A stretch of DNA of 33,949 nucleotides from Chthoniobacteraceae bacterium (GTDB taxonomy: Bacteria; Verrucomicrobiota; Verrucomicrobiia; Chthoniobacterales; Chthoniobacteraceae): contig CANJNZ010000050.1 of NCBI GenBank assembly GCA_947476045.1, positions 1-33,949 on the forward strand. Direction: 5' to 3'. The notes beneath the pieces are model-generated. The model worked only from the letters and a program-made list of their open reading frames with translations, was not told the origin of the DNA and ran no database searches. The stretch's first letter is position 1. The number at the start of each line of letters is the position of its first letter. Shown in pieces: positions 1-33,949 of the stretch. The position numbers and the translations under genes are program-made.

Positions 1-109
1 AGAGAGAACGTAGCGACCGGAATTCATGGGCCGAAACCGTGGCCGGGACGCTCGTTGACTTCAAATGCGTCACATCATTTTTCATGCGCAAGTCGCTCAC
101 AAATAGATT

Positions 110-439
110 TCAACAAAAAACCATCAGCCCGTTAACCGGACACCCGTGGCTTAATTCATTGAAATTGAACTGCGGTGCCTGCGCCAGTTCTCGCAAAAGT
201 TGGGCCACGATATCACTAATCCGCTTCGCCGCGACTTCCGCATCCACGACAGCAACGAAGGTGCCCACCTGCTTTTTGAAATCATCATCGATCTGTTTGA
301 TCCGCTCCGCCACTTTCTCCAGTGGCAAAGAATTCTCTGCTACAGCTTGAGTGGCATCCTGCGCAGATACCGTTGGGATTTCACTGCAATGCAACACAGC
401 AGCGATGAGGATTAAGGGAAGCAATCGGAGTTTTTTCAT
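110..439 (-). CDS. Small exported protein, unknown function
   Basis: This 109-residue product is not recognised. The N-terminus has two lysines, a hydrophobic run (LLPLILIAAVL) and a plausible signal peptidase I site near VSAQ-DA around residue 27, so export is likely. The mature part is mostly helical and charged, with a short amphipathic stretch around residues 40-85, and the C-terminus holds two cysteines. A longer frame reaches base 526, but the 29 extra residues would precede the signal peptide, so the ATG at 439 is preferred. No Shine-Dalgarno is visible. It stands alone and is read away from the regulator gene at 680. Coding status rests on the signal peptide only. Confidence 0.5.
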   Translation of the reverse strand: MKKLRLLPLILIAAVLHCSEIPTVSAQDATQAVAENSLPLEKVAERIKQIDDDFKKQVGTFVAVVDAEVAAKRISDIVAQLLRELAQAPQFNFNELSHGCPVNGLMVFC

Positions 440-649
440 AAGGAGCTGGTAAAAAGAGTGGAGGTTGGGTGATTGAGGGTTGCGCAGGTGGCTCGTGCTT
501 ATGTCGAATGAGGGGACTAGCCGCAAGAATTCTTACCGCGATTCGGGCAAGCTCATATCATTCGTCCTGGAAAGCGCCAACGTGTGCCTAGACTGCATCT
601 AGTGAAATGAAGGCAGGGCAAGAGTTCCGAAAATTCTTCTTGCCACAAA

Positions 650-677
650 TGAACTTTCACTAAATACTGAAAATTCA
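650..677. promoter_or_regulatory. Candidate operator upstream of the GbsR/MarR-type gene
   Basis: Two near-identical 10-mers, TGAACTTTCA (650-659) and TGAAAATTCA (668-677), lie 8 bases apart. Each is nearly palindromic, so together they form an inverted repeat that ends 2 bases before the ATG at 680. This is what an autoregulatory site for a dimeric winged-helix protein looks like. The 9-mer ACTAAATAC at 659-667 recurs at 1263-1271, just upstream of the next gene. Its role as an operator is inferred. Confidence 0.45.
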
Positions 678-679
678 AA

Positions 680-1222
680 ATGAGCACGAAGCCTACTAAC
701 ACAAGCACTGACAAGGCGGCCTACCTCGCGGCCCGCGATGAGTTCATCGCCCAGTGGGGCGCGCTGGGAAGCGCGTGGGGGATTAACCGCACGATGGCGC
801 AAATCCACGCACTGCTCATGATCAGCCCACAACCGCTCAGCACGGACGACATCATGGAAGATCTGCAAATCAGCAGGGGCAACGCACACACGAATCTCCG
901 GGAGTTGACAGGATGGGGCCTCATACGAAGCGTCATCCGCAAAGGAGAAAGGAAGGAGTATTTTGAGGCGGAGAAGGATGTCTGGAAGATTTTCTGCATC
1001 GTCACCCGCGAGCGCAAGCGCCGTGAAATTCGCCCGGCCATCGGCGTTCTCAAAGACTGCATCGAGCGCACAGAGACGCTCCGCGATCCCGATGCCGCCG
1101 TATTTACCAAACAGACTCGGGCTCTACTGGAGTTCGTCGAAATGGCCGATTCCATCCTGAGCAAGATCGCGCGATCCGAACAGTCCAAGGTCGTCCCGTG
1201 GGCCTTGAAATGGTTCAAATGA
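680..1222 (+). CDS. GbsR/MarR-family transcriptional regulator
   Basis: The 180-residue protein has a winged-helix DNA-binding domain at about residues 35-100. It includes a recognition-helix stretch (ISRGNAHTNLREL) and a charged wing (VIRKGERKEYF), followed by a long helical C-terminal part likely to serve in dimerisation. Length and arrangement fit the GbsR branch of the MarR superfamily, whose members repress transport or membrane genes and often themselves. The gene precedes a membrane-protein gene and a DCC thiol-protein gene on the same strand, 59 and 500 bases on, so these are its probable targets. Inverted repeats just upstream of both this gene and the next support autoregulation. 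The ligand is unknown. Confidence 0.8.
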   Translation: MSTKPTNTSTDKAAYLAARDEFIAQWGALGSAWGINRTMAQIHALLMISPQPLSTDDIMEDLQISRGNAHTNLRELTGWGLIRSVIRKGERKEYFEAEKDVWKIFCIVTRERKRREIRPAIGVLKDCIERTETLRDPDAAVFTKQTRALLEFVEMADSILSKIARSEQSKVVPWALKWFK

Positions 1223-1240
1223 TTTTTTCGTGCAACTTGC

Positions 1241-1271
1241 TTTCACAACTTTCTGAAAACACACTAAATAC
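1241..1271. promoter_or_regulatory. Second candidate operator/promoter element, before the membrane-protein gene
   Basis: TTTCA (1241-1245) and TGAAA (1254-1258) form a short inverted repeat with the same half-sites as the 650-677 element. They are followed by ACTAAATAC (1263-1271), an exact copy of the 9-mer at 659-667, lying 10 bases before the ATG at 1282. The shared half-site and 9-mer suggest that the regulator at 680 also controls this gene, or that the 9-mer is a common core-promoter element. Confidence 0.4.
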
Positions 1272-1281
1272 AAAACATACC

Positions 1282-1677
1282 ATGAACATCACCGTCACCC
1301 ATCACATTCTCTACCTCATCATCAGCGTCATCACCACCATCTGGGTCGCCAGCACGCTCCATAAACATGGGCGCATCTTCCTCGTGGATGCATTTCACGG
1401 GAACGAAAAGCTGGCGGACAGCGTCAACCACCTGCTCGTGGTCGGCTTCTACCTCGTGAATGTCGGCTTCGTCGTCTATGCCGTGAAATTTGGAGAAAAA
1501 CCGAGCGACGTAACCACGATGCTCGAAGGACTCGGCACCAAAATCGGCATCGTCCTGCTGACCCTGGGGATCATGCATTTCCTGAACGTCTATATCTTCA
1601 ACCGGATGCGCAAAGACGCCATGCTCCATGCCGCTCCTCCGCCAGTGCCGCCCACCACGCACCTGCCGGTCAGGTAA
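1282..1677 (+). CDS. Three-helix membrane protein, unknown function
   Basis: The 131-residue protein has hydrophobic segments at about residues 8-24, 50-70 and 90-112, and ends in a proline-rich, probably cytoplasmic tail (APPPVPPTTHLP). I recognise no named family. The start at 1282 is preferred to an upstream in-frame ATG at 1198, because it follows the ACTAAATAC element closely and places the first helix correctly; the longer form would overlap the regulator gene. A GC-rich hairpin follows the stop, and a DCC thiol-protein gene begins 46 bases later. Small membrane proteins beside DCC proteins are plausible partners in membrane redox work, but this is only inferred from order. Confidence 0.65.
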   Translation: MNITVTHHILYLIISVITTIWVASTLHKHGRIFLVDAFHGNEKLADSVNHLLVVGFYLVNVGFVVYAVKFGEKPSDVTTMLEGLGTKIGIVLLTLGIMHFLNVYIFNRMRKDAMLHAAPPPVPPTTHLPVR

Positions 1678-1686
1678 CCATTCAAA

Positions 1687-1715
1687 GCGCCGCCGCATCC
1701 CTCCTGCGGCGGCGT
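1687..1715 (+). other. GC-rich stem-loop between two operon genes
   Basis: Bases 1687-1697 pair with 1705-1715 (core GCCGCCGCA with TGCGGCGGC), giving about ten Watson-Crick pairs plus one G-U around a 7-base loop. It sits between a stop codon at 1677 and an ATG at 1723. There is no T-run directly after it, so it is a poor intrinsic terminator. It may stabilise the upstream message or damp translation of the DCC gene. Confidence 0.45.
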
Positions 1716-1722
1716 CAAGTTT

Positions 1723-2142
1723 ATGAAAAAACTCACAGTCCTCTACGATGTCCACTGCCCGATGTGCTGTAACATCCGCACGTGGTTCGCATCCCAGCCG
1801 GCATTTGTGGAGTTGGAGTTCCTCGCTTTCCAAATAAAAGAAGCCGGCGAGCGGTTCCCCGGCATTGAGAACCTGTCACCGGAGCGTCAGCTCATCGTTA
1901 TCGCCGACACCGGCGAAGTCTGGTCGGGCGTGGATGCGTGGATCATGTGCCTCTGGGCGCTGCGCAAATACCGCAACTGGTCACAGCGCCTCGCGCTTCC
2001 CGCGCTGAAACCATTTGCCCGCCGCGTCTGCGAACTCGTCTCGAACAACCGCTACAACATTTCAAAGTGGTTCTTTAAAACCCCGCCCGAGCAGTTCGCG
2101 GAGATACTAAAGTCAAACGTGAACAGAGCAGGCCACTGCTAG
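1723..2142 (+). CDS. DCC (DUF393) family thiol-disulfide oxidoreductase-like protein
   Basis: This 139-residue protein starts with the hallmark of the DCC family: a beta strand followed by a Cys-X-X-Cys pair (YDVHCPMCC, Cys12 and Cys15, with a third cysteine at 16). The family takes its name from a conserved D-x-x-C-x-x-C pattern and is predicted to have a thioredoxin-like fold; substrates are generally unknown. Length is typical. There is no signal peptide, so the protein is probably cytoplasmic or membrane-associated. It is the third gene of the regulator/membrane-protein/DCC group and lies 9 bases from the stop of a convergent gene. Family assignment is secure; function is not. Confidence 0.85.
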   Translation: MKKLTVLYDVHCPMCCNIRTWFASQPAFVELEFLAFQIKEAGERFPGIENLSPERQLIVIADTGEVWSGVDAWIMCLWALRKYRNWSQRLALPALKPFARRVCELVSNNRYNISKWFFKTPPEQFAEILKSNVNRAGHC

Positions 2143-2151
2143 GCAACTCCC

Positions 2152-2475
2152 CTACCCCGGTGGCAGGTCGCCGGGTTTTTTGCCGGTGAGTTTCTGCCGC
2201 GCGCCTTCGAGCAGGAGGCCGACGCCGAGACCGACGAAAGCACCGAAGGGGCCGAAGAAGACTGCGCAAATGGCGAGGCGCTCAATCTGTGCGCCGAGGG
2301 GCGGTTTCGTGCCGGGTGCGACTCCCTCGACTGCGGGGATGCTCTCCTTCGGAAAAAGCATGCGGCTGGTCTGGTAGCCGGGCACATTCGGCGCGAGGAC
2401 GACGAGGACCATGTAGATCTCCGCGAGCACAAAGCCGGTGATGGAACAGATTTTGACGAGGTTTTTTCCGCGCAT
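2152..2475 (-). CDS. Small two-helix membrane protein, unknown function
   Basis: The 107-residue protein has a hydrophobic segment at about residues 8-30 and another at 66-90 (AICAVFFGPFGAFVGLGVGLLL). The second is glycine-rich and could allow tight helix packing. The loop between them contains prolines and charged residues. I see no family motif. The ATG at 2475 gives a basic N-terminus (MRGKNLVK) and needs no further change. The gene is convergent with the DCC gene, its stop only 9 bases away. Confidence 0.6.
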   Translation of the reverse strand: MRGKNLVKICSITGFVLAEIYMVLVVLAPNVPGYQTSRMLFPKESIPAVEGVAPGTKPPLGAQIERLAICAVFFGPFGAFVGLGVGLLLEGARQKLTGKKPGDLPPG

Positions 2476-2574
2476 GGAAATGCACTAGAGCGGGGCGGCG
2501 CGAAACACGGGAGGAAAAAATAGCCTAAAGGGCAGGGAGCCTGCTAATGAATACACGCAGTCTTCTTACAGCCC

Positions 2575-3096
2575 ATGCAAGACAATCATCTAATTCGCTC
2601 ATTCACCTGCGGTGCCTTCGCACTGCTTCTCACCGCCTGTTCCGGTGTGGAATTCACTCGCGTCGCGCCCGGACAGTCTGCGCGCAAAGCACTCGCCGAG
2701 CGCAACGCTCCACCCACGCCAACTCCCGAACAACCTACCTCACTCCCTACACCCGCCACGCCTGCCAATGCAGTGGCAGCCCAGCCTCAACCCGACATGC
2801 CGGCTGCACCCGTGCCCGCACTACCGGAGGGAAGCGATACGGCGAACAAAGTCGCGGATGCATACACGCGCGGATCATTCGCGATGCAAGCGGGGCAAAA
2901 TGAAGAAGCCATCGTGGCTTTGGAAGAGGCGGTAAAACTCGACCCGAGTTTCAGTGACGCATGGACAAAGCTCGCGCTGCTTTATCAAAAAAAGGGCGAT
3001 TCCGAAAAAGCCACCGAAGCCTACAAAAGAGCGAAGAAACTGGGCCAGCCAAACGGCCCCGACACAAACACTGTCAGCGGCGGCTTGCAGCCCTAG
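2575..3096 (+). CDS. TPR-repeat lipoprotein
   Basis: This 173-residue protein has a lipoprotein signal ending in LLTAC (Cys22). A proline/alanine-rich spacer follows (about residues 45-95), probably a flexible tether across the periplasm. A C-terminal tetratricopeptide region at about 100-160 contains the typical W..L...Y...G....A...Y..A spacing (SDAWTKLALLYQKKGDSEKA). TPR lipoproteins commonly act as protein-protein adaptors in envelope assembly; the partner here is unknown. Its stop codon overlaps the stop of the convergent YkgJ-type gene through a shared CTAG (3093-3096). Confidence 0.8.
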   Translation: MQDNHLIRSFTCGAFALLLTACSGVEFTRVAPGQSARKALAERNAPPTPTPEQPTSLPTPATPANAVAAQPQPDMPAAPVPALPEGSDTANKVADAYTRGSFAMQAGQNEEAIVALEEAVKLDPSFSDAWTKLALLYQKKGDSEKATEAYKRAKKLGQPNGPDTNTVSGGLQP

Positions 3097-3554
3097 GTTT
3101 GCAGCAAGGCTTCGCGCAGCGCCACGCCAAGTGCATGCGGACCGGTGCCGTTGAGCTGGAAATCCACCACCTCCAGGCGGCGAATTAAATCGAGCACCTC
3201 GCGCCGTGAATAGGGCCCGCCGGCAGCAGCGCAAAAATGTGTGCGGCACGCGAACGGGCGGCTTTCATAAATGATGCAGCGGTTCCTCGCATCCAGCATC
3301 GGGCACGCGCCACTGGCTTCGTTCGTCGTCTCCGGCACTCGCGTGCGACCCGCAGCCCGCAGCGCCTTTGCTGCGAGCAGGGCCTCGCCCTTGGTGAGCA
3401 GCGGCGTCTTTCCCGTGAGCTTGAAATGGCAGCACTCCGTCCGCCCTTCGCACGACCGCTCAATCGGGCGCGCAGCGAGTTCTTCATAAACAGCCCGCAC
3501 CTCCGCCAGCGCGGGCGCGGTCGTCTTGATTTGAGGTGTCGGTCGGTAAGCCAT
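3093..3554 (-). CDS. YkgJ-type cysteine-cluster protein (putative metal-binding)
   Basis: The 153-residue protein carries the cysteine pattern of the YkgJ/UPF0153 family: Cys35, the pair Cys41-Cys42, then Cys84, Cys93, Cys103 and Cys108 in segments such as CEGRTECCHF and RPFACRTHFC. The family is predicted to bind zinc or an iron-sulfur cluster; no activity is established. The ATG at 3554 is chosen over one at 3590 because the extra 12 residues do not look like the family. The gene overlaps the stop of the TPR lipoprotein gene by three bases and is divergent from the DUF1501 gene, with 150 bases between starts. Confidence 0.8.
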   Translation of the reverse strand: MAYRPTPQIKTTAPALAEVRAVYEELAARPIERSCEGRTECCHFKLTGKTPLLTKGEALLAAKALRAAGRTRVPETTNEASGACPMLDARNRCIIYESRPFACRTHFCAAAGGPYSRREVLDLIRRLEVVDFQLNGTGPHALGVALREALLQT

Positions 3555-3704
3555 GTGCGCAACGTAGAGCCCGGAACAAACGATGTCCAACCAGCCGTCG
3601 CACGCAATTTTCCTGACAAAAACTCCACATAATCACCATTGCCGCTGGTTATTTTCGTGGCAGACTTACCGGCATCCCCCCGAGCAACTCGCCACATCAC
3701 CACC

Positions 3705-5147
3705 ATGAGCAATCCCAACCTCAGCGAAAAATACATCCGCGAACACTCCTCTGATTTCGCCGACCCGATCTTCACGCGACGCGACATGCTCATGCGCACG
3801 GGCATGGGCTTTGGCGCTATGAGCCTCTCGGCGCTCTTCGGCATCAATCCCTTTGCGGAAGGAGCCGCCGCGCTCGCGCCGAGTGCCGCGCCTGCAAAGG
3901 CTCTGGGGCCGCTTGCTCCCAAGCAGCCGCACTTTCCGGCGAAGGCGAAACACATCATCCACATCTTCGCATCGGGCGGCCCCACGCAGGTGGATACGTG
4001 GGACCCGAAGCCGGAACTGGCGAAATTCGACGGCAAGAGCATCCCCGGACACGATGGCGTCGCATTCGGCTCGCCGTTTAAATTTACCAAGATGGGGCAG
4101 AGTGGCGTGGAGGTTTCGGAGGTGTTCCCGAAGCTCGGTGAGGTGATTGACGACATCGCGGTGATTCGCTCGCTGTGGACGGACATTCCGGCGCACGAAG
4201 TCGCGCAGCGCTTCATGAACACTGGCTCGCTCCAGCTTCCGAAGCCGTCGGTCGGCTCGTGGGTCGTGTATGGACTCGGCACGGAAAATCAAAACATGCC
4301 CGGCTTCGTCACCATCGGCGGGCGGCCCGAGTGGCGGCAGTCGTCCTTCCTCCCCGGCCTCTATCAGGGCGTGAGCGTGAACTATTCGCGCGGCATGAAT
4401 CTCGACGACGTCATCCTCAATATCCGCAATCAATTTTCTCCGCAGGAGCGCCAGCGCCGCCAGCTCGACCTCGCGAAGTCGCTCAACCAAATGCACGCCG
4501 CTGCGCTGCAAAAGGACGCACAGCTCGAAGCGCGCATCGAGGCGTTTGAAATGGCGTTCAAGATGCAGACCGAGGCGACCGAGGCGTTCGACGTGAGCAA
4601 GGAGCCTGCGGACATCCAGGAAATGTATGGCAAGACCGACATGGGCTCGAAGCTGCTCGTCGCACGCCGCCTCGTGGAGCGCGGCGTCCGCTTTGTGCAA
4701 GTCGAGCACGGCGGCTGGGACATGCACGGCGGCATCGGAACCGCGCTACCGCGCACGGCAGGAGCGATTGATACGCCCGCTGCAGCGCTCATCAAAGACC
4801 TCAAGCAACGCGGCCTGCTCGACAGCACGCTCATCATCTGGGGCGGCGAATTTGGACGCACCGTGACCAAGGATCGTAACGGCAACGACGCTCCCGGACG
4901 CGATCACAACGGCAAAGCGATGGTCGCATGGATGGCCGGCGGCGGCGTGAAAGGCGGACAAACCTACGGCGCGACGGATGAATTCGGCGCGAAAGCCGTG
5001 GAAAACAAAGTCCACATCCACGACTTGCACGCCACGCAACTCGCGCTCCTCGGCTTCGACCACGAGAAGCTCACCTATCGCTACAATGGCCGTGACTTCC
5101 GCCTCACCGACAACTACGGAAAAGTCGTAAAGGCGCTCATCGGGTAA
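3705..5147 (+). CDS. DUF1501 family protein, Tat-exported
   Basis: The 480-residue protein is a DUF1501 member (a sulfatase-like fold abundant in Planctomycetes and Verrucomicrobia). A twin-arginine signal is visible (FTRRDMLMRTGMGFGAMS, residues 23-40). Motifs expected of the family follow: a central HIFASGGPTQVDTWDPKP stretch, VEHGGWDMHGG, and IIWGGEFGRT with a nearby GRDHN. The ATG at 3705 puts the Tat motif near residue 25; an upstream frame to 3639 adds 22 unlikely residues. These genes usually follow a large DUF1549/DUF1553 cytochrome-like gene, which is absent here. The last 25 codons or so occur a second time at 6997-7073. Substrate is unknown. Confidence 0.85.
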   Translation: MSNPNLSEKYIREHSSDFADPIFTRRDMLMRTGMGFGAMSLSALFGINPFAEGAAALAPSAAPAKALGPLAPKQPHFPAKAKHIIHIFASGGPTQVDTWDPKPELAKFDGKSIPGHDGVAFGSPFKFTKMGQSGVEVSEVFPKLGEVIDDIAVIRSLWTDIPAHEVAQRFMNTGSLQLPKPSVGSWVVYGLGTENQNMPGFVTIGGRPEWRQSSFLPGLYQGVSVNYSRGMNLDDVILNIRNQFSPQERQRRQLDLAKSLNQMHAAALQKDAQLEARIEAFEMAFKMQTEATEAFDVSKEPADIQEMYGKTDMGSKLLVARRLVERGVRFVQVEHGGWDMHGGIGTALPRTAGAIDTPAAALIKDLKQRGLLDSTLIIWGGEFGRTVTKDRNGNDAPGRDHNGKAMVAWMAGGGVKGGQTYGATDEFGAKAVENKVHIHDLHATQLALLGFDHEKLTYRYNGRDFRLTDNYGKVVKALIG

Positions 5148-5227
5148 GAACGGCTACGGCTTGCCTGTGGTGAAAACTCCTGCGGCAGCCTTCACGCTGA
5201 TCTTCTGATTGCGTGCGTATGCGTCAG
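5071..5227. repeat. Direct repeat, left copy
   Basis: The stretch matches 6997-7153 at a constant offset of 1926 bases with only a handful of substitutions up to about 5220. Weaker similarity continues to about 5280. It contains the last codons of the DUF1501 gene and, on the other strand, the last codons of a copy of the secreted-protein gene now at 7080-7796. The two copies bracket the membrane-protein pair. Confidence 0.9.
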
Positions 5228-5285
5228 CGGCGCGTTAAAGGATTTTTTGGGGGATTTCCGAGCAATCCACTCATCAAGTGACAGC
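5154..5285 (-). pseudogene. Decayed 3' fragment of the secreted-protein gene (second copy at 7080-7796)
   Basis: Read on the minus strand from the TAG at 5154-5156, this segment encodes the same C-terminus as the intact gene at 7080 (ISVKAAAGVFTTGKP and the preceding NQ and AYA residues). Upstream it meets a TAA where the intact gene has Gln, then loses frame. It spans roughly the last 40 codons, has no start, and is clearly a remnant. It shows that a copy of the convergent neighbour once lay directly beside the DUF1501 gene. Confidence 0.8.
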
Positions 5286-5471
5286 CGACGTTTTCAAACG
5301 GCATATTTAGAATTGCCTTTGAGTCCGTTCAAATAACAAAGCAATTTCGATGTAATTTTTTCTTGCGGCATTAACTTTGTTAGGCAAAGCTTGCTCGTCT
5401 CACAATTGTTGAAAAAGCTTTATAAACAATCTTGTAATTATACTTTGCGCTACAAAGGTTTATTTTCTCCT
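5286..5471. other. AT-richer intergenic stretch
   Basis: This stretch is visibly richer in A and T than the flanking genes and contains no open frame of note. It holds a 26-base palindrome (listed separately) and TTGAAA and TATACT hexamers whose spacing (24 bases) is too wide for a standard promoter. It is likely the promoter region of the two membrane-protein genes and probably arrived with them. Confidence 0.5.
5405..5430. promoter_or_regulatory. 26-base palindrome, candidate operator
   Basis: The arms ATTGTT and AACAAT enclose a palindromic centre AAAGCTTT; the full 26 bases are self-complementary apart from two positions per arm. It lies about 110 bases before the ATG at 5540, in the AT-rich leader of the membrane-protein pair. 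Perfectly placed dyads of this size are typical binding sites for dimeric repressors. No regulator gene is adjacent. Confidence 0.4.
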
Positions 5472-5543
5472 ATGAAATTCCAACACTCGGAACTCTCCTC
5501 CCAGACAGAAAAAACGGGGCAAAAATTTGTAAGCGCATCATGA
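5472..5543 (+). CDS. Possible 23-residue leader ORF
   Basis: An ATG at 5472 opens a 23-codon frame (MKFQHSELSSQTEKTGQKF...) whose TGA overlaps the ATG of the next gene as ATGA (5540-5543). The four-base overlap is the classic arrangement for translational coupling. There is no clear Shine-Dalgarno and no recognisable peptide family, so it could be chance. Confidence 0.25.
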   Translation: MKFQHSELSSQTEKTGQKFVSAS

Positions 5544-6232
5544 ACCCACTGCACCGGCTCAAGACACTTTGCCGTGGTGACTCGGAACGTATCGCTCCAT
5601 GGCTGGACGAGCGCGAGCCTCGGTGGCCGGTGACGTGTGTGATGACTATCATTGCAGGCTGCGCACTCTATGGCGGGGTTGTCGGATTATGGCGTGCGCC
5701 ACAGCAGGCCGTTTATACAGCGATTAAGATGCCCCTACTGATTTTCCTGACGTGCGGGTGCAATGCGCTACTGAATGGATTGCTCGCGCAAGTTCTGGGT
5801 TCCGGGCTGAGCTTCCGCCAGTCATCGCTGGCCATCCTCATGAGCTTCACTATAGCGGCGCTGGTGCTTGCAGCACTGTCCCCTGTGGCGTTTTTCATCT
5901 ACCTGAATACGCCCGCTCTATCCTCAGCCTCCCGCTCCGTCGGGCACAGCATCACCTTATTGAGCGACGTGCTTTTTATCGCCTTTGCAGGGCTGGTTGC
6001 GAACCGGCGGCTGTTGCGACTACTAGAGCAGCGCTGCGATTCAGCGAGCACCGCGCGCCGCGTTTTTTGGAGTTGGCTTGCCGGTAATCTTTTTCTAGGC
6101 GCCCAGCTTTCGTGGGTGCTTCGTCCTTTTATTGGCTCGCCCGAAATGGCGATCCAGTTCCTCCGTGACGAGCCGCTGCGGGGGAATTTTTACGTAACCG
6201 TTTTCAACGCCTTCCCCACCCTCATCAACTAA
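5540..6232 (+). CDS. Polytopic membrane protein A of a paralogous pair
   Basis: The 230-residue protein has about five hydrophobic segments (near residues 32-52, 63-83, 95-120, 135-155 and 170-190), followed by a conserved-looking segment LRPFIGSP and a short hydrophilic tail. It aligns by eye with the next protein: both share a G-x-x-x-G pair in helix 1, a central V/L-rich helix ending in PVA, and LRP(F/I)IG near the end. I do not recognise a named family. The ATG at 5540 overlaps the stop of the small leader frame. The gene lies in the segment bracketed by the 157-base direct repeat, so it was probably acquired with its neighbour. Confidence 0.7.
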   Translation: MNPLHRLKTLCRGDSERIAPWLDEREPRWPVTCVMTIIAGCALYGGVVGLWRAPQQAVYTAIKMPLLIFLTCGCNALLNGLLAQVLGSGLSFRQSSLAILMSFTIAALVLAALSPVAFFIYLNTPALSSASRSVGHSITLLSDVLFIAFAGLVANRRLLRLLEQRCDSASTARRVFWSWLAGNLFLGAQLSWVLRPFIGSPEMAIQFLRDEPLRGNFYVTVFNAFPTLIN

Positions 6233-6244
6233 AATCACATCGCC

Positions 6245-6994
6245 ATGAATACACCAAACGAAGCAACAAACCCGCCGTCCACACCAGAATCCAGCATACC
6301 ACCACAGCCCGTGTCGCCTGATTTGCCATCAGATGCAGGTCTGGGAATGATTCTGGATGCACTTCTCAAGCGCCCCGAAACGCTCATTCGCTTTTTATGC
6401 AAAGCGCAGAGTGCGCGACGCTGGCTGCTGCTCTTGATTTTTGCCCTCTTCGCTTATGCCCTTTACGGACTCGTCATCGGATCCTTTTCCGGCGGCCAGC
6501 AGTGGATGGCAGCGCCTTTGAAAGTCAGCATTGGCGGACTCCTCAGTGCTCTGATTTGCCTGCCAAGCCTCTACATTTTCGCGTGCCTCACGGGCGCGGA
6601 AATTTCACTACGTGGAATAGCCGGTGTGCTGTTTGCGATACTCACACTGTCTAGTCTGTTGCTGCTCGGCTTCGCGCCTGTCGCGTGGGTGTTTTCACAA
6701 TCCACAGATTCGATTGCATTCATCGGCACTCTGCATCTGGCATTCTGGCTCATAGCGACATCGTTCAGTCTGCGGCTCTTCGGGCACATGATGAACATCC
6801 TGCGCGTTTCGGATCGCAAACATCTCCGGGTTTGGAGTGCCATCTTTATTTTCGTCTGCCTTCAAATGACGACCGCCCTGCGTCCGATCATCGGTAAATC
6901 CGAACACCTGCTGCCCACTGAGAAAAAATTCTTCCTGACACACTGGTTCGAAAACATCTCCAACAACTCAACCCTTCCGCGTGAACGCTACTGA
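6245..6994 (+). CDS. Polytopic membrane protein B of a paralogous pair
   Basis: The 249-residue protein begins with a proline-rich, probably cytoplasmic segment (residues 1-40). About five hydrophobic segments follow (near 58-78, 95-118, 125-150, 158-180 and 195-212), then LRPIIGKSEH and a polar tail. It is a diverged paralogue of the protein encoded 12 bases upstream (shared GLVIG/GVVG helix, PVAWVF/PVAFF and LRP-IG segments), so the two probably form one hetero-oligomer. The TGA at 6992-6994 sits just 2 bases before the right repeat copy, so the inserted segment ends almost exactly at this stop codon. Function is unknown. Confidence 0.7.
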   Translation: MNTPNEATNPPSTPESSIPPQPVSPDLPSDAGLGMILDALLKRPETLIRFLCKAQSARRWLLLLIFALFAYALYGLVIGSFSGGQQWMAAPLKVSIGGLLSALICLPSLYIFACLTGAEISLRGIAGVLFAILTLSSLLLLGFAPVAWVFSQSTDSIAFIGTLHLAFWLIATSFSLRLFGHMMNILRVSDRKHLRVWSAIFIFVCLQMTTALRPIIGKSEHLLPTEKKFFLTHWFENISNNSTLPRERY

Positions 6995-6996
6995 TA

Positions 6997-7073
6997 TCAC
7001 CTATCGCTACAATGGCCGCGACTTCCGCCTCACCGACAACTACGGCAAAGTCGTAAAAGCGCTCATCGGGTAA
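6997..7073 (+). pseudogene. Orphan 3' tail of a DUF1501 gene
   Basis: Read in the right frame, the segment encodes TYRYNGRDFRLTDNYGKVVK and a short end identical to the C-terminus of the intact DUF1501 protein that stops at 5147. The differences are synonymous third-position changes (for example GGA/GGC, AAG/AAA). It lacks everything upstream. The silent changes mean that the copies have had time to diverge, or were diverged when brought together. Confidence 0.85.
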
Positions 7074-7153
7074 GAGCGGCTACGGCTTGCCTGTGGTGAA
7101 AACTCCTGCGGCGGCTTTCACGCTGATCTTCTGATTGCGTGCGTATGCAGCAG
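6997..7153. repeat. Direct repeat, right copy
   Basis: This copy matches 5071-5227. It contains the orphaned 3' end of the DUF1501 gene and, on the minus strand, the true 3' end of the secreted-protein gene (stop at 7080-7082). Similarity begins abruptly at 6997, two bases after the stop codon of membrane protein B. Confidence 0.9.
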
Positions 7154-7796
7154 CGGCACGTTGGAGAATTTTCTCGGGCGATTCCTTGGCAGTCCAGCTA
7201 TCGAGCGCAGCGCGTAGTAGAAAACCGCCGGGATACATGAGTTGCGTAGTGAGCAGGACAGGCTTCGCATTCACGGCGGCGAGATGCGAAGAAAAGAAGT
7301 CCGCACTTTTGCAGCAGAGCACAATCGCTTCACGGCCCGGCCCACGCTTGGCAGTTGCAGTGGCGGGGAGTTGGAAATCCATCAGCCCATCGTGGCCAAT
7401 GTAGGCGACGAGCGACAGATTTGGTTCTTCGCTCGCGAGTGCGGCGAAAAAATCGTTGATGCAATCACGAATCGCGCTGCCCCGATAAGCGTCGGCAGTA
7501 AGTTCCCACTTCCCGCTTTTGTGTGTGAAAACGACACGCTCCAAAATGGCCGCGTTTTGACTCGGCGCGGATGCCGTGCGCTTCCAATCAGCGCTCGCTT
7601 TGAAAACAGGCGGCAGAGCTTCATCACAACCCCAATAGAGATTATGCGCGGCATCGTCGCCGTCGCCGATTTTCGCGGGAACCGGAATGATGCCCTGCGA
7701 CTTGTTGTCGGCCAAAGCCACGAAGACGTGAATGCGCGCAGGATCAGCCGCACGCACTGCGGAGGCGAGAATCAAAAACAGAAACAGGAGTCTCAT
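7080..7796 (-). CDS. Secreted protein with His/Cys pair, unnamed conserved family
   Basis: The 238-residue protein has a signal peptide (FLFLILASAVRAA, cleavage near residue 17). The body contains VFVALADNKSQGIIPVPAKI, then YIGHDGLMDF (His135, Asp136) and IVLCCKSADFF (Cys161, Cys162), then LLTTQLMYPGG. From memory, similar proteins occur widely in Bacteroidetes and relatives without assigned function. A histidine followed by glycine/aspartate after one strand and a cysteine after the next resembles the layout of caspase-like (clan CD) peptidases, but this is an inference. It starts 3 bases after the stop of the YyaL-type gene and is probably cotranscribed with it. Confidence 0.65.
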   Translation of the reverse strand: MRLLFLFLILASAVRAADPARIHVFVALADNKSQGIIPVPAKIGDGDDAAHNLYWGCDEALPPVFKASADWKRTASAPSQNAAILERVVFTHKSGKWELTADAYRGSAIRDCINDFFAALASEEPNLSLVAYIGHDGLMDFQLPATATAKRGPGREAIVLCCKSADFFSSHLAAVNAKPVLLTTQLMYPGGFLLRAALDSWTAKESPEKILQRAAAAYARNQKISVKAAAGVFTTGKP

Positions 7797-7799
7797 GGG

Positions 7800-10046
7800 C
7801 TACTTTGCGAGCAACGCGCGGAGTTCGACGGGGTCGATGATGGGGGCCTGGCAGACGAAGTTTTCGCAGACGTAGGCGGCGGCTTTGCCCTTCACGGGTG
7901 CGGCGGTTTTGATGAAGTCGAGTTTTTCACCGAGCCACTTTTGACCTGCGCCGCCGTCGGCGAAGAGGACGATTTGATTAGGCGAAAAGACGGCGCGCAC
8001 TTCGTTGAGGAGAGCTTTCGTGTCGGCGGTGTCCGGCGCTCCGGCGATGACGATCTGGCGTGGCTTCGCGAGGGAAAAATCCACCGCGCAAAGCATCTGC
8101 GTCATTGCGCTGGGGATTTGCGCGAGCTGGTCGCTGGCGCTGCGAATGGTTTTTTCCGCACGCTCGCGCAGTTCTTTGGAATCGGTGATCTGCGCGAGGC
8201 GCAGGAGATTCATCGCGGCGACGCTCGATGGCGCGGGCTCCGCACCGTCGTAGTCCTCCTTGCTGCGAAAGAGCATGTCGCGCGCGCCAGCGGTGGTCTG
8301 AAAATAGCCGCCGTGATCTTTGTCGTAAAAGTCAGCATCCATCTTCGCTTGAAGCTCCAGCGCCCACGCGAGCCACTGCGTATCAAAGTCCGCCTCATAC
8401 AAATCGAGCAGCCCCGCGATGAGCGCAGCGTAGTCGTCGGCAAATGCGGCGACGCTGCTCGGCTCGTGACGGTAGCTGCGGATGAGCGCACCATTTTTCC
8501 AAAGCTTCGCCTTGATGAATTTCGCGCTCCCCTGCGCGGCGGCGAGGTAGCGCGGTTCGTCGAGCACTTGCGCGGCACGGGCGAATGCAGAGATGGCGAG
8601 GCCGTTCCATGCGGTGATGATTTTGTCGTCGAGATGCGGGCGCGGGCGCTTTGCACGCATCGCGAACAGCTTTGCGCTCGAAGCAGCGAGCGACTTCTCG
8701 ATTTCGGCAACGGGCTTTTTGAAATGCGCGGCAGCCTCCGCAATGGTCATGCGCTGGATGAGCGTGTTCTTGCCTTTGAACTCATTGAGCGGATCGCTGC
8801 CCGCAGGTGCGTTGCCGTCCTTCTCCACCCCGTAAAAGCGATTGAACAACTCCGCCGCATCACCGAGCGCGTGTTCGATCTCCGCCTTCGTCCACACGTA
8901 AAATGCGCCCTCCCCGTGCTCGGGCTTGCCCGCTTCGAGAAACGAATCGGCATCCTCGGCGGAGTAAAATCCGCCCTCCTTGTCCGTCATATCGCGGAGC
9001 AGATAATCCAGCACATCGCGCATGATTTTCTCCCAGCGCGCATCGCGTGTGAGCGCAAAAGCATCCACGTAAGCACGCGCGAGCTGCGCTTGATCGTAGA
9101 GCATTTTCTCGAAGTGCGGGATGTGCCAGTAAGTATCCACCGAGTAGCGATGGAAACCGCCGCCGAGATGATCGTGCATCCCGCCATCGGCCATCTTGCC
9201 GAGCGTGAAAAGCGTCATCTCCCGTGCGCGCTTGCGATCCGTCTCCTCGCTCTCCGGCGTCGCGCCGAGACCGCGCCGCACGCTCATGCGTAGGAGAAAA
9301 TTGATCCCGCTCGGCTGCGGAAATTTCGGCGCGGAACCAAACCCGCCGTATTCGCTGTCGAAGCGCTTCGTGAGTTGATTCAAGCCGCCGTAAAGACTCG
9401 CACGCCCCGGCGCATCCGCCTTCGCCTCACTGCCAGCCGCATACTCCGCGAGCTGCTTCGCCACATCCGCACCGTGCTGCACGATTCCCTCGCGCTCGTC
9501 CTTCCATCCTTTCGCCAGACGCGACAGCACCGTCTTGAAACCGGGCCGCCCGCCGCGATCCTCCGGCGGATAATACGTGCCTCCGAGTAAAGGCGCGAGG
9601 TCCGGCGTGAGCCACACACTCATCGGCCAGCCACCGCCGCCCGTCGTCGCCTGCACAAACGTCATATACACCTTGTCCACGTCCGGCCGCTCCTCGCGGT
9701 CCACTTTGATGCACACAAAATTCTCGTTCATCAGCTTCGCCGTCGCCTCGTCCTCGAACGACTCATGCGCCATCACGTGGCACCAGTGGCAAGTCGAGTA
9801 GCCGATGCTCAGAAAGATGGGCTTGTTCTCCTTTTTCGCCTTTTCAAAAGCCTCCGCCCCCCACGGCAGCCAGTCCACCGGGTTATGCTGATGCTGGAGC
9901 AAGTATGGCGATTTTTCCTTCGTAAGGCGGTTGGTAAATGGAGCGTTCATTGTGGTTGTTTTCTTTTTCGGAGAGTCAGCGGCTTGACACGGGAACACCA
10001 CAGCCAAGACAAAGGCTGCGCACTTCCAGCGAGTGCAATTGGACAT
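7800..10046 (-). CDS. DUF255/YyaL-type thioredoxin-domain protein with glycosidase-like C-terminus
   Basis: The protein (748 residues from 10046, or 716 from the ATG at 9950) has an N-terminal thioredoxin-like domain with the hallmark [10 protein letters not shown] (Cys86 and Cys89 in the long form), preceded by the family's [15 protein letters not shown] long alpha/alpha-barrel resembling N-acylglucosamine 2-epimerases follows, including [14 protein letters not shown]. This is the YyaL / spermatogenesis-associated protein 20 family; no reaction is established. The longer start adds a plausible signal peptide ([17 protein letters not shown]), which would make the protein periplasmic, but it would overlap the divergent amidase start. 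The 9950 start gives the usual cytoplasmic length. A frame to 10268 is open but unlikely. Confidence 0.85.
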
Positions 10047-10728
10047 GAAAAACATCACCACAACAGTTCCCGCAATGATCCCGCTTGGCAAGGCGCTGCG
10101 TCTGCTTTCGCTGCTGCTCGTGGCGTGCTGGATCACAGGTTGTGCGGGGAATGTGAAGGATACGAGCCGGACTTTTACCTGTGTGGTGATTGATGCGGGG
10201 CACGGCGGGCACGACAATGGGGCGACTTCGCGCTGGGGCGGACGCGAAAAGGACAACACGCTCGACACGGCGATGCGCTTGCAGCCGAAGCTGGAGTCTG
10301 CAGTATTTCACACGGTGATGACGCGGAGGGACGATACGTTCATCCCGCTGGATACGCGCGCGGCGATCTCGAACCGGCAGAGCAATACGATTTTTGTGAG
10401 CATCCATTTCAACGACTCGCCGAAGCGCGCCGTTCACGGGACGGAGGTGTATTACAAATCGCGCTGTTCGGCGCGGACGGCTCAAAATATTCTCAATCAA
10501 ATCACGGCGCTGCCGGGAACGGTGAACCGGGGTATCCGCACGGCCAATTTCCGGGTGCTGCGCAAGGCGGAGTATCCGGCAGTGCTCGTGGAGTGCGGCT
10601 ACCTCTCGAATCCCGGTGAAGGTTCGCGCTGTGCGAGCGGCGCATGGCACGACCGGCTGGCGGAGGCCATCGCGCGGGGGATCATCATCCAGCGCCACGG
10701 TGGACTGAATACGCTGGCAGCGCAGTAG
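10045..10728 (+). CDS. N-acetylmuramoyl-L-alanine amidase, lipoprotein
   Basis: The Amidase_3 domain fills residues 40-220. Its zinc site is readable: [13 protein letters not shown] (His), a glutamate in [13 protein letters not shown] (second His), and the catalytic glutamate in [10 protein letters not shown]. The enzyme cleaves the amide bond between N-acetylmuramic acid and the stem peptide. A lipobox (WITGC, Cys33) implies lipid anchoring, unusual for a splitting amidase but seen in Gram-negatives. In-frame starts at 10033 (GTG), 10045 (ATG) and 10075 (ATG) are possible; 10075 would give a tighter signal peptide. At 227 residues it is compact, without SPOR or AMIN domains. Confidence 0.85.
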
Positions 10729-10731
10729 TGG

Positions 10732-11286
10732 CTATTTCTCGGGAGACTTTTCAGGCGGCGGGACACCCATTTTCTGCCGGAGACTGTATTCGCTATAGTA
10801 TTCGCCGACGATTTTTTCTCCATCAAAAACCCGCACCGCATGGGCGACGATTCTTTTGCCGGAGGCTTCGACGGTTCTGACCTGTGGCACGTTGAACTGT
10901 TGCCCGTTCGCAGCGCGCACCTGTGTTCCGGTCACTTCGTTGTGCTGTGACGTGTAGGTGCTGGTGACATTTTCCGTCGTGAGAACCTGCCTGCCGACTG
11001 GTGGCAGTGAAACTTTGGCTTCACCGCTCTTGTGGACACTGAGGTTGCCGCCGCCCTTCACGTCGCGCGTGAAGAACCAGTATTTCACGGTGAGGTTGTC
11101 CATCTGGGCTTTAGAAGTGTTGTTCAACGTAATGACGAGGACGCGCGACTGTGTAGTCGCGCCATTTCCACCGCCACCGTGGCTTTTCACATTTTGAACC
11201 ACATCGAGGCGCACCGACCCACCCTCGGCGTGAAGATGCGATGTCAGTGCGAAGATGAGAGCGGCAAGGAAAGTGAGCGTTTTCAT
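10732..11286 (-). CDS. Small exported protein, unknown function
   Basis: The 184-residue protein has a signal peptide (FLAALIFALTSHLHA, cleavage around residue 21). It continues with strand-rich sequence: LDVVQNVKSHGGGG, LVITLNNTSKAQMDNLTVKYWFF and VTSTYTSQHNEV. The central part resembles an immunoglobulin-like domain of the kind used in surface or periplasmic proteins, but no family is recognised. The ATG at 11286 is preferred to 11337 because it leads directly into the signal peptide. It is convergent with the amidase, 3 bases between stops. An acidic, proline-rich tail ends the protein. Confidence 0.6.
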   Translation of the reverse strand: MKTLTFLAALIFALTSHLHAEGGSVRLDVVQNVKSHGGGGNGATTQSRVLVITLNNTSKAQMDNLTVKYWFFTRDVKGGGNLSVHKSGEAKVSLPPVGRQVLTTENVTSTYTSQHNEVTGTQVRAANGQQFNVPQVRTVEASGKRIVAHAVRVFDGEKIVGEYYSEYSLRQKMGVPPPEKSPEK

Positions 11287-11503
11287 GCGTGCTGTGTTTC
11301 GCACTGAAGGGGTGCGCTGGCAAGACCAGCGCGACACATCCGCTCACAAGCTGCGCCAGAAAAATAATCGCACGCGACGCAATGTCGCACCTTGCACATC
11401 TGCGCGAGAGGCTCCAATGTGCTCCAATCTCTGATGCCGCGCTGCGAACTGCGCAAAGTGCGAAGCCCGCTGGCAAAGGTATGGGGATAGCTTAAAGACG
11501 ACC

Positions 11504-13990
11504 ATGATGAACAACTTCACGCCGCGCGCGCAGCAAGTTCTGGCTCTGGCCAGAAAAGAAGCCGACCGTTTCAACCACAACTACGTGGGCACCGAGCATC
11601 TCCTGCTTGGGCTCATCAAGCTTGGCCAGGGCGTCGCGGTAAATGTGCTGCAAAAGATGGGCCTCGATCTCGAAACCGTCCGCATGGAAGTCGAGAAGCA
11701 AGTCGGCAGCGGGCCGGACCAGAAAATGGTCGGCAACATTCCTTACACGCCACGCGTGAAGAAGGTGCTCGCCCTCGCCGGCAAAGAGGCGAAGGCGCTG
11801 AGCCATTCCTACGTGGGCACCGAACACATCCTACTCGGTTTGCTGCGCGAGGGAGAAGGCGTCGCAGCGCGCGTGTTGAAAAATCTCGAAGTGGACATCG
11901 AGCGCACGCGCAATGAAATCCTCAAGGAACTCGATCCGAATTTCGCGCCCCCGGAAGGCGAGCAGGATGCTCCGCAGGAAGCACCAGCCGGTGGCAGCAA
12001 GAAAGACGGCAAGACGCCTGCCCTGCGCGCTTTTGGCCGCGACCTCACGGAGCTGGCGAAAAAAGGCGACATGGATCCTGTGATCGGTCGTGCGAACGAA
12101 ATCGAGCGCGTCATCCAAATCCTCTGCCGCCGCACGAAGAACAATCCCGTGCTCATCGGCGAAGCTGGCGTCGGCAAAACCGCAATCGTCGAAGGTCTCG
12201 CACAGGAAATCGCATCCGGCAACGTGCCCGAGCTTTTGCGCGACAAAAAAGTCATCACACTCGACCTCGCCCTCATGGTCGCCGGCACGAAATATCGCGG
12301 CCAGTTCGAGGAGCGCATCAAGGCCGTGATGGATGAAATCCGCCGCACAAAGAACGTCATCCTCTTCATTGATGAGATGCACACCATCGTCGGCGCAGGC
12401 AGTGCGGAGGGCGCGATGGACGCGAGCAATATCCTTAAGCCCGCGCTTTCCCGTGGAGAGCTGCAATGCGTCGGCGCAACCACGCTCAACGAATTCCGCA
12501 AACACATCGAGAAGGACGCAGCACTCGAACGCCGCTTCCAGCAGGTGAAAGTGGAAGCACCGAGCGTCACGGACACCGTGCTCATTTTGAAAGGCATCCG
12601 CCACAAATACGAAGCGCACCACAAGGCACGCATCACCGACGAAGCGCTGCAAGCCGCCGCCGAACTGAGCGACCGTTACCTCACTGGCCGCTTCCTGCCG
12701 GACAAGGCGATAGACGTGATGGACGAAGCCGGCTCCCGCGCTCGCATCGCCTCGATGACCCGCCCGCCGGACATCAAGGACATCGAAAAAGAAATCGAAG
12801 CCATCAAGGCGCAAAAAGAAGGCGCGATCAAAGCGCAGGACTTTGAAAAAGCCGCCGCGCTCCGCGACACGGAGAAGCAGGCGAAGGATCGCAAAGACGC
12901 CGTGATCAAAGACTGGGAAAAGAAGCGCGAAGAAAAAGATATCGTCGTCACCGAGGACGATATGCGCGTCGTCGTCGCCAAATGGACAGGCGTGCCGCTC
13001 CATCGCATGGAGCAGGCGGACAACGAAAAACTTCTGCGCATGGAAGGCGAACTGCGCGACAAGGTCATCGGCCAGAGCGAAGCAGTCGTCGCCGTCGCAA
13101 AAGCGCTGCGCCGCTCGCGTGCTGATCTCAAAGACCCACGCCGCCCGATTGGTGCGTTCATTTTCCTAGGCCCGACCGGCGTGGGCAAAACCTACCTCGC
13201 GCAGACGCTCGCCGAATACATGTTCGGCGACCGCGACTCGCTCATCCAAATTGACATGAGCGAATACCGCGAAGAGCACACCATCTCGCGCCTCGTCGGT
13301 TCGCCTCCCGGATACATCGGCCACGAGGAAGGAGGCCAGCTCACCGAGCAGGTTCGTCGTCGTCCGTATTCCGTCGTGCTGTTCGACGAGATCGAAAAAG
13401 CGCACCCGAACGTCCTGCACCTGCTCCTGCAAGTGCTGGAAGAGGGCAAGCTCACCGACGCGCTCGGACGCAAAATTGATTTCCGCAACACCATCATCAT
13501 CCTCACGACCAACATCGGCGCGGAGCAGATGAAGCGCACCAGCATGGGCTTCGGTGCCACGAAGGAAGACGGCAGCTACGACGCGCTGAAAAGCAAGGTC
13601 ATGGTTGAGGCGAAAAAGATGCTCAAACCCGAGTTCATCAATCGCTTTGACGACCTCATCGTCTTCCACCAGCTCGCGAAAGAAGACCTGCACAAGATCG
13701 TGGACCTCGAAGTCGCCAAGCTCACCGAGCGCGTCCGACAGAAAAACATCAAGCTCGTGCTCGACGACGGCGCGCGAGATTTCCTCATCGAAAAAGGCTA
13801 CGACCCTGCATACGGCGCGCGTCCGCTCCGTCGTGCGGTGGAAAAATATATCGAAGACCCGCTCGCCGAGGAGTTGCTCAAAGGCACGATCAAGTCAGGC
13901 GACACAGCCAGCGTGAGCGCTACGAAAGATGGCCTCGTCTTCAACGCGCCCACTGGAAGCGCGGAGACAGAAACAATTGTTGCCAAGTAG
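11504..13990 (+). CDS. clpC: ATP-dependent Clp protease ATP-binding subunit ClpC
   Basis: The 828-residue AAA+ unfoldase feeds substrates to ClpP. Domains in order: two Clp_N repeats (about 4-56 and 80-135, both with YVGTEH(L/I)LLGL); AAA-1 with Walker A GEAGVGKT (219-226) and FIDEMHT; a UVR-type coiled segment ([15 protein letters not shown]); AAA-2 with Walker A GPTGVGKT (about 555-562) and [10 protein letters not shown]; and the ClpB-type small domain near 740-810. A ClpP-binding loop is expected in AAA-2 (the GFGATKEDG region) but I could not confirm its tripeptide. No ctsR, mcsA or mcsB neighbours are present. The second ATG at 11507 is an alternative start. A strong terminator follows. 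Confidence 0.97.
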
Positions 13991-14032
13991 CTGCGGCTCG
14001 TTAGTGTGACCGCAGATTCCAATTCCTCCTCC

Positions 14033-14080
14033 GAGGGCTGGCGAGCATTCCCCGAAAGCTCGCCAGCCCTCTTCTCTTTT
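14033..14080 (+). terminator. Strong intrinsic terminator after clpC
   Basis: Fourteen bases at 14033-14046 (GAGGGCTGGCGAGC) pair perfectly with 14058-14071 around an 11-base loop, followed by a T-rich tail at 14072-14080. It lies 43 bases after the clpC stop and before the convergent asd stop, and may serve both directions, since the other strand carries A-rich sequence upstream. Confidence 0.9.
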
Positions 14081-14115
14081 CAGAAGAAAACGCGGACGTA
14101 GCTTTCGTGCTCGAA

Positions 14116-15114
14116 TTACAGCAACTCCGCGATCTGCACCGCATTCAGCGCAGCGCCTTTGAGGAGCTGATCGCCGACGACCCAGAATGCGAGTGCGTTA
14201 TCCAGCGCGCAATCCATGCGGATGCGACCGACCTGACAGTTGTCACGCTCAGCCACATTGAGCGGAAGCGGGTAAGTGTTGCTCTTTGGATCGTCCACGA
14301 TGTCGAGGCCCGGAGCTTTCGCCAGCGCTGCGCGTGCAGCTTCGACACTGATTGGTTTTTCAAACTCCGCTGTGACAGCAACCGAGTGCGCGCGATACAC
14401 GGGCACACGCACGCAAGTGACCGAAGCGCGGAACGACGGATGGTGCATGATGCGACGCCCTTCATGCTGCATTTTCATCTCTTCCTTTGTGTAGCCGCTA
14501 TCGAGGAAGCTATCCACATGAGGGAGCACATTGAACGCGATCTGATGCGGATACACCTTCGACACCACAGGGCGTCCTTCCGAAATTGCAGCGACTTGCG
14601 CGCGCAACTCCTCGATGGCCTGCGCGCCAGTTCCGCTCACCGCCTGATAGCTGGATGCGATGACACGCTTCACACCAAATGCTTGATGGAGCGGCCACAA
14701 AGCCATGAGCGTAATCGCCGTCGTGCAGTTGGGATTCGCGATGATGCCACGGCTTGCCTTCACATCTGCGCCGTTGATTTCAGGCACCACGAGCGGCACG
14801 TCGGCATCCATGCGAAACGCCGAGGAATTATCCACGACGACCGCGCCCGCCTGCGTGGCGAAAGGCGCGAACTGCTTGGAGATCGAACCGCCTGCGCTGA
14901 AAAGCGCGACGTCTACTCCTGCAAAGGATTTTTCGGTTAGCTCCTCGATGACCACCTCACCGCCCTTGAATGGCAGCCGCTTGCCTGCCGATTTTGCCGA
15001 CGCGAGCAGTGTCAATTTCCCCACGGGAAAATTGCGCTTCTCAAGAGTCTTCATCATCTCGACTCCGACGGCTCCAGTGGCTCCAACGATGGCTACATGC
15101 AGGTTCTTACTCAT
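14116..15114 (-). CDS. asd: Aspartate-semialdehyde dehydrogenase
   Basis: The 332-residue enzyme reduces aspartyl phosphate to aspartate semialdehyde with NADPH, the branch point to lysine/diaminopimelate, threonine and methionine. The nucleotide-binding GATGAVG is at residues 11-17. The catalytic cysteine is Cys130 in IIANPNCTT. SYQAVSGTGAQA and the substrate-binding RVPVYRAHS with its histidine follow. Length is typical of the short bacterial class. The ATG at 15114 (MSKNLHVAIVG) is chosen over an upstream one at 15144 because the Rossmann strand begins at residue 4. It is read after pheT with 82 bases between, so cotranscription is possible. A lysine riboswitch is not visible in that space. 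Confidence 0.95.
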   Translation of the reverse strand: MSKNLHVAIVGATGAVGVEMMKTLEKRNFPVGKLTLLASAKSAGKRLPFKGGEVVIEELTEKSFAGVDVALFSAGGSISKQFAPFATQAGAVVVDNSSAFRMDADVPLVVPEINGADVKASRGIIANPNCTTAITLMALWPLHQAFGVKRVIASSYQAVSGTGAQAIEELRAQVAAISEGRPVVSKVYPHQIAFNVLPHVDSFLDSGYTKEEMKMQHEGRRIMHHPSFRASVTCVRVPVYRAHSVAVTAEFEKPISVEAARAALAKAPGLDIVDDPKSNTYPLPLNVAERDNCQVGRIRMDCALDNALAFWVVGDQLLKGAALNAVQIAELL

Positions 15115-15196
15115 AATAGAAAGGGCGCGGAAACTAGCTGGCACGCCGTGAAGTGCAAGCGCCCGCGTTGCTGGTTTCGCGATTTACGACCGCTGT

Positions 15197-17575
15197 TTAC
15201 TCACGAAGCGCGACTCCGAGTTGCGTGGTAAGTCGCTGTTTGAGCTTCGTGTGTGCAGCGTTCACCTCGTCTGCGGTGAGCGTGCACTCAGGGCTGCGAT
15301 AGGTGAGCGAATAGGCGAGCGACTTTTTGTCAGCGGGCACTTTTACACCCGAGGTATCGGTGAAAACATCGAACAACTCCACGCCAGCGAGCAGCGGTTC
15401 CTTTGCTGAAACGAGCGTGCGCTCGACCTCTGCGTGCGCGAGGGAAAGCGGCGCGAGCATCGCGATGTCGCGCGTGGTCGCGGGAAAGCGCGGGATTTCA
15501 CGGTATTTTTTCGCGACATCCGGTGCGCTCAATTTCCACATCGCTGTGAGATCAATCTCGGCGAAAAGAACGGGCGCAGTGGCATCAAGCGCACGGGCAT
15601 CGGCGGGCCAGAGCTGACCTGCAAAACCCACGGGCTTGCCTGCGAACTCAATGACGAGCGAAAGAGCGAGCGCGGGATTGCTGTCCGATTTGAAAGTGAC
15701 ACCTTCGCCAAGCACGGCGGAAAGCTGGCTTTTCAGATCAAAAATATCCGCCGCACGTCCCTCACCTGCCCGCCATGTGCGCTCGGTCAACGGGCCGCTG
15801 AGGACGACGGCTGCATGAAGAAATTCCTCGGGGCGGCGTGTGGAAAACACGCGCCCGATTTCAAACAGTCGCACACTCGTGCCTCCGGCGCGGAGATTCG
15901 TCGTCACCGCAGAGAGCAGACCGTGCAGTAAGTGCGGACGCAGAACGACCTGGTCGTCGTTCATCGGATTTTTGACACGCTGGAGACTCTCCGGCGAAGT
16001 CTGCGTATAGGCCAGCCCGAGCGGTTGCGCAGGCACGAGCGTGATGCTGCGGGCTTCGTGTAAACCTTGCGCGACGAACGCGCGGCGAAGCGTCATAGCA
16101 CGGTCGTAATTGCGATCCGTCGCGCTGGCTCCTGCAAAGCGTGCAGTTGTCTTCGCAGGAATTTCGTCCATGCCAACCACGCGGGCAATTTCCTCAATCA
16201 GATCCACCTCGCGAACAAGGTCGGCGCGGAAACTCGGCGGCTGCCAGCCCTCGGCGACTTTAACGCAGCCAAAGCCGGTGAGTATCTGCGCGATACGTTC
16301 TTCGCTCACGACAACACCCAGCAAAGCTGCGACGCGTGTGGAGCGCAGAGCGATAGCGGCGCGAGGCACATTCCTCTGCGCAATAATCGTGGAATGCCCG
16401 GCCTCGGCTGCGGACGAAACAGCGGAAGCTCCGCAGATTTCAGCGATGTATTTTGCAGCACACAGCGAGGCGCGATCCACGCCATCGAGATGGACTCCGC
16501 GCTCGAAGCGGTAGCTGGAATCACTCGAAAGACCGAGCCGCCGTGAAGTGCGCCGGATCGTGGCGGGATCAAAATACGCGCTCTCCAAAATAATCTCGGT
16601 CGTAGACTCGGTGACTCCGCTCTCCGAGCCACCCATCACACCCGCGAGCGCCACGACTTGCGCGTCGTCGGCGATGACGATGTCCTCCGATGCCAGCGTG
16701 TAGTTTTTTCCATCAAGCGCTTGAAACGACTCTTCTGCCACCGCCTGCCTCACGCGCAGATTGCCGCGCAACTTGGCGGCATCGAAAACGTGGAGCGGCT
16801 GTCCGCTGGCCATCATCACGAAATTGGTCACATCCACAGCAGCGTTGATTGCACGAAGGCCGATGCTTTCAAGTCGTGCACGCAACCACTCGGGGCTCCC
16901 GCCCACCTTCACACCAGCGATGCGTCGAGCGGTGTAGTAGCACGGCGCGCTGCTCTCGACTGCGACAGCCGGCGCTTCGCCAGCAATCACAGGATCATTT
17001 GGTCCTGCCGGGCGAGTCAGCGTCTTGGCGGTGAGCGTTGCGATTTCCACAGCAATGCCTGCGTGGCTCAGCAAGTCGGGGCGGTTCGGAGTGATTTCCA
17101 AATCCAGCACCGTATCGCCGGGGAACAACTCGCCTATCGGAGCACCGATGCGTGCATCCTGCGGCAGGATCAGCAGGCCGTCGGCGTCTTCTGCGAGTTG
17201 CAGTTCCTTCGCAGAGCAGAGCATCCCATTACTGTCCACGCCACGCAGCTTGCCGGCTTTGATTTTGAAATCGCCCGGCAACTCCGCGCCCGGCAGTGCA
17301 CACGGGACTTTGTCGCCGACCTTGTAGTTCTTCGCTCCGCATACGATCTGGCGCGGTGTGCCGCTGCCGTCGTCCACGGTGCAGACGCTGAGGCGGTCGG
17401 CGTTTGGGTGCTGGATGGATTCCGAAATCTTCGCGACAACTACGTTGGCAATATCGCAGCCAGTGCGCGCAATGCCTTCGACCTCGACGCCAGCCATCGT
17501 GAGTAAATCCACAAGTGCAGGCACGGTCGGCGGTAGTTCGACAAGTTCGCGGAGCCAGTTGAGTGAGACTTTCAT
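15197..17575 (-). CDS. pheT: Phenylalanine-tRNA ligase beta subunit
   Basis: The 792-residue subunit of the alpha2-beta2 enzyme has the expected start (MKVSLNWLRELVELP). It continues with an OB-fold tRNA-binding domain at about 39-150 (IVCGAKNYKVGDKVPCALPG), the B3/B4 editing domain with TAGVEVEG-to-NAAVDVTNFV features, the B5 domain near 400-475, a catalytic-like core, and the C-terminal anticodon-binding FDX-ACB domain (residues 700-792, with SLAYSLTYRSPE). Length is normal. It is separated from pheS by a GxxExxY cassette, so the normally tight pheS-pheT coupling is broken here. No Shine-Dalgarno is obvious. Confidence 0.97.
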   Translation of the reverse strand: MKVSLNWLRELVELPPTVPALVDLLTMAGVEVEGIARTGCDIANVVVAKISESIQHPNADRLSVCTVDDGSGTPRQIVCGAKNYKVGDKVPCALPGAELPGDFKIKAGKLRGVDSNGMLCSAKELQLAEDADGLLILPQDARIGAPIGELFPGDTVLDLEITPNRPDLLSHAGIAVEIATLTAKTLTRPAGPNDPVIAGEAPAVAVESSAPCYYTARRIAGVKVGGSPEWLRARLESIGLRAINAAVDVTNFVMMASGQPLHVFDAAKLRGNLRVRQAVAEESFQALDGKNYTLASEDIVIADDAQVVALAGVMGGSESGVTESTTEIILESAYFDPATIRRTSRRLGLSSDSSYRFERGVHLDGVDRASLCAAKYIAEICGASAVSSAAEAGHSTIIAQRNVPRAAIALRSTRVAALLGVVVSEERIAQILTGFGCVKVAEGWQPPSFRADLVREVDLIEEIARVVGMDEIPAKTTARFAGASATDRNYDRAMTLRRAFVAQGLHEARSITLVPAQPLGLAYTQTSPESLQRVKNPMNDDQVVLRPHLLHGLLSAVTTNLRAGGTSVRLFEIGRVFSTRRPEEFLHAAVVLSGPLTERTWRAGEGRAADIFDLKSQLSAVLGEGVTFKSDSNPALALSLVIEFAGKPVGFAGQLWPADARALDATAPVLFAEIDLTAMWKLSAPDVAKKYREIPRFPATTRDIAMLAPLSLAHAEVERTLVSAKEPLLAGVELFDVFTDTSGVKVPADKKSLAYSLTYRSPECTLTADEVNAAHTKLKQRLTTQLGVALRE

Positions 17576-17584
17576 AATGAGATT

Positions 17585-17612
17585 TTAACCGCGAAGAAGC
17601 GAAGAAGCGAAG
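17585..17612 (+). repeat. Left terminal inverted repeat of the GxxExxY cassette
   Basis: These 28 bases consist of TTAACCGCGAAG followed by iterations of AAGCGAAG. They are complementary to 18043-18070 at 27 of 28 positions. The repeat begins 9 bases upstream of the pheT start codon. Confidence 0.9.
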
Positions 17613-17622
17613 TGAGACATAA

Positions 17623-18042
17623 CTAGACTCGGTGCTTGGCCGCTTGCTCTTCGGGGAGTTTGTAGACGATTCGTTTGATGCCGTTTTTTAACAGGCGTGT
17701 GTTGAAATTGATAAGGAAGCCGATGTGGCAGTCGGCCAATTTTAAGTAGGTGAAAAGCTGTGCTGCATGGACGGGTGCGAGTTCATCCACGGCCTTGAGT
17801 TCGATGACGATCACATCTTCGACAAGCACATCAATGCGATAGCCGCAATCTAGGGCCACTCCCTTGTAAGTCACAGGCATAGCCTTCTGCCGCTCGAAAC
17901 GAAGTTCGCGCAAACTCAGCTCCCGGCACAGTGCCATTTCGTAAGCGGATTCGAGCAGCCCCGGTCCCAGTTCGCGATGCACGCAAAGCGCCACATCCAC
18001 GACCTGCGTGGCAATTGCTTCGAGTTGTTCCAGGTTCTTCAT
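17623..18042 (-). CDS. GxxExxY family protein (PD-(D/E)XK-like)
   Basis: The 139-residue protein shows the family signature GPGLLESAYEMAL (G-x-x-E-x-x-Y) near residues 27-39, then CGYRIDVLVEDVIVIELKAV. In this second segment an Asp and a Glu-x-Lys pattern match the PD-(D/E)XK nuclease fold. HAAQLFTYLKL and IGFLINFN follow. The family occurs in scattered multi-copy form and no activity is proven. The start codon directly abuts the right inverted repeat, so there is no room for a Shine-Dalgarno and translation may depend on the pheS transcript. Sequence composition is similar to its neighbours. Confidence 0.88.
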   Translation of the reverse strand: MKNLEQLEAIATQVVDVALCVHRELGPGLLESAYEMALCRELSLRELRFERQKAMPVTYKGVALDCGYRIDVLVEDVIVIELKAVDELAPVHAAQLFTYLKLADCHIGFLINFNTRLLKNGIKRIVYKLPEEQAAKHRV

Positions 18043-18070
18043 CTTCGCTGCTTCGCTTCTTCGCGGTTAA
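18043..18070 (-). repeat. Right terminal inverted repeat of the GxxExxY cassette
   Basis: This is the complement of 17585-17612 with one mismatch (GCAGCGAAG for GAAGCGAAG). It ends 7 bases before the pheS stop codon and directly precedes the ATG of the GxxExxY gene, so it supplies that gene's leader. Confidence 0.9.
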
Positions 18071-18077
18071 TTCAATG

Positions 18078-19100
18078 TCAGAACTGCGCGAGGAAGCGCT
18101 GGTCGTTGTTGGTGAAGTAGCGGATGTCCGGGGTGCCGCTGAGGAGCATCGCGAGTCGGTCTAGGCCGAAACCGAATGCGAAGCCGGTGTATTTCTCCGG
18201 GTCAAATGCACGGTCGCCGCGCTTGGTGTTCACGGCTTCGAGCACGGAGGGATCCACCATGCCGCAACCGGCGATTTCCAGCCAGCGGTCGGTCGCGCCG
18301 AGCATGGATGTTTTGATGTCCACTTCGTAGCTCGGCTCGGTGAATGGAAAAAAGTGCGGGCGAAAACGGAACTTCGCGTCGTTGCCGAAAAGCTCGCGAA
18401 AGAAAAACTCCAGCGTTCCTTTCAAGTCCGCGACGGAAACTCCCTCGTCCACATAAAGACCCTCCATTTGCGTGAATTGCGCGAGGTGCGTCGCATCAAT
18501 TTCGTCGCGCCGATACGCGGCACCGGGCGCGATGATTCGCACGGGCGGCGCGGCTTTTTCCATCGTGCGAATCTGCACCGTGCTCGTGTGCGTGCGCAGC
18601 AGACGGCCATCGGGGAAATAGAAAGTATCCTGCTCGTTGCGCGCGGGGTGGTCGGCGGGCGTGTTCAGCGCGTCGAAGCAATGCCACTCGGTCTCAATGT
18701 CCGGCCCGTCGGCGAGCGCGAAGCCCATCCGGCGGAAAATCGCCGTCGTGCGATCCAAAAGCTGGGTAATCGGATGCAGTGATCCTTTTCCAGCAAACGA
18801 AACCGCAGTGCCCGGCAGCGTCACATCCACACCGGCGAACGCAGCCTTGTCCGCATCCGCGAGCAGCGCGGCTTTGCGTATATCGAGCGCGGCGGTGACG
18901 GCGTTGCGCACATCATTGAGCAGTTTGCCGATGCGCGGTTTGTCCTCTTTGGAAAGATCCTTCATCCCCTTGCTGAGCGTGGTGAGTGAACCTTGCTGGC
19001 CGAGGAATTTCACTCGCGCGAGATCGAGCGCGGTTTCATCGGCGGCGGCTGCAATTGCGGCGATAGCTTCGTCGCGGAGTTGGTCAAGTTGTGCGTCCAT
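18078..19100 (-). CDS. pheS: Phenylalanine-tRNA ligase alpha subunit
   Basis: The 340-residue catalytic subunit has an N-terminal coiled coil (about 1-85). A class II core follows: SLHPITQLLDRT, motif 2 around THTSTVQIRTME...GAAYRRDEIDATH, the FHQLEG equivalent FTQMEGLYVD, and motif 3 GFAFGFGLDRLAML near the end. Length is typical (about 330-350). The ATG at 19100 (MDAQLDQL) is preferred over the frame reaching 19247, since those 49 residues are not conserved-looking and overlap the divergent protease gene's leader. It pairs with pheT beyond the inserted cassette. Confidence 0.97.
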   Translation of the reverse strand: MDAQLDQLRDEAIAAIAAAADETALDLARVKFLGQQGSLTTLSKGMKDLSKEDKPRIGKLLNDVRNAVTAALDIRKAALLADADKAAFAGVDVTLPGTAVSFAGKGSLHPITQLLDRTTAIFRRMGFALADGPDIETEWHCFDALNTPADHPARNEQDTFYFPDGRLLRTHTSTVQIRTMEKAAPPVRIIAPGAAYRRDEIDATHLAQFTQMEGLYVDEGVSVADLKGTLEFFFRELFGNDAKFRFRPHFFPFTEPSYEVDIKTSMLGATDRWLEIAGCGMVDPSVLEAVNTKRGDRAFDPEKYTGFAFGFGLDRLAMLLSGTPDIRYFTNNDQRFLAQF

Positions 19101-19200
19101 ACGGAAAAATGGGCGCTGCCTTTGCCACAAGGAACGGGAAAAGGCACGAAAAGCTTTTGCCCTCCAAAACTCATGCCGCTCTTGCGAAGGAACGGCGCAT

Positions 19201-19205
19201 GGAGG
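19201..19205 (+). promoter_or_regulatory. Ribosome-binding site deciding the M50 protease start
   Basis: GGAGG lies 5 bases before the ATG at 19211 but only 2 before the ATG at 19208, and it is inside the frame of a still earlier ATG (19199). Spacing therefore supports 19211. Strong sites like this are rare in the window. Confidence 0.65.
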
Positions 19206-19210
19206 ATATG

Positions 19211-20095
19211 ATGGCCCTTGTGCAAAATCCAAATGACCCGCAGCCACCGCAGCGCCCGCAGATTATATTTCGCATTCCTCCAAATGTGCGATCGGAGCAG
19301 CAGACTCCTTTTCAGCGACAGGAGCCAAAAACGGAAAGCGGATGGAAAAAGGCGCTCGGCCCGTTTGCCTTCATTGGAGTGCTTTTTCTAAAATTCGCGG
19401 CGCCAGTCCTTAAGTTTTTCCCGCTCATCTTGAAAACGGGTGGGACGATGCTGATCAGCATCGGAGTCTATGCGATGTTGTGGGGGTGGAAATTTGCCGT
19501 CGGCTTCATCCTTCTCCTTTTCGTGCATGAAATGGGACACGTCGTCGCGGCACGAAAGTTCGGCGTCCCGGCCACGGCACCGATGTTCATTCCGTTCATG
19601 GGCGCATTCATTGCACTGAAAGGCAGAATCAAAAACGCCTACGAAGAAGCAGAGATAGGGATTGCCGGGCCACTGTGGGGCTCGGCGGGCGCAGCGGTCT
19701 GCCATGTCGCCGGGATGTCCTACAACATCCCCATCCTCGTGGCGCTCGCGTGGAGTGCGTATTGGCTGAATCTCTTCAACCTCATCCCTGTCGGCCAGCT
19801 CGATGGCGGGCACGTGGCGCAGGCGCTCTCGCCATGGATGTGGCTGGTGGGATTTGCGATCATGGTGTGGCTGGCGATCACCCGGCCAAACTTCATCATC
19901 TTCATGTTACTGGTGATGTCGCTGCCGCGCTTGATGTCACTTTTCCGCAAACGAACGGAAGAGGAGGAACGTTTTTACGAAATCACACCCGCACAGCGGA
20001 TGAAGATGGCCTTGATGTATTTCGGCCTCATCGGAGCGCTTGTATATCAAATGCACGCCGCTCACGAGTGGCTCGCACCTTTTCACAAGCAGTAA
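19211..20095 (+). CDS. M50 family (site-2 protease-like) membrane metalloprotease
   Basis: The 294-residue membrane protein has a proline-rich N-terminus. Hydrophobic segments at about 50-70, 75-95 and 96-112 follow, the last holding the zinc motif HEMGH (106-110). The second conserved site, NLIPVGQLDGGH, lies near 190-201, and further helices to about 285. These are the two signature motifs of intramembrane zinc proteases, which cleave transmembrane substrates such as anti-sigma factors. There is no PDZ domain, so it belongs to the short class. It lies on the plus strand between rplT and pheS, which are usually adjacent, and its stop faces rplT across a shared terminator. The substrate is unknown; an anti-sigma candidate is encoded at 22246. 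Confidence 0.85.
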   Translation: MALVQNPNDPQPPQRPQIIFRIPPNVRSEQQTPFQRQEPKTESGWKKALGPFAFIGVLFLKFAAPVLKFFPLILKTGGTMLISIGVYAMLWGWKFAVGFILLLFVHEMGHVVAARKFGVPATAPMFIPFMGAFIALKGRIKNAYEEAEIGIAGPLWGSAGAAVCHVAGMSYNIPILVALAWSAYWLNLFNLIPVGQLDGGHVAQALSPWMWLVGFAIMVWLAITRPNFIIFMLLVMSLPRLMSLFRKRTEEEERFYEITPAQRMKMALMYFGLIGALVYQMHAAHEWLAPFHKQ

Positions 20096-20110
20096 GTCGG
20101 CAACAAAGCA

Positions 20111-20144
20111 AAACCGCGAACGCCGTTTCCGACGTTCGCGGTTT
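20111..20144. terminator. Bidirectional intrinsic terminator
   Basis: AAACCGCGAACG (20111-20122) and CGTTCGCGGTTT (20133-20144) pair perfectly around a 10-base loop. The A- and T-rich ends suit termination of both the protease gene on the plus strand and rplT on the minus strand, whose stops lie on either side. Confidence 0.8.
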
Positions 20145-20167
20145 GTGAGATTGTTTGGTCTGGTTGC

Positions 20168-20554
20168 TTACGCAGCCTGAAGCGTCACTCCCGGTTTTTT
20201 GGCGAGGACTGCCTTGGCTTTGCCGACGAGTGCGACGAAGGCCTGCTCGTCATTGACGGCGAGGTCGGCGAGCACTTTCCGGTCGAGGGCGATGCCTGCG
20301 TCCTTGAGCCCTTCCATGAAGCGGCTGTAGGTGAGGCCGTTCGCACGGGCGGCGGCGTTGATGCGTTGGTTCCAGAGTTTGCCGAACATGCGTTTGCGCG
20401 TCTTGCGATCGCGGTAGGCCCAGTATTGGGCTTTCATGACGGCGTTCTTCGCGTAGCGGAAGAGTTTGCTGCGGCGACCGCGGAAGCCTCTGGCCTTGTC
20501 GACCATGTTCTTGCGGCGCTCACGTGATGCGGGGGCGTTGGTTGCTCTTGGCAT
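20168..20554 (-). CDS. rplT: Large-subunit ribosomal protein L20
   Basis: The 128-residue product has the usual L20 features: a basic N-terminus with [20 protein letters not shown], then YAYRDRK-type sequence ([18 protein letters not shown]), then [19 protein letters not shown]. It binds 23S rRNA early in 50S assembly and in many bacteria represses its own operon. It is slightly longer than the usual 115-120 residues because of a C-terminal extension rich in Ala/Val/Lys. It is preceded by rpmI with a gap of about 120 bases containing a hairpin. Confidence 0.97.
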
Positions 20555-20624
20555 TGTGTTTTTTGGTTTCTTTCGGCTGGCTGTTTCTTGTGGTGAATGT
20601 CCGTCGCGCCTCGCCTGCCGACTA

Positions 20625-20647
20625 GCTCTCTAACTTAAAGAGAGAGC
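20625..20647 (-). other. Stem-loop in the rpmI-rplT intergenic space
   Basis: GCTCTCT (20625-20631) pairs with AGAGAGC (20641-20647) around a 9-base loop. It lies in the leader of rplT. It could take part in autoregulation by L20, which in other bacteria binds structured leader RNA, but no specific L20 binding site is recognised here. Confidence 0.35.
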
Positions 20648-20677
20648 AGGCGCTTCGGACTTGTGCTTCCGTTTCGC

Positions 20678-20887
20678 TTACGCGAACGGCATGCACTCTT
20701 TGATACGATCAACCATCGTCTCGTGGACGAGGCCGACCTTGCCCAGGCGACGCTTCCGCTTCGAGCTTTTGCTCGATGCGAGGTGGCGCAGACCTGGCTT
20801 GCGGCGCAGGATCTTGCCTGTGGCGGTTACTTTAAACCGCTTCGATGCTGATTTCTTCGTCTTGCGACGTGCAATGGCTCTTGGCAT
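20678..20887 (-). CDS. rpmI: Large-subunit ribosomal protein L35
   Basis: The 69-residue basic protein has the L35 pattern: [25 protein letters not shown] and [11 protein letters not shown]. It is a structural protein of the 50S subunit. The gene precedes rplT as in nearly all bacteria. infC, which normally comes first, is not found upstream within the window; the next gene upstream is a winged-helix regulator on the same strand starting 66 bases away. Confidence 0.96.
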
Positions 20888-20953
20888 GGGGCGGCGGACA
20901 TTAGGGGACGATCTCCGTTTGGCAATTTCTTTTTCGCGGGAAATTCGGAGGGG

Positions 20954-21586
20954 TCATAGAGGGGAAAATTCGGCGCGGTAGAGGCCGGCGGCGTTTGCCT
21001 CGCTGCGGCGAAAGGGAACGCCGAGCAGGCGGGTGAAAAGATCGGCCTCCAATTTGGCCACAAGCGGGTAGGCGTGGAGCACGTCGAGAAAAGGGCAGTG
21101 GTTTTCGATGATGCGCGTCCCGTTTTCCACGACAGCCATGTGGCCTTCTTTGTCCCGGAGTTTTGCGAGTGATTCGACGCGAGCAGTCAGGTTGTCCCCT
21201 GAAATGCGGGGCGCGTAATCCGCCGCCTTTTGATGCCAGACGAGCAGTAGCAATTTTTCCGGCGCAGCGGGGCCGAGGAGTTTTTTCGAGGCATCGAGGA
21301 TTTCTAGGGTGAGCGGGTTGCTCGCTGCGGGGAAAAGATCGTGGGCGCGTTCCGTGAGCCGGTAGAGCATCCTCGGGCGGCCTGTGGTGCTTTCAGGCCT
21401 TGGCTCGCGCCACGTGGCAAGCAGTCCGCGGCGGTCCAGTTCCACGCAGACTTCTTTGACGCCCATATATGACATGCCGAGAGCCTCGGCCAGCTCCGTG
21501 ACCGTGAGACCTTGTGTGCGTTTGAGCGCATTCACGATGCGCAACCGTGTGCCGGGTGCGATGGCGTGGAGGAGCTTTTGCGACAT
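20954..21586 (-). CDS. Winged-helix transcriptional regulator (ArsR/SufR-like)
   Basis: The 210-residue protein has an N-terminal winged helix at about residues 8-70 (NALKRTQGLTVTELAEALG, then MGVKEVCVELDRRGLL) and a wing rich in Arg/Pro. An effector-like C-terminal half has a C-terminal ENHCPFLDV segment and two further short segments reminiscent of SufR and related DeoR/ArsR-like proteins. SufR binds an iron-sulfur cluster through several cysteines, but only one suitable cysteine is visible here, so cluster binding is doubtful. It is divergent from the ECF sigma gene; the intergenic region is about 117 bases, so both may share control. Confidence 0.75.
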   Translation of the reverse strand: MSQKLLHAIAPGTRLRIVNALKRTQGLTVTELAEALGMSYMGVKEVCVELDRRGLLATWREPRPESTTGRPRMLYRLTERAHDLFPAASNPLTLEILDASKKLLGPAAPEKLLLLVWHQKAADYAPRISGDNLTARVESLAKLRDKEGHMAVVENGTRIIENHCPFLDVLHAYPLVAKLEADLFTRLLGVPFRRSEANAAGLYRAEFSPL

Positions 21587-21703
21587 GAGGGGGGAACATC
21601 AGACTTTCGCCGCACAATTTCCAACCTCCAATTTCAACATCGGCGGCAGGAGTCATTTTCCCCTCGCCGGGAATATCCCCCGCCCTGCACGCTCCCACCC
21701 GCA

Positions 21704-22249
21704 GTGAACCCCGATATCAATTTCCAACTTCTCGTGGACCGGCACTACGCCGCGCTCTACCGCTTCGGGCTCAGCCTCAGCGGCAGCACGGATGCAGCGT
21801 CGGACCTCGTGCAACAGACATTTTATCTCTGGGCGGAAAAGGGCCATCAACTCCGCGACGCGACGAAAGCGAAGTCGTGGCTCTTTACCACGCTCTATCG
21901 CGAATACCTCAGCACCTACCGCCGCAACGTGAAATTCCCGCACACCGAACTCGACGACACCACCGGCGATCTCCCGGTCATCGAGCCCGCCATGCTCGAT
22001 GAAATGGACGGCATCACAGTCGTCGCCGCACTCACACGTGTGGATGAAGTTTTCCGCGCGCCGCTCACGCTCTTCTACATCGAGCAACTCTCCTACAAAG
22101 AAATCGCGGACATGCTCGAAACGCCAATCGGCACCGTGATGTCGCGCCTCTCGCGTGGTAAAGAGCAGCTCCGCAAACTTCTCCTCGAAAACCACACGAC
22201 GACTGTGGAGAAAGTCGTGCAATTCCCTCAGAAAGGAGCCGCACAATGA
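21704..22249 (+). CDS. ECF-type RNA polymerase sigma factor
   Basis: The 181-residue protein has region 2 (about 8-75, with DRHYAALYRFGLSL and SDLVQQTFYLWAE) and region 4 (about 105-160, with the helix-turn-helix YKEIADMLETPIGTVMSRL). It lacks region 3, as ECF factors do. No ATG is available near the beginning of the conserved sequence; the frame has a GTG at 21704 (VNPDINFQLL) that fits, so this start is inferred. The stop overlaps the next start by 4 bases (ATGA), typical of a sigma/anti-sigma pair. Target promoters were not found. Confidence 0.85.
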   Translation: MNPDINFQLLVDRHYAALYRFGLSLSGSTDAASDLVQQTFYLWAEKGHQLRDATKAKSWLFTTLYREYLSTYRRNVKFPHTELDDTTGDLPVIEPAMLDEMDGITVVAALTRVDEVFRAPLTLFYIEQLSYKEIADMLETPIGTVMSRLSRGKEQLRKLLLENHTTTVEKVVQFPQKGAAQ

Positions 22250-23061
22250 GCAACGAAACCAAACTCCTCCTCAGCGCCCGCCGCCCCGGTGGCCACGACG
22301 ATGCCGACCCCGCAATCGCCGAAGCACTCGCCCGCGCCAAGGCCGACCCCGCCCTTTCTGCGTGGGTGGAAGAGCAACAACGCACCGATGCCGCGCTCGC
22401 TCTCAAGCTGCTCAGCGTGCAGCCACCAGCCGGTCTGCGTGAAACAATCCTGACAGGAGGAAAAGTCAGCCGTCGCGGCTGGCGCACATGGTTCGAACAG
22501 AAGGCGTGGAAAAGTTTCACCAACAGCGAGATGATCGCAGCAGTAGCAGTGGCGGTCGTATTCCTCATCGCGGCTATTTTTGGAAATAACGAACCCCGTA
22601 ACTGGCAGAGCGCTGGCGCTCTCGAAGTTGCCCGCATCGAAAATACACAGCGCGAATTGGATCACGTCGTGGGCAGCATGGACGAAATCCGGATCTGGCT
22701 CGCCAGGCAAACATGCCCCGCGCCAGCAACGCTGCCCGTGCAAGTGCAGGGGCTTCCAATTTATGGCTGCGCCAAAATGAACTGGCGCGGCCAGCCCATG
22801 AGCATCGTGTGTTTCAATCTGGGCGGCGGTCGTGAAGTCCATCTCGTCACCATCGAAAGCCAGAACCTCCCGGCCGCACCGCCGGAGGGCACTCCCGAAT
22901 ACGCCACCATCAACGGCTACATGACCGCGAGTTGGAACGAGGGCGATGTAGCGATGATGCTCATCGGTAAAGTTGAGCGCGCGGATTTGGAAAAACTGTT
23001 CGTAGCAAGCGCAAAAGCGGCGCTTCAAATCCACGTTCAAAAACTTCTGGCCGCACGCTGA
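22246..23061 (+). CDS. Membrane-anchored anti-sigma-like protein
   Basis: The 271-residue protein has a cytoplasmic N-terminal part (about 1-92), one membrane helix (about 96-113, MIAAVAVAVVFLIAAIF) and a large outer domain. The outer domain contains three cysteines (157, 175 and 189) in short segments QTCPAP, IYGCAKM and IVCFNLGG. The start overlaps the ECF stop, so it is translationally coupled to that gene and is probably its anti-sigma factor. No zinc-binding HxxxCxxC motif is seen in the N-terminal half, so it is not a ZAS type. A cysteine-containing outer domain followed by a disulfide reductase gene suggests redox sensing; this is inferred. Confidence 0.7.
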   Translation: MSNETKLLLSARRPGGHDDADPAIAEALARAKADPALSAWVEEQQRTDAALALKLLSVQPPAGLRETILTGGKVSRRGWRTWFEQKAWKSFTNSEMIAAVAVAVVFLIAAIFGNNEPRNWQSAGALEVARIENTQRELDHVVGSMDEIRIWLARQTCPAPATLPVQVQGLPIYGCAKMNWRGQPMSIVCFNLGGGREVHLVTIESQNLPAAPPEGTPEYATINGYMTASWNEGDVAMMLIGKVERADLEKLFVASAKAALQIHVQKLLAAR

Positions 23062-23096
23062 CCGCGCAAATCACGCACACCACTTTACCAAACATC

Positions 23097-25238
23097 ATGT
23101 TCAAACGACTCACGTTCCTTTTCATAGCCGCTGCTCTCATCCTCACTGCGAGCGCACAGAAAGATTCCGAAGGAAAAATCATCTCCGAGCCCGTCATCGT
23201 CGCTGACACCACAGCATTCACGCCCGGCAAAGCATTCACCGTTGGCATTCACTTCAAGCTCGCGATTGGCTGGCATCTTTACTGGCAATGGCCCGGCAGC
23301 GTCGGCAAGCCGCTCACCATCGAGTGGGAACTGCCCGATGGCTGGAAAGTAGACGACATTCAGTGGCCGCTGCCCGAGTTGCTGACAGACGGCGAGGGAG
23401 GTAAGTTTTACGGCTACGAACACGAAGTCGTCTTTCCCGTCGTCATTACGCCCGGAGAAAAGCCGACGAGCGGCAGCGCAAAGATCACCGCGAAACTCGA
23501 CTGGCTTGCCTGCAAAACAGAATGTGTCCCGGGCAAAGCGAACGTAACAGTGAGCCTGCCATCTGGTGTGCCCGCACCAGCCAATGCCGAGCTGTTCACA
23601 AAGTGGCGTGCACAGCTTCCGCAAAACAGCACCGCTCCCACGCAGGATGTAAAAGTCAGTTCCGTCGGCAAGCAACTCAGCGTCCGCGTCGGCGGACTCG
23701 ACAAGACACTCGGCGTGGAATTTTTTCCTCTGCCGCCCGCGAATTTCTCCGGCAACTTCGACTACGGCTCAAAGCTCGCGACCGAAACCAACCCCGACGG
23801 AGCACGCACTTTTTCCTACAAATTTGAAAGCGACCTGCCCGGATGGGGCGGCTTGCTCGTCGTAAAAGACGCGGACGGCGTGAGGCGCGGCTGGTATGTC
23901 GGCGGGGAAAACTCGGGAGCCGCTGGCGGAGCACAATCAACCGCGCAGAAAAAGTCCGATGAAATCGTCGGCGACGACGGCGGCTGGAATCCCTTCGACG
24001 ACATCGCGAAGGACATCGCCAGCAAACAATCCTCCAGCTTTCTCGCGCTGCTGCTGCAAGGCTTTCTCGGCGGTCTGCTACTCAATCTGATGCCCTGCGT
24101 GCTACCCGTCATCAGTCTGAAGATCTTCGGCTTTCTCCAGCAGGCGGGCGAAGCGAAAGACCGCGTTTTCAAGCTTGGTCTCGCATTTTGCGCCGGCGTG
24201 TTTGCGTTCTTCATGATTCTCGCAGTCGCCATCGTTGCGCTCGCTTCGTTTGGAAAAACACTCGGCTGGGGCGAGCAGTTTTCCAATCCGCTGCTGCTCA
24301 CCGCCATGCTCGGCATCGTGTTCCTTTTCGGACTGAGCTTGCTGGGTGTTTTCGAAATCACGCTCGGTGGTGGCGCGTCATCAAAGCTCAGCGAACTCTC
24401 CTCAAAGGAAGGCCCCGGGGGCGCATTCATGCACGGACTTTTCACCACACTGCTCGGCACGAGTTGCACCGCTCCGCTCGTCGGGCCGGTCATCGGCACG
24501 GCGATCACACGCCCCGGCGCGGAGGTCTTCGCGCTCTTCGCTGCCATCGCCACGGGACTTTCGCTCCCGTATTTTCTGCTCACATGGAAGCCCGCCTGGA
24601 TGCGCTATCTGCCCAAACCCGGCACATGGATGGTGCGCTTCAAGCAAGTGCTCGGCTTCGTGATGCTCGGTCTTGTCGTATGGCTTCTCGGATCGCTCCC
24701 CGCCATATCCGCCATCGTCATGGCCGCATCATTTCTGCTAGTGCTCGGCTTTGGTGCGTGGCTGCTCGGCACGTATCACGACTCACGCTGGGCGCTGCCT
24801 TTCACCATCACACTCGCAGTCGGCGGCTGGTTTCTTTTTGTGCAGGGGAAAGTGAACGTCACAGCAGAAACCAGCGCTGCGGAAGGGACGAATGCCGAGG
24901 GTATCAATTGGGAGCCCTTCTCCATCCCGCGCATTCGCGAAGCACTTGAAGCCGGACAGCCTGTCTTCGTGGATTTCACCGCGAAGTGGTGCCTCAACTG
25001 CAAGGCCTACGAAAACCTCGTCATCAACACTGCGCCCGTCACTGCTGCACTCAAAGCGAAGAACGTCGTCACCATCCGCGCCGACTACACCAACCGTCCG
25101 GCGGTGATTGATGCACAGTTGAAAAAATGTGGCCGCGCAGGCGTTCCGCTCTACGTGCTCTTCCGCAAACGCGGTGACTACTGGCTCGCCGACGGACTCA
25201 CTCAGAGCGCACTGCTGGAGCAACTCAACAAACCCTAG
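23097..25238 (+). CDS. Thiol:disulfide interchange protein, DsbD/ScsB type
   Basis: The 713-residue membrane protein moves electrons from cytoplasmic thioredoxin to the envelope. Order: signal peptide (1-20); DsbD-alpha-like domain with a Cys-x3-Cys pair in WLACKTECVPG; a central membrane domain of about eight helices (300-580) with LMPCVLPVISLK and GTSCTAPLVG, each carrying one of the pair of buried cysteines; and a C-terminal thioredoxin-like domain with KWCLNCKAY (Cys632 and Cys635) and a cis-proline-type GVP near 683. This is the full DsbD arrangement. It lies 35 bases after the anti-sigma-like gene, so it is probably part of the ECF-controlled operon. The stop overlaps that of the sensor kinase as CTAG. 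Confidence 0.9.
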   Translation: MFKRLTFLFIAAALILTASAQKDSEGKIISEPVIVADTTAFTPGKAFTVGIHFKLAIGWHLYWQWPGSVGKPLTIEWELPDGWKVDDIQWPLPELLTDGEGGKFYGYEHEVVFPVVITPGEKPTSGSAKITAKLDWLACKTECVPGKANVTVSLPSGVPAPANAELFTKWRAQLPQNSTAPTQDVKVSSVGKQLSVRVGGLDKTLGVEFFPLPPANFSGNFDYGSKLATETNPDGARTFSYKFESDLPGWGGLLVVKDADGVRRGWYVGGENSGAAGGAQSTAQKKSDEIVGDDGGWNPFDDIAKDIASKQSSSFLALLLQGFLGGLLLNLMPCVLPVISLKIFGFLQQAGEAKDRVFKLGLAFCAGVFAFFMILAVAIVALASFGKTLGWGEQFSNPLLLTAMLGIVFLFGLSLLGVFEITLGGGASSKLSELSSKEGPGGAFMHGLFTTLLGTSCTAPLVGPVIGTAITRPGAEVFALFAAIATGLSLPYFLLTWKPAWMRYLPKPGTWMVRFKQVLGFVMLGLVVWLLGSLPAISAIVMAASFLLVLGFGAWLLGTYHDSRWALPFTITLAVGGWFLFVQGKVNVTAETSAAEGTNAEGINWEPFSIPRIREALEAGQPVFVDFTAKWCLNCKAYENLVINTAPVTAALKAKNVVTIRADYTNRPAVIDAQLKKCGRAGVPLYVLFRKRGDYWLADGLTQSALLEQLNKP

Positions 25239-27169
25239 CCCTTCGCCGCCTTCACAGGCTCGGCAGCCGTTGTGATCATCGCCTTCACACTGCGAAGTAA
25301 TTTCTCGGCAGTATAGGGTTTATCGAGAAATGTTTTTACTCCGAGGCTGTTCAAAATCGTCATGTTTTCCTTTTGGATGTAACCACTGGAAACGATCACT
25401 TTCACATCCGGCGTCAACTTCCGCAAAGAACGAACGAGTCCGATTCCATCCATCATTCCCATGTGGAGGTCCGTGATAACCAGCGAAATGGCATCGCGCC
25501 GCTCAAAGTAAAGCGCCAGCGCATCCGTGCCGTCCTCGGCGGTGTAGCAGTGGTAATTATTGGCCTCCAGCGTCGCAACGATGGCCTCGCGAATCGGCGC
25601 TTCATCATCCACCACCAGAATCAATTCCCCATTACCTTTGAGCAGTATTGCGTCCTCGGATTTTTTCACCTGCGACTTGGCCTCGCGGTTTGCGGGAAGG
25701 AAAACCTTGAAGGTCGTGCCCACGCCGACCTGGCTTTGCAGAGTGAGGAATCCTTTGTGGCCTTTCACGATGCCTATGACCGTGGCGAGACCCAGACCGG
25801 TGCCCTTTCCTTGTTCCTTGGTGGTAAAGAATAGATCGAAAATTTTGAGCATCACCTCCTGGGGCATTCCCTCGCCGGAATCGGTAACGCTGAAGCACAC
25901 ATGCGGACCGAGTTGAGCCCCGGGATTCATGCTCGCGAGGTGTTCGTCCACCTCTATGTTTTCGCACGCCACACGCAGCATCCCTCCCTTTGCCCCCATC
26001 GCATCGCGCGCATTTACGCAGAGATTGAGCAGCACCTGATGCAACTGCGTCGCGTCGCCAGTCGTCATCCAAAGATCGGCCCCGAAATTGGTCTGGATGT
26101 CTATGTTCTGCGGGAAAGTTTGCACCATCACCTTCGTCATTTCCGTGACGAGATGCTTCGGCTGGAGCAGGACGCGCTCGCCCTCGGCTCCGCGCGCAAA
26201 CGTGAGCACCTGCTTCACGATCCCGGCGCCACGCTCGGCACTGCCCTCGATGATATGCAGCATCTGCTGATCTTCCGGCCCGAGTGACTGCCGGAGGATC
26301 CCGGTCGCCATGAGGATGGGTGAAAGGATGTTGTTCAGGTCGTGCGCAATTCCGCTCGCGAGGGTTCCGAGGCTCTCCAGTCGCTGGGCGCGGAGAAACT
26401 GACCCTCGTATTTTTTGGCCTCGGAGACGTCCGTGCTGATCAACAAAACCGCTCTTGGCTGATTCGTCTCCTCTTCACGTGCCAGCGTCCATCGGGTGTC
26501 CACCGTGACTTTCCCGCCGTCCTTGCGGATATGGTTCATCTGCGCACTCCAGTCTCCTTTTTCCAAAAGCCCGCTCATGCACTTGAGCACTGTATCCATT
26601 TCCACCTTGAAAAGCTCGTGCACTTTCTTCCCTGCCGCCTCCTCCACCGTCCAGCCGTAAAGCTTGGCGGCTCCTTGATTCCAAAACAGGATTTCGCGCT
26701 CCAGATTGCAAACGATGATCGCGTCGGTGGCGAGATTCAAGACGTGGGCCAGTTCACGATTTTCCTCCTCGGCCCGGCGCTGGTCCGTGCGGTCGATGAT
26801 GGTGATGTGGATCGCCTTGCGTCCGCAAAAACTCACGAGTTGCCACGCCGTCTCCACCGCAACAATACCGCCGCTCTTGGTGAGATGCCGCCAGTTGCAC
26901 TCCGTGCTCATGCCGGCAACCGTGTCATATTCCACGCGACGGCGATATTCCAGGAAGGTCTGCGTATGCGACGGGGGATGCACCTGGTCTGCCGTCATTC
27001 CGAGGAACTCCTCGCGCGACCAGCCATAGCGACTGACAGCTGCGTCGTTCACTTCGAGAAATTTCAGCGTCTCCGTATCGAATATCCACATCGGCAGCAG
27101 CGCTTTGGAGAAAAGCTCATTGAACCCGGGCCGCATGGGCACAGCCGGAGCAACTGACGTCGTATCCAT
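25235..27169 (-). CDS. Hybrid sensor histidine kinase (PAS-PAS-HisKA-HATPase-receiver)
   Basis: The 644-residue cytoplasmic protein has no membrane segment. Order: PAS-1 (about 18-125, with MWIFDTETLKFLEVNDAA), PAS-2 (about 145-250, with ILFWNQGAAKLYGW), a dimerisation/phosphoacceptor domain with His276 (LASGIAHDLNNIL), an ATPase domain with N-box LNLCVNARDAM, DSGEGMP (430-436) and GKGTGLGLA (454-462), then a receiver domain (about 515-635) with the phosphorylated Asp567 in LVITDLHMG and the conserved Lys in FLDKPY. The kinase can therefore autophosphorylate and relay to its own receiver; the signal and output are unknown. The ATG at 27169 is chosen because the upstream frame lacks PAS homology. 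It faces DsbD tail to tail. Confidence 0.92.
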   Translation of the reverse strand: MDTTSVAPAVPMRPGFNELFSKALLPMWIFDTETLKFLEVNDAAVSRYGWSREEFLGMTADQVHPPSHTQTFLEYRRRVEYDTVAGMSTECNWRHLTKSGGIVAVETAWQLVSFCGRKAIHITIIDRTDQRRAEEENRELAHVLNLATDAIIVCNLEREILFWNQGAAKLYGWTVEEAAGKKVHELFKVEMDTVLKCMSGLLEKGDWSAQMNHIRKDGGKVTVDTRWTLAREEETNQPRAVLLISTDVSEAKKYEGQFLRAQRLESLGTLASGIAHDLNNILSPILMATGILRQSLGPEDQQMLHIIEGSAERGAGIVKQVLTFARGAEGERVLLQPKHLVTEMTKVMVQTFPQNIDIQTNFGADLWMTTGDATQLHQVLLNLCVNARDAMGAKGGMLRVACENIEVDEHLASMNPGAQLGPHVCFSVTDSGEGMPQEVMLKIFDLFFTTKEQGKGTGLGLATVIGIVKGHKGFLTLQSQVGVGTTFKVFLPANREAKSQVKKSEDAILLKGNGELILVVDDEAPIREAIVATLEANNYHCYTAEDGTDALALYFERRDAISLVITDLHMGMMDGIGLVRSLRKLTPDVKVIVSSGYIQKENMTILNSLGVKTFLDKPYTAEKLLRSVKAMITTAAEPVKAAKG

Positions 27170-27325
27170 TACGGATAACTTGGCGTCAAATGGGATTGGT
27201 TTTATGTTGGATAGCAATTGGCTGGACACAGAGCAAACTTGGAAAAGCAGCTTCCGAGCACAAAACGTGGGATTTTTCAAAAAAACCACACATCTTATCA
27301 GAGAAAAATACCCGCAAAAACAGCG

Positions 27326-28165
27326 CTAATGCTGTAGCGAAACCGCGATGCGGATGGACTTCGGTTTTCCCTCCGTGAGCCAGCCTTCCGGCGTTTGCAA
27401 GATGCCGACCACCTGTTTTGGCAGCGGTTTTCGGAAATACTCGGATATCGTCTGCGTAAGCACAAACTCCCCCTCCCCTTTCGTCAGCAATTCCGGCTTA
27501 TTCGGGTCAATCAGCCCGTCTTCGGTGAAAAACGTCACACTTTTCACCGAAGAAAAATGAGCTTTAGCCGCCGGAGTCACCGGCTTGATGCGCATCACAA
27601 CTTCCCCGTTCTTGTGCGTCACCTCCACATTCCAGTCGCTCGACTGCTTTGCCACGCTCGCCCTGCTTTCCTCAAACATCTTCGCCCGGCGCCCATCATG
27701 CGGAGCCTCCCTATCGCTCACTGGCAACTCGATGCTTAGTTCCTTGAAGCCCGGATTGCAGTCGCGCCCACAGCACATCCAGCGCGCCTTTCCTTCGAGT
27801 TTCACAATCTTCCCCGGAAGCAAGTTTTTCGGTGGCGTGATGCACATCGGCAGCAACTTCTCGCCATGAAAACCCTGCGCCTTGATTTGAAACATAAACA
27901 CTCGCTCCGGCTCCGGCCACTCGATGGGGTCGGCTTTCCAGCCCTTCGGCAGCTTCCACTCCATCGCCGTGGGGATGCCCACGATGCCGGTATATTTCCA
28001 GTAAGTGTGATACCCTCGCGGATGCTCCAGATGTAGCCCGACGTAGAAAGGCTTGCCCGGCTGTATGGATGTCACCTCGGAAACCAACTCAATGCTCAGC
28101 GGATTTTCCACGGCAAAGCCCGTCGCTGCAAAAAAACTAAGCGCGATGAAAGCGATGTATCTCAT
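27326..28165 (-). CDS. Secreted DsbD N-terminal-domain protein (stand-alone)
   Basis: The 279-residue protein has a signal peptide (FIALSFFAATGFA) followed by one DsbD-alpha-like domain. It is collinear with residues 20-160 of the DsbD protein at 23097: PGKPFYVGLHLEHPRGYHTYW against PGKAFTVGIHFKLAIGWHLYW, and the pattern WKLPKGWKADPIEWPEPE. It retains the Cys-x3-Cys-like pair (WMCCGRDCNPG) but has neither membrane domain nor thioredoxin domain. Such stand-alone proteins could carry electrons from DsbD to periplasmic substrates. The ATG at 28165 (MRYIAFIAL) has an AAGGTGAC sequence just upstream. It lies close to the kinase gene on the same strand. Confidence 0.8.
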   Translation of the reverse strand: MRYIAFIALSFFAATGFAVENPLSIELVSEVTSIQPGKPFYVGLHLEHPRGYHTYWKYTGIVGIPTAMEWKLPKGWKADPIEWPEPERVFMFQIKAQGFHGEKLLPMCITPPKNLLPGKIVKLEGKARWMCCGRDCNPGFKELSIELPVSDREAPHDGRRAKMFEESRASVAKQSSDWNVEVTHKNGEVVMRIKPVTPAAKAHFSSVKSVTFFTEDGLIDPNKPELLTKGEGEFVLTQTISEYFRKPLPKQVVGILQTPEGWLTEGKPKSIRIAVSLQH

Positions 28166-28270
28166 GTCACCTTCCACCCTGCGCATCCCGCGCAATCTTA
28201 CAATCCATCTCCCGCGTCGCTTTAAAATACTCGCTTGCTGCGAGCGCCTCATCCCACTGCACTGCAACCC

Positions 28271-28726
28271 ATGCGCATCTTCGTCCATGTGCCCTCGCAA
28301 ACGCTCGACCTGCTCGATGACTCCAGCGCGCTCCTCCGCCGCTACGTGTGCTCGACCTCGAAATTCGGCATCGGCTTCGAGCCCGGATCGAACTGCACAC
28401 CGACTGGACGCTTCCGCATCGCAGAAAAAATCGGCGATGGCGCAAAGCCCGGCATCATTTTTAAATCACGCATCGCCACGCGAAAAATCGGACGCGACGA
28501 CGACGAAACCGATCACGTGCAGACGCGCATCCTCTGGCTCGACGGCCTCGACAAAAAAAATGCGAACACCAAGTCGCGCTACATTTACATTCACGGCACC
28601 AACGCCGAATCGCGCCTCGGCATCCCCGCCAGTCACGGCTGTGTGCGCATGGGAAATCAGGACATCATCGAGTTGTTCGACGCCGTGCACGTCGGCACAA
28701 AAGTCGTCATCAGCGACAAACTATAG
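28271..28726 (+). CDS. L,D-transpeptidase (YkuD domain), no signal peptide visible
   Basis: The 151-residue protein is almost entirely a YkuD catalytic domain: IFVHVPSQTLDLLDD, then the tract with TPTGRFRIAEKIG, and the signature IHGTNAESRLGIPASHGCVRM with His108 and the nucleophile Cys124. Such enzymes cross-link peptidoglycan between diaminopimelate residues or attach lipoproteins. Most have an N-terminal signal peptide; this one starts MRIFVHVPSQ at 28271 and none is evident. The frame can be read back to 28235, but those residues are not signal-like either. It is divergent from the DsbD-N gene with about 105 bases between starts. Confidence 0.85.
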   Translation: MRIFVHVPSQTLDLLDDSSALLRRYVCSTSKFGIGFEPGSNCTPTGRFRIAEKIGDGAKPGIIFKSRIATRKIGRDDDETDHVQTRILWLDGLDKKNANTKSRYIYIHGTNAESRLGIPASHGCVRMGNQDIIELFDAVHVGTKVVISDKL

Positions 28727-28800
28727 CTATGACACGAAGATTTGCGTTGTCTCGATTCATTAAAACCGCCTATGTGGGCACTCATATGCAACTTGCACTA

Positions 28801-28810
28801 AAGGAGGTGA
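28801..28810 (+). promoter_or_regulatory. Ideal Shine-Dalgarno of the 37-residue lipoprotein gene
   Basis: AAGGAGGTGA matches the anti-Shine-Dalgarno over ten bases; GGAGG lies 12 bases from the ATG at 28820. Most other starts in this window have no such site. Confidence 0.75.
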
Positions 28811-28819
28811 CACACTGAC

Positions 28820-28933
28820 ATGCGTATTCTCGCTCTCATCGCACTCGCGGCCATGACGTTCGGCTTCGCCGCTTGCTCTTCTTCGGAAAAGCATTGCGCC
28901 GCTCCGGCTCCAGCCAAGGGTTACAAGAAGTAG
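28820..28933 (+). CDS. Tiny lipoprotein, 37 residues
   Basis: The frame encodes MRILALIALAAMTFGFAACSS followed by about 16 more residues. The signal reads as a lipobox (FAAC, Cys19) with a basic start and hydrophobic core, leaving a mature part of about 19 residues with a second cysteine, Ala/Pro-rich linker and a basic C-terminus (KGYKK). It is too short for most gene finders. Support comes from the ideal Shine-Dalgarno at 28801-28810 and the terminator at 28961. It resembles entericidin-type or Lpp-like miniature lipoproteins in size, but no family is recognised. It probably is abundantly translated. Confidence 0.75.
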   Translation: MRILALIALAAMTFGFAACSSSEKHCAAPAPAKGYKK

Positions 28934-28957
28934 TCCCACTTCCCAACCAAGGGATTT

Positions 28958-29683
28958 TTAAAGGTCAGACCGCTCGTCGGTCTGGCCTTTTCTTTTGCGT
29001 GCGACCTCCGCTCCATGGCGATCACTGCCTGCGGACAGGAGTGCCACAGAATCGCTTGCGCAAGGGTTACTGCAAACATTCGGCATCACTTCCCCGGCTT
29101 GCACAGAAATGTGCGCACTCCCTGCGAGCAGAAAGCGCCACGGCAAATGCTGCGCACGCGAAATGCCGATGCGCGCATCGGTCTCCACCGCCACGGGCGA
29201 TTCGGGCGGGAGAAAAGACACGCCTCTTCCTCCGCAGAAATCGCGACCGTGATCATGCCCCGTGACGCCGAGCGCCTGTGCAAGTTTTCCCGGCCCGCTG
29301 CACAGCGCCTGTGGCTTCAGGGTCTTCGTGCTCTTTTGCGCGGCGGATCGCCGACGCGTCATCGCTGCGAGACCGGCGGCTGGCTCCAGCGCGCGGAGCA
29401 ACACGAACCCTTCCTCCGCACCACCCTTCACCAGCACATTCAGCATCCAATACATCCCGTAGTTGAAATACACATACGCCGCGCCGGGCGGATGCGCCGC
29501 GACAAACGCCCGTGCACTCGGTCGCGTCCATGTGTGACACGCCTCATCGCCCACCGCGCTGTAAGCCTCCGTCTCCGCGACCACGCCCGCGCATTTTCTC
29601 CACACGAGCGTGCAGCCGATCAGCTCCCGCGCACACGTCACCGGGTCGCGCATGAAAAATTCCCGTGGCAGAAAGTCGCTCAC
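28958..29683 (-). CDS. 3-methyladenine DNA glycosylase (AAG/MPG family)
   Basis: The 241-residue enzyme removes alkylated and deaminated purines from DNA. The catalytic and intercalating sites are readable: the ETEAY motif with Glu39 and Tyr41, the nearby His50 (DEACHTW), YVYFNYGMYWMLNV, and the signature GPGKLAQALGV. The likely start is GTG at 29683 (read MSDFLPREFF), because this restores the family's LPREFF beginning; it overlaps the TGA of the Nif3-like gene as GTGA, giving coupling. An ATG at 29653 would cut off those residues. The C-terminal codons coincide with the terminator of the lipoprotein gene on the other strand. Confidence 0.87.
   Translation of the reverse strand: MSDFLPREFFMRDPVTCARELIGCTLVWRKCAGVVAETEAYSAVGDEACHTWTRPSARAFVAAHPPGAAYVYFNYGMYWMLNVLVKGGAEEGFVLLRALEPAAGLAAMTRRRSAAQKSTKTLKPQALCSGPGKLAQALGVTGHDHGRDFCGGRGVSFLPPESPVAVETDARIGISRAQHLPWRFLLAGSAHISVQAGEVMPNVCSNPCASDSVALLSAGSDRHGAEVARKRKGQTDERSDL
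28961..28996 (+). terminator. Intrinsic terminator after the tiny lipoprotein gene
   Basis: AAGGTCAGACCG (28961-28972) pairs with CGGTCTGGCCTT (28978-28989) around a 5-base loop, with one wobble pair, followed by TTTTCTTTT-like sequence. It lies 27 bases after the lipoprotein stop and overlaps the last codons of the convergent glycosylase gene. Confidence 0.85.
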
Positions 29684-30429
29684 AGCCCCGTGGGATGCGC
29701 GATGAATTCGCACGGAATGCGGAACTTCTTCGCCACATGTTCGCCGAGCGCACGCACGCCGAAGGTCTCCGTCGCATAGTGTCCGGCGTAGAAAAGATTC
29801 ACGTCCAGTTCCTCCGCCAGCGTGAACGTATGATGCGGCCCCTCCCCGCACACGAACGTATCACAGCCCATCGCCGCCGCAGTCGCGACTTCACCGCCCG
29901 AGCCGCCGCTGCAAATCCCCACGCGCCGCACATTCGCAGGCCCGCCCGGCGCGAGATGCACACGCCCGCCCACCGCGCGCTCGATGCGCCGCGCAAACTC
30001 CGCGCGCGTCGTTTTCACCTCGCCGACCAGACCGATGAGATGCCCCTTCGCCTCGAAAGCCCGCTCGCATTTCCGCAAACCGAGCGCCTTCGCTAGCAGC
30101 GCGTTGTTGCCGAGCTTCGCGTGTAAATCGAGCGGCAGATGCGAGCCATACACCGCGAGGTCGCCATCGAACGCGATCTGCAATTTCCGCCGCAACGCAC
30201 CCGTGAACCGCTGTGCCCCGCCCCACAGCATCCCGTGATGCACCAGCAGCAACGTGCCCCGCACCCGCGCCGCCTCCACGAACACCGCTTCGCAAGCATC
30301 CACCGCCGCGCACACCCGCGCCACGCGCCCGCTGTTTTCGAGTTGCAGCCCGTTCAGTGCGCCGGGGTAATCGGCGACGCGGGCGTGATCGAGGAGTTCG
30401 TCGAGATAGCGGGTAATGTCGCGGAGCAT
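29680..30429 (-). CDS. Nif3-like dinuclear metal-centre protein (DUF34)
   Basis: The 249-residue protein belongs to the Nif3/YbgI family, which forms a toroidal hexamer with a two-metal site. The metal ligands are readable: the LLVHHGMLWGG histidine pair near residue 63, YGSHLPLDLH near 93-102, and the terminal GHYATETFG with a histidine and a glutamate. The biochemical role is unsettled; some members are called GTP cyclohydrolase I type 2 on weak grounds. Length matches the short class without the inserted domain. Its stop overlaps the start of the 3-methyladenine glycosylase as GTGA, so they are translationally coupled. Confidence 0.87.
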   Translation of the reverse strand: MLRDITRYLDELLDHARVADYPGALNGLQLENSGRVARVCAAVDACEAVFVEAARVRGTLLLVHHGMLWGGAQRFTGALRRKLQIAFDGDLAVYGSHLPLDLHAKLGNNALLAKALGLRKCERAFEAKGHLIGLVGEVKTTRAEFARRIERAVGGRVHLAPGGPANVRRVGICSGGSGGEVATAAAMGCDTFVCGEGPHHTFTLAEELDVNLFYAGHYATETFGVRALGEHVAKKFRIPCEFIAHPTGL

Positions 30430-30548
30430 GGGTGCGTGGAATCAGTCGGAGGGGACTAAAAGAGGGATAAAGTGTCAGTGTATCTTTGCGGTAACAATTT
30501 AAAGCCTGAGAGCATAATACAGAGCGTGAGAAGATATAGCGGAAAGCT

Positions 30549-31142
30549 TCACTCACCGTCTACAGTTTGGAATTCCCATGCGCTGAACATTTCTGAAGGC
30601 ATGCCGCAAGAAATCATCAATTCCCGAGCCTCAACATCAACGACCGTATAACCGTTTCCATACAAAACAAAGCACGCAGGTGAAGCTGGAACTTTTTCGT
30701 ATTCGAGAGGTATAGGTGCCGCCGCTACAATAATATCTCGTTCAGGTTCGAAGACTAAAATATCCGCCTTTTCCTGATCGATAGCGTCCACCAAATTACA
30801 CACATAAATAGCACGCTTATTTGTATATTCACTTGAGTCGGAAATTATCGGCAGACTTTGAATACAATTTGGCAGGACACTGGCGATTCGATCAGCTAGC
30901 TCAGCAGGGGCAATGATATGATTCGCCATATAGACCGATGGACATAGGCCGGGGATTATTACTTTCACTGAAACCCCCCATCCTTTCGGAACAGATTTCA
31001 TCCCTTTCATTACCTCGAGATACTGCGAAGAACTAAGCTGTATGGCATCCTCACTTACGCTCTCAAGCATGAGGTGCAAGAGCGGCGCTTTTTCTAAGTT
31101 TAATTGTGGATTTGTTAGATGCCAGAAACTGCGCTTAGTCAT
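30549..31142 (-). CDS. Orphan protein of unknown function, less GC-rich
   Basis: The 197-residue product is not recognised. It has no signal peptide or membrane segment. It looks like a mixed alpha/beta cytoplasmic protein, with a hydrophobic stretch near residues 64-80 (KVIIPGLCPSVYMANHI) and a C-terminal PACFVLYGNGYTVVDVEARE segment. The coding sequence is clearly richer in A and T than its neighbours, and its codon choice differs, which suggests recent transfer. The ATG at 31142 is chosen; a GTG seven codons upstream is an alternative. It lies between a Nif3-like gene and a dienelactone hydrolase gene on the same strand. An immunity-type or phage-derived role is conceivable but unsupported. 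Confidence 0.55.
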   Translation of the reverse strand: MTKRSFWHLTNPQLNLEKAPLLHLMLESVSEDAIQLSSSQYLEVMKGMKSVPKGWGVSVKVIIPGLCPSVYMANHIIAPAELADRIASVLPNCIQSLPIISDSSEYTNKRAIYVCNLVDAIDQEKADILVFEPERDIIVAAAPIPLEYEKVPASPACFVLYGNGYTVVDVEARELMISCGMPSEMFSAWEFQTVDGE

Positions 31143-31178
31143 AGCTATTGGTAGTAGAAACACTCTCCTATCCCGTTA

Positions 31179-31934
31179 CTACCTCCCAAACACCTCTCCG
31201 AAGAACTTCTTCATCGCGGTCCATGATTCTTTGTCGGCTTTTTCCTGATAGGCGGGGCCGGGCTTCGTGAAGCCGTGTTGTGCGCCTTCGTAGGTGACGA
31301 ACTTCATGTCAGCCTTCGCCTTTTCCATCTCCGCTTTGAATGCGGGGACTTCCTTGTTCACGTAATCGTCCGCGCCGCCGTGGCAGATGAGCAGGCGCGC
31401 TTTGATTTTCCCCGCCTCCGCCGGGAGCGTCGTGCTGAGTCCGCCGTGGAAAGTGACGATACCGCGCACATCCGCGCCGCTGCGGGCGAGTTCGAGGACG
31501 CTGGTGCCGCCGAAGCAGTAGCCAATCGCGCCGAGCTTCTTCGCATCCACGCCGGGTTGCTTTTTCAATTCATCCAGCCCGAGCAAAACGCGACGGCGCA
31601 GCAGCGGGAGATCGTTTTTGTAAGTGCCGGCCTGCACGCCACATTCCTTCGGGTCCGTCGGGCGGACGCCCTTGCCGTAGATGTCTGCCGCGAAGGCCAC
31701 GTAGCCGAGTTCGGCGAGCTGCGTCGTGCGGGTCTTGGTGTATTCCTGCAAGCCCGTCCAGTCGTGGACGACGAGGACGCCGGGGCGCGGAGCCTTCACC
31801 GCATCGTCGTAAGCGAGGAAGCCTTCGAGTTCCGCCGAGCCGTCCTTGTAGGTGATGAGTTCCGTTTTCACCTTCGCAAAAGAAGGAGCGGCAAGAGCGA
31901 GGGCGACGGCGAGCGTAGAGAGGAGTGTCTTCAT
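31179..31934 (-). CDS. Exported dienelactone hydrolase family protein
   Basis: The 251-residue alpha/beta hydrolase has a signal peptide (LAVALALAAPSFA, cleavage near residue 20). The catalytic triad is readable: nucleophile Cys140 in GYCFGG, Asp189 or Asp190 in HGGADDYV, and His220 in GAQHGF. A cysteine nucleophile is typical of dienelactone hydrolases, which open lactone rings of chlorocatechol breakdown; many exported relatives hydrolyse unknown esters. No other aromatic degradation genes are nearby. The divergent ABC permease gene starts 89 bases away. Confidence 0.87.
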   Translation of the reverse strand: MKTLLSTLAVALALAAPSFAKVKTELITYKDGSAELEGFLAYDDAVKAPRPGVLVVHDWTGLQEYTKTRTTQLAELGYVAFAADIYGKGVRPTDPKECGVQAGTYKNDLPLLRRRVLLGLDELKKQPGVDAKKLGAIGYCFGGTSVLELARSGADVRGIVTFHGGLSTTLPAEAGKIKARLLICHGGADDYVNKEVPAFKAEMEKAKADMKFVTYEGAQHGFTKPGPAYQEKADKESWTAMKKFFGEVFGR

Positions 31935-32023
31935 GCGCGAGTGAGTATCCGCTCACGCGGACGATGCCAAGCGCGGTGCGCATCACACTCGCCAGCGCAA
32001 TAGCACGCGTGTATGGGCGGTGC

Positions 32024-32791
32024 ATGTCCGCACTCCACACTGCAACGCCGTCGCTGCCCATCAGAGCGCTCAGCTTTGCGATCGCGCTCGTGGTGGTCGC
32101 GGGCGTGGCGGTCGGCGCGCTGTTGGCGCTGGATTACGAATGGCGCTGGGGAGCGGTGTGGAGCTACCGGCAGATTTACTTCGATGGCTGGGTGGCCACC
32201 CTCGCCATCGCTGCGATTGCACTGCCCGCGAGTTGCGTGCTAGGTCTGGTTTTCGCACTTGCCCGACGCGCGTCCTTTCTCCCGCTGCGCTACATTTCGC
32301 GCATCTACGTGGAATTGACGCGCGGCGCTCCGCTGCTCGTGCAAATTTACCTCTACTTTTACGTCTTCGGCCATGTGCTGCGGATGGAGAGCCGCTACAT
32401 CGCCGGGCCGCTCATCCTCGCGACATTCACCGGCGCGTATATCAGCGAAATCATCCGCGCCGGGATCGAAAGCGTGGGCCGCTCGCAGCTCGAAAGCGCA
32501 CGCGCCATCGGCCTCACGACCGCGCAGACATACCGGTTCGTCATTTTCCCGCAGGCCATCCGTCAGGTGCTGCCGGGACTCGCGGGGCAATTCGTCTCGC
32601 TCGTCAAAGACTCCTCTCTCCTCTCCATCATCGCGCTGAATGAATTCACTCAGGCGGGCACGAACGTGAACAGCTTCACCTTCGCGCCATTCGAGAGCTA
32701 CCTGCCGCTCGCCGTGGGCTATCTCATCATCACGCTGCCCATCTCGCTCTGGACGCAGCGGCTCGAATCGCGTTTGAAGTTCGATACATAA
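32024..32791 (+). CDS. Polar amino-acid ABC transporter permease (HisM/GlnP type)
   Basis: The 255-residue protein has five to six membrane segments (about 10-30, 56-78, 98-118, 180-200 and 222-240). It carries the EAA loop that contacts the ATPase: ESARAIGLTTAQTYRFVIFP with a following PQAIRQVLPG, as in HisM, GlnP and ArtQ. YVELTRGAPLLVQIYLYFY is the conserved helix sequence of the amino-acid type. Neither an ATPase nor a binding-protein gene is adjacent, so partner subunits must be encoded elsewhere. The ATG at 32024 gives a short cytoplasmic N-terminus; longer frames run to 31925. It overlaps the pseudouridine synthase gene at TAATG. Confidence 0.85.
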   Translation: MSALHTATPSLPIRALSFAIALVVVAGVAVGALLALDYEWRWGAVWSYRQIYFDGWVATLAIAAIALPASCVLGLVFALARRASFLPLRYISRIYVELTRGAPLLVQIYLYFYVFGHVLRMESRYIAGPLILATFTGAYISEIIRAGIESVGRSQLESARAIGLTTAQTYRFVIFPQAIRQVLPGLAGQFVSLVKDSSLLSIIALNEFTQAGTNVNSFTFAPFESYLPLAVGYLIITLPISLWTQRLESRLKFDT

Positions 32792-33381
32792 TGCTCATCG
32801 CCTTCAACAAGCCCTACGGCGTCCTCAGCCAATTCACCCCCGACGGCTCCCCGCACCGCCCGCTCGCCGATTTCAAATTCCCGCGCGACGTGTATCCGCT
32901 CGGTCGTCTCGATGCCGAAAGCGAGGGCCTGCTCCTGCTGAGCGACGAACCTTTCCTAAACAAAAAACTCCTCGACCCCGAGCACGCCCACTCGCGCACC
33001 TACTGGGCGCAAATTGAATGCATTCCAACACGCGACTACCTCGACCGACTCGAAAAAGGCATCGTCATCGGCAAAACAAAAACCCTCCCCTGCCGCGCAT
33101 GGCTCCTCGACCCTCAGCCATTCATCGCCGCGAGAAATCCCCCCATCCGCTTCCGCAAAAACGTCCCCGACTGCTGGCTCGCGCTCTCATTGATCGAGGG
33201 AAGAAATCACCAGGTCCGCCGCATGACCGCCGCCATCGGCCACCCCACGTTGCGCCTCATCCGCGTCCGCATCGGCGAATTCGACCTCGGCGGCATCATG
33301 CCCGGCCAGTGGCGCGAACTCACCACCGGCGAACGCGCCCGCATCTTCGCCGGCCAGCGCTCCACCAACGTCTGCGCATAG
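32791..33381 (+). CDS. 23S rRNA pseudouridine synthase, RluE type
   Basis: The 196-residue RsuA-family enzyme has no S4 domain. The catalytic aspartate is Asp41 in PLGRLDAESEG, and the second family motif IEGRNHQVRRM lies at about 149-159 with a following GHPTLRL. The length and the absence of S4 fit RluE, which converts U2457 of 23S rRNA (E. coli numbering) to pseudouridine. RluB/RluF/RsuA have an S4 domain and are longer. The start overlaps the TAA of the permease gene by one base. The lower-GC, proline/arginine-rich DNA just after the stop is unremarkable. Confidence 0.9.
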   Translation: MLIAFNKPYGVLSQFTPDGSPHRPLADFKFPRDVYPLGRLDAESEGLLLLSDEPFLNKKLLDPEHAHSRTYWAQIECIPTRDYLDRLEKGIVIGKTKTLPCRAWLLDPQPFIAARNPPIRFRKNVPDCWLALSLIEGRNHQVRRMTAAIGHPTLRLIRVRIGEFDLGGIMPGQWRELTTGERARIFAGQRSTNVCA

Positions 33382-33433
33382 GGGGAAATCGAATCGCCAC
33401 GCTCCTGAAATCGCCCGCGCAAAGGAAAACTGC

Positions 33434-33462
33434 TTGCCGGGCACGCCCTCCCTCCACATATT
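33434..33462 (+). promoter_or_regulatory. Candidate sigma-70 promoter of the tRNA gene
   Basis: TTGCCG (33434-33439) and CATATT (33457-33462) are separated by exactly 17 bases, each matching consensus in four of six positions. Predicted transcription would begin near 33469, 14 bases before the tRNA. Confidence 0.45.
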
Positions 33463-33482
33463 CCACGCCCTCAATTCAGAGT

Positions 33483-33557
33483 GACCCTATCGTCTAGCGG
33501 TTAGGACACTCCCCTTTCACGGGAGTAACCGGGGTTCGATTCCCCGTAGGGTCGCCA
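33483..33557 (+). tRNA. tRNA-Glu (anticodon UUC)
   Basis: The 75-base gene folds as a cloverleaf. The acceptor stem GACCCTA pairs with TAGGGTC, followed by discriminator G and encoded CCA. The D arm contains AGCGGTTAGG. The anticodon stem CTCCC/GGGAG holds loop CTTTCAC with anticodon TTC, and the T arm CGGGG/CCCCG holds TTCGATT. It closely resembles E. coli tRNA-Glu in layout. The 3' CCA is encoded. It reads glutamate codons GAA and GAG. Confidence 0.97.
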
Positions 33558-33623
33558 TGAGATTTCCCCAATCGAAACTGCCTGAGTGGCAGGTTCGACA
33601 GCGCTTTCAGCAAGCACCTCCAT

Positions 33624-33812
33624 TTACAAAACGCCCGCTTCCAGTTCCTCCAAATAGATGAAGTCCGGCGCTTTCACGCCTGCCTCGGCCCGGATCCTCA
33701 CCAGCTTTGGTGACTCAAAGAAACGTCTCGCGTCTTCAATCGAAGTCCATGTCGAGAAATGCACAATCCGGTTCGGTTCATTCTGATACTTCAGCACTTG
33801 GTAATACCACAT
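33624..33812 (-). pseudogene. Truncated 3' part of a monooxygenase-like (ABM-fold) gene
   Basis: The last 60 residues or so (QVLKYQNEPNRIVHFSTW, then SIEDARRFFESPKL, then APDFIYLEELEAG) match the C-terminal half of the short dimeric ABM-fold proteins of about 100 residues. Those proteins begin with an extra 40 residues or so containing a K-x-x-DY-x-x-W segment; that part is absent. Upstream of about 33812 the open frame continues only as an unrelated hydrophobic stretch, reaching 33875. The gene is therefore probably truncated at its 5' end, and the adjacent plus-strand ORF may mark the inserted element. Confidence 0.5.
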
Positions 33813-33859
33813 TCCACAAACAAGCTGACAAAGTATTGGAAAAGAGATAAAAGGGAGGG

Positions 33860-33949
33860 ATGGGAGGAAACACACTTAAACTGGGCAGGCCGGATGCGGC
33901 TGCACGAATTGATGAACGCTATGCGAGGGAGCCGGATGGATGGCGCAAG
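33860..33949 (+). CDS. Partial ORF at the window edge, possibly transposase N-terminus
   Basis: A frame opens at ATG 33860 and runs off the end, encoding 30 residues with LKLGRPDAAARIDERYARE and PDGWRK. A purine-rich AAAAGGGAGGG precedes the start directly. The charged helix followed by a GW(R/K) turn recalls N-terminal ends of IS630-type transposases, but 30 residues are too few to assign a family. A transposase here would explain the truncated monooxygenase-like gene to its left. Confidence 0.35.
   Translation, partial: MGGNTLKLGRPDAAARIDERYAREPDGWRK

Follow-up and report, generated by a model that had tools for sequence, protein, structure and literature searches.

Within a stretch of 33,949 nucleotides from a Chthoniobacteraceae bacterium (the whole analysed stretch, hereafter the window), genes for an ECF sigma factor, a cysteine-bearing membrane anti-sigma factor and a DsbD-type protein follow one another, which raises the question of whether they form a sensor of the redox state of the envelope, as a preliminary description had proposed. 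We consider it probable (about 0.72) that the locus encodes an ECF sigma/anti-sigma switch that regulates its own expression and responds to oxidative damage of the cell envelope, a reading to which the operon, its promoter, the predicted regulon and its conservation lend support at the sequence level. The relevant features are the following:

21670-21697, plus strand: predicted sigma promoter, GGAATA (21670-21675), 16-base spacer, CTCCCA (21692-21697)
21704-22249, plus strand: ECF sigma factor gene, GTG start, 181 aa; Sigma70_r2 and Sigma70_r4_2 (PF04542, PF08281) above curated cut-offs
22246-23061, plus strand: one-helix anti-sigma gene, ATG start, 271 aa, positioned behind sigma
22246-22527, plus strand: residues 1-94, cytoplasmic, presumably sigma-binding part; AlphaFold2 helices 3-10, 22-33, 35-57, 64-76 and 83-90
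22528-22581, plus strand: residues 95-112, membrane helix in the AlphaFold2 model, EMIAAVAVAVVFLIAAIF
22582-23058, plus strand: residues 113-271, outer (extracytoplasmic) domain; predicted two helices, six strands and a C-terminal helix
22714-22716, plus strand: C157 codon, not conserved beyond the nearest relatives
22768-22770, plus strand: C175 codon, conserved; predicted strand 1
22810-22812, plus strand: C189 codon, conserved; predicted strand 2
22840-22842, plus strand: H199 codon, conserved in most rows; predicted strand 3
23097-25238, plus strand: DsbD gene, 713 aa; DsbD_N, DsbD_TM and Thioredoxin_7 above Pfam cut-offs

The sigma/anti-sigma pair and its promoter

The gene layout given in the preliminary description is borne out: the sigma stop (22249) overlaps the anti-sigma ATG (22246) in an ATGA, and the DsbD gene follows the anti-sigma gene after a gap of 35 bases. 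The first protein is an ECF sigma factor, containing the sigma2 and sigma4 regions only, and its nearest structures in the PDB are SigH and SigE; across the genome, PF04542 gives 14 matching rows, two of which are apparently pieces of one gene. The anti-sigma protein matches no Pfam family at E up to 1, and its N-terminal half gives weak NCBIfam anti-sigma matches. As had been described, it is predicted by AlphaFold2 to have a single membrane helix (residues 95-112, the first of them modelled less confidently) and has cysteines in its outer domain, at positions 157, 175 and 189 and nowhere else. Redox anti-sigma factors of the ZAS type carry zinc and an HxxxCxxC motif. Since cysteines occur only at these three positions, that motif is missing, as already noted for this protein; no cysteine precedes residue 157, and with its cysteine-free cytoplasmic domain the protein does not belong to the ZAS class.

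Conservation was followed in two samples of related loci. Set 1 comprised the window and 80 loci, 60 of them from a longer list of matches, and is biased toward the conserved residues of the anti-sigma because it was chosen with the anti-sigma itself. Set 2 comprised the window and the 80 top-ranking loci among 439 sigma relatives; the sets overlap, with at least 12 loci representing the same contigs (e.g., L031/L142, L033/L144, L032/L145, L034/L146, L044/L147, L097/L154, L035/L188 and L036/L205). Gene starts in the related loci may be off, because the gene calls came from our own script. A family anti-sigma stands directly behind sigma in 80 of the 81 sigma-selected loci of set 2 (L206 being the exception), an order beyond chance.

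The motif GGAATA-N15-17-CTC occurs within 200 bases upstream of sigma in 54 of 81 loci, compared with 15 of 584 control genes (Fisher p 5e-45) and a mean of 0.08 of 81 letter-shuffled sigma upstream regions. In 44 of the 54 motif-bearing loci, 8-14 bases separate the CTC from the start codon; in the window the CTC ends 9 bases before the sigma start codon, so the sigma mRNA is probably leaderless. The motif's position 9 bases before 21704 supports the suggested autoregulation of sigma. No shared promoter was found upstream of the thiol genes close to 28165 and 9950; other matches in the window lie at 13372 (minus strand, inside a gene) and 1153 (minus strand, relaxed form).

The predicted regulon

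Five strict motif matches occur in the genome of the window, before sigma, secreted MsrA, secreted MsrB and a secreted thioredoxin, plus one non-gene site; the reversed pattern gives one match. In two congeners thioredoxin reductase (TrxB) is also preceded by the motif. MsrA, MsrB and TrxB passed NCBIfam cut-offs, the thioredoxin shows thioredoxin domains in Pfam and ResA/DsbE-like matches below cut-off, and secretion of MsrA, MsrB and thioredoxin was judged by eye from signal sequences. Across five genomes of the genus with the system, sigma (4) or Msr/thioredoxin/TrxB genes (11) follow 15 of 18 matches, against one of four in five genus genomes where neither regulatory protein was found (Fisher p 0.046). 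MsrA itself is preceded by the strict motif in 3/5 genomes with the system (system-holding G002 and G009 have none there) and in 0/5 without it; G003 has two MsrA copies, one of which lacks the motif.

In other families the motif precedes genes for MsrA, MsrB, TrxB, a bufferin-like peptide, DoxX and DUF1223. Across seven genomes of these families, 18 of 29 strict matches are not before such genes and the reversed pattern gives nine; the 18 include every strict match in G195 (three) and G344 (two). Given that the motif stands before MsrA, MsrB, thioredoxin and TrxB, and that DsbD lies in the operon itself, we predict a regulon for envelope methionine-sulfoxide and thiol repair, in agreement with the envelope thiol-redox role proposed earlier; in other Verrucomicrobiota, the motif or the operon brings in bufferin-type clusters, DoxX and DUF1223.

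The outer domain and its conserved residues

The three outer-domain cysteines, pointed out earlier as a candidate sensor site, differ in their conservation: C175 and C189 are retained across the phylum, whereas C157 is confined to the window and its closest relatives (4/79 rows of set 1 and 5/80 of set 2). Both C175 and C189 are present in 72 of 79 rows of set 1 (one of them, L124, was kept with a cut frame and is doubtful; L037 and L044 were dropped for a contig-end cut and a short frame) and in 71 of 80 rows of set 2, where L147 was kept with a short frame that leaves no residues at the three positions, and L194 was scored as lacking the pair although its cysteine is one residue off. The conserved set in the family is C175-x13-C189, usually together with H199. 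In the predicted strands, C175 and C189 would point to opposite faces if alternation is strict, unless there is a bulge. The promoter is kept in relatives with one cysteine (L155, L160, L167, L170) or neither (L116, L123, L128); hence the system as such can do without the pair. Where conserved, the pair may be the sensor.

A somewhat doubtful alternative has the switch respond directly to copper or some other thiophilic metal: C175, C189 and H199 would bind Cu(I) or a comparable ion, and the enzymes would repair copper-catalysed oxidation. Bufferins are described as chelating excess copper (PMC12452194), and in other Verrucomicrobiota the same kind of pair comes last in a bufferin-type operon, behind genes for a Cys-rich peptide, MNIO (PF05114), DUF2063 and DoxX; we found five such co-directional operons, bufferin-type genes lie nearby in 9 of 80 set 1 loci, and H199 is gone in six of the seven set 1 rows without the cysteines. 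However, a Haemophilus cluster of DoxX, COG3220 and DUF2063 genes is linked with HOCl and RpoE2 (PMC7907618), so bufferin-type genes do not prove a metal signal, and a copper-only reading is weakened because the genome of the window, 96.8% complete, yields no MNIO match. Moreover, L098 and L124 of set 1 have both cysteines and no histidine, while in set 2 one group has both cysteines without the histidine and another has C175 and the histidine without C189. Loss of H199 in rows with both cysteines (L165, L203, L208, L213, L219, L168, L189) speaks against a single C-C-H metal site that is always required.

RseB, a periplasmic protein in its own right, senses misfolded protein, lipid or a partner. 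In the AlphaFold2 model of the outer domain (ten-residue mean pLDDT 77 to 97), roughly residues 147-252 seem to adopt a fold like that of the RseB/MucB C-terminal domain (PDB 2p4b, 2v42, 3m4w, 6jau), which here would be part of the anti-sigma itself. Structure comparison gave Z 8.4 over 89 residues at 3.1 A; six RseB/MucB entries score from 8.4 to 7.2 and the best other protein 5.8, values near the tool's level for common arrangements. No sequence relationship to RseB emerged when the anti-sigma alignment (74 of the 80 set 2 rows, six short or cut ones being left out) was searched against the PDB by hmmsearch at E up to 1, and of three matches to PDB sequences, at E 0.12 or worse, none is an anti-sigma. 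DUF3379, on which our literature search found no papers, is matched by 48 of the 74 members at E up to 0.1, all those shown being below the curated cut-off (29.3 vs 33.2 bits for the best); the match covers the N-terminal half and the helix, not the outer half (7 of the 10 members shown match), and the anti-sigma of the window, which has none, is not assigned to it.

Such a fold, like the joint loss of both cysteines in all seven Cys-lacking rows of set 1, would suit C175/C189 as a structural disulfide in a domain that senses misfolded protein, lipid or a partner, with the regulon answering general envelope damage. We regard this as unlikely, since single-Cys relatives exist and the recognised motif-bearing genes, mostly identified by eye, belong to methionine/thiol redox, bufferin/DoxX and DUF1223, with no protease or chaperone noticed among them.

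DsbD, related systems and implications

The third gene encodes a DsbD, with three Pfam domains and their cysteine pairs (its cysteines include 139/143, 334/457 and 632/635); it scores 132.5 bits with the NCBIfam DsbD model, under the strict cut-off of 330 bits, and is the sole DsbD_TM match in the genome. DsbD did not prove to be the usual operon partner that the preliminary description envisaged, since it immediately follows the pair in no more than 5 of 81 set 2 loci, the window and its nearest relatives. Although this, and the presence of DsbD in G003, G004 and G005, genomes in which no such pair turned up, would agree with an ordinary ECF sigma and a housekeeping DsbD that happens to lie downstream, a coincidental order is highly improbable, as unlinked genes of the same pathway bear sigma's own promoter motif and in G007, which lacks both regulatory genes, DsbD sits directly on the counterpart of the G002 sigma promoter (flanks 91% and 94% identical). 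The M50 gene at 19109, suggested as a linked release protease, fared less well: tblastn at E 1e-5 gave no match in the flanking sequence retrieved for 80 related loci, so its nearness to the operon is probably chance.

For the envelope oxidative-damage switch, we infer what the signal is, how the cysteines are used and how sigma is released, as follows. The one-helix anti-sigma would keep sigma at the membrane until oxidants or thiol-binding metals (e.g., copper) act on the outer domain, most likely at C175/C189 near H199, whereupon sigma would be released. Freed sigma would transcribe its own operon with DsbD from GGAATA-N16-CTC promoters, as well as the unlinked genes for secreted MsrA, MsrB and thioredoxin; two congeners would add the thioredoxin reductase gene. 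From NADPH, electrons could then pass through TrxB, thioredoxin, DsbD and an envelope thioredoxin to MsrA/MsrB and oxidised thiols, and DsbD could re-reduce the sensor as well, as proposed before.

Envelope methionine-sulfoxide repair regulons under ECF sigmas have been reported from Proteobacteria (PMC3420878, PMC3511200, PMC7907618). EcfF/OsrA of Bradyrhizobium (group 16) is also an autoregulated ECF sigma with a membrane anti-sigma bearing conserved cysteines, two in OsrA, one of them reported to be needed for the H2O2 response, and its regulon includes three methionine-sulfoxide reductases, a DsbD-core membrane protein and a membrane-anchored periplasmic thioredoxin; OsrA, however, is a six-helix DUF1109 protein (PMC3420878), whereas the anti-sigma described here has one helix, an outer domain of roughly 160 residues and another cysteine spacing. 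Conserved cysteines likewise mark the anti-sigmas of sigma-F/NrsF in Caulobacter, where sigma-F controls bufferin-type genes (DUF2282, DUF692, DUF2063), DoxX and a YedY-type reductase (PMC3511200), and of BcrS/AbcS in Brucella (PMC8315932). Yet NrsF has six helices (PMC3511200), and the BcrS/AbcS promoter sites, in part of the published table, look like GTAA...CGAA rather than GGAATA-N16-CTC (PMC8315932). With its single helix, the anti-sigma is not an NrsF/OsrA (DUF1109, ECF16) protein, and none of the 23 families hit by at least one of the 74 members at E up to 0.1 is NrsF. RpoE2/HrsE of Haemophilus, which is HOCl-linked and was compared with the Neisseria SigE regulon, involves periplasmic MsrAB and the cluster named above, but HrsE is a 67-aa cytoplasmic anti-sigma (PMC7907618), in contrast to the membrane protein described here, which has no cysteine in its cytoplasmic half. 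The predicted target set resembles those reported for sigma-F/NrsF, EcfF/OsrA and RpoE2/HrsE, but the type of anti-sigma differs.

The same kind of regulon, with its promoter code, is now predicted in Verrucomicrobiota, a phylum for which our literature search found no such system among its best matches; the string 'verrucomicrob' is likewise absent from the MNIO survey (PMC12452194). GGAATA-N16-CTC offers a readable promoter for target finding, and the conserved residues provide a candidate sensor site that can be put to the test, in a family of proteins for which Pfam gives no match. Possibly, although we place this somewhat below even odds, a Verrucomicrobiota-wide class of redox/metal-sensing anti-sigmas, with an RseB-C-like outer domain and a C-x13-C...H site, independently gained control of the regulon for bufferins and for envelope methionine/thiol repair, which in Proteobacteria answers to six-helix NrsF or to small anti-sigmas of the cytoplasm. 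If so, three different sensors would act on one target set. The comparison suggests that anti-sigmas of different types have converged on a shared group of targets, one that connects oxidant repair with copper-binding peptides.

A nearly fixed gene pair with changing neighbours

Three adjacent genes form the centre of the locus (contig C50 of a 4.37-Mb genome that is 96.8% complete):

21704-22249, + strand, ECF sigma gene with a GTG start
22246-23061, + strand, anti-sigma gene, overlapping the sigma gene by ATGA
23097-25238, + strand, complete DsbD gene, 35 bases after the anti-sigma gene

The anti-sigma profile and DsbD_TM each match once in this genome; of 387 genomes sampled throughout the phylum, 85 match the profile. 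Among the matches listed, the closest relative of the sigma comes from an uncultured Spartobacteria bin (93% identity), followed by other Verrucomicrobiota bins, which makes a member of the Verrucomicrobiota the very probable origin of the DNA. The pairing of sigma with anti-sigma is nearly fixed (80/81 sigma-selected loci), and the genes 3' of the pair vary. DsbD had been proposed as part of the same regulatory unit; it turned out not to be the usual partner, lying directly behind the pair in 5/81 sigma-selected loci, which are exactly the window and those loci with sigma identity of at least 71%.

In nine loci of set 1, which was selected by anti-sigma similarity, the gene directly behind the anti-sigma belongs to one cluster, whose L103 member is YceI by Pfam; the nine are L103, L116, L119, L121, L122, L123, L128, L131 and L140. 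Bufferin-type genes lie nearby in 9/80 set 1 loci, and in five loci (L035, L097, L099, L109 and L126) the pair ends an operon in the order Cys-rich peptide, MNIO enzyme (PF05114; the three loci scanned gave E below 1e-103), DUF2063, DoxX, sigma, anti-sigma; at L126 the gene caller placed an opposite-strand frame at the DUF2063 position, where tblastn finds DUF2063. L043 belongs to the same family as the window; bufferin genes lie to one side of it and a convergent DsbD gene to the other, and bufferin genes are also near L132. In L043, L049 and L132 an anti-sigma with the C-C-H outer domain is paired with a sigma of a more remote type (28-30% identical over the aligned part in L043 and L049).

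Other neighbourhoods were also seen. A methyltransferase with ALCCPV(N/D/E)YD follows the pair in L087, L098 and L153, adjoined by phosphate-transporter, DUF1223 or radical-SAM genes, and clustering groups L091, L114, L159 and L192 with these loci; as a guess, a metalloid such as arsenic may be a further stress. Near the pair in L157 and L181 are a membrane protein resembling TVP38 and a flavoprotein resembling mercuric reductase, both named by eye. L155 (CALQJI020000047.1), a sigma locus typical of Verrucomicrobiota, lies on a contig labelled Klebsiella pneumoniae, probably the result of a mislabelled bin. Divergent from the sigma gene, in the window (20954-21586, - strand) as in the congeneric genome G001, lies a SufR-like regulator gene (below cut-off). 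SufR is expected to carry an iron-sulfur cysteine cluster, which seems absent from the window protein, since it has only two cysteines.

Promoter motif and predicted regulon

Counting paired four-letter words upstream of sigma genes yielded GGAATA-N16/17-CTC. This motif occurs within 200 bases upstream of 54/81 sigma starts versus 15/584 other genes of the same loci, two of the 15 being bufferin-peptide genes. Among the 54 motif-bearing sigma genes (window site 21670-21704), the distance from the end of CTC to the start codon is 8-14 bases in 44, and that from the end of the -10 element is 8-11 bases in 40; because CTC ends so near the start codon, the sigma mRNA is predicted to be probably leaderless. 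A second thiol gene of the window (27326-28186, - strand) has no such motif before it in the window search; its product has the DsbD N-terminal domain only (PF11412), with close relatives (79-81% identity) near the corresponding locus of both G001 and G006.

Every member of the regulon is predicted by motif, with the strict pattern GGAATAN{15,17}CTCYYA and its reversed form as control. The window's own genome has five strict matches versus one reversed: before sigma, MsrA, MsrB and a thioredoxin with WCPPC, and at one site with no gene start nearby. MsrA and MsrB score above NCBIfam cut-offs. For the thioredoxin, the matches are to ResA/DsbE models, below cut-off, and to the thioredoxin part of a fused MsrA/MsrB model. 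All three proteins have signal-like N-termini by eye. The system is present in five of the ten genomes of the genus compared (G000, G001, G002, G006 and G009), although in G006, whose contig begins inside the anti-sigma gene, no sigma was found. These five have 18 matches: four before sigma, 11 before redox genes (MsrA, 3; MsrB, 3; thioredoxin, 3; thioredoxin reductase, 2, above NCBIfam cut-off) and three before neither. The five genomes in which neither sigma nor anti-sigma was found have four matches, one of them relevant (Fisher p 0.046, a small sample); summed over the genus, 22 strict matches stand against 8 reversed. Seven genomes of other families have 29 matches (reversed, 9), 11 before relevant genes (sigma, bufferin peptide, DoxX, MsrA, MsrB, TrxB, DUF1223) and 18 not; in G195 and G344 no match precedes a relevant gene. 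In G241, a strict match lies 49 bases before another sigma-like gene (L277, G241:C26:56021), so a second sigma may be under the system's control there.

A search of the congeneric genome G007 found neither sigma nor anti-sigma. Its dsbD (L236, L279) begins 36 bases downstream of where a GGAATA-N16-CTC promoter begins (G007:C20, 14364). Comparison with G002 gives 91% and 94% identity for the flanks and shows that the segment holding both regulatory genes is missing. This arrangement suggests from sequence that dsbD belongs to this promoter, and that dsbD can persist where the pair is absent, although the gap may be an assembly error of the draft genome.

Conserved cysteines and predicted fold of the anti-sigma

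The preliminary description pointed to three outer cysteines. Two of them are conserved: C175 and C189 are both kept in 72 of the 79 set 1 rows used (one doubtful) and in 71/80 rows of set 2, picked by sigma similarity alone. C157 is not (4/79 and 5/80). Each set consists of the window and 80 further loci, with some loci common to both. The C-C-H arrangement with H199 is kept in 70/79 and 64/80 rows, respectively. In the seven set 1 rows without the C175/C189 pair both cysteines are lost together; set 2 includes rows that have a single cysteine, and others that have the pair but no histidine. The pair may form a disulfide, bind metal or have a structural role. Some relatives with one cysteine or none keep the promoter motif, and thus the pair is not universally needed; L116, L123 and L128 of the YceI subgroup lack both and still have the motif within 1000 bases upstream.

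The window anti-sigma matched no Pfam family. Weak similarity to DUF3379 appears in 48/74 family members; of ten members scanned singly seven match, and in these the similarity spans the cytoplasmic half and the helix, below cut-off. An AlphaFold2 model from a 74-sequence alignment (the window protein and 73 relatives; mean pLDDT 88.7) has cytoplasmic helices, one membrane helix (residues 95-112, weaker at its start) and an outer domain made up of two helices, six strands and, at the C-terminus, a long helix. In this model, C175 lies in strand 1 (172-180), C189 in strand 2 (183-193) and H199 in strand 3 (196-204). RseB/MucB ranks first in structural searches (Foldseek, VIA-align), with six entries that score Z 8.4 to 7.2 across 85-95 residues and the next other protein at Z 5.8; since, by the tool's own warning, Z near 8 may mean a common arrangement, the modelled relationship is suggestive.

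Comparison with known systems and a proposed mechanism

Targets similar in kind to those predicted here are reported for three systems: three Msr, a DsbD-like protein and a periplasmic thioredoxin for EcfF/OsrA (PMC3420878), bufferin genes, DoxX and YedY for sigma-F/NrsF (PMC3511200), and MsrAB and DoxX/COG3220/DUF2063 for RpoE2/HrsE (PMC7907618). However, OsrA and NrsF each span the membrane with six helices, and HrsE is cytoplasmic and 67 aa long, whereas the anti-sigma described here is a membrane protein with one predicted helix; being neither six-helix nor 67-aa cytoplasmic, it lies outside these families. The system may nonetheless work like these three. On the best reading, envelope oxidants or thiol-binding metals would act on the anti-sigma outer domain, the anti-sigma would let go of sigma, and the cell would then make TrxB, thioredoxin, DsbD, envelope thioredoxin and MsrA/MsrB, a path in which electrons pass from NADPH through TrxB, thioredoxin, DsbD and envelope thioredoxin to MsrA/MsrB.
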